This document shows, in pieces, positions 1 to 52,207 of a stretch of 52,207 nt of DNA. Both the position numbers and the translations under genes were made by a program. This DNA is from Chlorobiota bacterium (lineage in GTDB: Bacteria; Bacteroidota; Bacteroidia; Bacteroidales; F082), in assembly GCA_013151215.1 (NCBI GenBank), contig JAADIS010000107.1:1-52207 (forward strand), written 5' to 3'. The notes under the pieces are model-generated. The model was not told the DNA's origin, ran no database searches, and was given only the letters and a program-made list of their open reading frames with translations. Numbering within the stretch: the stretch's first letter is position 1; each line of letters begins with the position of its first letter.

Positions 1-113
1 GCACGAAGTTTCACTAAGCAATTTATATAATGTATAACCATCTGATAACAAATATATTAAGGCCTAGTATTGGCATGCGAAACTTCAGTTAACAGATAAA
101 AAGCATCAAAGTA

Positions 114-908
114 TTACTTCTCTTTACTCTCCTGAAATAATCTTGCCTCATCTAAAAATTCCCTGGCCATTGGCGCCGAGAGCAGATGTAAGGTATCCAT
201 GCGTTCGGGATGCCATTGCACAGCCATTAAAAAACTCTTATCGCCCCTATTTTCCCATTCGACAGCCTCGGGAAGGCTATCGGCCGAATAAGCCGAAACT
301 CTTAGGCCGTTGCCCAGTTTTTTGATTCCCTGATGATGATTGCTGGTAACCTTTCCGAACTCAACACTGCTGATGGCTTCCAAGAGCGTGCTGTCAACCA
401 GGAAAACATCATGGTAACAATTTCGCCAATCATCCTGACGATGAATGACATAAGAGTCGAACTCGCCTGGGATATCGACATAAAGGCTACCACCAAGTGC
501 TACGTTAAGTATCTGTTCGCCACGGCATACCCCAATTATCGGCATTTTGTTTTTAATGGCATAACTTATCAATGCAAATTCCAGGCTGTCGCGATAATAG
601 TCTATGGTACCGCAACTTACGGTATCACCAATCTGGCCATAATATGCCGGAAAAACATCTTCGCCACCTGTGAGCAGTAGCCCGTTACAGTTTTGAAGTA
701 CCTTTATGGCCGAATCAACTCCGAGGGGATAAAGATTCTTATATTCTACATTTTCCTCAAAACGGCTCAACCAGCCAGTATAGTTGGGCGATTCCTTGGA
801 GATAGCAATTACAACAGCCTCCTTTTCAGGAGGATAGCAGCAAGATTGCAATATAATCAGTAATACGGCAAATACGGACAGACGATAATTAAGAATACAC
901 ATAATCAA
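114..908 (-). CDS. Class I glutamine amidotransferase-like hydrolase, peptidase C26 family, predicted lipoprotein
   Basis: 264 aa. The N-terminus is a hydrophobic segment followed by LQSC, a lipobox with Cys23 as the likely lipidated residue, so the protein probably sits on the outer face of a membrane. The fold is the class I amidotransferase type: LLLTGGEDVFP near residue 80, the nucleophile elbow GVCRGEQ with Cys128, and QWHPE with His233 and Glu235 completing the triad. SNHHQG near residue 190 is typical of gamma-glutamyl-gamma-aminobutyrate hydrolases (PuuD-like). It therefore likely cleaves gamma-glutamyl amide bonds; the substrate cannot be read from the sequence. A lipoprotein version is unusual compared with cytosolic PuuD. 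It lies 3 nt downstream of trmN6 and probably shares its transcript. Either ATG at the start (M1 or M3) is possible. Confidence 0.85.
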   Translation of the reverse strand: MIMCILNYRLSVFAVLLIILQSCCYPPEKEAVVIAISKESPNYTGWLSRFEENVEYKNLYPLGVDSAIKVLQNCNGLLLTGGEDVFPAYYGQIGDTVSCGTIDYYRDSLEFALISYAIKNKMPIIGVCRGEQILNVALGGSLYVDIPGEFDSYVIHRQDDWRNCYHDVFLVDSTLLEAISSVEFGKVTSNHHQGIKKLGNGLRVSAYSADSLPEAVEWENRGDKSFLMAVQWHPERMDTLHLLSAPMAREFLDEARLFQESKEK

Positions 909-911
909 ATT

Positions 912-1655
912 TTAGTTTTCGGGAATGCTCAAATAATAAGCCTCAAGCCATTCGCGATATTGAGCTGTAAAGTTATTATTTTCTTCCCTAATAATAAAAT
1001 ATCCGGTTTCGACGCTATCGGCAGCAGTTTTTTTAAACTCCATATTGATCCTGTTCGGCATAAATCCCCTTCTGGGGAAGATCAGCAACCTCCTGTTGAG
1101 AAAGAGCCCATCCTTCTTTGCGATGGCAATAAACCTTTCATGCATAAAATACGGAACCACAAGATTAAAACTACCATCCTCACTCAATAATATATTTACT
1201 CCAGAGCATAATTCGCTGTATTTCAGCCTTGTAGTATGTCTAGTATTAGTTTTCCTTAAATTAGGCGAGTGCAGGTCGGAAGTGAAAAAAGGAGGATTGG
1301 AAACTATTAAGTCGTAGGTAGCAGCTCTTGCTTTTTTCGCATATTCATTAAAATCCTCGTTTATGATATTTAGGCTATCGGCAAAAGCCGAATTACTAAA
1401 ATTATCTGACGATTCCTCTACGGAAGGCAAATCGATTTCCACAGCATCAATTGCAGCATTGCACCTGGATGCTATTAACAAACTAATAATTCCCGAGCCC
1501 GAGCCAACATCCAAGACCGTTTTAACATTGTCTATCCGCGCCCAAATCCCAAGCAATATGGCATCACTGCCGGTTTTCATCGTTGAACGATGATGATTGA
1601 GGCTGAATTGCTTAAAATGAAAAGCCCTGGTGTCCGATTGCCCTTTGCGATTCAT
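912..1655 (-). CDS. trmN6: tRNA1(Val) (adenine(37)-N6)-methyltransferase TrmN6 (YfiC)
   Basis: SAM-dependent methyltransferase that makes m6A37 in tRNA(Val) in the characterised E. coli enzyme. The Rossmann SAM motif VLDVGSGSGI follows an N-terminal FKQF...STMKTGSDAILLG block typical of the family, and SNPPF (NPPF at residues 120-123) is the N6-adenine catalytic motif. I chose the ATG at 1655 (MNRKGQSDTR) over one 12 nt upstream because the family begins close to the FKQF block. It lies 66 bp downstream of rimM on the same strand, so this is a small translation/RNA modification group. 247 aa matches the usual length of about 245. Confidence 0.88.
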   Translation of the reverse strand: MNRKGQSDTRAFHFKQFSLNHHRSTMKTGSDAILLGIWARIDNVKTVLDVGSGSGIISLLIASRCNAAIDAVEIDLPSVEESSDNFSNSAFADSLNIINEDFNEYAKKARAATYDLIVSNPPFFTSDLHSPNLRKTNTRHTTRLKYSELCSGVNILLSEDGSFNLVVPYFMHERFIAIAKKDGLFLNRRLLIFPRRGFMPNRINMEFKKTAADSVETGYFIIREENNNFTAQYREWLEAYYLSIPEN

Positions 1656-1733
1656 AATACAAAGCAATGGTGTTTGTCCATTAAGTCGGGTCTCATCGAT
1701 ATGCCCATATTTAAGATAGCCATCAGAAATCGC

Positions 1734-2270
1734 TCAGCTCTCGTTAATATAAATATCGAGCAGTCCTTCGGGCGCTTTCACGGTCACTTGCATGGCCTCC
1801 CTATCTACCTTCTTTATTATATCGCCGTTCATCGGCATAAGCACTTCGATATCGTCATCGGTAAAAACCTGAAATAAACTTTGGCTGGGATAGTCGAGGA
1901 CGGTTTTTATCGTCCCGACCCTGCCAAAACCCACATCAATTAATTCAAAACCTTCAACTTCGTGAAAATAAAATGAATTACCGGTTTTTTCGGGCAAGAC
2001 AGACATAGGCAGATAAAGGTCTTTTTGAACCAGCGCGGCAGCATCCTCTGCATCGTTCACATCTTGAAACTCGATTACTGCTTTATTGTTCAACAAACTG
2101 ACAGACTTGATGAAATAAGGTATCAGGTTTTTGTTTATCTCAACAAATACAATATCCAACTCACTATATTCCATTGGGTTATCTACGTCGAACCAAGCAT
2201 TCAACTTACCTTCGTAGCCATGTGCCTTGGTAATTTTCCCCAGAAAGAAATAATCATCCCGATTGATCAT
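1734..2270 (-). CDS. rimM: Ribosome maturation factor RimM
   Basis: 178 aa, normal length. RimM binds ribosomal protein S19 and helps 30S head assembly and 16S rRNA processing. The N-terminal barrel begins FLGKITKAHGYEGKLNAWFD (family GKI.k.hG.kGe). The C-terminal PRC-barrel contains LIDVGFGRVGTIKTVLDYPSQSLFQV and ends with EGLLDIYINE, a classic RimM ending. It follows rpsP, as in most bacteria, but here a strong terminator stands between them. A weak -7 like box (TAATTTCG on the minus strand, 2275-2282) lies directly upstream, so rimM may have its own nearly leaderless promoter or depend on read-through. Confidence 0.93.
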   Translation of the reverse strand: MINRDDYFFLGKITKAHGYEGKLNAWFDVDNPMEYSELDIVFVEINKNLIPYFIKSVSLLNNKAVIEFQDVNDAEDAAALVQKDLYLPMSVLPEKTGNSFYFHEVEGFELIDVGFGRVGTIKTVLDYPSQSLFQVFTDDDIEVLMPMNGDIIKKVDREAMQVTVKAPEGLLDIYINES

Positions 2271-2320
2271 GATGCGAAATTACGATTTTTTATTTTTAAA
2301 ATTTATTGTGGATTATTAAA

Positions 2321-2362
2321 AAACAAAAGCCCTTCCTGAAAAATCAGGAAGGGCTTTTGTTT
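2321..2362. terminator. Strong perfect-stem terminator between rpsP and rimM
   Basis: A perfect 19-bp inverted repeat (2321-2339 and 2344-2362) with an AAAA loop. The core arm is GCCCTTCCTGA. It is flanked by A/T runs on both sides, so it can work in both directions. On the minus strand it would end the rpsP transcript 14 nt after its stop codon. Confidence 0.85.
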
Positions 2363-2375
2363 TATGATATCAAAA

Positions 2376-3056
2376 CTACTCAGCAGTTTCCTTATTGCTT
2401 TCTTCGGCAGGAGTTTCTGTTTTATCGGCAACTTCCACAGGGGCGGCTTCCACAGGGGCGGCTTTTTCAGCGACATCCGCTGGAGCGGTTTCTTCAGGGG
2501 CAATTTTTTCAGCAACTTCCTCTGAGACTTTAGCAGCATTTTCAGCTTCTATTGCAGCAGCGGCTTCTTTAGCGGCTTTAATCTTAGCATCTTCCTCGGC
2601 TTGGCGCTTCTTGGATATTTCAGCCTCACGGGCTTCGTTAATTTTAGATTCTGCCTCAAGAATTTCTTTTTTGGCATTTCTGTCTTTTTCCTGGATACCC
2701 TGGCGATTAGCCTCTATTTTAGCTTCTTTCTCGGCAAGCCAGTTCTGGAACTTAAGCTCTGCTTGTGCTTCGGTCAAGGCTCCTTTTTTCACACCTTTAA
2801 GCAAGTGATGCTTATAAAGAATACCTTTATAAGAAAGTATTGCCTTAACAGTGTCGGTTGGCTGGACACCTTTTTGTAGCCAGTCAAGTGCCTTATCAAA
2901 ATTAATATTGATTTCAGCAGGGTTTGTAATGGGATTGTATGAACCTATCTTCTCAATAAATCTTCCATCTCGTGGTGCACGACCATCCGCAATTACGATA
3001 TGGTAAAAAGGTGCTGCTTTTTTACCAAAACGTTGCAATCTCATTTTTGTAGCCAT
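2376..3056 (-). CDS. rpsP: 30S ribosomal protein S16 with long Ala/Glu-rich C-terminal extension
   Basis: 226 aa. Residues 1-80 are canonical S16: [39 protein letters not shown] and the [11 protein letters not shown] segment. Beyond about residue 85 comes a tail, first a charged helix ([21 protein letters not shown]), then a low-complexity Ala/Glu/Pro/Val region with repeated APVEVA / AAPVEAA units. Most bacterial S16 proteins are 75-100 aa; Bacteroidota members often carry a shorter tail. The function of the tail is unknown; it would project from the 30S body. A consensus Bacteroidota promoter and a leader hairpin lie upstream (see separate entries). Confidence 0.95.
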
Positions 3057-3086
3057 AATAAATTATGATTTAATTATTTATAAAAA

Positions 3087-3102
3087 CCGATTTTCAAATC
3101 GG
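3087..3102 (-). promoter_or_regulatory. Leader hairpin followed by U-run upstream of rpsP
   Basis: CCGATTT and AAATCGG form a 7-bp palindrome only a few bases after the predicted rpsP start of transcription. On the RNA strand it is followed by UUUUU, giving the shape of a small intrinsic terminator inside the 5' leader. It could be an attenuator or a binding site for S16; it may also be chance. Confidence 0.4.
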
Positions 3103-3106
3103 GCTG

Positions 3107-3137
3107 CAAAAGTGCGAATAATTTTTTAATTGACAAA
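3107..3137 (-). promoter_or_regulatory. rpsP promoter, TTTG-N19-CACTTTTG
   Basis: On the minus strand a -33 TTTG (3134-3137) is separated by exactly 19 nt from CACTTTTG (3107-3114). This matches the Bacteroidota consensus TTTG-N19-TAnnTTTG with one change in the first pair. The start of transcription should fall near 3100. Confidence 0.7.
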
Positions 3138-3167
3138 GGGAATTTATCAGTTTTATTTATCAAAAAT

Positions 3168-3543
3168 GTACCACGAAACTATAAGCGGGATTCTGTTCCA
3201 TATTGCTATGGAGTCTATCATTTATCTAGCCCCGGAATCACTCCCGGGGTCGAGCGATCTACCCTCCGGCTCGGGCGGGCAGCCCTCAATCGCCGGTATA
3301 TTTGATCTTGCAATCCATAAGGTTTGTCCACTTATACCGTCGCCGATATAAGTCGTGGGCTCTTACCCCGCGTTTTCACCATTGCCTCCCGCCGGGCGGG
3401 ATAGGCTGTTATTTTCTGCGACACTTTCTGTATCCCGTCCTGCCAAAGGCAAGACGAGACCCTTCCCGTTAGGAAGTATGGCGCCCTTTATTGTCCCGAC
3501 TTTCCTCCTCGCCTAAGGCGAGGCGATAGACCGTTTCGTGGTA
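3168..3543 (-). ncRNA. rnpB: RNase P RNA, bacterial class A
   Basis: Catalytic RNA that removes 5' leaders from tRNA precursors. On the minus strand the 5' region has GAGGAAAGTCGGGACA, the conserved CR-I/P4 element, and the 3' end has ACAGAATCCCGCTTATAG, the conserved P4-proximal 3' sequence. Helix P1 is a perfect 12-bp pairing of GTACCACGAAAC (3543-3532) with GTTTCGTGGTAC (3179-3168), which fixes both ends. Several variable helices are tipped by short GC palindromes such as CTCGCCTTAGGCGAG. A U-run follows the 3' end. Length about 376 nt is normal. Confidence 0.93.
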
Positions 3544-3549
3544 CGCCGG

Positions 3550-3557
3550 CAAAAATA
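3550..3557 (-). promoter_or_regulatory. rnpB promoter -7 element
   Basis: TATTTTTG on the minus strand, a full match to TAnnTTTG, ends 7 nt before the 5' end of helix P1, exactly where a promoter for rnpB should be. No good -33 TTTG is visible 19 nt upstream. Confidence 0.5.
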
Positions 3558-3593
3558 CTAAATTATGCGTTTCCCGGCAGATCCCACACAAAA

Positions 3594-3619
3594 AAAGGGC
3601 GGTCGCCAGACCGCCCTTT
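3594..3619 (-). terminator. Terminator of the phosphate permease gene
   Basis: An 11-bp perfect stem, AAAGGGCGGTC / GACCGCCCTTT, with a 4-nt loop. On the minus strand it is followed by a T-run. It sits 28 bp after the permease stop codon and upstream of the rnpB promoter, insulating the two. Confidence 0.85.
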
Positions 3620-3647
3620 CTTATTTGTCGCAGATTGCTCCTATAAG

Positions 3648-5945
3648 TTATTTCGACTGATAATCAACGAAGTCGCGATACGATTTATAAAGGTTTACGA
3701 TATGTAGCGTCATTCCCCTCCACTCATCTAGAAGCTTAAGGTAGAGAATTGAGTTTTTAGTTCCCACCTCCGCACTCTTTAATCGCTTAAGCTGTGATTT
3801 ATTGATCTCCTTTAAGGACCCAAGTATTTCGGACTGTATCTCAAGGATTTTATCTTCATTGGCCTTTGATGGGCTTTCGATACTGATCTTGACCAGCTTG
3901 GACAGAGCATCATATTTTGTCCAAACATCCATTAATTCCTTAATCTGGAAATCGTGGAGCGGCTTATGATTGTTCGACACATGATCCAGGGCCGGTTTCA
4001 CCATATATGTGGCACTATGAAGCATTTCCCGCAAATAATCCAAAACTTGAACGAAATTGAAGTCGTTCTCGTTGTCGTCCCTTAGCTTCTCAATTATCGA
4101 GCCAACGTTATCCTTGAGGTATTTTGTGCGCGAGGACACAGCACCGATTTCTTTTTTGAGTTTTTTGAGTGCTTTCAGATCCTCTTTCTCAAGAGCCTTT
4201 ATAAGTTTCTTGAGCTGGCTATCAACTATTCCTATATTATCGGAAATCGTGCTTGCCGACCTTTCGATTATGGTGTCGTCGGAAATATCTTCTATTACAT
4301 TTCCTTCGGTAAGCTTACGGGCTTCGTTCTTTTTATGTATCGAATGAGTGCGGTAAACGATAAAGACAGTTAACAAAATAAACGCGATTACTGCAACGAA
4401 ACCTCCAAACTTGAGTATAGACACAAAAACAAATGCTACGGTGAAAGCTGTTAGGGCGGTCAAAAACCAGCCGCCTACAACCGAGATTACGCCCGACACC
4501 CTGTAAACAGCGCTTTCGCGTCCCCATGCCTTGTCACCAAAGGAGGTTCCCATGGCCACCATAAAAGTAACATAAGTTGTTGAAAGAGGCAATTTAAGCG
4601 AAGTCCCGAAGGCAATCAGCACACTAGCAACTACTAAGTTCACCGATGCCCTTATTAGGTCGAAGGCTGCCAAAGCATCTTTATCTTGTTTATCCTCGGC
4701 AACAGGGTTAAATTGCTTGTTAATACCATTCAGGATTGGTTTCGGGACAATATAACTAACACCTTTTGAGATACTCATTACGGCTCTTACGATAGCCCTT
4801 GAAGCAGCCGTTGGCGGGAATCTCTCATCACCATCGTCCTGCCGGCTTAAATCGATGGATGTCTTAACAACGGATTTTGCCTTTTTCGATACGAAAAGGG
4901 TTACAACCATTATCAAACCAGCAAACAGCAAAAAGTAAATAGGTGTTTGGACTTTCCCGCTCAGGGCAGTCATAAGAAGGTTATCGGGCGAAACGCTGGG
5001 GTTGGTCATCCATTCCTTAAACGAGGCCCAACCTGCAAGCGGCACACCGATAAAGTTTACCAGGTCGTTTCCCGCAAATGCCATGGCAAGCGAAAAAGTC
5101 CCGACCAGGACAACCAGGCGCAAGATATTCGTTTTAAACATAGCATTCATCAACTGCAGCAAAACAGTCCACCCCACAAAGCTCACCAAAAGAATAAGAA
5201 CAGTATTCGCAACGAACCAATCCTTGACATCGTGGGTCATAAAGGTCGCGCTTTTCGCACCTTTTATAAAAATGAAATATGTAATAATGGTGAATGCTAT
5301 GCCGCCCCAAATTGCCCCAAAATACTTAACCCTTACTTTATAGTTGAATGTAAAAACAATACGGGCCAAATACTGAACAATTGCCCCTGCAGTAAAAGCA
5401 ACTAGCACCGACAAAAATATTCCGCTTATAATTGCAAGTGCCTTCGATGTATTTATAAAGCTAGCAACATTTAAACTTGAACCCAGGTCTTTAAGCATAT
5501 TGTTGTCAACAAGATATTGTTTAATAGGCAATAAAGACTCAGGAGACCCGAACACAAGCTTAATAGTTGCCATTCCAACCGCTGCGCCTAGAAGTTCGAA
5601 AACAATCGAAACCGTAGTTGATGTAGGCATTCCAATTGTGTTGAAGCCATCAAGGAGCAATACATCGGTAATCATAACCGCCAGGAAAATGATCATTATC
5701 TCGTCAAAATAAAACATGGAAGGATTAAAAATCCCTTTTCTGGCAACTTCCATCATCCCGCTGGAAAAAACGGCTCCGAACAAAACCCCCAGGGAGGCAA
5801 TTATCATAATTGTCCTGAAAGAAGCTACTTTGGAACCAATAGCAGAGTTAAGGAAGTTCACCGCATCGTTGCTCACCCCGACAATCAAATCGGAAATCGC
5901 GAACAAGAATAGGATTAGTACAATTGCTAAATAGATTGTTTCCAT
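3648..5945 (-). CDS. Inorganic phosphate transporter, PiT family, with C-terminal PhoU-like helical domain
   Basis: 765 aa. A low-affinity cation-coupled phosphate permease of the inner membrane. The two PiT signature repeats are visible: GVSNDAVNFLNSAIGSKVAS near residue 23 and GNDLVNFIGVPLAG near residue 292, with about ten to twelve membrane spans in residues 1-545. A cytoplasmic, highly charged helical region follows (about 560-765), with KLIKALEKEDLKALKKLKKE and long amphipathic helices, resembling PhoU. Such long PiT proteins are usual in Bacteroidota; E. coli PitA is about 500 aa. The fused domain may give built-in regulation in place of a separate PhoU. It is monocistronic: its own terminator lies downstream and a -7 box upstream. 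Confidence 0.92.
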   Translation of the reverse strand: METIYLAIVLILFLFAISDLIVGVSNDAVNFLNSAIGSKVASFRTIMIIASLGVLFGAVFSSGMMEVARKGIFNPSMFYFDEIMIIFLAVMITDVLLLDGFNTIGMPTSTTVSIVFELLGAAVGMATIKLVFGSPESLLPIKQYLVDNNMLKDLGSSLNVASFINTSKALAIISGIFLSVLVAFTAGAIVQYLARIVFTFNYKVRVKYFGAIWGGIAFTIITYFIFIKGAKSATFMTHDVKDWFVANTVLILLVSFVGWTVLLQLMNAMFKTNILRLVVLVGTFSLAMAFAGNDLVNFIGVPLAGWASFKEWMTNPSVSPDNLLMTALSGKVQTPIYFLLFAGLIMVVTLFVSKKAKSVVKTSIDLSRQDDGDERFPPTAASRAIVRAVMSISKGVSYIVPKPILNGINKQFNPVAEDKQDKDALAAFDLIRASVNLVVASVLIAFGTSLKLPLSTTYVTFMVAMGTSFGDKAWGRESAVYRVSGVISVVGGWFLTALTAFTVAFVFVSILKFGGFVAVIAFILLTVFIVYRTHSIHKKNEARKLTEGNVIEDISDDTIIERSASTISDNIGIVDSQLKKLIKALEKEDLKALKKLKKEIGAVSSRTKYLKDNVGSIIEKLRDDNENDFNFVQVLDYLREMLHSATYMVKPALDHVSNNHKPLHDFQIKELMDVWTKYDALSKLVKISIESPSKANEDKILEIQSEILGSLKEINKSQLKRLKSAEVGTKNSILYLKLLDEWRGMTLHIVNLYKSYRDFVDYQSK

Positions 5946-5995
5946 TACTTAATAAAATTTGATTTCTATTTTCTTTTTTTAATTTAATTGCAAAT

Positions 5996-6003
5996 CAAAA
6001 GTA
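5996..6003 (-). promoter_or_regulatory. Phosphate permease promoter -7 element
   Basis: TACTTTTG on the minus strand matches TAnnTTTG and lies 50 nt upstream of the permease ATG. No clear -33 TTTG is seen at 19 nt spacing. Confidence 0.45.
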
Positions 6004-6043
6004 TTAAGCCATTTCCTATGTTAAGAAAATGTTAAGTATTTAA

Positions 6044-8176
6044 TTACTTATCAAACACCGGCTCCATGCCCAGGTTGAACATAATAAACGAATACATATC
6101 GGCGGTTTCCTCAATTTGTTTTGCGGTAGGCTTACCGGCTCCGTGCCCGGCACGGGTTTCAACCCGTACCAAAATAGGATTTTTACCACCGTCGTTTGCC
6201 TGTAAAGTCGCTATGAACTTAAAAGTATGGGCCGGCACCACCCTGTCGTCGTGATCGGCCGTAATTGCAAGGGTAGCAGGATATTCCACGCCTTTTTTAA
6301 TATTGTGCAGAGGTGAATAGGAATATAGGTAATTGAACATTTCCTCGCTATCGTCGCTGCGTCCGTAATCGGATGCCCAAGCCCAGCCGATAGTAAAATT
6401 ATGATAGCGGAGCATGTCCATCACTCCTACCATCGGTATAGCAACTTTGAACATATCAGGATGCTGGGTCATGCATGCACCTATCAGCAATCCTCCGTTC
6501 GACCCACCTGCGATAGCCAGCCTGTCCTCATAGGTATATTTTTCCTCGAACAGATATTTGGCCGCATAGATGAAGTCGTCGAAAACATTTTGTTTTTTCA
6601 GCTTGGTTCCTGCTTCGTGCCATTCCTCGCCATATTCCCCGCCACCTCTCAGGTTGGCCATGGCATAAACGCCACCTTGCTCAAGGAAGGCCAACCTGCT
6701 GATACTGAAACTTGGCGTCAAGCTAATATTGAAACCACCATAAGCATAAAGCAATGTCGGGTTTTTCCCATCCAATTCCAATCCTTTTTTATGAACGATG
6801 AACATGGGAATTTTGGTCCCGTCCTTGCTTTTATAAAAAACCTGCTTCGTCTCATAATCCCCTGGATTGAAATCAACATCGGGCTTTTTATAAAGACTAG
6901 AGGTGCCGGTTTCAAGGTCATACTTATAAACACTTGAGGGATAGGTGAATGACGTAAAACCATAATAGGCTATGTCTTCATCTTTTTCTCCGTTAAACCC
7001 GTTTAAGGTTCCAATTGACGGAAGAATAAGCTCATTCAAGAAATTTCCTTTCAGGTCGTAGAAATACGCCTTGCTGCTGGCATCTTTTAAGTATTGGACG
7101 AAAAGCTTTCCCCCGACTATTCCTGCACCTTGCAGAACATCATCTTTTTCGGCCACAAGATCCTTCCAACCGGACTTGTCGGGATTGTCAAAATCCACTA
7201 GTATCAGCTTTCCTTTGGGCGCATCAAGATTAGTGTTTATAATCAATTGATCGTCAATATTATCAACAACATTATAATCGTTGTCGAACCCTTTGGATAT
7301 CAACTTAAAATCAAGTTTATCAATATCGCTTATTTTGGCAGCATAAAGCGAGTTCCCGCTTGTGCTTTCCGATTCGGATATCAACAGAAATGATTTATCT
7401 TCCGTTAAATAGGCATAAAAATTCCTTAAGGGATGTTTGTCGTCGTTAAATATCAGTATATCGCTTTCTTGATCCGTTCCGAGCCTATGATAAAACACTT
7501 TATGAAATTTGTTCTGGCCCGAAAGCACATCATCTTCATCAGGAGCATCGTATGCCGAATAGAAGAAGCCGTCGTTCCACCATGATATGCCTGAGAATTT
7601 AACCCACTTGATATGGTCGGCAAGCATTTTGCGCCCCCCGATTTTCATCACATAAATCTCATTCCAGTCGGAGCCGCCGCTGGCAGTTGAATAAGCCAGG
7701 TATTGACCATCCTTTGAAATCCCTATCCCAGCAAGCGCTATCGTCCCGTCCTCGGCCAGGGTGTTCGGGTCGAGCAGAACTTCTGCGTCCTCACCAATGT
7801 CCGGGGTTATATAAAGCACGCTTTGGTTTTGCACTCCATCATTTTTATAAAAGAAATAATTATCGCCCTTTTTGAAAGGCACCCCATATTTTGGATAGTT
7901 CCAGATCTTTTTTAAACGTTCCTCAAGCTGCTTACGAAAGGGTATCTTGTTCAAATAAGCGAAGGTGATTTTGTTTTCTGCTTTGACCCAATCAGCCGTT
8001 TCAGGGGAATTGTCATCTTCGAGCCATCGGTAAGGGTCGGCAACCTGTTGGCCGAAGTATGTATCAACCGTATCGACCTTCCTTGCTTGCGGATAATTAT
8101 AATGATTTACATTTTGAATACAACTTGTCATAAAAAATGAGATTGCAAAACCGAAAAGAAATAATTTTACTTTCAT
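6044..8176 (-). CDS. Prolyl oligopeptidase, S9A family, predicted lipoprotein
   Basis: 710 aa serine peptidase that cleaves short peptides after proline. The N-terminus FFMTSC is a lipobox (Cys19), so the enzyme is probably exported and membrane-anchored, as usual for Bacteroidota. Residues 25-80 form the family N-terminus (ADPYRWLEDDNSPETADWV), followed by a seven-bladed propeller and a C-terminal alpha/beta hydrolase. The catalytic triad is visible: Ser559 in GGSNGG, Asp in ADHDDRV near 643, and His678 in AGHGAGKP. It follows the MATE gene after 45 bp. Likely role: breakdown of peptides in the periplasm for nutrition. Confidence 0.94.
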   Translation of the reverse strand: MKVKLFLFGFAISFFMTSCIQNVNHYNYPQARKVDTVDTYFGQQVADPYRWLEDDNSPETADWVKAENKITFAYLNKIPFRKQLEERLKKIWNYPKYGVPFKKGDNYFFYKNDGVQNQSVLYITPDIGEDAEVLLDPNTLAEDGTIALAGIGISKDGQYLAYSTASGGSDWNEIYVMKIGGRKMLADHIKWVKFSGISWWNDGFFYSAYDAPDEDDVLSGQNKFHKVFYHRLGTDQESDILIFNDDKHPLRNFYAYLTEDKSFLLISESESTSGNSLYAAKISDIDKLDFKLISKGFDNDYNVVDNIDDQLIINTNLDAPKGKLILVDFDNPDKSGWKDLVAEKDDVLQGAGIVGGKLFVQYLKDASSKAYFYDLKGNFLNELILPSIGTLNGFNGEKDEDIAYYGFTSFTYPSSVYKYDLETGTSSLYKKPDVDFNPGDYETKQVFYKSKDGTKIPMFIVHKKGLELDGKNPTLLYAYGGFNISLTPSFSISRLAFLEQGGVYAMANLRGGGEYGEEWHEAGTKLKKQNVFDDFIYAAKYLFEEKYTYEDRLAIAGGSNGGLLIGACMTQHPDMFKVAIPMVGVMDMLRYHNFTIGWAWASDYGRSDDSEEMFNYLYSYSPLHNIKKGVEYPATLAITADHDDRVVPAHTFKFIATLQANDGGKNPILVRVETRAGHGAGKPTAKQIEETADMYSFIMFNLGMEPVFDK

Positions 8177-8221
8177 AATATTAATTTTAATTTGATTTGG
8201 TGTTTATTTTCAACATTAACT

Positions 8222-9571
8222 CTACTCATCTTTTTTCTTATGCTTCACTACGGCCTTAGTCTTCCACCTACCGGTTTTATAATATAGGAAGGAGAACAAT
8301 GCCCCTATAAACCAGGCAATTGGTATTCCCCACCAGATACCCATATAGCCAAATTTTACGGAAAGGTAATAGGAGGCCGGAATACGCACCACCCAAAGTG
8401 CCAAAATAGTTATGAACATAGGCACAAGGGTATCGCCGGCTCCGCGAAGGACGCCGGTAAAGACAAACATAGTTGTAAATATCACGTAAAAGCCGCTAAC
8501 GACATATATATATTGCACACCTATTTCTATCACTTCGTGATCGTTGGTAAAAACACCGATAAGAGGTCTTGCAAACAACAAGGCTAACACACTGACCGTT
8601 ACCGAGATGATATTGGTCATCACCAAAGTGGCGTTTAAGCCCCTACCAATGCGGTGATACTTGTTTGCCCCGATGTTCTGCCCTACGAAAGTGGAAATAG
8701 CAGCAGAGAAATTCATTGCAGGCATAGCCGCAAACATATCAATTCGCATTGCCACGCTATATGCAGCAATAGTTGACGTACCGAACTGATTAACAATTTT
8801 ATAAAGGGCAAGGAAGCCTACTGACACAAATGTCTGCTGAAAACCGGTGGGAAGTCCTATTTTAAGACTCTTGGAAAATATTTTGCGGTCGAACTTCATC
8901 TTCAAGGGTGAGATATCTATGAACTTATGATATTTGTTCAAATACCACATAATACTTATAAATGCTCCTGCCTGTGCGATAACTGTAGCGGTCGCGACAC
9001 CTTTAATCCCAAATTTAAGAACAACGACAAAAAATATATCGAGAACGATATTAACTATTGTTGAGATGATCAGGAAATATAATGGGGTTTTCGAATCGCC
9101 AAGGCCTCTTAATATAGCACTTGTACCTTGGAAACCAAAAAAGAAAACAAATCCGATCGCATAAATATTAAAGTATTCAACGGCCGGCTTAATCACTTCT
9201 TCGGGCAAGCTAATCAGCCGGAAAATATAGGTACTCCCATAAATACCTATTATCGTGAGTGATAAGGCCGCAAAAAACATAAAAATGTATAGGGTGTCAA
9301 TTGCCTTTTTTACATTCTCCATTTGTTTGGCGCCAAAATACTGCGAAATTATGACAGTTGACCCGATAGCAATACCTACGACGAATGATATTAGCGCAAA
9401 AATCAAGGGGAAGTTGGCACCAACGGCAGCGAGTGCCTCTTTGCCAAGGACCTTGCCAATAATAATACTGTCAACCACATTATAAAGTTGTTGGAATACA
9501 TTTCCCAAGAGCATGGGAAGTGCAAAACGCAGTATAAGCCTACCCTCTTTTCCTTCTGTCAGGTCCTTCAA
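8222..9571 (-). CDS. MATE family efflux transporter
   Basis: 449 aa with about twelve membrane spans in two related halves, beginning GRLILRFALPMLLGNVFQQLYNVVDSIIIGKVLG, the typical MATE first helix (DinF/NorM-like). The second half has GLPTGFQQTFVSVGFLAL. MATE proteins export drugs or cationic compounds using Na+ or H+ gradients; the substrate here is not predictable. It ends with a short Lys-rich cytoplasmic tail. It lies between tatA and the prolyl oligopeptidase on the same strand with gaps of 45-56 bp, so co-transcription is possible. Confidence 0.93.
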   Translation of the reverse strand: MKDLTEGKEGRLILRFALPMLLGNVFQQLYNVVDSIIIGKVLGKEALAAVGANFPLIFALISFVVGIAIGSTVIISQYFGAKQMENVKKAIDTLYIFMFFAALSLTIIGIYGSTYIFRLISLPEEVIKPAVEYFNIYAIGFVFFFGFQGTSAILRGLGDSKTPLYFLIISTIVNIVLDIFFVVVLKFGIKGVATATVIAQAGAFISIMWYLNKYHKFIDISPLKMKFDRKIFSKSLKIGLPTGFQQTFVSVGFLALYKIVNQFGTSTIAAYSVAMRIDMFAAMPAMNFSAAISTFVGQNIGANKYHRIGRGLNATLVMTNIISVTVSVLALLFARPLIGVFTNDHEVIEIGVQYIYVVSGFYVIFTTMFVFTGVLRGAGDTLVPMFITILALWVVRIPASYYLSVKFGYMGIWWGIPIAWFIGALFSFLYYKTGRWKTKAVVKHKKKDE

Positions 9572-9627
9572 ATCATCTCTCCTATTCCTCTACATAATAC
9601 TATCGGAGCTTGTTATTAATGAAGAGG

Positions 9628-9900
9628 TTATTTCCCCTTTGGTTTTAGGGGGTTCTTAACATCGATCATTTTTCGGGGATCCAGCTTTTCCGCATTTTTC
9701 TTGAGGTCATTAACCTCGGATGCCACATCTTTTATGTCCTTTGCTAAATCACTGTCCTCAGTTGCTGTTTTAAACTCACGGATTCCTTTCCCCAAGCCTT
9801 TTGCCAATTCCGGTATTTTCTTTCCGCCAAAAAGCAGAAGAATGACCACCACTATAACTATAATCTCCGGCCCGCCCAGCCATCCTGCATACTGTATCAT
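9628..9900 (-). CDS. tatA: Sec-independent protein translocase subunit TatA/E
   Basis: 90 aa. One N-terminal membrane helix (GGPEIIVIVVVILLLFGGKKIPELAKGLGKGIREFK) with the hallmark FGGKKIPELA hinge, an amphipathic helix, then a charged cytoplasmic tail. TatA forms the pore-like assembly of the twin-arginine pathway. No tatC is in the window. It is functionally relevant to ActB (48030-50954), whose N-terminus carries an SSRRDFLK twin-arginine-like motif. Confidence 0.93.
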   Translation of the reverse strand: MIQYAGWLGGPEIIVIVVVILLLFGGKKIPELAKGLGKGIREFKTATEDSDLAKDIKDVASEVNDLKKNAEKLDPRKMIDVKNPLKPKGK

Positions 9901-10000
9901 AATATTTTATTTTTTGCGAAGATAATTATATATTAATTATCCATCATGAATATTTGATCGTATTTTTAAACAAACTATGTTGGTTTACCAGAGGCCATAC

Positions 10001-10711
10001 TCAAATAACCTCTATATCATCTTCGCTTAACAACTTCATTCCCTGATACTTTCGTAAAAGCTGCATTATTGTTAGCACATCCTTTACACAATATTTGGCA
10101 ATACGTTCCAGATCGTTATCAACCCAATAAACATTTCCTACCATGCTTCCGTCAATATCATCCTTGGGCGTTGGGATATCAAATATAGCAGCAAGCAGTT
10201 CCAAGGAAGTATAATGTTTATAATCGCCGAACTTCCAAAGCTCCATAGTGTCGAGATGCCGAACCTCCCATGGTTTTTTCCCGGCCAGGTTCAGGATATC
10301 GGGTAATTTTATCATATTGACCAACATCCGGCGTGCAATGTACGGAAAGTCGAACTCCTTGCCGTTGTGGGCGCACAATAAGTTATATGGGGCATCAAAG
10401 TGCTTGTTAAGCATTTCGGCAAACTCCTCAAGCAGTATTTTTTCGTCATCGCCATAAAAAGATTTCAAGCGGAATTCCTTTCCGTTCATAAAACCGCACG
10501 AAATGCAAACAATTTTTCCGAACTCGGCATAAATTCCGGCTCTATCGTATAGGGCATCAGCGGTCTCATCCGGTGAGCCCCTTCTTAACTGCTCTGCTTT
10601 TTTCTCCCAGAGTTTTTTCATCCTTTCAGGAAGCTCGTTGAAACCTGAATATCCCGGTACTGTTTCGATGTCGAGAAATAAAACATTCTCGATTTTGAGG
10701 TCTTTTAGCAT
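10001..10711 (-). CDS. Predicted 3'-5' exonuclease, PolB-like (DEDD superfamily)
   Basis: About 236 aa from the chosen start. ExoI motif LFLDIETVPG (Asp14, Glu16), ExoII LLCAHNGKEFDFPYIARRM, and ExoIII YCVKDVLTIMQLL with the expected Tyr/Asp spacing make this the stand-alone family related to the proofreading domain of family B polymerases, widespread in Bacteroidota. Likely acts on DNA 3' ends in repair; no experimental role is known to me. The open frame extends 17 codons upstream to 10762, but the ATG at 10711 (MLKDLKIENVLFLDIETV) fits the family and leaves room for a divergent promoter region with mnmD. Confidence 0.85.
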   Translation of the reverse strand: MLKDLKIENVLFLDIETVPGYSGFNELPERMKKLWEKKAEQLRRGSPDETADALYDRAGIYAEFGKIVCISCGFMNGKEFRLKSFYGDDEKILLEEFAEMLNKHFDAPYNLLCAHNGKEFDFPYIARRMLVNMIKLPDILNLAGKKPWEVRHLDTMELWKFGDYKHYTSLELLAAIFDIPTPKDDIDGSMVGNVYWVDNDLERIAKYCVKDVLTIMQLLRKYQGMKLLSEDDIEVI

Positions 10712-10739
10712 AGTTTCGCTTTTAAAGCGGAAAGATAAG

Positions 10740-10747
10740 TAATTTTG
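10740..10747 (+). promoter_or_regulatory. Candidate mnmD promoter -7 element
   Basis: TAATTTTG matches TAnnTTTG in the short divergent region upstream of mnmD and would start transcription about 18 nt before its TTG start. A second TAATTTTG at 10767-10774 overlaps the start codon and is less useful. Confidence 0.35.
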
Positions 10748-10771
10748 CAATAAATAAAACACTTTGTAATT

Positions 10772-11437
10772 TTGGTTGATACGGTTATTACCGAAGATAG
10801 CTCAAGCACCTTTTTCAATAAAAAGTTCGGTGAGCATTATCATTCGACTTATGGCGCCATCAGGGAATCGAGGCACATTTTTATTGATGCCGGTTTAATG
10901 TTCATAAGCCATGGCAAAAAAGAAATAAATATTCTGGAGATGGGTTTCGGCACCGGCCTTAATGCGTTTTTGTCATGCAATTATGCTTCAGCAAACAAAA
11001 TCAGGATAAGCTATCTCGGGATTGAGGCTTTCCCGATCGACCTTAAAGATGCCGGGAAACTCAATTTTCCTGAATTACTTGAAACAAATCCGGATATATT
11101 TTTAAGGATGCACGGCCCTGAAATGAAATATGAGGCCTCGGAGCACTTTTATTTTGAGAAACATATAGGCAAACTCGAAGGTACGGCATTGACGCCAAAG
11201 CATTTCGACCTGGTATTCTTTGATGCTTTCTCACCAGGCAGCCAACCTGAGCTATGGACAAAGGAAATTTTCATGAAGATCAACAAATCACTGAAAACCG
11301 GGGGCATATTAACAAGCTATTCGTGCAAGGGATTTGTAAAAAGGAATCTGAAATCGAGCGGTTTCAGCATTAAAAAACTTCCCGGCCCTCCAGGGAAGAG
11401 GGAGTTTTTAAGGGCAACAAAAATTGAGGAAGCTTAG
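10772..11437 (+). CDS. mnmD: tRNA U34 5-methylaminomethyl-2-thiouridine methyltransferase MnmD
   Basis: 221 aa. The stand-alone MnmD (MnmC domain 2), which methylates nm5s2U to mnm5s2U at the wobble position. The N-terminus FGEHYHSTYGAIRESRHIFIDAGL is a near-perfect family block, followed by the SAM motif ILEMGFGTGLNAFL and FDAFSPGSQPELWT. There is no fused MnmC oxidoreductase domain, typical of Bacteroidota. The start is TTG: no ATG is available between the upstream stop at 10751 and the conserved block, and the predicted residues align with homologues. It converges on acylphosphatase with a 2-nt gap. Confidence 0.9.
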   Translation: MVDTVITEDSSSTFFNKKFGEHYHSTYGAIRESRHIFIDAGLMFISHGKKEINILEMGFGTGLNAFLSCNYASANKIRISYLGIEAFPIDLKDAGKLNFPELLETNPDIFLRMHGPEMKYEASEHFYFEKHIGKLEGTALTPKHFDLVFFDAFSPGSQPELWTKEIFMKINKSLKTGGILTSYSCKGFVKRNLKSSGFSIKKLPGPPGKREFLRATKIEEA

Positions 11438-11439
11438 TT

Positions 11440-11709
11440 TTACCGGATTTGAAAACTCTTATAGCCTACCCCGTTGGCATATTGTTTTTGAACCTTATCA
11501 ACCCTTGCCCAATCGGGGCCTTTCCCACACCACAACACGAAAACCGCCAAATTTTCTTCATCGCCTTCAGCTTCCACATAAACACTGCCATCGGTCATGT
11601 TCCTAACGAAACCATTTATGTTCAATTCGAGTGCTTTCTTTTGGGTGTAGAATCGAAACCCCACGCCCTGGACCCTGCCGAATATTTTCAACATCACTGT
11701 TTTAGTCAT
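11440..11709 (-). CDS. acyP: Acylphosphatase
   Basis: 89 aa, normal for the family. The signature GRVQGVGFRFYTQKKA near residue 11 holds the phosphate-binding loop and catalytic Arg; NGFVRNMTDGSVYVEAEGDE holds the catalytic Asn. Hydrolyses carboxyl-phosphate bonds such as acetyl phosphate or 1,3-bisphosphoglycerate. Its start overlaps the last base of the upstream unknown gene, so the two are translationally linked. Confidence 0.93.
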   Translation of the reverse strand: MTKTVMLKIFGRVQGVGFRFYTQKKALELNINGFVRNMTDGSVYVEAEGDEENLAVFVLWCGKGPDWARVDKVQKQYANGVGYKSFQIR

Positions 11710-12278
11710 CAGATAGTAAGCCTTTTAATCATTAGATTATTAATTTTTTCAAATAAATTATCAGGTAAATAGCCGCGCCAGGCGAAATCGTCGAACTCAC
11801 CCTTGAATCCGATATAATAATCGATATTAGCATCGGAAAACTCCTGAACAACATGGTTCCTGAAATTTAGCCCCACTATCCAACCATCGCCGATATTATC
11901 AAACCACTCCTCATAATAATCAGCCGTATCGGAGTGAAAATTAAGGACATTCTCGCCAATCAGGATAAAATGCTTAATATCGTATAAAAACAATTCTTCG
12001 ATCAAATTACGGTAGAGATACATTATATCATTATAAATGGCATCGTTCCATTCTCCTATAAACTCAATTATGGCATAATTTTGATCGTAGCCGACATAAA
12101 GCAGCTTTAGGTATAGCGTTGCCGAGCCAAACTCATCCCATTGAGGGTGTATATAATGATCGTAAACGGCTTTGCTTAAATAAAACTCGCTGTATTCCCT
12201 ACCATAAAAAGGGGATAATTTGTCTTCGGAGGCAACATAAAGCTGGCGCCAGTTATAATATGGTTCTAGTTTGTGCAT
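11709..12278 (-). CDS. Conserved hypothetical acidic, aromatic-rich protein
   Basis: 189 aa, no signal peptide or membrane helix seen. Very rich in Tyr, Phe, Trp, Asp and Glu (for example YYEEWFDNIGDGWIVGLNF). I do not recognise a characterised domain; the layout, alternating strands and helices ending in a helix LFEKINNLMIKRLTI, suggests a soluble alpha/beta fold. It sits between crcB and acyP and overlaps acyP by one base. Codon use matches its neighbours, so it looks like a resident gene. I believe similar proteins occur in other Bacteroidota, but could not check. Confidence 0.7.
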   Translation of the reverse strand: MHKLEPYYNWRQLYVASEDKLSPFYGREYSEFYLSKAVYDHYIHPQWDEFGSATLYLKLLYVGYDQNYAIIEFIGEWNDAIYNDIMYLYRNLIEELFLYDIKHFILIGENVLNFHSDTADYYEEWFDNIGDGWIVGLNFRNHVVQEFSDANIDYYIGFKGEFDDFAWRGYLPDNLFEKINNLMIKRLTI

Positions 12279-12306
12279 TTAACAGAAAGTTTGGGAAGAA
12301 CAATAA

Positions 12307-12681
12307 TCAAATAAGCTTAAACAGATAAAAACCGCTGAACACCAGTGCAATGCCCAAGATATTGGACGAGAGCAAATACATCAACATCATTTTTATCTCG
12401 CCGTCGCGATAAAGACTAAGCACATCGAAAGTTAATGTGGAAAACGTTGTAAAGCTGCCCAGTATCCCAATCAGCAAAAATGTCCGTATGGCCGGCGAAA
12501 CATAAAGCCTGTCGAACAAACCCCATAAAAAACCAATCGCAAAAGCACCTGCCAGGTTCACGAACAGCGAGGCCCAGGGGAAAACCCCCTCATAGTATCT
12601 TCCTACCAGCAGAAACACCAAATATCTGGCTACGGCTCCAACGCTTCCACCGAAAGCCACTACCATTAACTTATAAATCAT
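12307..12681 (-). CDS. crcB: Fluoride efflux channel CrcB/Fluc
   Basis: 124 aa with four membrane helices. GGSVGAVARYL near the N-terminus and GILGSFTTFSTLTFD in the third helix (with the Na+-binding and Phe-box residues) define Fluc fluoride channels, which work as antiparallel dimers. A single crcB gene, as here, would form a homodimer. The start overlaps the end of the DUF493 gene by 4 nt, showing translational coupling. I see no crcB (fluoride) riboswitch upstream, but the upstream space is coding. Confidence 0.93.
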   Translation of the reverse strand: MIYKLMVVAFGGSVGAVARYLVFLLVGRYYEGVFPWASLFVNLAGAFAIGFLWGLFDRLYVSPAIRTFLLIGILGSFTTFSTLTFDVLSLYRDGEIKMMLMYLLSSNILGIALVFSGFYLFKLI

Positions 12682-12998
12682 AATGCAAATTTTAAACCTT
12701 CAACAGTTTTGAGATGCTCATAAAAATCGCGCATAATATGCTTGTCCACAATGGTTATGGTATAAGTGAAGCTCACATAAGTTCCTTTCGAGGAAATTTT
12801 CTTATCATGATAAACATATTTAATATCGAATTTCACAAAAGCATCAACAAGGGCTTGCTTGTTTAAGTCATCGGCAATATAGCCGTCCATCATCGCTTTA
12901 AAGTTGAATTTTACAGGATAGTTTATCTCCTCCTTATTAAAATCCCTTGCGCCGTTCAACTTTCCGTTTGTTTTTATTTTTCCTTTTATGCTCACCAT
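12678..12998 (-). CDS. DUF493 (YbeD-like) family protein
   Basis: 106 aa. The core from about residue 27 (YPVKFNFKAMMDG...) through SSKGTYVSFTYTITI and the ending FYEHLKTVEGLKFAL matches the E. coli YbeD layout (PxPFTYKVMG... SSKGNYHSVSITI... LYEELGKIDIVRMVL), an ACT-like alpha/beta fold. E. coli YbeD lies beside lipB; here the partner is crcB. The function is unknown, possibly allosteric regulation. The first 25 residues are charged and non-conserved. Confidence 0.72.
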   Translation of the reverse strand: MVSIKGKIKTNGKLNGARDFNKEEINYPVKFNFKAMMDGYIADDLNKQALVDAFVKFDIKYVYHDKKISSKGTYVSFTYTITIVDKHIMRDFYEHLKTVEGLKFAL

Positions 12999-13022
12999 TT
13001 AGTATTTTACTTCTTAATTCAA

Positions 13023-14210
13023 TTATAATCCAAAAACGAGCTTTATTCTCCCGTACCTAAAATCGTATGCCCCCTCGAACTCCGGTGAAACATAAACATT
13101 TTCGATTTCGATACCAAATCCGCGATAAAACAATGACAAACCTGCGCTCGCATTCAGAACGGTTCTTTTAACCATCTTATTATCAATAATATAGATACTT
13201 GATTTATTAAACATGCCACCTTGAAGGGTTGCATCGTAGCCAATCAAACTCGCATTAACCTTAGTGAAAAACCAGAAGCTGACCTGCGGCCGGCCATTTG
13301 GCCGGTAAGCAATCACGCTATTTTCAAGCAATTTCTTGAACCTGCCGAACCTAAAAGTAAGCCCGCCCCCCGCTTTATCATAAATGGTTCCGATGTGGGC
13401 ATTTGCATTTACTTTCATTTCGATGTTTTTTCTGCTTAGCAGAAGTTTTTCAATCAAGAAGGAATAATTGAAGACTATATCGTTCTCAATTTGATTTTGC
13501 CAGCCAACAGGCTCTATATCATGAATGCTCGACTGAACATAATCGCCCATAGAGGCAGGGCCGAGCACGCCTATGGAGATTTCAGACCACATCCGTAAAC
13601 CTCTTTCATAATTATAGGACTCACGGAAATGCCCAAGGCTCAGGTAAGCCGAAAAAGGGCGGTCGTTTATCCTAATTTCCTTAGTATCGGGATTTACAGG
13701 CGTATAAATATTTTGCACCAACGATAAGCCCTGAAAACTAATATCAGCATTCCAGAATGTCGGGAGCAGCTTTGAGGTTGGCAAACGCTGAGCGAAGGGG
13801 GAAACCAGTTCCAGGCGGGCACCATTGGTATAATAATAATCTGTATTGTCGAAAATATCGTTATCAAAAACGATTTGTAAAAATGAGGCCGTAAGCTTGT
13901 TTTTCGGTGGGTTATGTTCCATGCCACGCTGTTTCAAAACCTCAGCCCCGTCTTCTTTTTTTATTGAAACCATATTTTCAGGAGCCAATCCGCTCAAGGG
14001 CATATTAACTGCATTATTGTTTACATCAGTTTTTTGAATTAACTCATACCCCTTATAATCAGGCTGCTCAACTTGTTCGATACTTAGCGGAACTATCGCG
14101 GACACGGTTTCAAAAACTGCTTTTTTATTCTCAGGAAATCGGTAAACACCAACTGTAGCGAAAAGCAGAATACCAATCGCTGACAATAAATATTTCAAAT
14201 ACCCTCCCAC
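13023..14210 (-). CDS. LpxR-like outer membrane lipid A deacylase family protein (DUF2219)
   Basis: 395 aa. The N-terminus has a hydrophobic signal segment (YLKYLLSAIGILLFATVGVY). From about residue 110 it is a predicted outer-membrane beta-barrel with LpxR landmarks: FDNDIFDNTDYYYTNGARLEL (Asn-Asp and Thr of the active site region), NDRPFSAYLSLGH, GPASMGDYVQSSIHDI with the candidate catalytic His, and GWQNQIENDI. LpxR removes the 3'-acyloxyacyl chain of lipid A. The 90-residue region between the signal and the barrel is longer than in Salmonella LpxR (about 320 aa). It fits the envelope focus of the window. A -7 box lies just upstream. Confidence 0.82.
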   Translation of the reverse strand: MGGYLKYLLSAIGILLFATVGVYRFPENKKAVFETVSAIVPLSIEQVEQPDYKGYELIQKTDVNNNAVNMPLSGLAPENMVSIKKEDGAEVLKQRGMEHNPPKNKLTASFLQIVFDNDIFDNTDYYYTNGARLELVSPFAQRLPTSKLLPTFWNADISFQGLSLVQNIYTPVNPDTKEIRINDRPFSAYLSLGHFRESYNYERGLRMWSEISIGVLGPASMGDYVQSSIHDIEPVGWQNQIENDIVFNYSFLIEKLLLSRKNIEMKVNANAHIGTIYDKAGGGLTFRFGRFKKLLENSVIAYRPNGRPQVSFWFFTKVNASLIGYDATLQGGMFNKSSIYIIDNKMVKRTVLNASAGLSLFYRGFGIEIENVYVSPEFEGAYDFRYGRIKLVFGL

Positions 14211-14233
14211 CTAATTTCAAATTGATTCGACTG

Positions 14234-14241
14234 CAAAGGTA
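14234..14241 (-). promoter_or_regulatory. lpxR-like gene promoter -7 element
   Basis: TACCTTTG on the minus strand, a full TAnnTTTG match, lies 23 nt upstream of the ATG in the 56-bp gap after the E1 gene. ATTT stands at the -33 position with N19 spacing. Confidence 0.5.
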
Positions 14242-14266
14242 ATTGATATTTTAAAATTATAAATTG

Positions 14267-16690
14267 CTAAAAAATCTTAGGATAAGATTCGGGATTGTAT
14301 TCATGCATCATATTGTAAACTGCATCAAAAACATCCTCGGCATTGGGATTCGAGAAATAATCACCATCTGTGCTATAAGCCGCTCTGTGAGCTTTGGCCG
14401 TAAGTGTCCGGGGATCCATGTCGAGGCTATAAAATGCATGCTGTTCTTCAATAACCTTCTGCATCATAAAGGCTGTTGCGCCCCCGGGCACATCTTCGTC
14501 AAAAAACAAGACTTTGTTTGTTTTTGCCAATGACTCTGCAATTAGATGGTTTACATCGAAGGGTATAAGCGACTGGACATCAATAAGCTCGACTTCAATA
14601 CCAAAAGCCCGAAGTTGTTTGGCAGCATCCTGGGCTATTCTAACGCAAGAACCATAAGTAACAATAGTAACATCCTTGCCCTCTTCAACAATTTCCGGAG
14701 TTCCCACGGCAGTATTGAACTCACGGAGGTTGTCGGGCATTTTTTCCCTTAGGCGATAAGCATTCAGAGGTTCAATTATCAAAACCGGCTGATCCGATTC
14801 CAGATATGTGTTATAGAAGCCTGCCGCCCGGGTCATATTTCTGGGAACTGCCACGTGAACCCCCCGTATCGAGTTGATCACCATGCTCAATGGAGACCCG
14901 GAATGCCATATCCCCTCAAGCCGGTGACCGCGCGTGCTCACTATCAAAGGTGCTTTTTGCCCTCCTTTTGTACGATAATAGAGCGTTGCCAAATCATCGC
15001 TCATTACCTGCAAGCCGTATAATAAGTAGTCGAAATACTGTATCTCGGCAATTGGCCGCAAACCGCGCATGGCCATACCCAAGCCCTGGCCAATAATTGT
15101 TGCTTCGCGGATGCCTGTGTCAAAAATCCTGGAAATCCCATATTTTTCCTGCAAGCCCTCATAAGTTTGGTTAACGCCGCCTATGCTTCCAACATCCTCG
15201 CCAAACGCAACTACCAGCGGATTGCTAGCAAATATAAGGTCGAAATTATCGCGCAATATCTCCCTACCGGGAACCAGTTTTGAGTTGGTGCTATAAACTG
15301 CGGGGCAATGTTTTACGTTCAGGGCCGATAAATCGGTTTCGCTATAAAGATGTGAGTTATAGCGACCTGCATTCTCCTGCATTTCATTTTTCAACCAATT
15401 GCCAACATTTTTCTTCAATGAGTTTTCAGGGTTTGAGCAATTGTCGCAAATAAGCCTCAAAATCTTTTTTGCTGAAGAAACCAGATCCTTTGTAATTGGC
15501 TCCCCTACCCTGGCAAGGTCTTTTTTGATTTTTTCGATATCAGATGTCTGAGCACAGTTGCATGTTGTTACATCTACTATTTTAAGAAAGTCTTTCTGTC
15601 TTTGTTGTATAGGTTTCAGGAAATTGTTCCATGCATTTTTGCGCGCTTGCCTCACCCTTGCCAAAGCCTCGGCTTCAATCCGGCCCAATTCATCCTCAGC
15701 GGCAATTCCGTTTTCCAGTATCCATTTTCTCATCCGGCTTATCCCGTCCAGGTCCGACTCCCTTTGCAGCTGTTGAGCTGTCTTGTATCTCTCGTGCGAG
15801 CCGGAGGTTGAGTGACCTTGAGGTTGGGTGCAATCAGTTATATGAAAAAGAACAGGAACTTGCTCCTCACGGCATATTCTTATTCCTTTTCTGTATGTAT
15901 CTATCAGTTCGGGATAATTATACGCACTGGCCTTGAAAATATGGATGCCGTTGGTTTGCCGGGTTTTTTGGAAACCCTTAAGCACTTCCGATATACTTGA
16001 TTTAGTAGTTTGGAATTTATTGGGCACGGATATGCCCCATTGATCGTCCCAAACCGATATGGCCATGGGCACTTGCATAACACCAGCCGCATTTATAGTC
16101 TCAAAAAAGTACCCTTCCGATGTGGAAGCGTCACCAATGGTCCCGAAAGCAACTTCATTACCATTAAGGGTGAACTTATCGGTATTTGCCGAAATATTGT
16201 TTTCCCTAAAAAATTTGGAGGCCAAAGCCAAGCCCAATAAGCGTGGCATCTGGCTGGCGGTCGGGGAAGAATCGGCCGCGGAATTTTTCTGGCTGGCAAG
16301 ATCCTTCCAGTTGCCATCGGCATCCAGGCTTCTTGTAGCAAAGTGGTTGTTCATCAAACGTCCGCCGTTTGCGGGATTTGCTTCCAGGTCGGTATCGCCA
16401 TAAAGCATGGCAAATATTTCTTCCAGCTTAATTATCCCGGTGGCGAGCATAAACGTTTGGTCGCGATAATACCCGGAGCGCCAGTCGCCATTTTCAAAAA
16501 CGCGGGCCATTGCCAGTTGCGGCACTTCCTTGCCATCGCCGAAGATCCCGAACTTTGCCTTGCCCGTAAGCACCTCGCGCCTTCCGGTCAAACTAGCCTG
16601 ACGGCTTTCGTTGGCAACCCGATAATCACTGAGAACTTGCTCTTTGCTTAATTTTAACCGCTTAAGGATATTTATATTTTTTGCTGTCAT
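14267..16690 (-). CDS. 2-oxoacid dehydrogenase E1 component, fused alpha and beta subunits
   Basis: 807 aa from the chosen ATG. Residues 20-360 form the thiamine-diphosphate-binding alpha domain, with IGDASTSEG and ISVWDDQWGISVP (about 185-222). Residues 465-807 form the transketolase-like beta domain, with AFGEDVGSIGGVNQTYEGL and a C-terminal FFDEDVPGG. Such fusions in Bacteroidota are annotated as branched-chain 2-oxoacid or pyruvate dehydrogenase E1; I cannot tell which substrate it uses. The linker (about 365-460) carries CNC (377-379) and CDNC (415-418), an uncommon Cys arrangement. The ATG 24 nt upstream is disfavoured because the -7 box at 16712-16719 would start transcription after it. 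E2 and E3 are not in the window. Confidence 0.9.
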   Translation of the reverse strand: MTAKNINILKRLKLSKEQVLSDYRVANESRQASLTGRREVLTGKAKFGIFGDGKEVPQLAMARVFENGDWRSGYYRDQTFMLATGIIKLEEIFAMLYGDTDLEANPANGGRLMNNHFATRSLDADGNWKDLASQKNSAADSSPTASQMPRLLGLALASKFFRENNISANTDKFTLNGNEVAFGTIGDASTSEGYFFETINAAGVMQVPMAISVWDDQWGISVPNKFQTTKSSISEVLKGFQKTRQTNGIHIFKASAYNYPELIDTYRKGIRICREEQVPVLFHITDCTQPQGHSTSGSHERYKTAQQLQRESDLDGISRMRKWILENGIAAEDELGRIEAEALARVRQARKNAWNNFLKPIQQRQKDFLKIVDVTTCNCAQTSDIEKIKKDLARVGEPITKDLVSSAKKILRLICDNCSNPENSLKKNVGNWLKNEMQENAGRYNSHLYSETDLSALNVKHCPAVYSTNSKLVPGREILRDNFDLIFASNPLVVAFGEDVGSIGGVNQTYEGLQEKYGISRIFDTGIREATIIGQGLGMAMRGLRPIAEIQYFDYLLYGLQVMSDDLATLYYRTKGGQKAPLIVSTRGHRLEGIWHSGSPLSMVINSIRGVHVAVPRNMTRAAGFYNTYLESDQPVLIIEPLNAYRLREKMPDNLREFNTAVGTPEIVEEGKDVTIVTYGSCVRIAQDAAKQLRAFGIEVELIDVQSLIPFDVNHLIAESLAKTNKVLFFDEDVPGGATAFMMQKVIEEQHAFYSLDMDPRTLTAKAHRAAYSTDGDYFSNPNAEDVFDAVYNMMHEYNPESYPKIF

Positions 16691-16711
16691 CAAGAACATT
16701 TTATAAGGTCG

Positions 16712-16719
16712 CAAAGGTA
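16712..16719 (-). promoter_or_regulatory. E1 dehydrogenase gene promoter -7 element
   Basis: TACCTTTG on the minus strand; TTTC lies 20 nt further upstream as a possible -33. The predicted transcription start near 16705 lies between the first and the chosen ATG, supporting the start at 16690. Confidence 0.5.
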
Positions 16720-16778
16720 ATTAAATTCATTCTAAATAAGAAACCCACCACAAGCCGGATTTCATGAAACATCCTTAT

Positions 16779-17609
16779 TTACCAGTGTATGGTATAAAGC
16801 CCGCTAAGGATGATACGCAAGCCAACATACATTGAAATGGCAAGGATAACAAGGAACTTTGAAATTCCAGGGCGGCGGTCGTCTTCATCGAAATATAGTT
16901 TTTCGAGGCTTGAAACCCGAAAGGCGATAATTAAAATGAGGATGCTGAGGCTTATCCAGGCAAATTCCTCCTGAAACAGCAAACGCTGCCAGAAATAGAT
17001 TATTATAAGAGTATATCCGAATAAAAAAGGCAATATGAACTGCGACATGATAAAGAAGGGGAAGTTGCGTCCATCCAATTTGTTGAAATAGGAGTTTGCC
17101 GACATTGCCACCGGCCTAACCATCAGGAATGCCGTGGTAATCAAGCCGAAAAAGCCAACCAAGGCTACCAGCATTTTTTGGGTATCGTTAAAATACATCC
17201 AATTAAAAACGTGCCCTACACCGGTTTTAAAGATATTTCCGATCATGAGGCTGCCAAAGGTTTGGTTGAACGCAATCAAGCTAAGCCATACAAACAACAC
17301 TTTCATGCGCGACTGCTCCTCGGTGAGGCCGAAATAACCGATTAGCGAGATCAGGCCCAGCAGGAACACCAACAATGGCCCTGAGCCAAAAATCATTTTT
17401 ACCGAATCGTTGGTCCATTGATAAGGCTCGATATGATATAGTATTTGATCGAAGTCGAAGCTAACATCGAACCCGAACATAGCAGTAGATAACAGGGTCG
17501 CAAAGTAATTTAGATAAAAAACTATAAGATAGGCAATTACAAAAGAGGATGTCGAGTTTACAACAATAGACCAAAAATTTGTACGGCTGAGTTTAGTATT
17601 AGCTTCCAT
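16779..17609 (-). CDS. Unknown polytopic membrane protein
   Basis: About 276 aa with six to seven hydrophobic segments (for example SFVIAYLIVFYLNYF, LLVFLLGLISLIGYFGL, FFIMSQFILPFLFGYTLIIIYF, FLVILAISMYVGLRIILSGL). The loop between the first helices holds FDVSFDFDQILYHIEP. No family recognised. It lies about 50 bp downstream of the alpha-oxoamine synthase gene on the same strand with no terminator between, so a role in the same lipid pathway (for example handling of the aminolipid) is possible but only inferred from position. The ATG at 17609 (MEANTKLSRTNFW) was preferred to one six codons upstream. Confidence 0.75.
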   Translation of the reverse strand: MEANTKLSRTNFWSIVVNSTSSFVIAYLIVFYLNYFATLLSTAMFGFDVSFDFDQILYHIEPYQWTNDSVKMIFGSGPLLVFLLGLISLIGYFGLTEEQSRMKVLFVWLSLIAFNQTFGSLMIGNIFKTGVGHVFNWMYFNDTQKMLVALVGFFGLITTAFLMVRPVAMSANSYFNKLDGRNFPFFIMSQFILPFLFGYTLIIIYFWQRLLFQEEFAWISLSILILIIAFRVSSLEKLYFDEDDRRPGISKFLVILAISMYVGLRIILSGLYTIHW

Positions 17610-17658
17610 CAATAAAATGCCGGCCAAGCATTAAGGAATACCTGGCAGAATCATGTTT

Positions 17659-18906
17659 TTATTCGGCAGTCATAGCCTTCATTTCCAACTTATACTCTTG
17701 GTTATCAAGTTTTTGCTTAACTTCGGCAAAAGCTTTTACAGTATATTCCACATCTTCCAGGGTATGTATGGCAGTTGGAATCAACCTTAGCAGTATTTGC
17801 CCTTTCGGGATAACGGGATAAGCGACTATGGAGCAGAAGATATTGTAGTTTTCGCGCAGGTCATAAGTGATCTGGGTAGCTTCGGGGATACCGCCTTTTA
17901 GAAAAACCGGTGTTACAGGTGATGCCGTAACGCCAAGATCCAGCCCTTTGGCCCTCAATCCCGACTGAAGGGCATTCACTATTTTCCATAAGTTTTTGCG
18001 GTGCTCAGGTTCGTTCTTAAGCATCTCCAAACGTTTCAAGGCCCCGATTACCATTGGCATGGGCAATGATTTCGCATATATCTGCGAACGCATATTATAT
18101 TTCAAATACTTGACGACGCTTTGCTTTGAAGCCACAAACGCTCCAATTCCGGCCATTGATTTGGCAAAAGTCCCAAAATAAAGATCCACCTGGTCCTGAA
18201 GGCCAAAATGCTCGTCGGTGCCGGCGCCCGTTGGCCCCATGGTGCCAAATCCGTGGGCATCGTCGATCAGCAAGCGGAAATTATACTTCTCCTTAAAGGC
18301 CACGATCTCATCAAGCTTGCCTAAATCGCCTGCCATACCATAAACACCTTCGGTAATAACCAAAATGCCACCACCGGTCTTGTCAACAATTTTTGTAGCG
18401 CGCCTTAATTCTTTTTCGAGGTTTTCCATATTATTGTGCGGGTAAACAAAGCGTTTCCCGAAATGCAGTCTCATCCCATCAATAATACATGCGTGGGCCT
18501 CCGAATCATAAACAATTACGTCTTTCCTGTCAACCATGGCATTAATGATGGAAACCATGCCCTGATATCCGTAATTAAGCAAATAGGCACTTTCGCGGTT
18601 CACGAATGCCGCTAGTTTTTGCTCAAGTTCCTCATGATATCTTGTTTGGCCCGACATCATTCTGGCTCCCATCGGATAAGCCATTCCCCAGTCGGCAGCA
18701 CCCTGTGCATCGGCTTTCCGAACTTCGGGATTATTGGCCAGGCCAAGGTAATTGTTTAAACTCCAAACTAATCTTTCCTTTCCCTGGAACATCATCTTAT
18801 TCGACAGCTCCCCCTCCAATTTCGGAAAAACATAATATCCTTCGGCCTGGTTTGCATATTGCCCTAAGGGGCCTATTGCCGATTCGCACTTATCAAAAAC
18901 ATCCAT
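17659..18906 (-). CDS. Alpha-oxoamine synthase, PLP-dependent; serine palmitoyltransferase-like
   Basis: 415 aa. Condenses an amino acid with an acyl-CoA or acyl-ACP. PLP Lys249 lies in GTFAKSMAGIG; LLIDDAHGFGTMG (Asp215, His218) binds the ring and DSEAHACIIDG holds the stacking His138. The family includes serine palmitoyltransferase (sphingolipids), cysteate acyltransferase (sulfonolipids such as capnine) and glycine C-acetyltransferase. SLNNYLGLANNPEVRKADAQ and YPMGARMMSG are typical of Bacteroidota lipid-type members; no threonine dehydrogenase is next to it, which argues against the glycine enzyme. The exact substrate is uncertain. A near-consensus promoter lies upstream. Confidence 0.82.
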   Translation of the reverse strand: MDVFDKCESAIGPLGQYANQAEGYYVFPKLEGELSNKMMFQGKERLVWSLNNYLGLANNPEVRKADAQGAADWGMAYPMGARMMSGQTRYHEELEQKLAAFVNRESAYLLNYGYQGMVSIINAMVDRKDVIVYDSEAHACIIDGMRLHFGKRFVYPHNNMENLEKELRRATKIVDKTGGGILVITEGVYGMAGDLGKLDEIVAFKEKYNFRLLIDDAHGFGTMGPTGAGTDEHFGLQDQVDLYFGTFAKSMAGIGAFVASKQSVVKYLKYNMRSQIYAKSLPMPMVIGALKRLEMLKNEPEHRKNLWKIVNALQSGLRAKGLDLGVTASPVTPVFLKGGIPEATQITYDLRENYNIFCSIVAYPVIPKGQILLRLIPTAIHTLEDVEYTVKAFAEVKQKLDNQEYKLEMKAMTAE

Positions 18907-18931
18907 CTTATACCTATTTATATTTAAAGCG

Positions 18932-18962
18932 CAAAAATATGATTATTCTCCTATCCATCAAA
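18932..18962 (-). promoter_or_regulatory. Promoter of the alpha-oxoamine synthase gene, TTTG-N19-TATTTTTG
   Basis: On the minus strand TTTG (18959-18962) and TATTTTTG (18932-18939) are separated by exactly 19 nt, a full match to the Bacteroidota consensus. The -7 box ends 26 nt before the ATG. Confidence 0.75.
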
Positions 18963-19231
18963 CGATTGTTAACAAATGCTTAATTTACGAGAAGTTTCAG
19001 GTTATTTTACTGAATAACTGTACTTTACAGTATCAACAGCAAAACATCGAAGTCGTTTTGCAGTATTAATCAATTTTATTGGTAGAGGGATTTTTTTGCC
19101 AAACCCCCGTTTGCACAAAGCAACTTATGTTTATTTTATGTATGATGGCAATGGGCAAAAACTTGTTGCGCTAAAATCGGAATTTTCAAAAACTTAGTTA
19201 TGTTAAGTATTTCACAATGATAATTTTCATT
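18963..19231. other. Divergent intergenic region with two short palindromes
   Basis: Between the oxoamine synthase and aminotransferase genes. No gene seen. It holds two perfect palindromes: ACTGTA-CTT-TACAGT (19017-19031) and GCAAAAC-N9-GTTTTGC (19039-19061). They may be regulator sites; neither is followed by a T-run, so terminators are unlikely. Confidence 0.35.
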
Positions 19232-19260
19232 TATATTTGCCAATTCTTTTAAACAGGAGG
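19232..19260 (+). promoter_or_regulatory. Aminotransferase promoter -7 element and strong ribosome binding site
   Basis: TATATTTG (19232-19239) matches TAnnTTTG. AGGAGG (19255-19260), five bases before the ATG, is a full Shine-Dalgarno sequence, rare in this window where most genes have none. Confidence 0.5.
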
Positions 19261-19265
19261 CTAAA

Positions 19266-20474
19266 ATGAAAAAATATATATTATCGAAGAGGGTTTTGAA
19301 CATGACCGTATCGGCAACATTAAAAATGACCGAAATGAGCAGGGAGCTAAAAGCCAAAGGAATAGACATTATCGCTTTAAGCATAGGCGAACCTGATTTC
19401 AATACGCCCTTGAACGTGAAGAATGCCGCTAAGGCAGCCATAGACGACAATTTAACACATTACCCGCCCGTTCCCGGCTTGCCGTTATTGAGGGAAGCCA
19501 TCAGCAATAAACTGAAGCGGGACAACAATCTCGACTATCTACCCTCGCAAATAGTTGTTTCCACGGGGGCAAAGCATTCATTGGCAAATGTTTTCATGAG
19601 CATACTCGACGAGGGCGACGAGGTAGTCGTCCCATCCCCTTTCTGGGTTTCCTATCCCGAGATGATAAAGCTTGCCGGAGGTAAAATGGTCAATGTAGAT
19701 ACCGGAATTGCCGAAGGTTTCAAGTTAAATCCCCAGCAACTGGAAGATGCAATCACCAAAAACACCAAAGCATTTCTTTTCAACTCCCCAAGCAACCCGA
19801 CCGGGGCAGTTTATACTTATGACGAATTGAAAGGCCTGGCAAAAGTTCTGGAAAAGCACCCTGATATTTTAATTATTGCCGACGAGATTTACGAGTTGAT
19901 AAACTTCGAGGGAAAGCATCACAGTTTTGCTTCCTTCGGTAGTTTAAAAGACAGGGTAATATTAATAAACGGGGTGTCGAAGGGCTTTGCGATGACAGGA
20001 TGGAGAATCGGCTATATGGCTGCGCCCCTCGAAATTGCAAAGGCCTGCACCAAGTTGCAAGGGCAGTTCACCTCAGGGGCATCGAGCATTTCACAGGCAG
20101 CTGCGGCCGAGGCCGTAAACACTGACCCCGGCACCTCCGGTGAGCTGAAAACAATGCTAAAGGAATTCAGGAAGAGAAGGGACTTGTTGATAGAACTAAT
20201 GAAACAAATACCGGGAATAAAAACAAATGTGCCTGGCGGGGCTTTTTACTTATTTCCCGACATAAGTTATTATTTCGGGAAAACAGATGGCAAGACCATA
20301 ATCGAAGACAGTAACGACATATGCATATATCTGCTTGAAAATGCGCATGTCGCGCTTGTAGCCGGCGCAGCCTTCGGAAGCCCGGAATGCATAAGAATCT
20401 CTTATGCGACATCAACTGGCAACCTTAAAGAAGCTGTTAAAAGAATCTCAAACTCGCTTGCCGCGCTAAAATAA
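19266..20474 (+). CDS. PLP-dependent aminotransferase, aspartate aminotransferase type (class I, subgroup I-gamma)
   Basis: 402 aa. Transfers amino groups between aspartate (or related amino acids) and 2-oxoglutarate. LSIGEPDFNTP near residue 39, NSPSNPTGAVY, ADEIYELINF and the PLP Lys239 in GVSKGFAMTGWRIGY are all present; the C-terminal Arg in ECIRISYATS binds the substrate carboxylate. A strong Shine-Dalgarno sequence fixes the start. The sulfatase gene starts 5 nt after its stop, so the two are likely one transcript although functionally unrelated. Confidence 0.93.
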   Translation: MKKYILSKRVLNMTVSATLKMTEMSRELKAKGIDIIALSIGEPDFNTPLNVKNAAKAAIDDNLTHYPPVPGLPLLREAISNKLKRDNNLDYLPSQIVVSTGAKHSLANVFMSILDEGDEVVVPSPFWVSYPEMIKLAGGKMVNVDTGIAEGFKLNPQQLEDAITKNTKAFLFNSPSNPTGAVYTYDELKGLAKVLEKHPDILIIADEIYELINFEGKHHSFASFGSLKDRVILINGVSKGFAMTGWRIGYMAAPLEIAKACTKLQGQFTSGASSISQAAAAEAVNTDPGTSGELKTMLKEFRKRRDLLIELMKQIPGIKTNVPGGAFYLFPDISYYFGKTDGKTIIEDSNDICIYLLENAHVALVAGAAFGSPECIRISYATSTGNLKEAVKRISNSLAALK

Positions 20475-20479
20475 ATATC

Positions 20480-22444
20480 TTGAAAGAATATATTGGCAGA
20501 ATATATGAACTGCTGAAAAGAATTGGTATCATACTATTGTTTTTTAGCCTCAGCAGGTTGTTTTTTTACTTGTTCAACCTTTCTCTGTTTTCAGACATCG
20601 GGTTCTTTCATATCCTAAGAATTATGGTGATCGGACTTAGGTTCGACTTATCCGTAATAGTGTATTTCAATATTTTGATGATATTGATGCACATCTTTCC
20701 CTTGGGGAAAGTCTATTACAATAAATATTACCAACGAACAATAAGTTTTTTATTCATATCAATAAACACTATTTTAATATCAATCAACCTATCCGATTCC
20801 GTTTTCTATCACTTTACGCAGAAAAGATCAACAAACGATGTGCTAAAGTTTATCTTTATAAGCAATGACGCCCTTAAGCTTTTACCAAGGTTTCTATTGG
20901 ATTATTGGTATCTGGTGATATTTGTGATCATAATTGTTTATGCATTCGTCAAACTAAACATCAAAATTGGACAGAGACTGGCGCCTGAAATCAAATTGAC
21001 ATATAAACAAATAAGTTTCAGGACATTAAGTATGTTGGTGATATTAGGGCTTTGTTTGCTGGGTGCAAGGGGCGGAATACAATTAAGGCCCTTGTCGATG
21101 ATGCATGCCACAACTTACGGCCCTACAAAAGAGGTTCCGATAATCTTGAACACACCCTTTACCTTGATGACAACTTTTGGGCATGGCGGCATAAGCGACT
21201 ATAGCTTCTTTGACGAGAGTGAGCTAAGGCAGTATTATAATGTTGTTAAGCAAAAAAGCAGACCGGGAAATCTCAACAAGAGGAATGTGGTGATAATTTT
21301 ATTGGAAAGCTTCTCAAAAGAGTATGTCGGAAGTTTAAACAATTATAAGGGTTATACTCCATTTCTGGATTCGCTGATTGCTAACTCCCTGGCTTTCACC
21401 AATGCTTTTTCAAGCGGATACCGCTCTATGGACGCCATCCCTACTACCATAACATCGATACCCTGTTTAATAGACGACCCTATAATTACATCGGTTTATG
21501 GGAACAACAGATACACCTCGCTCGCCGATATTCTTAAACATGAATCCTATGAGACAGCATTTTTCCACGGGGGCACAAACGGGACTTTAGGACTCGACGG
21601 TTTTGTGAAGTCTTTGGGCTTCGAAAGATACTATGGCCGCACGGAATACGGCAACGACAACGATTACGATAATTACTGGGGGATTTATGACGAGCCCTTT
21701 CTTAAGTTTATGATAAAGAAGATTGGCGAAATGAAAGAGCCCTTCTTTGCCATGGAATTTACCTTAAGCTCACATTATCCGTATTCCATACCAAAGAAAT
21801 ATGAGAACACCTTTAAAGAAGGCCCCTTGAGAATCCACAGGGTTGTCAGCTATACTGATAATTCCCTGCGAAAGTTTTTTGAGGAGGCAAAGGGGGAAAA
21901 ATGGTTCAGGAACACTATATTTATTATTTCGGCCGACCATCCTGCACAATCGGTCATCCCGGGAGCCAAAGGCAATATTAATGATGCAGATAATTTACCT
22001 GACAACAGTTTACTAAAATATTATAAAAACACCTCGGGTCGCTATGCTATCCCTATTTTAATTTATCAGCCGGGCGACAGCAGCTTGAACGGAATATATG
22101 ACGATGTTTTCCAGCAGTCGGATATATTGCCTACGGTTCTGGATTTGCTGAACTACAACGGAAAATACATCGCATTTGGGAACAGTGCCTTAGACACCAC
22201 TACCGTCCATGCAGCCTTTCATTACGTAAACGGCTTATATCAAATAACTTATAAAGATCATTGCTTATTGTTCAACGGTGTTGAACCGACTGCTCTTTAT
22301 CTGAGAAACGATATTGACCATACCAGCAACTTACTAGAAAAAGAACCTGCGATTGCCTTAAAGCTCGAGAATATCTTAAAGGCGTATTTACAGGAATATA
22401 GCCACCGCATGCGTAAAAATGACCTACAAATCAAGACAAGATAA
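20480..22444 (+). CDS. LTA synthase-like sulfatase-family membrane protein (phosphoglycerol/phosphoethanolamine transferase type)
   Basis: 654 aa. Five membrane helices in residues 1-200, then an extracytoplasmic alkaline phosphatase/sulfatase-fold domain. Landmarks are NVVIILLESFSKEYVG (metal site), SGYRSMDAIPTTITSIP with the likely nucleophile Ser/Thr, MEFTLSSHYPY and ISADHPAQS (metal Asp-His). Relatives (LtaS, MdoB) move phosphoglycerol or phosphoethanolamine onto glycans or lipids; in a Gram-negative with lipid A this may decorate glycans or the LPS core. The start is TTG, five bases after the aminotransferase stop; the next ATG would cut into the first helices. Confidence 0.85.
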   Translation: MKEYIGRIYELLKRIGIILLFFSLSRLFFYLFNLSLFSDIGFFHILRIMVIGLRFDLSVIVYFNILMILMHIFPLGKVYYNKYYQRTISFLFISINTILISINLSDSVFYHFTQKRSTNDVLKFIFISNDALKLLPRFLLDYWYLVIFVIIIVYAFVKLNIKIGQRLAPEIKLTYKQISFRTLSMLVILGLCLLGARGGIQLRPLSMMHATTYGPTKEVPIILNTPFTLMTTFGHGGISDYSFFDESELRQYYNVVKQKSRPGNLNKRNVVIILLESFSKEYVGSLNNYKGYTPFLDSLIANSLAFTNAFSSGYRSMDAIPTTITSIPCLIDDPIITSVYGNNRYTSLADILKHESYETAFFHGGTNGTLGLDGFVKSLGFERYYGRTEYGNDNDYDNYWGIYDEPFLKFMIKKIGEMKEPFFAMEFTLSSHYPYSIPKKYENTFKEGPLRIHRVVSYTDNSLRKFFEEAKGEKWFRNTIFIISADHPAQSVIPGAKGNINDADNLPDNSLLKYYKNTSGRYAIPILIYQPGDSSLNGIYDDVFQQSDILPTVLDLLNYNGKYIAFGNSALDTTTVHAAFHYVNGLYQITYKDHCLLFNGVEPTALYLRNDIDHTSNLLEKEPAIALKLENILKAYLQEYSHRMRKNDLQIKTR

Positions 22445-22462
22445 AAAGACATCAGGTTTTAT

Positions 22463-22470
22463 TACATTTG
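22463..22470 (+). promoter_or_regulatory. Heptose kinase gene promoter -7 element
   Basis: TACATTTG matches TAnnTTTG and lies 20 nt upstream of the ATG. No good -33 at 19 nt. Confidence 0.4.
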
Positions 22471-22490
22471 CAGCAAAATTTTATTGAAAA

Positions 22491-23504
22491 ATGCTGACAA
22501 CTGAATCCGTTTCACATTTATTTAAATCGTTTAACGACAAAAAGATTATTGTCATCGGCGACGTCATGGTAGATTCGTACATTTGGGGAAGTGTAAACAG
22601 GATTTCCCCCGAGGCGCCAGTCCCCGTGGTCGAAGTCGAAAAAAGGGAAGACAGGCTGGGAGGTGCTGCAAACGTCGGGCTCAACATAAAGGCATTGGGC
22701 GCCGAACCCTATCTGTGCAGCATTATTGGCAAAGACCATAAGGGCGATGACTATATGCGCTTGATGGCCGAGCAGCACTTATTGCCAAACGGGATTGTTA
22801 AAAGCAGCGAAAGACGCACTACGACTAAATTCAGGGTAATTGGAAACAATACACAAATGCTGCGCGTTGACGAGGAGCTTACAAGCCCCCTTTCAAGCGA
22901 GGACCTGGCAACACTACTGAACACGATAGGGCTGCTAATCAAAAATGAGGATATAGACGCAATAGTTTTTCAGGATTACGACAAAGGTGTTATCGGCAAG
23001 GCCTTAATATCCAAGGTTGTGGGAATTGCCAGGTCGAGAAACATTCCGGTTGCGGTTGACCCCAAAAAAAACAATTTCCTCGATTTTAACGATGTTGACC
23101 TGTTTAAACCAAACTTAAAAGAGATAAAAGAAGGATTAAACATCGAATTTGACACCAGGGTCATAGAGGAAATAGAAAACGCGGTTGAGCTATTACAGCA
23201 AAAACTAAATGCCAAAGCAGTTTTAAACACTCTTTCCGAGAAAGGCATGTTCATCAGGTGGAAAAACGATAACGACACTTTTTCCTCAAAACTGATAGAT
23301 GCCCATTACCGGAACATCACTGATGTTTCAGGTGCCGGCGACACCGTAATAGGCGTAGCCTCCTTGTGCATGGCCTGTGATACGGGGATGCTTGATTTGG
23401 CAGCCATCTCAAATTTGGCAGGCGGCCTGGTCTGCGAGGAAGTTGGGGTAGTGCCGATCGACAAGAGCAAACTTCAAGACGAAGTTATTAGTTTACTTAC
23501 ATAA
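22491..23504 (+). CDS. rfaE1: D-glycero-beta-D-manno-heptose-7-phosphate kinase (RfaE1/HldE kinase domain)
   Basis: 337 aa PfkB-family sugar kinase. IIVIGDVMVDSYIWGSVNRISPEAPVPVV near residue 18 is the RfaE1 signature; RLGGAANVGLNIKALGA binds sugar, and DVSGAGDTVIGVASL holds the catalytic Asp and anion hole. Makes heptose-1,7-bisphosphate for the LPS inner core. The nucleotidyltransferase domain of fused HldE is absent, so this is the stand-alone kinase; its partner RfaE2 is not in the window. ubiE follows after 5 nt. Confidence 0.93.
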   Translation: MLTTESVSHLFKSFNDKKIIVIGDVMVDSYIWGSVNRISPEAPVPVVEVEKREDRLGGAANVGLNIKALGAEPYLCSIIGKDHKGDDYMRLMAEQHLLPNGIVKSSERRTTTKFRVIGNNTQMLRVDEELTSPLSSEDLATLLNTIGLLIKNEDIDAIVFQDYDKGVIGKALISKVVGIARSRNIPVAVDPKKNNFLDFNDVDLFKPNLKEIKEGLNIEFDTRVIEEIENAVELLQQKLNAKAVLNTLSEKGMFIRWKNDNDTFSSKLIDAHYRNITDVSGAGDTVIGVASLCMACDTGMLDLAAISNLAGGLVCEEVGVVPIDKSKLQDEVISLLT

Positions 23505-23509
23505 CAGAA

Positions 23510-24217
23510 ATGAACAACAATAAAGGGAAGAAGGTAAAAGTCGAGAAGATGTTCAACGACATTGCCCACAAATATGATTTTTTAAATCATTTTCTTTCTA
23601 TGGGCATAGATATCCTCTGGAGAAGGACTTTGAGAAAAGCTTTAGCCCCATCCAAACCAAAAAAGATACTAGACGTTGCAACGGGAACGGGGGATTTGGC
23701 GATCGAGCTCGCCAAACTGAATCCCGAATCCATAATTGGTGTTGACATTGCGGAGGAAATGCTGAATATCGGCAAAGCAAAGCTAAGCAAGAAAAAACTG
23801 GATCATATCATCAAGCTGGAAGTAGGCGATTCGGAAAAACTACTTTTCCACGACAACAGCTTCGATGCGGTAACTGTTTCTTTCGGCGTAAGAAACTACG
23901 AAAACCTTCAAAAAGGCTTGCTGGACATGAACAGGGTTCTAAAACCGGGCGGCATGGTCGCGATCCTCGAGTTCTCGAAACCTAAGAAGTTCCCCTTTAG
24001 AAACTTGTATAATTTTTATTTCAAATATATACTTCCCTTGTTCGGGAAAATTGTTTCAAGCCACGATTCGGCATACACATATTTGCCTGAATCTGTACAA
24101 GGTTTTGCCGAGGACAAGGAATTCTTGGGCGAGATGAAGAAGGCAAATTATAAAAAATGCAAACAAAAACGTTTGACGTTTGGTATAGCCACACTTTATA
24201 CAGGAGTTGCAAACTAA
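23510..24217 (+). CDS. ubiE: Demethylmenaquinone methyltransferase UbiE/MenG
   Basis: 235 aa. Final C-methylation of demethylmenaquinone. The family N-terminal block is VEKMFNDIAHKYDFLNHFLSMGID, then SAM motif LDVATGTGDLAIELAK, FGVRNYENLQKGLLDMNRVLKPGG, and C-terminal YTYLPESVQGF. In Bacteroidota it feeds menaquinone to the respiratory chain, including alternative complex III encoded at 46.8-51 kb. The next gene is porT, a neighbour often seen in Bacteroidota. Confidence 0.94.
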   Translation: MNNNKGKKVKVEKMFNDIAHKYDFLNHFLSMGIDILWRRTLRKALAPSKPKKILDVATGTGDLAIELAKLNPESIIGVDIAEEMLNIGKAKLSKKKLDHIIKLEVGDSEKLLFHDNSFDAVTVSFGVRNYENLQKGLLDMNRVLKPGGMVAILEFSKPKKFPFRNLYNFYFKYILPLFGKIVSSHDSAYTYLPESVQGFAEDKEFLGEMKKANYKKCKQKRLTFGIATLYTGVAN

Positions 24218-24226
24218 ATAATCCAT

Positions 24227-24257
24227 TATGGCTTATTCGTGAAATAATTTACTTTTG
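24227..24257 (+). promoter_or_regulatory. porT promoter, TATG-N19-TACTTTTG
   Basis: TACTTTTG (24250-24257) is a full -7 match; TATG at 24227-24230 with 19-nt spacing is a 2-of-4 match to TTTG. It gives about 40 nt of leader before the TTG start. Confidence 0.5.
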
Positions 24258-24306
24258 CCATCCAATAAGAATCGAGAAAAGCCGTTAATTAACAAAAAAC
24301 AGAAAA

Positions 24307-25077
24307 TTGAAGAGGTTAACAATCTATAAAATAGCCATTTTAAGTTTGACGATGCTGCTTGCTGCAAATAGTTACTCGCAGCAGCAAAAAGTGTTGAACT
24401 TGCCCAATTACGATCAGGATCCTTATCATTTTGGATTTATTTTAGCAGCAAACAATATGCTGTTCAACATAAAACCCGTTGATAATCTTTCGTTTATAAA
24501 ATGGAACGGCGACCAGAGCCCTGATATTTTTGCCGATTCGTTATATGTTTATAACGTAACATCACAGGGCACTCCCGGTTTTTCAATTGGGATATTAGGC
24601 AATCTGCGCCTTGCGAGGCATTTCGACCTCCGCTTTGTCCCTACTTTATCATTTGGCGAAAGAATCCTATATTACGGGATATTGTCGTATAAGGACGGCG
24701 AGTCGTCGTATATTGAAGTGCAAAAAAGCATCACTTCAACTTTGGTAGAATTTCCGCTATTCGTTAAATACAGGTCGAAAAGGCTGAACAACATGGCTGC
24801 TTATGTTACCGGTGGCCTGAAATACACGCTTGACCTGGCATCGCAAAAAAAGGCAGAAAAAAACCTGAACGACGTTACCGTAAAAATCAACAAGCATGAT
24901 TTATTGGCAGAAGTGGGCGTCGGTTTCGATTTCTACACTAATTATTTCAAGTTCGGCACGGAACTAAGAATGGGATACGGTTTCTTCAACCTGATAAAAA
25001 AAGAAGGAAATCTCTATACCGACTCCATCGACCGCCTGAAATCAAAGGTTTTCCTGCTCTCGTTCACATTTGAATAA
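24307..25077 (+). CDS. porT: PorT family outer membrane protein, type IX secretion component
   Basis: 256 aa. A signal peptide (KIAILSLTMLLAANSYSQQQ) is followed by an eight-stranded-type barrel. DPYHFGFILAANNMLFNIKP, GFSIGILGNLRLARHFDLRFVPTLSFGER and GGLKYTLDLAS are typical of PorT, needed for type IX secretion in Porphyromonas gingivalis. Location just after ubiE supports true PorT rather than a general porin-like relative. The start is TTG; no in-frame ATG precedes the signal peptide. The regulator porX is 11 kb away and a probable cargo at 50961-52151. Confidence 0.83.
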   Translation: MKRLTIYKIAILSLTMLLAANSYSQQQKVLNLPNYDQDPYHFGFILAANNMLFNIKPVDNLSFIKWNGDQSPDIFADSLYVYNVTSQGTPGFSIGILGNLRLARHFDLRFVPTLSFGERILYYGILSYKDGESSYIEVQKSITSTLVEFPLFVKYRSKRLNNMAAYVTGGLKYTLDLASQKKAEKNLNDVTVKINKHDLLAEVGVGFDFYTNYFKFGTELRMGYGFFNLIKKEGNLYTDSIDRLKSKVFLLSFTFE

Positions 25078-25086
25078 GCTTAAACA

Positions 25087-25439
25087 ATGAACGGAGCCAT
25101 TGATAAGAAGAAGAATCTTTTGTCAAGGATTTATTCAAAATCGAATTTAAAACAAGAAATATACAAAAACACTCTTGAAGTTTTTCATCTTATCAAGAAA
25201 ACCGTTGAGGACTACGAGCTGGAATACAGGAAATACACTACTGCCGAGGCAAACGGCAAGGCCTTAAGCTAGAGGTAAAACAAAACAGCGAGAGACATTC
25301 TTTCGTTGAAGGCAAAAAGGAACTGGGGTTTAAATTTGAAAAAGACTGGATAACAATACAGGTTTATTGGCATCGTCACCGGCCGGCAATTGCACCAAGT
25401 TGGCAAATAAGTATAAATAATCATAAACGCAGTGATTAA
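25087..25439 (+). pseudogene. Small conserved-looking gene broken by a frameshift
   Basis: The ATG frame gives only 61 codons, ending at TAG 25270-25272. From about 25260 the -1 frame continues open to TAA 25437-25439 with a convincing peptide (GLKLEVKQNSERHSFVEGKK, then ELGFKFEKDWITIQVYWHRH). Joined, they make about 117 residues: an N-terminal helix (SRIYSKSNLKQEIYKNTLEV) followed by a beta-rich part. Both parts use the codons of resident genes. Either a recent one-base frameshift, a sequencing error, or recoding near AAGGCCTTAAGC. Function unknown; it starts 9 nt after porT. The rest of the gap to 25444 holds nothing else. Confidence 0.6.
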
Positions 25440-25444
25440 ATAGT

Positions 25445-25475
25445 GTTGTAAAATTTATAAAAATTCCTATTTTTG
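25445..25475 (+). promoter_or_regulatory. Promoter of the first wzz-like gene, GTTG-N19-TATTTTTG
   Basis: GTTG (25445-25448) and TATTTTTG (25468-25475) with exactly 19 nt between them; only one base differs from consensus. Transcription would begin near 25482, 16 nt before the GTG start. Confidence 0.65.
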
Positions 25476-25497
25476 CCAATTAACAAAAAAAAGAAAC

Positions 25498-26535
25498 GTG
25501 GGTCAAAACCAGATTGAGAAACCTTTTTTTTCAGGTATTCTATTAAAGGTACTTATAAAGTATTATAAGCAGTTAAGCCTCATTGCGGTGGCTGCCATCG
25601 CATTGTCCGCTATTTTTTCATCTTCGTATTTCATAACACCGCTATTTCAATCAACGGTAATCCTATATCCTACGGCCAGCAATTCAATCTCCAAAGTGTT
25701 GCTGAGCGAAAATTTCAACAACAGCAAGGACATTCTGGAATTCGGTGAAGACGAGCAAACCGAACAATTGCTGCAGGTGCTCAACTCGAATAAAATACGG
25801 GACAGGATAATTGTCAAGTACAAGCTAATGGAACATTACGGCATAAAGAGCGGCAGCAAATTCAAAATGACGAATTTGTATAATGAGTATGAAGAAAAAT
25901 TCAAGTTCAGGCGCACCGAATATATGGCGGTAAAAATCACCGTCCTCGACAAGGACCCGCAGTTTGCCGCCGACATGGCGAATAATGTTGCCGAGCTTCT
26001 GGATTCGACAATAAACTCCATGCAGAAAGAAATTGCCATTCGCGCATTTACAATTGTCCAAGAGGAGTATTTAAAACTAAAAAGCCAGATAAAGGTAAAA
26101 GAAGATTCAATGACGGTATTGCGCGGTTTCGGCGTTCACGACTACGAAAGCCAATCGGAGATGTTCAACCGCCAATTGGCAATTGAGATGGCAAGGGGCA
26201 ACCAGCCAGGCGTTTCAAGGCTTGAGCAAAAGCTTACGATTCTTGCAAAATACGGAGGCCCTTATGTCTCATTGCGAGATGCCCTTGAGCATGACAAGAA
26301 GAAGCTCAGCGAGCTGATGTCGAAATATGAAGAAGCAAAAGTGGACGCCACCGAGAGCCTTCCGCATAAATTCATAGTCAGCAGCGCATATAAAGCCGAG
26401 AAAAAAACATATCCGATAAGATGGCTCATCGTTTTAATCGCAACGGTTGCAAGTGTTCTTGTTGCAATGCTCATATTAGCCTTTATCGAGGTTTTTTCGG
26501 GCAACATTGAAATAAACATTAAAAAAAAAAGTTAA
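25498..26535 (+). CDS. Wzz-like polysaccharide chain-length determinant, copy 1
   Basis: 345 aa inner-membrane protein with a helix near residues 28-50 (SLIAVAAIALSAIFSSSYFITP), a large periplasmic helical domain (60-300) and a second helix near 305-330 (WLIVLIATVASVLVAMLILAF). FITPLFQSTVILYP is the typical Wzz entry motif. Such proteins set the length of O-antigen or exopolysaccharide chains. Start GTG. The gene ends in a run of ten adenines (26521-26530); a -1 slip there would join it to copy 2 in one reading frame. Copy 2 has the same layout, so this is a tandem paralogue pair. Confidence 0.85.
   Translation: MGQNQIEKPFFSGILLKVLIKYYKQLSLIAVAAIALSAIFSSSYFITPLFQSTVILYPTASNSISKVLLSENFNNSKDILEFGEDEQTEQLLQVLNSNKIRDRIIVKYKLMEHYGIKSGSKFKMTNLYNEYEEKFKFRRTEYMAVKITVLDKDPQFAADMANNVAELLDSTINSMQKEIAIRAFTIVQEEYLKLKSQIKVKEDSMTVLRGFGVHDYESQSEMFNRQLAIEMARGNQPGVSRLEQKLTILAKYGGPYVSLRDALEHDKKKLSELMSKYEEAKVDATESLPHKFIVSSAYKAEKKTYPIRWLIVLIATVASVLVAMLILAFIEVFSGNIEINIKKKS
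26521..26531 (+). other. A10-G slippery run at the end of wzz copy 1
   Basis: Ten adenines followed by G: the annotated frame reads AAA AAA AAA AGT TAA and stops. One base back, the frame reads AAA AAA AAG TTA and stays open from 26523 to the stop of wzz copy 2 at 27653. A AAA AAG is the classic slippery heptamer (dnaX). Translational slip, transcriptional slip or an indel error would all give a fused product. Confidence 0.6.
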
Positions 26536-26705
26536 TCATTGACATACCGTCCTTTTACAACAGGACTAAAAAAACTGATATAAGCAGTAAGACCAAGGAT
26601 AGTAAACAACAAACCGATGATAACAAAGGCGATGAACCTTTAATAAAAGAAATTGAGAAGAAAGAAGTACGAAATGACTTTGATGTTGAAATTAACGATA
26701 TAGAA

Positions 26706-27653
26706 ATGGCCAAGTTTTTTAATAGTTCCGAATTATTGAGTTTATTGGATAAGTGGAAAATCCATTTACTTGTTATTGTAGTTGCCGCCGCCGCTTTAGG
26801 AGCAATATTCTCAGGGCCTGCGTTTATAACTCCGCTATATAAATCCCAAGCAGTCTTATACCCGGCTAACGTTGAAGCGTATTCCGAAGAAAGCGAAACG
26901 GAGCAGATGCTTCAAGTATTTGGATCACAGGATATTAAAGATAGCGTTATCAATAAATTCAAATTAGGCGGACACTACGGGATAGACAAAGGCTATAAAC
27001 ACTATAAAACTATACTTTATTATGAGTATAGCGAGAAAATATCCATCAACAAAACACCTTACGAAGCAGTCTCGATAGAAGTCCTCGACAAGAGCCCTGA
27101 TACCGCGGCAATGATAGTGAATTCACTGATCCATTATTACGACAAGAAGATCCAAAGGCTTCATAAATCAAAATATGTAGAGGTGGCCGATATGTATAAA
27201 ATCCAATTGAGGAGAAAGGAAGCCACCATCGACTCCTTAAAAAACATATTAAAAGTTCTTGGCAAGGAGCATGGTATTATCGAATACGATTATCAAACAC
27301 AAGAGATCATGCGCGGCCTTTTGGGAACCGTTGACGGTGATGGATCCAACATAAACAAAAAGGAGGTAGAGCGTTTAAAGAAAGGCATGGAGAAATATAG
27401 CGGGCAGCTGGTCGAGATTATTGAGATGATCCAGGCAGAAGCACGTACCTATGTGGAGGTCAAGCTTGATTATGAAATGGCATTGAGGTTCTTAAGTTCC
27501 GAAATGACATATAGCAACGTGGTATCTTACCCCTATGCTTCCGACAAAAAAGAGTACCCGGTTAGGTGGATAATCGTTGCCATTGCCGCCATTGCCGCAT
27601 TTATGTTCTCTACTCTGGTAATCATGTTCATCGAGAACAAAAAGAAATCATAA
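26706..27653 (+). CDS. Wzz-like polysaccharide chain-length determinant, copy 2
   Basis: 315 aa from the first in-frame ATG. Membrane helix near residues 20-43 (LLVIVVAAAALGAIFSGPAF), then FITPLYKSQAVLYPANVEAY, a helical periplasmic domain with SEETEQMLQVF-like segments matching copy 1 (DEQTEQLLQVLNS), and a C-terminal helix WIIVAIAAIAAFMFSTLVIMF. The open frame extends 61 codons upstream without ATG, back to the A10 run inside copy 1; that stretch (IIDIPSFYNRTKKTDISSK...) is charged and would be a cytoplasmic linker. It may therefore be made both alone and as a fusion. The O-antigen ligase starts right after the stop. Confidence 0.83.
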   Translation: MAKFFNSSELLSLLDKWKIHLLVIVVAAAALGAIFSGPAFITPLYKSQAVLYPANVEAYSEESETEQMLQVFGSQDIKDSVINKFKLGGHYGIDKGYKHYKTILYYEYSEKISINKTPYEAVSIEVLDKSPDTAAMIVNSLIHYYDKKIQRLHKSKYVEVADMYKIQLRRKEATIDSLKNILKVLGKEHGIIEYDYQTQEIMRGLLGTVDGDGSNINKKEVERLKKGMEKYSGQLVEIIEMIQAEARTYVEVKLDYEMALRFLSSEMTYSNVVSYPYASDKKEYPVRWIIVAIAAIAAFMFSTLVIMFIENKKKS

Positions 27654-29102
27654 TTGTTTGTGGGCGAAAAACTTAAGATAGGTTGGGTTTATGGGTTAAC
27701 CTCATTGTTTCTGTTGGCTAATCTGTATTTGGTAGTACAAAAAGACATGTATTGGCTTTTTGTGCTTCCGGTAGCCTTAATAGTGATGTACTATTATCTG
27801 ACAGCCTACGACAAAGTTTTACTGTTTATCACTTTCTTGACCCCCTTGGCCGTAAACATCAACGATCTGGAAATGGGAATGGGGGTATCCCTGCCAACCG
27901 AGCCTTTGATGTTCGGTGTCCTGTTGATTTTTCTAATAAACGTAATATATCAGAACAATTACGACAAACGAATATCGGCGCATCCCATCTCGTATATTAT
28001 TTATTTGAATTTGTTTTGGATACTACTTACGACTTTTACAAGCGAGATGCCCGTAGTATCTATTAAATTCTTTATTTCAAGACTGTGGTTCGTTGTCCCT
28101 TTCTTTTTTGTTGCAGCCATGTTCTTCAGGAAAATGGAAAACATCAGTCGCTTCTTGTGGCTTTACCTGGCAGGCTTGGTGATCGTAATTATTTATACTA
28201 CCATTATACATGCACAATATGGTTTCGACGAGGAAACAGGTCATTGGGTAATGTCGCCCTTTTATAACGACCATACTGCCTATGGGGCGGCCTTGGCGAT
28301 GTTCTTCCCGGTCTGCATAGGCCTGATTTTCTTTCCAGGCCTCAATAAGTTGGCACGGACGGCTGCCGTATTCACTTTGTTATTTCTTGTCATAGCAATT
28401 ATTTTATCATACAGCCGGGCAGCATGGTTAAGCATTTTAGCATCTGCCGCTTTGTTCCTGCTAATTGTTTTCCGAATCAGGATTTATTGGGTATTGAGTT
28501 TTTTAATAGTTGTTATAGGATTGTTTTTTGCGTTTCAGCATCAGATAATCGATAAGCTTGAAAAGAACAAACAGGATTCGTCGGCCAATTTTGCCGAACA
28601 TATCAAGTCGATAACAAACATATCGTCCGATGCGTCGAACCTGGAAAGAATAAACAGGTGGCAAGCGGCAGTGCGGCTTTATGACGAGCGGCCTGTTTTC
28701 GGATGGGGGCCGGGAACATACCAATTTGTTTATGCCCCTTACCAACGATCTAAAGAAAAAACAATAATAAGCACTAATCTCGGTGATAAGGGAAATGCCC
28801 ACAGCGAGTATCTGGGCCCACTTGCCGAAGAGGGCTTAGCAGGAATGCTAATTGTCATTATTTTGTTCGCAAGTATTTTATATTCAGGCATAAAGGTATA
28901 TGAAAAGGGCAATCTTAAGGTTAAGTTCTTAAGCATGATGGCTACCATAGGTTTGGCTACATATATGGCCCACGGGGTTTTGAACAACTTTTTAAATACC
29001 GATAAGCTTTCGGTGCCTTTTTGGGGGTTTACCGCCATTATCGTCGCCCTCGACATATATCACACACAAAACCCGGCTAAAGCTGGCCCGACGGAGCAGT
29101 AA
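27654..29102 (+). CDS. O-antigen ligase/polymerase family membrane protein (Wzy_C domain)
   Basis: 482 aa with about twelve membrane helices and a large periplasmic loop. The loop region (LERINRWQAAVRLYDERPVFGWGPGTYQFVY ... GNAHSEYLGPLAEEGLAGMLI) is the Wzy_C/WaaL signature, with the functionally important His in NAHSEYL. Either joins polysaccharide to lipid A core or polymerises repeat units; ligase and polymerase cannot be separated by sequence. A TTG start touches the wzz stop; a GTG two codons later (27660) is equally plausible. Together with the wzz pair it forms a surface polysaccharide module. It converges on lpxD2 with only 21 bp between and no terminator. Confidence 0.85.
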   Translation: MFVGEKLKIGWVYGLTSLFLLANLYLVVQKDMYWLFVLPVALIVMYYYLTAYDKVLLFITFLTPLAVNINDLEMGMGVSLPTEPLMFGVLLIFLINVIYQNNYDKRISAHPISYIIYLNLFWILLTTFTSEMPVVSIKFFISRLWFVVPFFFVAAMFFRKMENISRFLWLYLAGLVIVIIYTTIIHAQYGFDEETGHWVMSPFYNDHTAYGAALAMFFPVCIGLIFFPGLNKLARTAAVFTLLFLVIAIILSYSRAAWLSILASAALFLLIVFRIRIYWVLSFLIVVIGLFFAFQHQIIDKLEKNKQDSSANFAEHIKSITNISSDASNLERINRWQAAVRLYDERPVFGWGPGTYQFVYAPYQRSKEKTIISTNLGDKGNAHSEYLGPLAEEGLAGMLIVIILFASILYSGIKVYEKGNLKVKFLSMMATIGLATYMAHGVLNNFLNTDKLSVPFWGFTAIIVALDIYHTQNPAKAGPTEQ

Positions 29103-29123
29103 ATCCCATCGAGAGTCTAACTT

Positions 29124-30059
29124 TTATTTCTTTTTGAGCAGCTTTAAAAGTTCGGGCAGTTGCTTTAGGGCTATCATGTTCCGCCAATATTTCTTCACTT
29201 CCATTGCGGGCGAGCCCATATATGTTATTCCGCCCTCAACGGATTTGTCGATTGCCGATGTTGCCAATATTTGAGCGCCTTTACCAATAACAATATCTTT
29301 ATTTATCGCCACCCTAGCCCAAATTACCACATCATCCTCAATTTTGGTAACACCTGCTATTGCCGCAAAAGCACCTATCAAACAGTTTTTGCCGATAACA
29401 GTATCATGCCCCACCTGGCAATGGTTGTCGAATTTCGTTCCGTTCCCGATAGTTGTATCTGCGGTTACACCTTTATCAATGCAGCAGTTGGCCCCAATTT
29501 CAACCTCATCCTCTATAACAACCCTGCCGCCGGAATGGAACTTCGAGAACTTGCCGTCTTTTTTCTGAAAATAATATGCATCAGCGCCTATTACGCTTCC
29601 TGAATGGATGATACAGCGATTGCCGATGATACTATTATCATAAATGCTCACATTGGCATGAATGATACAATCATCGCCTATCACAACATTGTTTCCAATA
29701 AAGGCAGCTGCTTGAACAACTGTGTTCTTGCCTAAAACGGCAGAATCGCTAATAAGGACACCGGATTTCCGAAACCCCCTGAATTTATTGATCAAGAGGT
29801 TAAAGGCGGAAAAAGGGCTTTCATGAAAGATGAGCGATTTTCCTTCCGGTGCCTCAAGTTCCTTGTTGATAATAATCACCGACGCTTCGGAATCAAGTAC
29901 TTTATTGTAATATTTTGGATGATCCACAAAAGTCAGGTCGCCTTGACGTACGACATGAAGCTCGTTTAAACCAATAGCAGTATTTTCGGCTCCGCACAAA
30001 GCCCGGCCTCCAATAATTTCAGCAATTTCACTTACCGAAAGTTTCTTGGGAAAATCCAT
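29124..30059 (-). CDS. LpxD paralogue, UDP-3-O-acylglucosamine N-acyltransferase-like
   Basis: 311 aa left-handed beta-helix acyltransferase with an LpxD-type N-terminal domain (residues 1-100) and hexapeptide repeats (about 105-280). The catalytic base region DNHCQVGHDTVIG keeps His218. The second conserved LpxD His (GGQVGIVGH in the other copy) is replaced: this protein has WARVAINKDIVIG. It is shorter than copy 1 (342 aa). Placement after efp in an lpxA-efp-lpxD2 order is, as I recall, common in Bacteroidota. It may have another nucleotide-sugar or acyl preference. It starts 3 nt after efp. Confidence 0.85.
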   Translation of the reverse strand: MDFPKKLSVSEIAEIIGGRALCGAENTAIGLNELHVVRQGDLTFVDHPKYYNKVLDSEASVIIINKELEAPEGKSLIFHESPFSAFNLLINKFRGFRKSGVLISDSAVLGKNTVVQAAAFIGNNVVIGDDCIIHANVSIYDNSIIGNRCIIHSGSVIGADAYYFQKKDGKFSKFHSGGRVVIEDEVEIGANCCIDKGVTADTTIGNGTKFDNHCQVGHDTVIGKNCLIGAFAAIAGVTKIEDDVVIWARVAINKDIVIGKGAQILATSAIDKSVEGGITYMGSPAMEVKKYWRNMIALKQLPELLKLLKKK

Positions 30060-30062
30060 TTT

Positions 30063-30629
30063 CTATCCTTTAACACGTTCAGAATACGCCCCGTTACGAG
30101 TATCGATCTTAATCTTGTCGCCTGTGTTGATGAACAGGGGAACCCTGACTTTGGCGCCAGTTTCAACGGTAGCCTCCTTCAAAGCATTGGTAGCGGTATT
30201 TCCTTTTTCCCCGGGTTCGGTATATGTTACTTCCAATATGACATAGGTCGGCATATCACAATAAATCGCAGTATCGTTCTCGGCATGGAATCCAATTGTT
30301 ACGTTTTCGCCTTCTTTTAAGAGTTGCGGCGCAGAAATCAAGTTCTCGTTGATAAATGTCTGCTCGTAATCTTCATTGTTCATGAAATGATAGATATCAC
30401 CATCATTATAAAGATATTGATAGCCCCTGTTTTCGATACGCTGGATATTGATTTTAAACCCTGAGGTAAAAGTGTTTGCCAACACTTTGCCTGTTTTTAC
30501 ATTTTTAAGTTTCGTCCTTACGAAAGCAGGTCCCTTACCAGGCTTGACATGCTGAAATTCAACTACTGTCCACAAATCACCATTATGCTCTATGCATAAA
30601 CCATTTCTAATATCTGCTGTTGTCGCCAT
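30063..30629 (-). CDS. efp: Elongation factor P
   Basis: 188 aa, three beta-barrel domains. EF-P rescues ribosomes stalled at polyproline. The tip loop HVKPGKGPAFVRTKLKN carries Lys32, the position modified in E. coli; no epmA or kdpA-like modification gene is in the window. The C-terminal signature is ATVETGAKVRVPLFINTGDKIKIDTRNGAYSER. It stands 59 bp after lpxA on the same strand, with lpxD2 3 nt downstream. Confidence 0.97.
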   Translation of the reverse strand: MATTADIRNGLCIEHNGDLWTVVEFQHVKPGKGPAFVRTKLKNVKTGKVLANTFTSGFKINIQRIENRGYQYLYNDGDIYHFMNNEDYEQTFINENLISAPQLLKEGENVTIGFHAENDTAIYCDMPTYVILEVTYTEPGEKGNTATNALKEATVETGAKVRVPLFINTGDKIKIDTRNGAYSERVKG

Positions 30630-30688
30630 TATTTATTTTTTAATAAATTAATTCTTCAATTCCCGCACTTTGGCAAAAGGCAATAATA

Positions 30689-31489
30689 TTACCCGCCGTT
30701 TCTGTCCCTTATACTTGTATAACCTTTCATAATGCCTCTTTGAGATTGGGCAATAAAACTTAGGACTTCGTCCCTGTCGGGTGTTGCGGGCAGTTTTGCC
30801 TCGATAAACCGTACTGCCTGCCCTATGTTTCTTCCCTTTAGGAAAAGATGCCTGAAAATATCCTGTATCTCGTTTATCCTCTCATTGGAATATCCCCTGC
30901 GCCTTAAACCAATCGAGTTGACGCCAATAAACGAAAGGGGGTCCCTGCCTGCTTTGGAAAAGGGCGGCACGTCTTTTCTGACCATACTTCCGCCTGAGAC
31001 CATAGTATGTTTTCCGATATGGACAAATTGGTGAACAGCAGACAAGCCCCCTACTATTGCCCAATCGTCGATCTCGATATGACCGGCCAGATTACAAGCA
31101 TTTGCAAGTATTACGTTGTTGCCGATAATACAATCATGGGCAACATGGACATAAGCCATTAAAAGACAATTGCTTCCGATAGTAGTCTCGTTATTTGCCC
31201 TGGTGCCCCTGTTGATAGTAACATACTCTCTCACGATAGTGTTATCTCCTATTTTCACCAGGCTATCCTCACCATTGAACTTCAGGTCCTGCGGAATAGC
31301 AGAGATTACGGCCCCGGGGAATATCCTGCAATTCTTACCAATGCGGGCACCCTCCATAATGGTAACACTGGAGCCTATCCATGTTCCTTCTTCAATAACC
31401 ACATTTTTCTCGATATTGACAAATGGCTCAATAACAACATTTGCCGCTACCTTTGCTTGTGGATGCACGTATGCTAATGGTTGATTCAT
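30689..31489 (-). CDS. lpxA: Acyl-ACP--UDP-N-acetylglucosamine O-acyltransferase LpxA
   Basis: 266 aa. First committed acylation of lipid A. Left-handed beta-helix hexapeptides from residue 5 to about 190; MAYVHVAHDCIIG contains the catalytic His118 (E. coli His125), and VREYVTINRGT with the GLRRRGYSNERI helix in the C-terminal domain are diagnostic. The upstream gap (31490-31635) holds a 14-bp tandem repeat between it and lpxC-fabZ. Confidence 0.96.
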   Translation of the reverse strand: MNQPLAYVHPQAKVAANVVIEPFVNIEKNVVIEEGTWIGSSVTIMEGARIGKNCRIFPGAVISAIPQDLKFNGEDSLVKIGDNTIVREYVTINRGTRANNETTIGSNCLLMAYVHVAHDCIIGNNVILANACNLAGHIEIDDWAIVGGLSAVHQFVHIGKHTMVSGGSMVRKDVPPFSKAGRDPLSFIGVNSIGLRRRGYSNERINEIQDIFRHLFLKGRNIGQAVRFIEAKLPATPDRDEVLSFIAQSQRGIMKGYTSIRDRNGG

Positions 31490-31544
31490 AAACTGTTATC
31501 CTTAATTCTATATCTTTTAACTCGACTCATTAATCTTAAATCCT

Positions 31545-31634
31545 GATTCTTTTATCTTGATTCTTTTATCTTGATTCTTTTATCTTGATTCTTTTATCTT
31601 GATTCTTTTATCTTGATTCTTTTATCTTGATTCT
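31545..31634. repeat. 14-bp tandem repeat, 6.4 copies, between lpxC-fabZ and lpxA
   Basis: Six identical copies of GATTCTTTTATCTT (31545-31628) plus a partial copy GATTCT (31629-31634). Degenerate relatives (TATATCTTTTAACTC, TTAATCTTAAATC) continue toward lpxA. No variation among the six copies means the array is young. On the transcribed strand the unit reads AAGATAAAAGAATC. It fills most of the gap and could change copy number by slippage, altering the distance or mRNA between the two genes. Confidence 0.95.
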
Positions 31635-31635
31635 C

Positions 31636-33033
31636 TCAATCCTTGTTCTTCACGATCTGAGCGGTTAGTTCGCCGTCCATGACAAGTTTATCGCCAACAA
31701 AGGCCTTACCCCTCATGATGCATATTCCGCGTTTTATGGGTGCGATAAGCTCAATACTGAAAATCAGGGTGTCGCCCGGAACAACTTTACCCCTAAAGCG
31801 CACATCGTTGATTTTCAGGAAATAGGTTGAATACAACTCGGGGCTTGACACCTGGTTTAAAACAAATATTCCGCCTACCTGTGCCATTGCCTCAACCTGA
31901 AGCACGCCCGGCATGATTGGTTCACCGGGGAAATGCCCCACGAAGAAAGGTTCGTTCATCGTAACGCTTTTCATCCCGATTATATGATTGTCGCTCATTT
32001 CCAGCACTTTGTCAACCAGCAAAAACGGCGGACGGTGAGGAAGCATTTTCTGTATCTGAACAACGTCGAATCGTGGTTTTGCATAAATATCAAAAGGTGG
32101 TTCTTTTAACATGGCTTCTTTTTTTATTAAATGTTGATTAATTATTCTTGCAAATTCCGTATTTGATTGATGGCCGGGGCGTTTAGCCGTTATCTTCCCC
32201 TTAATGGGTTTCCCCAAAAGGGCCAGGTCGCCAATCATGTCCAGCAGCTTGTGGCGTGCCGGCTCATTGGCATAGTGCAGCTCAAGGTTGTTTAGGATAC
32301 CTTCTTCCTTAACCTTGACGCTGGGCTTGTTAAATGCCTTCGCAAGCCTGTCGAGCTCCTCCTGTGGTACTTTTCTGTTAACAAACACTATAGCGCTTGC
32401 CAGATCACCGCCTTTGATAAGGTTATTGCTTAAAAGGAACTCCAGTTCGTGCAGGAAAACAAAAGTCCTGCACTTCGATATTTCCTTCTCAAACCTGGAG
32501 ATATCCGATAAGCTGGCATGCTGGGCGCCCAACACCCTGCTCTCGTAATCTATATCAACTTCAAGTTCAAAGGTATCCGAAGGCTCTATCCTGATTTCTA
32601 TTTTACTATCGGGAACTTTATATTCAATGGTTTCATTTATAACGATGAAATCCCTATCTTTGTCAAGATCAACTACTTCCGCCTCTTTTATTGCGTTCAG
32701 GAAAAACCTGGACGAACCGTCAAGAATTGGTATTTCCTCCATATCAAGATCGATAAGTGCATTATCGACTCCCAGGCCCCTGAAGGCGGCTAGTACATGC
32801 TCGATGGTAAACACATTGGCTCCGTTCTCGCCAATTGTTGTACCGCGTGCCGTTCCAACTACATTTTCGATAGTTGCTGAGATAATTGGTTTTTTTTCGA
32901 GATCGGATCTCCTGAACTTTAAACCATGATCGGCCGGTGCCGGATAAAATGTCATAGTTCCCTTCTGACCTGTGTGCAATCCATTACCGCTTATAGATAT
33001 CGACTTTCCAATAGTCTTCTGTTTTTCTGCCAT
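31636..33033 (-). CDS. lpxC/fabZ: Bifunctional LpxC-FabZ: UDP-3-O-acyl-GlcNAc deacetylase / 3-hydroxyacyl-ACP dehydratase
   Basis: About 465 aa. Residues 1-310 are LpxC: SGNGLHTGQKG, the zinc-binding VFTIEHVLAAFRGLG, and HKLLDMIGDLALLG. Residues 325-465 are FabZ: MLPHRPPFLLVDKV and the catalytic HFPGEPIMPGVLQVEAMAQ. The fusion links lipid A synthesis with fatty acid elongation and is characteristic of Bacteroidota. The ATG at 33033 (MAEKQKTIGKSISISG) was chosen over one ten codons upstream: the family starts near KTIGKSI and a -7 box at 33078-33085 lies close. Confidence 0.96.
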   Translation of the reverse strand: MAEKQKTIGKSISISGNGLHTGQKGTMTFYPAPADHGLKFRRSDLEKKPIISATIENVVGTARGTTIGENGANVFTIEHVLAAFRGLGVDNALIDLDMEEIPILDGSSRFFLNAIKEAEVVDLDKDRDFIVINETIEYKVPDSKIEIRIEPSDTFELEVDIDYESRVLGAQHASLSDISRFEKEISKCRTFVFLHELEFLLSNNLIKGGDLASAIVFVNRKVPQEELDRLAKAFNKPSVKVKEEGILNNLELHYANEPARHKLLDMIGDLALLGKPIKGKITAKRPGHQSNTEFARIINQHLIKKEAMLKEPPFDIYAKPRFDVVQIQKMLPHRPPFLLVDKVLEMSDNHIIGMKSVTMNEPFFVGHFPGEPIMPGVLQVEAMAQVGGIFVLNQVSSPELYSTYFLKINDVRFRGKVVPGDTLIFSIELIAPIKRGICIMRGKAFVGDKLVMDGELTAQIVKNKD

Positions 33034-33077
33034 AAAAATACGGGTATAACTCACACCCCTCAATTAAAAAATTTGCG

Positions 33078-33085
33078 CAAAAGTA
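33078..33085 (-). promoter_or_regulatory. lpxC-fabZ promoter -7 element
   Basis: TACTTTTG on the minus strand, in the 59-bp gap after lpxD. No strong -33 TTTG. It suggests lpxC-fabZ can be transcribed apart from lpxD. Confidence 0.45.
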
Positions 33086-33092
33086 AGCATTT

Positions 33093-34121
33093 CTATTTAC
33101 TCTTGGAATTTCTTTCCAATTCGTTGACCCTCTTGACCAAACTGTCGAGCCGCCTAAAATGGACATACGACCTTTGATAGTTGCGGATGCCAAAGGCCGG
33201 AGAGCCTTCCACTATGGAATTTTCCTCTGTTATGCTTTTCCCCACTCCCGATTGCGCGGCTATCATTACGCCGTCGGCAATTACAAGATGGCCAACTATG
33301 CCCACCTGGCCGCCTATCATACAATTCTTTCCGATCTTGGTAGAACCGGATATCCCTGTTTGCGCAGCAATAACAGTATTTTCGCCTATTTCGACATTAT
33401 GGGCAATTTGGATCAGGTTATCAATTTTCACTCCTTTTCGTATGATCGTAGAACCCATGGTGGCCCTGTCGATGGTCGTATTTGCCCCTATTTCAACCCG
33501 GTCTTCCAGGATGACGTTACCTATTTGAGGTATCTTTTTGTAATCCTTTGAATCCTGCGGGGCAAAACCAAAACCGTCGGCGCCCACGATGGCCCCCGAA
33601 TGGATGGTGCAGTGGGCCCCAATTATGCAATCTTCATAAACCTTTACTCCTGAGTTAATTATGCAATCTGTTCCCAGGCTGACATTGTTGGAGATGGCCG
33701 CATTAGAAAAAATTTGAGTATTGTCGCCAACAACAACGTTTTCGCCTATAACAACAAAAGCGTCGATAAAAACATTCTTGCCCAACTTGGCGGACTCGGC
33801 GATTACGGCCATCGATGAAATGCCTTGCGGGCTTGGCCGCGATTTTTGATATAATTCCAAGACAGCAGCAAATGCGGCATAGGCGTTTCTCACCCGTATC
33901 AGGGTTGTCGAATATTTCTTTTCAGCAACAAAACCGTTGTTGACAATAACCACCGACGCCTTGGTGGAATATAAATAGTGCGTGTATTTAGGATTGGACA
34001 GAAAACATAAAGCACCTTTTCCACCTTCTTCAATTTTGGCCAAGGTACTAACCTCAGCCATCTTGTCGCCTTCCACCTTTCCGTTGAGGGCCTGTGCTAT
34101 CTGCTCTGCCGTAAACTTCAC
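33093..34121 (-). CDS. lpxD: UDP-3-O-(3-hydroxyacyl)glucosamine N-acyltransferase LpxD
   Basis: 342 aa, the full-length LpxD. N-terminal uridine-binding domain (1-100), beta-helix hexapeptides (102-300), C-terminal coiled helix ([19 protein letters not shown]). Both conserved His are present: His241 in [13 protein letters not shown] and His278 in [23 protein letters not shown] is the acyl-binding signature. This is the likely working enzyme of the pathway, unlike the shorter copy at 29124-30059. Confidence 0.96.
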
Positions 34122-34274
34122 CGTAAAAAAAATTAATTTGTAAACTATAGACTATCTTCATTTAGTAATCACAATGAAAATCGCCGCAAGATACTAAAAT
34201 TGAGATTTTGTGAAATTTACAGCCTTAAAAAATAAAAACACTCAAATGTGGATGTATTGTCGCTGATTTTTAAT

Positions 34275-35507
34275 CTATTTTGGATAACAAACAAAGTATT
34301 TAATCGTTGGCTTCGACAACAAACTGATGTTCAGCTGATCAGAAGCTTCTGCTATGTCGATTATGCTTCCGTCCTTAAACAGTATTTTTATCTTGTCGTT
34401 GCCCGGATTATAAACAAAATTAGACGTTTTATCGCTTATCACAAAATAGTCCAGTTCATCCTCATTTAGCTTAAGCTTCTTGCCAACCGACACTTTAATC
34501 TTTTCCAGATAGGCCTTATCCTGTTTTTCGCTTGTCATTTCTATCTTGAACAGTTTTCGGTTTACGAGTCCGGAGCTTAGGAAACTGAGCACCTTGTCGG
34601 GATGTTCAAGCCATACCTTCAATGCCGAGAAAACATCATAATCGTCGAGGGAAGCAAAATTGGGCAGGGTATCCTCATCATTATAAAAGTCATCGAGAGT
34701 AATATCTCTGCTCAGGAAATAGTCGAGCACAGGGGAGGCAAATAATTTTTCGCCGTTCATCCTCAGATATTTAGCGCGCTTCAAAACCTTCATGATCATC
34801 AACTCGGCTGCGAGGACGGTCTTGTGCAGATAAACCTGCCAATACATCAGCCTGCGGGCGGTAATGAACTTTTCAACCGAATAAATCCCCTTGGCTTCTA
34901 TAACTATATGGTCATCAACTACATCTATCATATTCAGTAGTCGTTCATAATTTACCGAGCCCTCCGCAACCCCCGAGAAGAAGCTATCCCTCTTTAAATA
35001 ATCAAGCCTATCCATATCAAACTGGCTCGACACCAGCTCGTGCAAGAATTTTTTATGATAAGCTCCCTTGAATATCTTTATGGCACCGGATAATTTGCCG
35101 TCGAGCATTATATTAAACCTATCGAGGAAGACCTCCGAAACCTGCTCATGGCCAATGCCCGGAACAATTGAGTTCTCGAGCGCGTGCGAATATGGCCCGT
35201 GGCCGATATCGTGAAGCAATATTGCTATGTTCGCGCTCACAAACTCCTCTTCGCTAATGTTGTTTCCCTTAAAGCGCAGCTCCCGCAATGCCTTCTTCAT
35301 CAAATGCATTGCCCCTACCGAATGATGGAAACGGGTGTGCAAGGCGCCCGGATAAACAAGATGCGTAAGGCCCAGCTGCTTAATCCGCCTGAGCCGTTGG
35401 AAGTATGGATGCTCGATAATATCGAACATCATATCGTTATGTATGCTCACGAAACCATAAACCGGATCGTTGATTATTTTCCTTTTGTTTTGAAATCCCC
35501 TGCTCAT
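34275..35507 (-). CDS. HD domain phosphohydrolase (dGTPase/SAMHD1-like family)
   Basis: 410 aa. KIINDPVYGFVSI, RLRRIKQLGLTHLVYPGALHTRFHHSVGAMHLM and LLHDIGHGPYSHALEN supply the H...HD...D metal ligands of the HD superfamily; the family (COG1078) hydrolyses nucleotides such as dNTPs or ppGpp-like substrates. The exact substrate is unknown. It sits upstream of lpxD, an arrangement often seen in Bacteroidota. The 153-bp gap to lpxD (34122-34274) holds no gene. Confidence 0.88.
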   Translation of the reverse strand: MSRGFQNKRKIINDPVYGFVSIHNDMMFDIIEHPYFQRLRRIKQLGLTHLVYPGALHTRFHHSVGAMHLMKKALRELRFKGNNISEEEFVSANIAILLHDIGHGPYSHALENSIVPGIGHEQVSEVFLDRFNIMLDGKLSGAIKIFKGAYHKKFLHELVSSQFDMDRLDYLKRDSFFSGVAEGSVNYERLLNMIDVVDDHIVIEAKGIYSVEKFITARRLMYWQVYLHKTVLAAELMIMKVLKRAKYLRMNGEKLFASPVLDYFLSRDITLDDFYNDEDTLPNFASLDDYDVFSALKVWLEHPDKVLSFLSSGLVNRKLFKIEMTSEKQDKAYLEKIKVSVGKKLKLNEDELDYFVISDKTSNFVYNPGNDKIKILFKDGSIIDIAEASDQLNISLLSKPTIKYFVCYPK

Positions 35508-35621
35508 AAATTATGTTAATTTTATATCCGGCATAGGCCGGAACAGCAATAAATTCATAAGATTTGCATTATTTATGCAATCTTAGTTATTTCAGGCTAA
35601 AATAAACACAAATTTGTTATA
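35508..35621 (+). promoter_or_regulatory. Divergent region upstream of porX with two short palindromes
   Basis: TCCGGC-ATAG-GCCGGA (perfect 6-bp stem, about 35526-35541) and GATTTGCAT...ATGCAATC (about 35561-35583, one extra T) lie between the HD gene and porX. AAGATTTG is a near match to a -7 box. These could be regulator sites or hairpins; none is followed by a T-run. Confidence 0.3.
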
Positions 35622-37178
35622 ATGAGTAAAATAAGAATACTTTGGGCAGACGACGAGATCGACATGCTCAAACCACACATAATCTATCTTGAGGAAAAAG
35701 GGTATCAAGTTGACGCTGTAAACAGCGGTGACGAGGCTGCCGACATGGTAAAAGAACATAATTACGATATAGTATTCCTCGATGAGCAAATGCCGGGTAT
35801 AAGCGGGATAGAGGCCCTTGAAAAGATAAAAGCCGTATATCCCAACCTACCTGTCGTGATGATAACAAAAAGCGAGGAGGAATCGATAATGGAGGACGCA
35901 ATAGGCTCCAATATAGCGGATTACCTCATAAAGCCCGTTAAGCCAAGCCAGATATTGCTTTCGCTGAAGCGGAACCTGGAGAACAAAAAGCTGGCCGGCG
36001 AGAAGGCCAGCTCGACCTATCAGCAACAGTTCCGCGAATTGAGCATGCACCTGAACGACAGACTCAGCCCGCGGGAATGGATCGACATCTACAAAAAACT
36101 GATCAGATATGAAAGCGACCTTGAAACCACCAATGACGATGGCATAAAAGAGGTTTTAAATATGCAGAAAAACGAAGCCAACGCATTGTTCTCAAAGTAT
36201 TACGAGAGGAATTACGAAGATTGGCTCTACGGCAATACCGACAACAGGCCGACCCTTTCGCAAAACTTGATCAAGGAAAAAGTTCTACCCTCGCTTACAA
36301 GCGGCAAAAAAGTGTTCTTTATTTTAATAGACAACCTCCGCTACGACCAGTGGAAGGCCATCCAACCCATGATTGAAGAATATTTCAGGGTCGAGAAGGA
36401 CGACATTTACTACAGCATACTTCCAACCACTACCCAATATGCGCGCAACGCCCTTTTTTCGGGCCTGATGCCGAACGAAATAAGGAGGAAATATCCACGA
36501 TACTGGACCGAGGAACATGAAGACGGAAGCAAAAACCAATATGAGAAGGAATTGCTCAACGAGCAGCTGCATCGCCATGGCAAACAACTAAGGCTTTCTT
36601 ATAATAAAATCCTCAACCTTGACGCAGGAAGGAAATTGAGCGAAAACATATCGAACCTGATGACCAACGACTTCAATGTTATCGTTTATAATTTCGTGGA
36701 TATGCTTTCGCATGCCAGGACAGAGATGGAAATCATCAGGGAACTTGCCGACGACGAAGCTGCTTATCGTTCCCTAATGAAATCGTGGTTCGAGCATTCC
36801 TCGCTTTTTGAAATAATCAAGTATTTAGCAACCAAAGACATAAAATTGTTCATCACGACCGACCACGGATCAGTCCGCGTTCAGGATGCGGTGAAAATTG
36901 TGGGCGAAAAGAGCGTAAACACTAATTTAAGATATAAGTTCGGAAGAAGCCTTAATTATAATGCCAAACAAGTTTTCGAGATGAACGATCCGGAGAGATA
37001 CTTCCTGCCGAAGATAAACATAAGCACAAAATGGGTCTTTGCCCGTCCGGGTGAATTTTTCGCCTACCCCAACAACTATAATTATTACGTAAAATACTAC
37101 AAAAACACCTTCCAGCATGGTGGCTTGTCGATGGAAGAGGTCATGATACCCATAATTACCCTTAATCCCAAGAAGTGA
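35622..37178 (+). CDS. porX: PorX: response regulator receiver with PglZ effector domain, type IX secretion regulator
   Basis: 518 aa. Receiver domain in residues 1-120: acidic pocket DDE near residue 10, phospho-acceptor Asp54 in VFLDEQMPG, and ITKSEEE. A linker is followed by an alkaline phosphatase-like PglZ domain (about 200-515) with FFILIDNLRYDQWKAI, ILPTTTQYARNALFSGLMP and FITTDHGSVRV (metal ligands). PorX with sensor PorY and sigma factor SigP controls type IX genes in P. gingivalis, and is a phosphodiesterase on linear oligonucleotides in work I recall. No porY is in the window. The start of tsaE overlaps by 4 nt. Confidence 0.92.
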   Translation: MSKIRILWADDEIDMLKPHIIYLEEKGYQVDAVNSGDEAADMVKEHNYDIVFLDEQMPGISGIEALEKIKAVYPNLPVVMITKSEEESIMEDAIGSNIADYLIKPVKPSQILLSLKRNLENKKLAGEKASSTYQQQFRELSMHLNDRLSPREWIDIYKKLIRYESDLETTNDDGIKEVLNMQKNEANALFSKYYERNYEDWLYGNTDNRPTLSQNLIKEKVLPSLTSGKKVFFILIDNLRYDQWKAIQPMIEEYFRVEKDDIYYSILPTTTQYARNALFSGLMPNEIRRKYPRYWTEEHEDGSKNQYEKELLNEQLHRHGKQLRLSYNKILNLDAGRKLSENISNLMTNDFNVIVYNFVDMLSHARTEMEIIRELADDEAAYRSLMKSWFEHSSLFEIIKYLATKDIKLFITTDHGSVRVQDAVKIVGEKSVNTNLRYKFGRSLNYNAKQVFEMNDPERYFLPKINISTKWVFARPGEFFAYPNNYNYYVKYYKNTFQHGGLSMEEVMIPIITLNPKK

Positions 37179-37603
37179 AAAAGTTGATTTTAGAAGCCCC
37201 GAGCCTCAGTGATCTGCCCGTGATTGCCCATAAGATTATCAAATTTGCGGACGATCACAGGATTATTGCTTTCAATGGCAAGATGGGGGCAGGCAAAACT
37301 ACGCTTATTAAAGTTATTTGTGAGGAATTGGGAGTCATAGACGAGGCCAGCAGCCCGACCTTTTCCATAGTAAATGAATATATTACCGAAGATGACGAAA
37401 GTATTTATCATTTCGATTTCTATCGTTTAAAAAAACTCGAAGAAGCATACGACATAGGTATCGAGGAATACCTTTACTCAAATTCCTATTGCTTGATGGA
37501 ATGGCCCGGGCTTATCACCTCTATCCTCCCCAATGGCTATGTTTCGGTAAACATAAATGAGGACGAAAAGGGCAAGAGAATATTCAAGCTTGAAATCATT
37601 TAA
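37175..37603 (+). CDS. tsaE: tRNA threonylcarbamoyladenosine biosynthesis ATPase TsaE
   Basis: 142 aa. Walker A GKMGAGKTT (35-43), SSPTFSIVNEY switch, HFDFYRL and LMEWPG are the full TsaE signature. Works with TsaB, TsaC and TsaD to make t6A37. Start GTG overlapping the porX stop (GTGA), so translation is coupled. After its stop, 37604-37703 holds no gene. Confidence 0.95.
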   Translation: MKKLILEAPSLSDLPVIAHKIIKFADDHRIIAFNGKMGAGKTTLIKVICEELGVIDEASSPTFSIVNEYITEDDESIYHFDFYRLKKLEEAYDIGIEEYLYSNSYCLMEWPGLITSILPNGYVSVNINEDEKGKRIFKLEII

Positions 37604-37703
37604 GTTCTTTCGATAACCGGCTTTTCATAATCACCAGATGGCCCAGGGCCCATATCTCCCCTATCCGCACATACCTCCGGCTCCCTTGAGGCAGGTTCAG
37701 CGT

Positions 37704-38153
37704 CTATCGCTTCATCTGCCTGTCAATCTCGCGTTTGTGGTCTTTTTCTTTTAAGTTCTCGCGTTTATCGTAAAAGTGCTTTCCTTTGGCAAGGGCTATT
37801 TCAAGTTTTGCAAGCCCTTTGGCATTCACGAACAACAAAACCGGCACTATGGTCATGCTCTTCTCCTTTACCTGACGGTTGAGCCTTTTCAGCTCCCTCT
37901 TGTTAAGAAGCAGTTTTCGGTCGCGCTTAGCCAGATGATTGTTGTAGGTCCCATAGGAATATTCAGAGATATGCATATTGCGGACAAACAGCTCGCCACC
38001 TTCAAAATAGCAATAAGACTCTGCCAATGAAGCCTTTCCGTTACGTATTGACTTTATTTCCGTCCCGGTCAAAACTATTCCGGCAACAAACTTCTCAATA
38101 AGGAAATATTCCCAGGAAATCCTTTTATTACGTATCTTTATGTTATTGTCCAT
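37704..38153 (-). CDS. smpB: SsrA-binding protein SmpB
   Basis: 149 aa. Binds tmRNA for trans-translation. [64 protein letters not shown] and C-terminal [20 protein letters not shown] are diagnostic. It converges with tsaE. A -7 box lies upstream. No ssrA gene was seen in the window. Confidence 0.96.
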
Positions 38154-38174
38154 TCATTATTAAAAATAAGTCTG

Positions 38175-38182
38175 CAAAGGTA
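38175..38182 (-). promoter_or_regulatory. smpB promoter -7 element
   Basis: TACCTTTG on the minus strand, a full TAnnTTTG match, 21 nt upstream of the smpB ATG. The -33 position reads TTCC. Confidence 0.45.
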
Positions 38183-38211
38183 TGGAAAATTAATTGCCGG
38201 GGGAATGATAA

Positions 38212-38487
38212 AACATAATCAGGGCAGCCGGGACAATGCTTATATGGGCAGAACCATTTACTCCATTGCGGATTCCTATTAGGCTGAATTTGAGGAGGGA
38301 TACCTATGAGCTTGCGCCGGTTACCTCTAACACTTATTACGACTGGTTGTTGGATCATGCCTTCTTGTTGGTCCCCGCCAAGGATATCGTCGGGAAGTTC
38401 TTGATGAGCTTTAAAGAATACCCGCCGCGGATGAAAGCGGCCAGTTTCAGCCTAGACAAGGTTATGGAGCAATTTTCGACAACATAA
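38212..38487 (+). pseudogene. Remnant of an arylsulfatase gene (C-terminal end only)
   Basis: The open frame after a stop at 38209 reads RAAGTMLIWAEPFTPLRIPI then LNLRRDTYELAPVTSNTYYD, and ends PPRMKAASFSLDKVMEQF. This is the typical C-terminus of large arylsulfatases (pattern ADGTM..WAEPF..LR.PKIFNLR.DPYE....TSNTYYDW and YPPRQKPASF..D.VMEKL). About 450 residues of catalytic domain are missing upstream, where smpB and its promoter stand, so this is a decayed or deleted gene whose tail is still open. It lies directly before a terminator, which may once have been its own. Codons look native. Translation from 38236 is possible but a function is unlikely. Confidence 0.7.
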
Positions 38488-38500
38488 AATAATTAAAAAA

Positions 38501-38540
38501 GACTTGGCCGGGGCACAGCATTTGTGCGGCCTCTTTTTTT
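38501..38540. terminator. Bidirectional terminator after the arylsulfatase remnant and dnaE
   Basis: GCACA-N4/5-TGTGC inside GGCC...GGCC forms a GC-rich hairpin with a T7 run on the plus side and A6 (T6 on the minus strand) on the other. It can end plus-strand transcription from the remnant and minus-strand transcription from dnaE, whose stop is 40 bp away. Confidence 0.75.
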
Positions 38541-38580
38541 CAAAACTTTGTTTTCACTAGGCAAGCCAATAATCGGCGCA

Positions 38581-41500
38581 TCAGCTTTCAAGCTTGAAAC
38601 TAATATTCCCGAGTTTAGAAATCTCATTTACGAAGGTCTGTGGCTCGACCTTATAAGCCGACGACTTCATTGATATATTGTTCTTGTTGCCGGGTGCGAC
38701 CAGTTTTATTTTCAATTTGCTGTTGCCCGGGTTTTCCTTGACAAGCCTAACTAAATCCTCGATAAGCTTATTATCCATATATTCCAGCTTGATTGTCAAG
38801 AACACGCATGAAGTAAGTTTGTTCATGGCATCGCTTAAAAGCATTATATTGCTAACCTTGATGTCGAGGTCGCCACCGCGCCACCTTTCCTCGATTTTAG
38901 CCTGAACGAAAATATTGTTGCCCACTTCAAGGAAGTGCTTGCGTTTTAAATAATCTTCAGAAAATTGCATCAGGTCAGTCTGGCCCGAGAAATCTTCCAA
39001 GGTTATAATACCAAAAGGGGAACCTTTTTTCGACATCCTCTGCTGCGATTTTGTTATCATACCGGCAAAACTAACCGTATGGCCCTTAAATTTTTTGAGG
39101 TTGCTCCTCAGGTAACCAACTTCAACATTGCAATATCGTTGTATGGTTGTCTTGAAATCGTCGAGAGGATGACCGGAAATATAAAATCCGGTAACTTCTT
39201 TTTCAGACTTAAGCAACTGGGGTTTAAGCCATTCGGCACATACAGGCATTTCCGGGTCTTTTACGGCTATTTCGTCCGTTCCTCCAAACAACGACTGCTG
39301 CATACTATTTTGCTGTTCCTGAAAGCTGTGGCCGTGCTTTATCAAGATCTCGACAAAACTAGCCGCATTTTCGTTTTCCTTATGGAAATACTGGGCTCGG
39401 TGGGTATTTTCAAAACCATCGAATGCACCTGCCATGACAAGGGCTTCAATGCTTCGTTTATTAACCGATCGCAGGCTCACTCGTTTAACAAAATCAAAAG
39501 GGGACTTAAAAGGGCCGTTTTTCTTTCTCTCGTTGATGATGTTTTCAACGGCAGCACCTCCAACGCCTTTTATGGCACCCATTCCGAAGCGGATAATCTT
39601 GTCGCCGGTAACGGAAAATTTAAGCAGGCTTTCGTTTATATCAGGACGGGTAACGGAGATCCCCATATGTTCAGCCTCGGCGGTATATTGAGTTATCTTC
39701 TTTATATCGTTAAGGTTGCGGCTAAGGTTTGCGGCTATGAACTCTGCCGGATAATGAGTTTTAAGATAGGCCGTTTGATAAGAAACATAAGAATAACAAG
39801 TGGCATGCGATTTATTAAAAGCATATTTGGCAAACTCTTCCCAGTCCTTCCACACCTTGAGGACCTTTTCAGTTGCAAGCCCGTTAGCCTCACAACCTTC
39901 CACGAACTCGGCCTTCAACTTTTCCATATCCTTTATCTTCTTCTTTCCCATGGCCTTGCGCAAGCTATCCGACTGGCCTCTCGTAAAGCCTGCCATCTTG
40001 CGGGAAAGGAGCATCACTTGTTCCTGATAAACGGTAATCCCATAAGTCTCCTTGAGTATCTCCTCCATTACCGGAAGGTCATATTTTATTTCCTGGCGGC
40101 CATGCTTACGCTCCACGAAATCAGGGATGTATTGCATTGGCCCAGGCCGGTATAAGGCATTCATGGCTATTAGATCCTCGAAACGCGTAGGCTTTAAATC
40201 CTTGAGGTATTTCTGCATACCGTCGCTTTCAAACTGGAAAAGAGCAGAGGTGTCGCCACGGCTATAAAGCTCATAAGTTTCCTTGTCGTTTAAATCAACA
40301 TTATCGATATCGATGCTTATTCCTTTGGATTGCTTGATGTTTTCAATGGTTTCCTTTATTATCGACAGTGTTTTCAAGCCCAGGAAGTCCATTTTTAGCA
40401 AACCTATTGACTCTATGTATTTTCCGTCGTACTGGGTACAAAGGTCCAGTACCGAGTCCTTTACGACGGAAACAGGAACATAATTCGTCAAATCCTCCTT
40501 ACTGATGATTATTCCGCAAGCATGTGTCCCTATATTCCTTACCGAGCCCTCCAGGGTTAAGGCATTTTTTAGGACATCCCTAATCTCGGGTTTGCCCTTA
40601 TCGAGCTCGGCTTGCAGCTCCGGCACTTCCTTAAACGCCTTTCGCAAACTTGTGCCTGGTGTGTCAGGAATCATTTTTGCCAATCTATCAGCCTCGTTTA
40701 AAGGCAGTTTCTGCACTCTTGCCACATCGCGTATGGCCATTTTGGCAGCCATGGTCCCAAATGTGATAAGGTGTGCGACCCTGTTTTTACCATATTTTTC
40801 CTTTACCCATTTCAATATCAATTCGCGGCCGTCATCGTCAAAATCAATATCAATATCTGGCATTGAAATCCTGTCGGGGTTAAGGAAACGCTCAAACAGC
40901 AAATTATAGGCCAGTGGGTCGATCTCAGTGATACGAAGACTATATGCCACTACCGATCCTGCTGCGCTTCCGCGTCCCGGCCCAACAACAACACCCATTT
41001 CACGTGCCGCCCTCAGAAAATCCCATACGATGAGGAAATAATCGGGAAAGCCCATCTTTTTTATGGTCTCCAACTCGAAGTCTATACGTTCCCTTATCGA
41101 ATCCGTTAAGTCGGGATATCTTTTACCAGCACCTTCATAAGCACAATGGCGCAAGTATTCGTCGGCATCGGCAAATTCGTCAGGAATCTCAAAAATCGGC
41201 ATTATGGGCTTATGATCCAGTTCAAAAACCTCAATCTTGTCAACTATTCCAGCTATGTTTTCAATGGCCTCGGGAATATCGGCAAAAAGCCTCTTCATCT
41301 CATCCTGGGTCTTGAACCATTCCTGACGTGTATAGTGCATCCTTCTCGGGTCGTCTATATCTTTTGCCGTCCCAATGCATATAAGGCGGTCGTGGGCGTC
41401 GGCATCCTCGGCATCAACAAAGTGGGAGTCGTTGGTAGCGACAAGTTTTACGGAATGTTTTTCCGAGAGTTTTCTAAGTACCTTGCTCACAAACACCTGG

Positions 41501-42801
41501 TCGTCAAACACATTCTTGTCCATTTCGGGATCGCCGGTGGGATGGCGCTGCAACTCCAGATACAAATCATCGCCGAATATCTCTTTATAACCCAACAATG
41601 ATTGTTCGGCTTGCGTCTCGCCTTCGTTTACTATTTTTGAGGGCAGCTCGCCACTTAGGCAGGCCGTGAGGGCTATAAGCCCATCGCTATGCCTCCTCAA
41701 CAAATCCTTGTCTATTCTGGGTTTATAATAGTAGCCTTCCGTCCAGCCCTTGGAAACCAAGAACATGAGGTTTTTATAACCGGTCTCGTTTTTGGCGAGC
41801 AAGACCAGGTGCCAGCCGCCGCCATCTGTTTTGTTTTCTTTTTGTTCCATGCTCCTGCGGGCAATATAAAACTCGCAGCCGATAATGGGTTTAATTTTTT
41901 CGGCCATGCAAACCTGGTGAAAGCTCTTAACACCGAACATGGCACCATGGTCGGTGATGGCACATGCCGTCATACCGTCGGCTTTTGCCTTGGCAATCAT
42001 TTTCGGGATGTTCGACAAGCCGTCCAAGACCGAAAACTCCGTATGAACGTGAAGGTGCGTAAAGACCTTTTCGTCCAAATCGTGCTCGACATCACCTAAT
42101 CCGGGGGAATGGTCTGCTTTTTCTTCCCTAAAGGATTCTATATCCAGTTCCACGGCCTCGAAGGAAGCTTTGTTCACGGCCCTGAAGTTATCGATTACCG
42201 GGCCATCCAGTTTTAATTCGGCAGCACCGATAATTCCTATCCTTATAAGCTCCAAAAAACAGCGAGCAGTGGCCTGAACATCGGCGGCGGCATTATGAGC
42301 CTCCTCAAATCCCTGACCGAAAAGTTTTTGATGAAGCTCGGAAAGCTTTGGCCATTTATATTTTCCGCCGCGACCGCCCGGAAGCGCACAAAATTCGGTT
42401 GATAAATCCTTGGTATCGACAATGTTTTTTTTAAACAGGCTGGTTTCTGTTTTCTTGCGCAAAAATTCACATCCGGTAATACTATTGTCGAATTCGATGT
42501 TGTGGCCGGCTATAGTGTGTGCTTTTTCTATTGATTTGTTGAATTCGGCCAAAACAAACTCCAGGGCTTGTCCTTCCCGTTTTGCCCTTTCCGTTGAAAT
42601 GCCGTGGATTTTTTCAGCACCATAAGGAATCTCGAAACCTTCAGGTTTTATGATGAAATTCTTAAGCTCAACAAGTTCGCCGATGCTATTGTGAACTTGC
42701 CATGCCAATTGAACCAAACGCGGCCAATTATCGAAATCACTTAGCGGGGCGTTATAATCCTTAGGAAGTCCGGTAGTCTCGGTATCGTAAATTAAAAACA
42801 T
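38581..42801 (-). CDS. dnaE: DNA polymerase III alpha subunit with N-terminal proofreading exonuclease domain
   Basis: 1406 aa, about 240 longer than E. coli DnaE. Residues 1-190 are a DnaQ-like DEDDh exonuclease: Asp6 and Glu8 in YDTETTGLP, AGHNIEFD, and His169/Asp174 in HNAAADVQATARCFLEL. The PHP domain begins near 248 (THLHVHTEFSVLDGL). The polymerase core has GPGRGSAAGS and catalytic PDIDIDFDDDGRE near 650, then YRPGPM and AYNKSHA-like FNKSHATCYSYVSYQTAYLK; an OB fold and tail follow. The cis exonuclease replaces or supplements a separate epsilon subunit, known in some Bacteroidota. Monocistronic. The 5' leader appears very short. Confidence 0.96.
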   Translation of the reverse strand: MFLIYDTETTGLPKDYNAPLSDFDNWPRLVQLAWQVHNSIGELVELKNFIIKPEGFEIPYGAEKIHGISTERAKREGQALEFVLAEFNKSIEKAHTIAGHNIEFDNSITGCEFLRKKTETSLFKKNIVDTKDLSTEFCALPGGRGGKYKWPKLSELHQKLFGQGFEEAHNAAADVQATARCFLELIRIGIIGAAELKLDGPVIDNFRAVNKASFEAVELDIESFREEKADHSPGLGDVEHDLDEKVFTHLHVHTEFSVLDGLSNIPKMIAKAKADGMTACAITDHGAMFGVKSFHQVCMAEKIKPIIGCEFYIARRSMEQKENKTDGGGWHLVLLAKNETGYKNLMFLVSKGWTEGYYYKPRIDKDLLRRHSDGLIALTACLSGELPSKIVNEGETQAEQSLLGYKEIFGDDLYLELQRHPTGDPEMDKNVFDDQVFVSKVLRKLSEKHSVKLVATNDSHFVDAEDADAHDRLICIGTAKDIDDPRRMHYTRQEWFKTQDEMKRLFADIPEAIENIAGIVDKIEVFELDHKPIMPIFEIPDEFADADEYLRHCAYEGAGKRYPDLTDSIRERIDFELETIKKMGFPDYFLIVWDFLRAAREMGVVVGPGRGSAAGSVVAYSLRITEIDPLAYNLLFERFLNPDRISMPDIDIDFDDDGRELILKWVKEKYGKNRVAHLITFGTMAAKMAIRDVARVQKLPLNEADRLAKMIPDTPGTSLRKAFKEVPELQAELDKGKPEIRDVLKNALTLEGSVRNIGTHACGIIISKEDLTNYVPVSVVKDSVLDLCTQYDGKYIESIGLLKMDFLGLKTLSIIKETIENIKQSKGISIDIDNVDLNDKETYELYSRGDTSALFQFESDGMQKYLKDLKPTRFEDLIAMNALYRPGPMQYIPDFVERKHGRQEIKYDLPVMEEILKETYGITVYQEQVMLLSRKMAGFTRGQSDSLRKAMGKKKIKDMEKLKAEFVEGCEANGLATEKVLKVWKDWEEFAKYAFNKSHATCYSYVSYQTAYLKTHYPAEFIAANLSRNLNDIKKITQYTAEAEHMGISVTRPDINESLLKFSVTGDKIIRFGMGAIKGVGGAAVENIINERKKNGPFKSPFDFVKRVSLRSVNKRSIEALVMAGAFDGFENTHRAQYFHKENENAASFVEILIKHGHSFQEQQNSMQQSLFGGTDEIAVKDPEMPVCAEWLKPQLLKSEKEVTGFYISGHPLDDFKTTIQRYCNVEVGYLRSNLKKFKGHTVSFAGMITKSQQRMSKKGSPFGIITLEDFSGQTDLMQFSEDYLKRKHFLEVGNNIFVQAKIEERWRGGDLDIKVSNIMLLSDAMNKLTSCVFLTIKLEYMDNKLIEDLVRLVKENPGNSKLKIKLVAPGNKNNISMKSSAYKVEPQTFVNEISKLGNISFKLES

Positions 42802-42840
42802 CTATAATCAAATATAAGGAGTTGAATATTAACAGATTAA

Positions 42841-42895
42841 AAAACACATCATCAATAATAACCATTACATCCCCTACGGGAAATCAATGTGTTTT
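42841..42895. repeat. Imperfect nested inverted repeat upstream of dnaE
   Basis: Outer arms AAAACACAT and ATGTGTTTT (9 bp perfect) with an inner TCCC/GGGA stem. This could be the edge or footprint of a mobile element, or a structured leader; no T-run for a terminator. No second copy was noticed in the window. Confidence 0.35.
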
Positions 42896-43103
42896 CATAT
42901 TAAACAAAATTACGGAAATACATGCTCCGAATTAAGGCTGTTGAAAACTTTGGATAAAGATTTCCGGCTGAATGACTAAAACTTCTGGCTTTAAGCATAA
43001 TACTTAACCGGAGTATTTTTTTGCACATCGAATCAGCAGCATTTTATGCTCCTAAAAAAATATCAAAACACTTATTCTAGTCATCATATACATTTACATA
43101 TTG

Positions 43104-43135
43104 TTTGCATTTGTCATTTTATATATTTACTTTTG
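43104..43135 (+). promoter_or_regulatory. MMPA promoter, TTTG-N20-TACTTTTG
   Basis: TTTG (43104-43107) and TACTTTTG (43128-43135) with 20 nt between; both boxes match consensus. Transcription would start near 43142, 19 nt before the ATG. Confidence 0.65.
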
Positions 43136-43160
43136 TAAAATAATCTAAAATTATTGGGCT

Positions 43161-43628
43161 ATGCGCAATCAAAGAAAACTATTAATTGAACAACTTGACC
43201 GGAAAATGAAAGCATTTCACGGCACCGAATTGGTAATTGTTCCTGAAGCGGGATGGATCAATGGCATAAGGAAGACTATAAACATCACACTAGAGCAACT
43301 TGGAAAGAAGATTGGAATTACTCGACAAGGAGTTAAAAGAATTGAAGAAAGCGAGGCTGCCGGTACTATAACCTTAAACTCGCTCAGGGAGGTCGGGAAT
43401 GCCCTCGATATGAAACTTATATACGGGTTCGTTCCCAAAGATGGTTCATTTTCAAACTTAATCGAAAGGAAATCAAGAGAATTGGCAGAGAAGATTGTTC
43501 GCAGGACAAATCACAATATGATGTTGGAAAATCAAGAAATCTATGGTGATTCGCTCAATATTGCTATTGACGACCTTACACTTGAAATAAAATCTGAAAT
43601 AAAGAAAGCAATATGGGATTCAATTTAG
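43161..43628 (+). CDS. Mobile mystery protein A: HTH-type putative antitoxin/regulator
   Basis: 155 aa. N-terminal RNQRKLLIEQLDRKM and GWINGIRKTINITLEQLGKKIGITRQGVKRIEESEAAGTITLNSLREVGNALDMKLIYGFVP match the MMPA family (TIGR02612), an Xre-like HTH at about residues 42-82 with an unusual preceding helix. It is always paired with MMPB; the pair is scattered across bacteria, often on plasmids or islands, and resembles a toxin-antitoxin operon with the DNA-binding gene first. Its end overlaps the MMPB start by 16 nt, so translation is coupled. Base composition is richer in A+T than the flanking core genes. Confidence 0.88.
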   Translation: MRNQRKLLIEQLDRKMKAFHGTELVIVPEAGWINGIRKTINITLEQLGKKIGITRQGVKRIEESEAAGTITLNSLREVGNALDMKLIYGFVPKDGSFSNLIERKSRELAEKIVRRTNHNMMLENQEIYGDSLNIAIDDLTLEIKSEIKKAIWDSI

Positions 43629-44215
43629 AATATGCTGAGGGGCAGACACCTATCGACGAAGATGAAAAAAAAGGACTTTTAATAAAATCTATCACAAACA
43701 GAGGAGAACTTGATGAATTAGAACAGCTAAACATTGAAAAAGCCATTGAGTGGTTAATACATACAAAATTAAGAAAAGACAAAATACTTACGATAGAGTT
43801 TATAAAAACCCTTCACAAAAAGATGTTCGGCGATGTTTGGGATTGGGCTGGGAATTTCAGGAAATCAGAAAAAAATATCGGTGTTGACTGGATAAAAATA
43901 GGTGTTGAATTAAGAATATTGCTGGATGATGCAGAATTTTGGATAAAAAACAAGACCTATCCTCCAGATGAAATTGCAATTCGCTTTAAGCATAAACTAG
44001 TGAACACCCACTGTTTCCCAAACGGCAATGGAAGGCATTCCAGAATTATGGCTGATATTATTATCGAATCCATTTTTAATAAAGAAATATTTAGTTGGGG
44101 CTATTCTGATCTTGTCAAACAAGATATTACCCGAAAAGAATATATAAATTCGATAAAAAAAGCTGATAGTGGGGATATCAAACCATTATTGGAATTTGCC
44201 AGAAAAAAGAAATAA
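43613..44215 (+). CDS. Mobile mystery protein B: Fic/DOC-domain putative toxin
   Basis: 200 aa. YAEGQTPIDEDEKKGL and GELDELEQLNIEKAIEWL match the MMPB family (TIGR02613); FGDVWDWAGNFRKSEKNIGV leads into a Fic core. The Fic motif is HCFPNGNGRHSR (133-144): the acidic residue expected at the position of Asn137 (consensus HPFxxGNGRxxR with D/E) is absent, which may weaken metal binding or change the transferred group. I see no (S/T)xxxE(G/N) inhibitory motif in its N-terminus, so inhibition may come from MMPA. Fic proteins transfer AMP or other phosphoryl groups; substrate unknown. Confidence 0.88.
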   Translation: MGFNLEYAEGQTPIDEDEKKGLLIKSITNRGELDELEQLNIEKAIEWLIHTKLRKDKILTIEFIKTLHKKMFGDVWDWAGNFRKSEKNIGVDWIKIGVELRILLDDAEFWIKNKTYPPDEIAIRFKHKLVNTHCFPNGNGRHSRIMADIIIESIFNKEIFSWGYSDLVKQDITRKEYINSIKKADSGDIKPLLEFARKKK

Positions 44216-44543
44216 CTCTTTCATGAATTAATTTCCCGGAAAATAAATTGCCGCATTTGATTCCACAGAACAACAATTTTTACAAATAATTGATATCTCA
44301 GAACATTTTTGGGCCAAGTTTTGATTTTTATTATATTATTTATCATAAAACAACAAAGCCCACTAATACAATTCGTTATCAAGCATTTCGTTACCCATTT
44401 AATTAAAAAGGGTTTTGCAATCGTTTGCGGAAACAAATAATTCATAATTTTCGTTAATGGAAGGTTTTTTAAATGACGAATTAGGGCAAAATTGCTTATT
44501 TTACTCATTAATTATATATATTCGCCTTCTTAAAAAAACTAAA
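44216..44543. other. A+T-rich intergenic region after MMPB
   Basis: 328 bp with no convincing gene. A minus-strand open frame of 95 codons (44221-44508) has no recognisable features and a composition typical of noncoding A+T-rich DNA. TATATTCG (44517-44524) is a one-mismatch -7 box for lemA. I see no clear terminator for MMPB. Confidence 0.5.
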
Positions 44544-45134
44544 ATGAAAAAAATAGGAATAGCAATAGTAATAATCGTCATTCTCGGTTTTGCAGGATAC
44601 AGCTACTTCAAAGGAATGTACAACACCATGGTTGTAAACTCTGAGAACGTCAGTGCAAAGTGGTCGCAGGTCGAGAATGTTTACCAGCGCAGGGCCGACC
44701 TCATACCTAACCTGGTCAATACCGTAAAGGGCTATGCAAGCCACGAAAAGGAAACCCTTGAAGGAGTTATCGAGGCCAGGGCTAAGGCAACATCGGTGAA
44801 CATAAACCCCGGTAATCTGAATGCTGCTTCAATGCAGGCTTTCCAGCAGGCACAACAAGGGCTGAGCGGCGCATTGTCGAAGTTAATGGTGGTTGTGGAG
44901 AGATACCCTGAATTAAAGGCAAACCAGAATTTCCTGGAGCTTCAGGCCCAGCTGGAGGGCACAGAGAACAGGATAGCCGTTGAGCGCAGGAAGTTTAATG
45001 AAACCACCAAAGTTTACAACACTTATATAAAGTTATTCCCTAAGAACATGTTCGCGGGCATGTTTGGCTTCGAGCCAAAACCATACTTCGAGGCTCAAAA
45101 AGGGAGCGAAAAAGTACCAGAAGTAAAATTTTAG
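44544..45134 (+). CDS. lemA: LemA family protein
   Basis: 196 aa. N-terminal membrane helix (KIGIAIVIIVILGFAGYSYF), then a helical bundle with the LemA landmarks WSQVENVYQRRADLIPNLVNTVKGYASHEKETLEGVIEARAKA and YPELKANQNFLELQAQLEGTENRIAVERRKFNETTKVYN. Start ATG 44544 chosen because it begins right at the helix; the frame is open 29 codons upstream. It heads the widespread lemA-TPM cluster of unknown function, possibly envelope stress related. Confidence 0.94.
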   Translation: MKKIGIAIVIIVILGFAGYSYFKGMYNTMVVNSENVSAKWSQVENVYQRRADLIPNLVNTVKGYASHEKETLEGVIEARAKATSVNINPGNLNAASMQAFQQAQQGLSGALSKLMVVVERYPELKANQNFLELQAQLEGTENRIAVERRKFNETTKVYNTYIKLFPKNMFAGMFGFEPKPYFEAQKGSEKVPEVKF

Positions 45135-45169
45135 TCTTTATTGATTTGTAACAACCAAAAACCATTATC

Positions 45170-45610
45170 ATGGCTTCGATACAAGATTTTTTTTCGGACA
45201 ACGACAAAAAAGAAATAAAAAAGGCAATTTTAAATGCCGAGATGGACACTTCGGGAGAAATACGAGTTCATCTGGAAACAACTTGCAAAGGCGAAGTCCT
45301 CGACCGCGCTTCCTATCTTTTCAAAAAACTAGGCATGGAAAATACCCAGCTCAGCAATGGTGTATTGTTTTATATCGCGGTTAAAAGCCAAAAGTTTGCT
45401 ATCATCGGGGACAAGGCCATCAACGCCACCGTCCCGGAGAACTTCTGGGTTGACATTAAAGAAAACATGCGGGTTAAATTCAAGAAAGGCGACTTCGTCC
45501 CTGCATTGGTCGAAGGCATAGAAACTACTGGCAAGCAGCTAAAACGCCATTTCCCGCATCATCTTGACGATATTAATGAGCTAACCGACGAAATTTCCTT
45601 CGGGGACTAA
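45170..45610 (+). CDS. TPM domain protein (soluble form)
   Basis: 146 aa, no signal or membrane helix, TPM (YgcG/PF04536-type) fold. SGEIRVHLETTCKGEVLDRASYLFKKLGMENTQLSNGVLFYIAVKSQKFAIIGDKAIN is the family core. The plant TPM domain relative is a phosphatase; bacterial roles are unclear. It sits between lemA and the secreted TPM protein with gaps of 35 and 39 bp. Confidence 0.85.
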   Translation: MASIQDFFSDNDKKEIKKAILNAEMDTSGEIRVHLETTCKGEVLDRASYLFKKLGMENTQLSNGVLFYIAVKSQKFAIIGDKAINATVPENFWVDIKENMRVKFKKGDFVPALVEGIETTGKQLKRHFPHHLDDINELTDEISFGD

Positions 45611-45649
45611 TAAACTCAAATGAACACCCCTAATATTATAAAATCAGCA

Positions 45650-46462
45650 ATGCTTAAAAAATACACTTCATTAATAGTTCTTGTTTTAACACTGTTAAAC
45701 GGCATATTTGCTGCCGATATTCCGCAACGGCCCGTTCCGCCGCGCCTGGTAAACGACCTGGCCGGAATTTTGGGCAAAAGCGAGACCGAGGCGCTCGAAT
45801 GGAAGCTCAGGGCCCTGAACGACAGCACCTCCAACCAAATACTTATTATTACCCTCAAATCGCTAAACGGTTACGACCCGGCATCCTTCGCTTATGAAAT
45901 TGGTGAGAAATGGGGCGTTGGCCAAAAGGGCTTCAATAACGGGATCGTTGTCTTAGTGAAACCAAAAATAAGCAATACGAACAAAGGGCAAGCATTTATC
46001 GCGGTAGGTTACGGCCTGGAAGGCGCAATCCCGGATGCCATAGCCAAACGTATAGTTGAAAAGGAAATGATACCGAGCTTCAGACGAAACAACTATGGCG
46101 AAGGAATCTTTAAGGGTGTTGACGTATTATCGAAACTCGCGTCCGGAGAAATATCCGCTGAAGGATACAATAAAGGCTCCGGTAAGCCCGCCATCTTCGG
46201 CTTTCTTCCATTTATTATTATTTTCCTGATTATCGTAATCATACGAGCCTCAAACGCAAGGTCGGGAAGCATGGGCCGAAATAATATGTCGTTCTGGACT
46301 GCCCTTTGGATCGGAAGCAGCCTTAGCGGCGGCTCCGGACACTGGAACAATTTCTCTGGAAGCTCAGGAGGTTTCGGCGGCGGCGGCGGCGGTTTCGGCG
46401 GCGGCTTCGGAGGCTTCGGAGGAGGTAGCTTCGGAGGAGGAGGCGCCGGTGGCAGCTGGTAG
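45650..46462 (+). CDS. TPM domain membrane protein with Gly-rich tail (YgcG-like)
   Basis: About 270 aa from the chosen ATG. Signal peptide (SLIVLVLTLLNGIFAAD), a TPM domain facing the periplasm (residues 25-170: LVNDLAGILGKSETEALE, ILIITLKSLNGYDPASFAYEIGEKWGVGQKGFNNGIVVLV), a membrane helix (FGFLPFIIIFLIIVIIR), and a tail of Gly-Gly-Phe repeats ending GGGSFGGGGAGGSW. An ATG ten codons upstream is possible but weakens the signal peptide. The Gly-rich end is common to this family and may be disordered. Confidence 0.9.
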   Translation: MLKKYTSLIVLVLTLLNGIFAADIPQRPVPPRLVNDLAGILGKSETEALEWKLRALNDSTSNQILIITLKSLNGYDPASFAYEIGEKWGVGQKGFNNGIVVLVKPKISNTNKGQAFIAVGYGLEGAIPDAIAKRIVEKEMIPSFRRNNYGEGIFKGVDVLSKLASGEISAEGYNKGSGKPAIFGFLPFIIIFLIIVIIRASNARSGSMGRNNMSFWTALWIGSSLSGGSGHWNNFSGSSGGFGGGGGGFGGGFGGFGGGSFGGGGAGGSW

Positions 46463-46764
46463 GGAAACCTCCAGGGCACAATCATTTGCAAGACCTTATT
46501 GCGCACACGCTTAATTGAAATCAGTCTAATTAAGAATATATCCCGCTTGGCAAATACACGAAAAAAACAACACGGTATAAAATTCAGTAATATATCGTAC
46601 TGAATTATAGATGTTTCTACTTATTTAAGCAATTTGTTACTTGATTATTTATTTTTAAAGGAAAAATAAATATTTTTGTCGTCATTCATTATAAATATTT
46701 TACCTTATATTTAACAGTTGAAAATTTTACATAAAAAGACATAATATTTGATAATATTTGCATT
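46463..46764. promoter_or_regulatory. Upstream region of the alternative complex III genes
   Basis: 302 bp without a gene, A+T-rich. It has a perfect 9-bp palindrome AATTCAGTA-N8-TACTGAATT (46581-46606), a good candidate binding site for a dimeric regulator, and a direct repeat of ATAATATTTG (46741-46750 and 46751-46760) ending 4 nt before the actA ATG, each a near match to a -7 box. Confidence 0.45.
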
Positions 46765-47979
46765 ATGGTCATTAACGGTTTTGTAACGCAAAAAGCCCGG
46801 CATTGGCAAGGCTTTTTGACCCGAAGTCTCGGGATTGGATTGTTTATCCTCTTATTGGTTTTACCTCAGCTCTCATTTAGCCAAACAGCTGCCGACGAGG
46901 CTAATTTTGTTCAGTGCAGGGCTTGCCACACAATCGGCGGGGGCAAGCTTGTTGGCCCCGACTTAAAAGGAATAAACGAAAAACAGGATGAAGCCTGGAT
47001 AATTAAGTTTGTTCAAAATTCAGCTACACTTATTGCTTCGGGCGATGCCGAGGCTATAAAGGTTTTTGAGGAAAACAATAAAATCCCCATGCCGCCACAT
47101 AATCTCACCGACGATCAGGTAAGGGGCATAATTAAATATATCGCGAACGGTGGCAAATTAGCCGATGGCGAAGCTGCCATGGCAACAGAGACAACCGAAG
47201 ACCGGGTTTCTGGCGGCGCGATACACGACCCCGATGAGGAAGTAGTGGCCGAAATGAAGCGGGCCGACATGAGGAATATGAGAAACACTTTTCTTATCAT
47301 GCTGGTTCTCATGCTCATAAGCATTTTCGACCTATCAGTCTCGAAATTTATAAAAGCAAGATGGATACATATCGTAATTATCCTTATTTCCATTGCTGTC
47401 GGCAGCGAATTATTGTTTGTGGAATCAGCAGGATTAGGTCGTCAGCAGTATTATCAGCCTGACCAGCCAATTGCCTTTTCACATAAGATACATGCAGGGC
47501 AAAACCAAATCGACTGCCAGTATTGCCACTTCACGGCCGACAAGAGCATGCATGCGGGCATACCGCCTCTGGCAACCTGCATGAACTGTCACTCCCAGGT
47601 AAAGGAAGGCAAGAAAACAGGGAAGAAAGAGATAGCGAAGATCTATGCTGCCTTCAAGAACAACAAACCCATTGAGTGGGTAAAAGTCCATAATCTTCCC
47701 GACCACGTCTATTTCAATCATGCACAACATGTAAAAGTAGGAAAAGTAGCCTGTGCCGAATGCCATGGAGAGGTTGAAAAGATGGACGAGATAATACAGG
47801 TCAAGGAACTAAGCATGGGATGGTGCATAGACTGCCACCGCACGAAGAAAGTCCAGTTCGAGAGCAACAGATTTTATGACCAATATACCAAAATGCACGA
47901 GAAGTTGAAAAACGGCGAAAAAAAGACCGTTACCGTTCTCGACATGGGAGGCGAAGACTGTCAGAGATGTCATTATTAA
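46765..47979 (+). CDS. actA: Alternative complex III subunit ActA, multiheme c-type cytochrome with fused N-terminal cytochrome c
   Basis: 404 aa. Signal peptide in residues 1-40 (GLFILLLVLPQLSFSQT). The N-terminal cytochrome domain has CRACH and the axial Met in KIPMPPHNLTDDQV. A transmembrane pair (about 170-222) leads to a pentaheme ActA region with CQYCH, CMNCH, CAECH, CIDCH and CQRCH: six heme motifs in total. ActA passes electrons from the menaquinol-oxidising complex to cytochrome c or oxidase. The extra N-terminal heme domain resembles a fused ActE-like cytochrome. It is directly followed by actB. Confidence 0.92.
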   Translation: MVINGFVTQKARHWQGFLTRSLGIGLFILLLVLPQLSFSQTAADEANFVQCRACHTIGGGKLVGPDLKGINEKQDEAWIIKFVQNSATLIASGDAEAIKVFEENNKIPMPPHNLTDDQVRGIIKYIANGGKLADGEAAMATETTEDRVSGGAIHDPDEEVVAEMKRADMRNMRNTFLIMLVLMLISIFDLSVSKFIKARWIHIVIILISIAVGSELLFVESAGLGRQQYYQPDQPIAFSHKIHAGQNQIDCQYCHFTADKSMHAGIPPLATCMNCHSQVKEGKKTGKKEIAKIYAAFKNNKPIEWVKVHNLPDHVYFNHAQHVKVGKVACAECHGEVEKMDEIIQVKELSMGWCIDCHRTKKVQFESNRFYDQYTKMHEKLKNGEKKTVTVLDMGGEDCQRCHY

Positions 47980-48029
47980 AACAAGCTTAATTAAATTAGA
48001 AATATTTATCATTCCGATCTATATATATC

Positions 48030-50954
48030 ATGGAGAAAAAATATTGGCAAAGTATCGAGAATCATTTAGAGGCTAAAAAGGGCGAGAATAAACGAAATAA
48101 CGAGCCCATGCCTGAATTTTCGATCGAAGGATTAGACGAATCAGAAATTAAGGGGAAATCCAGCAGAAGGGACTTCTTGAAGATGCTTGGCTTCTCGGTT
48201 AGCGCAGTGGCATTGGTAAGCAGTTGCCAGATGCCTGTTCGCAAGGCGATTCCTTTGCTCAACCAGCCGGAAGAACTTATTCCGGGAGTTCCTAACTTTT
48301 TTGCGTCCACCTTTTTCGATGGCAACGATTATTGCAGCATCCTCGTTAAAACGCGCGAAAACCGCCCAATAAAGATTGAAGGCAATAATATGTCGCCTAT
48401 CTCGAAAGGCGGAACATCGGCAAGGGTACAGGCATCTGTACTAAACTTATACGACGACGCGCGTCTTAAAAAACCGCATAAAGAAGCCGTTGACAGCGAT
48501 TGGGAAACCATCGACAAGGACATAATGGACAATCTGGAGGCTTTCAGCCTGACAAACAAAAAGGTCGTGCTACTGACTTCAACGATCATCAGCCCCACTA
48601 CAAAAAAACTCATCGAAGACATTACCGGCAGGTATTCCAATATCGAATGGGTGATGTACGATGCCGTAAGTTACCAAGCCATCCGCAAAGCCCATGAGCT
48701 GAACTTTGGGGAGGCAGCAATACCATCCTTTTCATTTGACAAAGCGAAGGTGGTGGTCGGCTTTAATGCCGATTATCTTGGCACATGGCTCGACCCGGTT
48801 GCCTTTTCAAAACAGTTTTCGAGAAACCGCAAACTGTTCAAAGGGAATACGGACATGTCGCGCCTATACCAATACGAAAGCCAGCTTTCATTAACCGGCT
48901 CAAATGCCGATTACCGTTTTGGCATAAAACCTTCGGACGAGGGCGTCATACTGCTTAACCTTTACAATGAAATTGCAAAGGCAACAGCTTTTACGACTTA
49001 TAACGCCCCTGCCACTGCTTTCGACGTGAAAAAGGCCGCCAACGACCTACTTGAAAACAAGGGCAAATCATTGGTTGTTTCGGGAACCAACAACTTGAAC
49101 ATCCAATTAATTGTTAATGCAATCAACAATGCATTAGGCAATTATGGCCAAACCCTCGACATAGACCGCCCGATGAACCTCAAGCAAGGCGACGAAAAAG
49201 CCATGGCAGATGTCGTAAAGCAAATGAATGCAGGTGAGATAGGCGGGGTATTAATCCACAATGTCAACCCGGCCTACGATTACATAGACGCAAAGGCTTT
49301 TGCCGACGGGATGAAGAAAGTCAGGCTGAGAGTTTCATTCGCCGATGTCAAAGACGAAACCGCGGGGCTTTGCAACTATATAGCCCCCGACCATAATTAT
49401 CTCGAATCGTGGAACGATGCCGAGCCTATTAAAGGCCAGCTCAGCATTCAGCAGCCGACAATAAATCCTATTTTCGACACCCGCCAGTTCCAGGACAGCC
49501 TCATGAAGTGGACAGGGGTTTCGGGCAATTTCAGGGATTATCTCGAAAACAGCTGGAAATCAATTCTCCCAAGCGAAGGAAACTATTCTATCAATTGGAA
49601 CAAGGCCAAGCAAGATGGCGTTTATTCCTATGCCGTCGAAGATAAAGAACATAAGTTCTCGGAACAAGGTTTAAGTGCCAAAGTAGCCGGAAGCGGAATA
49701 GAGCTAGCACTTTACGAGAAGATATCTATTGGAAGCGGTAAATACACCAACAACCCCTGGTTATTGGAAATGCCCGACCCGATCACAACCGCTACCTGGG
49801 ACAATTATGTTTGCGTGCCGTTAAAATACGCAGAGGAAAATGATTTAAAATTCGAGGATGTCGTTAAAATTAACGGAGGCATAGAACTACCGCTTATCGT
49901 TCAGCCGGGACAGGCAGACGGAACAATAAGCATTGCGCTCGGTTTTGGCAGGACCGCTGCCGGCAAAGCCGGAAACGGCGTCGGACAAAACGTTTTCGGC
50001 CTTGCCAACAAAAACGGCTTTGTCAGCCTTGGTGGAAAAGAAGTTACAATCGAGAAAACGGGAAAGACATATCCGTTGGCAGTTACGCAAATCCACCATA
50101 CCATGGAAGGCCGTGCCATTGCGCGCGAAACTACTCTCGATGAATACAAAAAAAATAAATATGCCGGAAACGAGGAGCATTTGCGCGACGAGAAAAACAA
50201 TACAACACTTTACAAAAAAATAGATTTCGACGGCATTCAATGGGGAATGACAATCGACCTCACCTCTTGTACCGGATGCGCCAACTGCGTAATCGCCTGT
50301 CAGGCAGAGAACAATGTTGCAGTTATCGGCAAGGAGCAGGTTAAAAACCGCCGTATAATGCACTGGATGCGCATCGACAGGTATTATTCCGCCGAAGAGG
50401 CTAATCCCGATGTCTATCACATGCCGGTAATGTGCCAGCATTGCGACAATGCTCCATGCGAGAACGTTTGTCCGGTTGCTGCAACAAACCACAGCAACGA
50501 AGGGCTAAACCAAATGCTTTATAACCGTTGTATCGGAACACGGTATTGTATCAACAACTGCCCTTATAAAGTAAGGCGATTCAACTGGTTCGAGTTCACC
50601 AACAACAATCAGTTCGACTACAACATGAACAGCGACCTGGGCAAAATGGTGCTTAATCCCGATGTTACCGTTCGCCAAAGAGGTGTTGCGGAGAAATGCT
50701 CGCTCTGTGTTCAGCGCTTGCAGGAAAAGAAACTTACCGCAAAAATGGAAAACCGCGAGCTGCGCGACGGCGAGGTCCAAACGGCATGTTCACAATCTTG
50801 TCCTACGGATGCTATTACTTTTGGCAACCTGCTCGACAAGAACAGTGAAGTTAGCCAAAATGTTACCGAAGGCCGTATGTATCATCTGCTTGAGCATTTG
50901 CACACATTGCCTTCAACTTCATATTTAACTAAAGTTAAAAACAGGGAGGCTTAA
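48030..50954 (+). CDS. actB: Alternative complex III subunit ActB, molybdopterin-oxidoreductase-like with iron-sulfur domain
   Basis: 974 aa. Residues 35-65 carry SSRRDFLKMLGFSVSAVALV, a twin-arginine-type signal in an internal position, as known for ActB. The large middle part (60-690) resembles molybdopterin oxidoreductases, which in ActB has lost the cofactor. The C-terminal part (725-930) has four cysteine clusters: CTGCANCVIACQ, CQHCDNAPCENVCP, CIGTRYCINNCP, and CSLC...CSQSCP, giving four Fe-S clusters. The ending SYLTKVKN is the usual one, so the gene looks complete. ActC should follow but does not. Confidence 0.93.
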   Translation: MEKKYWQSIENHLEAKKGENKRNNEPMPEFSIEGLDESEIKGKSSRRDFLKMLGFSVSAVALVSSCQMPVRKAIPLLNQPEELIPGVPNFFASTFFDGNDYCSILVKTRENRPIKIEGNNMSPISKGGTSARVQASVLNLYDDARLKKPHKEAVDSDWETIDKDIMDNLEAFSLTNKKVVLLTSTIISPTTKKLIEDITGRYSNIEWVMYDAVSYQAIRKAHELNFGEAAIPSFSFDKAKVVVGFNADYLGTWLDPVAFSKQFSRNRKLFKGNTDMSRLYQYESQLSLTGSNADYRFGIKPSDEGVILLNLYNEIAKATAFTTYNAPATAFDVKKAANDLLENKGKSLVVSGTNNLNIQLIVNAINNALGNYGQTLDIDRPMNLKQGDEKAMADVVKQMNAGEIGGVLIHNVNPAYDYIDAKAFADGMKKVRLRVSFADVKDETAGLCNYIAPDHNYLESWNDAEPIKGQLSIQQPTINPIFDTRQFQDSLMKWTGVSGNFRDYLENSWKSILPSEGNYSINWNKAKQDGVYSYAVEDKEHKFSEQGLSAKVAGSGIELALYEKISIGSGKYTNNPWLLEMPDPITTATWDNYVCVPLKYAEENDLKFEDVVKINGGIELPLIVQPGQADGTISIALGFGRTAAGKAGNGVGQNVFGLANKNGFVSLGGKEVTIEKTGKTYPLAVTQIHHTMEGRAIARETTLDEYKKNKYAGNEEHLRDEKNNTTLYKKIDFDGIQWGMTIDLTSCTGCANCVIACQAENNVAVIGKEQVKNRRIMHWMRIDRYYSAEEANPDVYHMPVMCQHCDNAPCENVCPVAATNHSNEGLNQMLYNRCIGTRYCINNCPYKVRRFNWFEFTNNNQFDYNMNSDLGKMVLNPDVTVRQRGVAEKCSLCVQRLQEKKLTAKMENRELRDGEVQTACSQSCPTDAITFGNLLDKNSEVSQNVTEGRMYHLLEHLHTLPSTSYLTKVKNREA

Positions 50955-50960
50955 TATAAG

Positions 50961-52151
50961 GTGCTTAACAAATCCTACATATCGCTAATTATATCACTCT
51001 GGCTTATAATGCCGGCAATTGGTATTGCACAGGATTTTAAAAGTGATCTTGAAATTACTGATACTTCGGATATTTTTTGGGAACAATTATATTTTCCTGA
51101 TACAGCTGACATAAAGTGTATTTCAACTAATGAAGCAGGTGATATATTTATTGGAACAGGAGGAAATGAAAATGATGGGCTATATAGGTCAACTGATTTT
51201 GGAGAAACATGGGATTTTGTACTTAATTGCAATAACCATGGAATAATTTCTATTGATATAAATCCACAAGGAGATATTTTTATTGGTAAGTTAGGTTTTG
51301 ATAATTTTCAGGCATCTTATGATAATGGTGATACATGGACTATTTTAAACAGGCCACCATATACAACAGGTAACATTACCAAGATACATTGTCAGGGTAA
51401 CGATACAATTTACATTGGTACCTGGGAAGATGGAGGAGGGCTACTTTCCCGCTCAACTGACGGAGGATACTCTTGGGACAGCCTCTTTCTTAGTCAGGTA
51501 AATCCAGGAGATCACATAACCGATATAGTTATTTCATCAGGTGGAGATATTTATTTGAGCATTATGGGCTACTTTAATAATACGGGTGGTGTTTACAGAT
51601 CGGTTGACAATGGTAATACCTGGGAATTTCTTGGCCTTATGAATCATCAGGTAGGTGCAATGGCAATTAACAGCAACAACGAAATATTTACCGGTGACTG
51701 GTACACAATGCTGGATGAAGTACCCGGAATCTATGCTCTTTATAATGAATCAGATACTTTGCAAATTATAAGAGCAACCAACGGTGTTACAGATATGGCC
51801 ATAAACAGCGACGGACACATATTTGTCCTAAACGGCTTAGGAATTCTTCGATCAATGGACAATGGTGAAAGTTTTGAGTATGTAAATGAGGGGATAACAT
51901 CTTCTTTCTTCGATATACATATTGATAATGAGGGCTTTGCCTATATTTCGAGATATAATGAATTATATAGGTCGGTAAATACGACGGTAGCAATTAATGA
52001 GCAAGTACCTCCTGGACATTTTTTTAATGTGTACCCAAACCCTTTCTCTGATAATATCAATATTCGAGGCCAGAAAACTGATCGTCTTATTAAAAGTGTT
52101 ACAATTTTTAATATATCATTGCTGTTTTCTAATTCAATCTCAAGAAAGTAA
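50961..52151 (+). CDS. Beta-propeller exported protein with a broken type IX sorting domain
   Basis: 396 aa, GTG start 6 nt after actB. Signal peptide (SLIISLWLIMPAIGIAQ), then repeated BNR/sortilin-like units (GLYRSTDFGETWDF, GGVYRSVDNGNTWEFL, GILRSMDNGESFEYV), about seven blades, each Ser/Asp-rich loop ending in TW. Then comes FFNVYPNPFSDNINI, the start of a type A sorting domain (about residue 353), and KSVTIFNI. The expected second half is missing; the frame runs into 12 unrelated residues and stops. Visibly richer in A+T than actA/actB, with different codon choice. It suggests a transferred gene or a chimeric join. Confidence 0.75.
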   Translation: MLNKSYISLIISLWLIMPAIGIAQDFKSDLEITDTSDIFWEQLYFPDTADIKCISTNEAGDIFIGTGGNENDGLYRSTDFGETWDFVLNCNNHGIISIDINPQGDIFIGKLGFDNFQASYDNGDTWTILNRPPYTTGNITKIHCQGNDTIYIGTWEDGGGLLSRSTDGGYSWDSLFLSQVNPGDHITDIVISSGGDIYLSIMGYFNNTGGVYRSVDNGNTWEFLGLMNHQVGAMAINSNNEIFTGDWYTMLDEVPGIYALYNESDTLQIIRATNGVTDMAINSDGHIFVLNGLGILRSMDNGESFEYVNEGITSSFFDIHIDNEGFAYISRYNELYRSVNTTVAINEQVPPGHFFNVYPNPFSDNINIRGQKTDRLIKSVTIFNISLLFSNSISRK

Positions 52152-52207
52152 ATTCCTTTAGGAAAGGCAATGGTTCTTAGTGTAATAAAATCATCGAAAA
52201 CATTTTT
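52097..52207 (-). CDS. Minus-strand fragment encoding the C-terminal half of a type IX sorting domain
   Basis: Read on the minus strand from the window edge, the frame gives VFDDFITLRTIAFPKGIYFL then EIELENSNDILKIVT. This is the standard end of a type A sorting domain (pattern LPKGIYFLEI...KIVK). It is open at the right edge with no start, and has no stop where the domain should end, but runs antisense into the plus-strand gene until a TAG about 50 codons on. It fits as the missing half of the plus-strand protein, inverted. Confidence 0.6.

Follow-up and report, generated by a model that had tools for sequence, protein, structure and literature searches.

A run of ten adenines (A10) closes the first of two tandem wzz genes in the window, the 52,207-base stretch of DNA analysed here, which is a whole contig of an assembly of 3.72 Mb in 154 contigs. 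The locus raises the question of whether this run is a site of programmed slippage that joins the two genes into one protein. The run occupies positions 26521–26530 of the forward strand, with a T before it at 26520 and GTTAA after it, and copy 1 ends there as ATT AAA AAA AAA AGT TAA, with its stop codon at 26533–26535. In the −1 frame, a TAA at 26520–26522 is followed by an open frame extending from 26523 to the stop codon of copy 2 at 27651–27653. The copy 1 frame and the open copy 2 frame therefore overlap at 26523–26535 (forward strand), and the linker at 26536–26705 (forward strand), a charged and poorly conserved sequence that is open in the copy 2 frame, would be read solely in a joined product. 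Direct reading of the sequence thus confirmed two statements of the initial annotation, that an A10 run ends copy 1 and that the −1 frame stays open over 26523–27653, with 61 codons ahead of the ATG of copy 2 at 26706.

The A10 run is the sole run of nine or more adenines (A9+) on either strand of the window; about nine nine-base matches were expected from shuffled sequences and two overlapping matches, both within A10, were observed. Genome-wide, 17 exact A10 runs were found on both strands. None of the other 16 was preceded by at least 100 open codons in one frame and followed by at least 100 in another, within the 1.4–2.5 kb around each run.

The tandem wzz genes and their neighbours

Copy 1 (25498–26535, forward strand) encodes the short product, a polysaccharide co-polymerase of 345 aa from a putative GTG start at 25498. 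The copy 2 domain (26706–27653, forward strand) comprises 315 aa from the ATG at 26706 and would form the second half of the joined product. Scores against the Pfam Wzz family (PF02706) were 21.6 bits for copy 1 and 20.4 bits for copy 2, both under the curated cut-off of 25.5. Foldseek detected fold matches of copy 2 to Wzc, KpsE and WzzE with E values of 9e-9 to 6e-7 (model pLDDT 78.4), and of copy 1 to Wzc and WzzE with E values of about 1e-4, from a low-confidence model (pLDDT 65.7). The arrangement of the PCP fold, a periplasmic domain between two terminal membrane helices, was evident for copy 2 and weaker for copy 1. A sequence search of the PDB with the copy 1 profile returned nothing credible, its two matches having E values of 0.22 and 0.42. 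On the basis of the sub-threshold Pfam Wzz scores and the structure matches, which are weaker for copy 1, both copies were taken as polysaccharide co-polymerases, and the tandem pair probably helps to set the chain length of a surface sugar.

An O-antigen ligase/polymerase-like gene (Wzy_C; 27654–29102, forward strand; PF04932, 5e-25) begins at a putative TTG start directly after copy 2 and is a probable operon partner of the wzz pair. This adjacency is a circumstantial sign that chain length may be controlled together with Wzy. Gene order was compared in 16 named relatives of the window, all of them metagenome assemblies labelled as Bacteroidetes, Bacteroidales, Lentimicrobiaceae or (two) Chlorobiota bacterium. 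The ligase gene lay 3′ of copy 2 in 16 of 16 loci and copy 1 lay upstream of copy 2 in all 13 loci that reached far enough. Downstream, lpxD-efp-lpxA-lpxC was present in 12 of the 16, with efp, lpxA and lpxC in three more and none of these genes within the L042 stretch. In the window, an lpxC-like ORF of 475 aa (31636–33063, minus) runs on into a FabZ-looking stretch; it may be an LpxC-FabZ fusion, a kind of gene common in Bacteroidota. Two hexapeptide-repeat ORFs (29124–30059 and 33093–34121, minus), presumably LpxD-like, flank the lpxA/lpxC group.

Conservation of the run, the frame relation and the linker

The junction was sought in 61 relatives (51 with a match), 173 genomes of the window's family (159) and 393 genomes of the order (241), mostly multi-contig assemblies, together with fetched stretches, and copies 1 and 2 were paired by profiles from alignments A1 and A2. 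From 251 loci, 12 duplicates, 38 loci without a copy 1–copy 2 pair (single copy or contig edge) and seven further duplicates were removed, leaving 194 pairs, of which the window's family contributed 119 and 29 other families 75. These loci are mostly the better-scoring part of the 159 family and 241 order matches, and the fractions given below are not unbiased frequencies. The search for the A run covered the interval from −5 to +95 nt relative to the end of the copy 1 domain; L227, with A9 at +107 and copy 2 in +1, and the fused loci L179, L191 and L234, with A8–A10 further along the linker, were counted as having no motif.

A run of A9–A12 was found in 96 of the 194 distinct tandem pairs, from 20 families (54 in the window's family), and in 69 of the 96 it was A10. 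It is situated 23–57 nt past the end of the copy 1 domain, just after the second membrane helix of copy 1. Seventy of these 96 pairs are split with copy 2 in the −1 frame, 25 are fused in frame and one is split in +1. The initial annotation had made conservation of the run among relatives a test of its proposal, and both the run and the open −1 frame are kept in the 70 split loci, in all of which the run lies inside the two-frame overlap. A further 46 pairs, all from genus g14 and all split in +1, carry a different motif (T6CG, described below). The remaining 52 pairs, with neither motif, comprise 17 that are separate in frame 0, 21 split in +1 (19 with an overlap), three split in −1 with no overlap and 11 fused.

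The −1 overlap arrangement was therefore found in 70 of 71 run-bearing split pairs and in 0 of 41 motif-free split pairs (Fisher P=6e-30). The pairs are related by descent, 54 of the 96 belonging to one family, so the association was retested on phylogenetically independent pairs from a FastTree tree; ten of 11 agreed with an association between the run and the −1 frame and none opposed it (P=0.002). The run begins in all three codon phases, and all 27 loci with a run length of 9, 11 or 12 retain a −1 or 0 frame relation. A run in a +1 overlap was seen at two loci, L223 and L227. Outside the order, 29 loci, again mostly the better-scoring ones among 107 class genomes with a match, gave 23 tandem pairs; none of these had an A9+ run and none was fused, and four had −1 overlaps (4–118 nt) with no run.

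Runs of A9+ occurred once in 341,012 nt of domain bodies, compared with 98 times in the 13,580 nt just after copy 1. Within the domains, lysine is encoded by AAA in 64 % of cases and no KKK was encoded entirely by AAA (0 of 17). These counts indicate that selection acts on the nucleotides at the run. The linker of the 70 split −1 loci contained no stop in 2,271 codons read in the copy 2 frame (log10 P −91), which answers a second test set by the initial annotation, while the other two frames had stops in 56 and 64 of the 70. Among 13 groups of near relatives, pS in the linker was 0.52 and pN 0.29, compared with domain pN values of 0.09 and 0.12, and linker differences at the three codon positions numbered 540, 437 and 674. 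As judged from these substitutions, the split −1 linker is coding and weakly constrained.

The proposed slip and its alternatives

Conservation of the run, the fixed frame relation, the open linker and constraint at the level of nucleotides are established for the sequences compared, and the first three support the proposal of the initial annotation that a slip joins two Wzz domains into one protein. Very probably, the A10 run is a programmed slip site that would give copy 1 alone together with a copy 1–copy 2 double protein, probably by the action of RNA polymerase. Read as written, the run would yield copy 1 alone, 345 aa with a single periplasmic domain flanked by two membrane helices. Part of the time, slippage by RNA polymerase would add one A to the mRNA, or the ribosome would slip back by one base, and translation would then cross the linker to give a double protein of about 718 aa (by codon count) with four membrane helices. 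The ratio of single to double chains would shape the co-polymerase oligomer that acts with the neighbouring Wzy/ligase-like protein, and mixed single and double forms may thereby tune it. From the comparison of genomes we infer that slippage occurs, its level and that RNA polymerase is its agent.

The fused relatives bear on what the run does. It is kept in 25 in-frame fused loci from 13 genera or families; 11 of these, from four genera with 67–93 % protein identity, all have A10 or A11, and at least 12 switches between the fused and split states with the run retained were counted on the tree. One fused relative (G002) also has A10 and differs from the window outside the run. Since fused relatives keep the run, the default product there would be the double protein and a slip would make the single one, giving the same two products with their roles exchanged, as in the different styles of dnaX. 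A slip in these genes would produce copy 1 extended by a short tail, whose median length is 5 codons in both frames and whose maximum is 33. Stops fall within 7 codons after the run in the −1 frame of 18 of the 25 loci (null 0.56) and in the +1 frame of 17 of the 25 (null 0.36), which is mildly closer than chance. Both the single and the double product seem to be wanted where the run is kept. The usual place lacks a run in a further 11 fused loci (g6, four; f73, five; f51, one; f112, one), and together with the mild stop proximity this indicates that the short form is not universal; given also the many plainly separate pairs, neither product set is universal. In the fused loci L179, L191 and L234 (families f73 and f51), A9–A10 runs are present further down the linker, and these genes might slip there. 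The ATG of copy 2 is kept in 67 of 71 split loci, in 22 of 25 fused loci with the run and in 11 of 11 without it (33 of 36 fused loci overall). As this codon, at 26706 in the window, is kept even in fused genes, copy 2 alone may arise by internal initiation as a third product.

Slippage at A runs is already known, from dnaX and from IS elements. In Thermus thermophilus, transcriptional slippage on A9 gives long and short products of dnaX from a long ORF that is unbroken in the genome (PMC1088944; PMC5009743). The wzz locus resembles it in having an A9–A10 run on the sense strand and predicted long and short products, and fused wzz relatives share the unbroken long ORF; it differs in being another gene, in that the window genes are split and a slip would make the long form, and in occurring in both styles. 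A split dnaX has also been described in which two ORFs are joined at A10 (PMC3711429), and in Escherichia coli dnaX undergoes ribosomal −1 frameshifting on A_AAA_AAG (PMC5009743). As in this dnaX set, the same protein pair would be reached by differing arrangements in different bacteria, but wzz would join two complete paralogous membrane domains, and no downstream stimulatory structure was found. The longer product of Shigella mxiE results from transcriptional slippage on a run of U (PMC1088944); there, too, a slip joins two overlapping ORFs, but on a U run and in the gene of a transcription activator.

A second A10 run, present in some of the genomes compared here, served as a control for conservation of the wzz run. 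It lies in frame in a lysine-rich linker at a CoaC/CoaB domain boundary, in a gene that is presumably coaBC-like (L284; G000:C50, minus strand, contig bases 1681–1690), with stops within 8 codons of the run start in both other frames. An A10–A11 run was present in 4 of 4 loci examined in the genus (G000, G001, G002 and G004) and across all 30 loci six had A9+ within 45 nt; the G003 gene matches as two pieces near the run site. The coaBC run is a candidate for a second dnaX-like slippage site.

The same two products would arise if the ribosome shifted by −1 on an A_AAA_AAA heptamer inside the run, the mechanism of E. coli dnaX, and this is a serious though lesser possibility. Of the 71 split loci with a run, 70 show the −1 direction, and by the rule of Antonov 2013, under which a single direction among orthologues denotes a ribosomal event, this ratio of 70 : 1 favours the ribosome. 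All 70 runs are long enough to hold A_AAA_AAA, a heptamer of the X_XXY_YYZ type, in phase, and G follows the run directly in 60 of 96 pairs. However, the run is never shorter than 9 (range 9–12) in any of the three phases, although two of the phases could accommodate a ribosomal heptamer with only 7 or 8 A, and within the order a shorter run is absent from all split −1 overlap loci. Neither was a stem-loop stimulator found in the 60 nt after the run (mean z −0.33, with 8 of 96 below −2), and the +1 arrangements at L223 and L227 do not fit a −1 shift. These three observations favour RNA polymerase. A conserved A run of about nine or more with two products defined by the frames is what transcriptional slippage would leave, the run length roughly equals that of the RNA–DNA hybrid (9–10 bp), and A9 is reported to slip well, chiefly by adding As (slippage literature). 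With slippage on A runs biased to insertion, the same −1 arrangement is also expected from RNA polymerase. The slip may well be transcriptional, then, rather than ribosomal: granted a slipping site, its agent is somewhat more likely than not RNA polymerase, and less likely the ribosome.

It is improbable that slippage merely rescues an accidental frameshift, with the fusion as the sole product needed and the run hiding the break. The 11 fusions with no run at the usual place speak for this explanation, but the 25 in-frame fusions keep a run for which they would have no need, 11 of them in four genera whose proteins are 67–93 % identical.

An arrangement of two ordinary proteins, with copy 2 made from its own ATG and an incidental A run and open frame, is quite unlikely. 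The ATG is kept in most loci and plainly separate pairs do exist, 17 of the 52 motif-free pairs lying in frame 0 with no overlap. This arrangement leaves unexplained A9+ runs in 20 families, the fixed −1 relation and 2,271 open linker codons. The gap from the copy 1 stop to the copy 2 ATG is also long for re-initiation: its median is 113 nt in the split loci with a run (n=69) and 31 nt in the separate pairs with no motif (n=37), although it is 29 nt or less in 16 of the 69.

Surface-polysaccharide genes are often phase-variable and homopolymers mutate, so a change of run length in the DNA could switch the fusion on and off. Changing lengths would scatter the frames, yet 70 of 71 split loci are in −1, loci with 9, 11 or 12 A hold to −1 or 0, and A10 is common to the split and fused states; phase variation was rejected as the main explanation and is highly unlikely. 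A true fusion gene whose homopolymer was misassembled or misread, named as the main alternative by the initial annotation, was also rejected and has a negligible chance of being correct: homopolymers are error-prone and the window and its relatives are draft assemblies, the named ones metagenomic, but a separately assembled near relative (G003, JAJRQZ010000181.1), whose two proteins are 98 % and 97 % identical, shares both the A10 and the frames, in keeping with the −1 relation in 70 of 71 loci. As the run is conserved in 20 families, the window junction is a real observation, and the apparent frameshift at the wzz locus is probably real biology and not error.

A second candidate site in genus g14 and the meaning of the pair

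Genus g14 has no A9+ run in any of its 59 pairs. In its 50 long-linker pairs copy 2 is always in +1; the other nine pairs have short linkers. A candidate slip site, TTTTTTCGN, of the form C_TTT_TTT_CGN with copy 2 in +1, was found in 46 of the 50 (for example L113, L096 and L136), in each case just after the second helix of copy 1, 27 nt past the domain end (46 of 46). L093, L094, L117 and L133 do not have the exact T6CG and were counted apart. A Phe-Phe pair is present in 49 of the 50 and is encoded by TTT TTT in every case (49 of 49); the next codon is CGN in 46, and the codon before the pair has C as its last base in 48. Within the g14 domains, TTT accounts for 19 % of the codons for Phe, 2 of 57 Phe-Phe pairs are encoded by TTT TTT, and Phe-Arg is TTC_CGN 68 times against TTT_CGN six times; by these counts, TTT TTT CGN at the candidate site runs against codon preference. 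The T6CG class was first defined within g14 and later checked on all 194 pairs; 46 of the 59 g14 pairs had the motif in the codon phase of the candidate site, compared with none of the other 135. Outside g14, TTTTTTCG was seen near the junction in 8 of 135 pairs, all in another codon phase. The window has its own TTTTTTCG at 26492–26499, in a codon phase other than that of g14, and this was taken as coincidence.

The +1 linker of g14 is free of stops over 876 codons (log10 P −20), and the other frames have stops in 47 and 28 of the 50 pairs. On codon counts alone, as a test of slow decoding, CGG and CGA occupy the A-site position in 14 of 46 sites compared with 86 of 883 CGN codons in the domains. 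A hairpin downstream of the T6 is possible: the candidate (GGCCGA..TCGGTC, 8 nt after T6) has a covariation score of 0.132 against 0.063 when shuffled and 76.8 % of its cells pair, with no structure predicted by RNAalifold, and downstream folding gave z < −2 at 22 of 46 sites. The P-site UUU would slip to UUC, giving the +1 shift, and the g14 device is most likely ribosomal. The PA-X protein of influenza A is made by a +1 frameshift at UCC UUU CGU (PMC8310308). The g14 site, C UUU UUU CGN, shares with it an in-frame UUU followed by CGN and a second ORF in +1; it differs in belonging to a bacterial gene, in its two UUU codons and possible downstream hairpin, and in being known from its sequence.

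On balance, we lean towards the view that a pair of single and double co-polymerases is maintained across the order by interchangeable devices: polymerase slippage at A10 that would add the second domain, the same slippage in a fusion that would remove it, and in g14 a ribosomal +1 shift at C_UUU_UUU_CGN, at almost the same position.

Porphyromonas belongs to Bacteroidales. WzzP of Porphyromonas gingivalis, for which Wzz activity is experimental, has two membrane helices and acts on O-antigen chain length (PMC3684754); unlike the wzz pair it is a single protein of 560 aa with a long cytoplasmic tail, and the available part of that paper does not mention a tandem gene or slip site. Among the matches listed from the open full texts of PMC, none described recoding in wzz, and the GeneTack cluster list may hold an unnamed case. 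In the available portions of the two dnaX papers, PMC3711429 contains no word starting ‘chain length’ or ‘polysaccharide’ and PMC5009743 does not contain ‘chain length’, ‘O-antigen’ or ‘lipopolysaccharide’.

If the proposed slip is correct, the co-polymerase ring, and through it chain length, would be set intrinsically by the proportion of single to double chains, and a cell-envelope gene pair would join the cases of conserved recoding. To our knowledge, few bacterial chromosomal genes show such recoding apart from dnaX, prfB and mobile elements. The relatives form a natural series, comprising split −1, fused with the run, fused with no run, split +1 and separate pairs. This series makes it testable which enzyme slips at A10 and why a co-polymerase would mix one-domain and two-domain chains, a mixture that bears on how Wzz rings set polysaccharide length.
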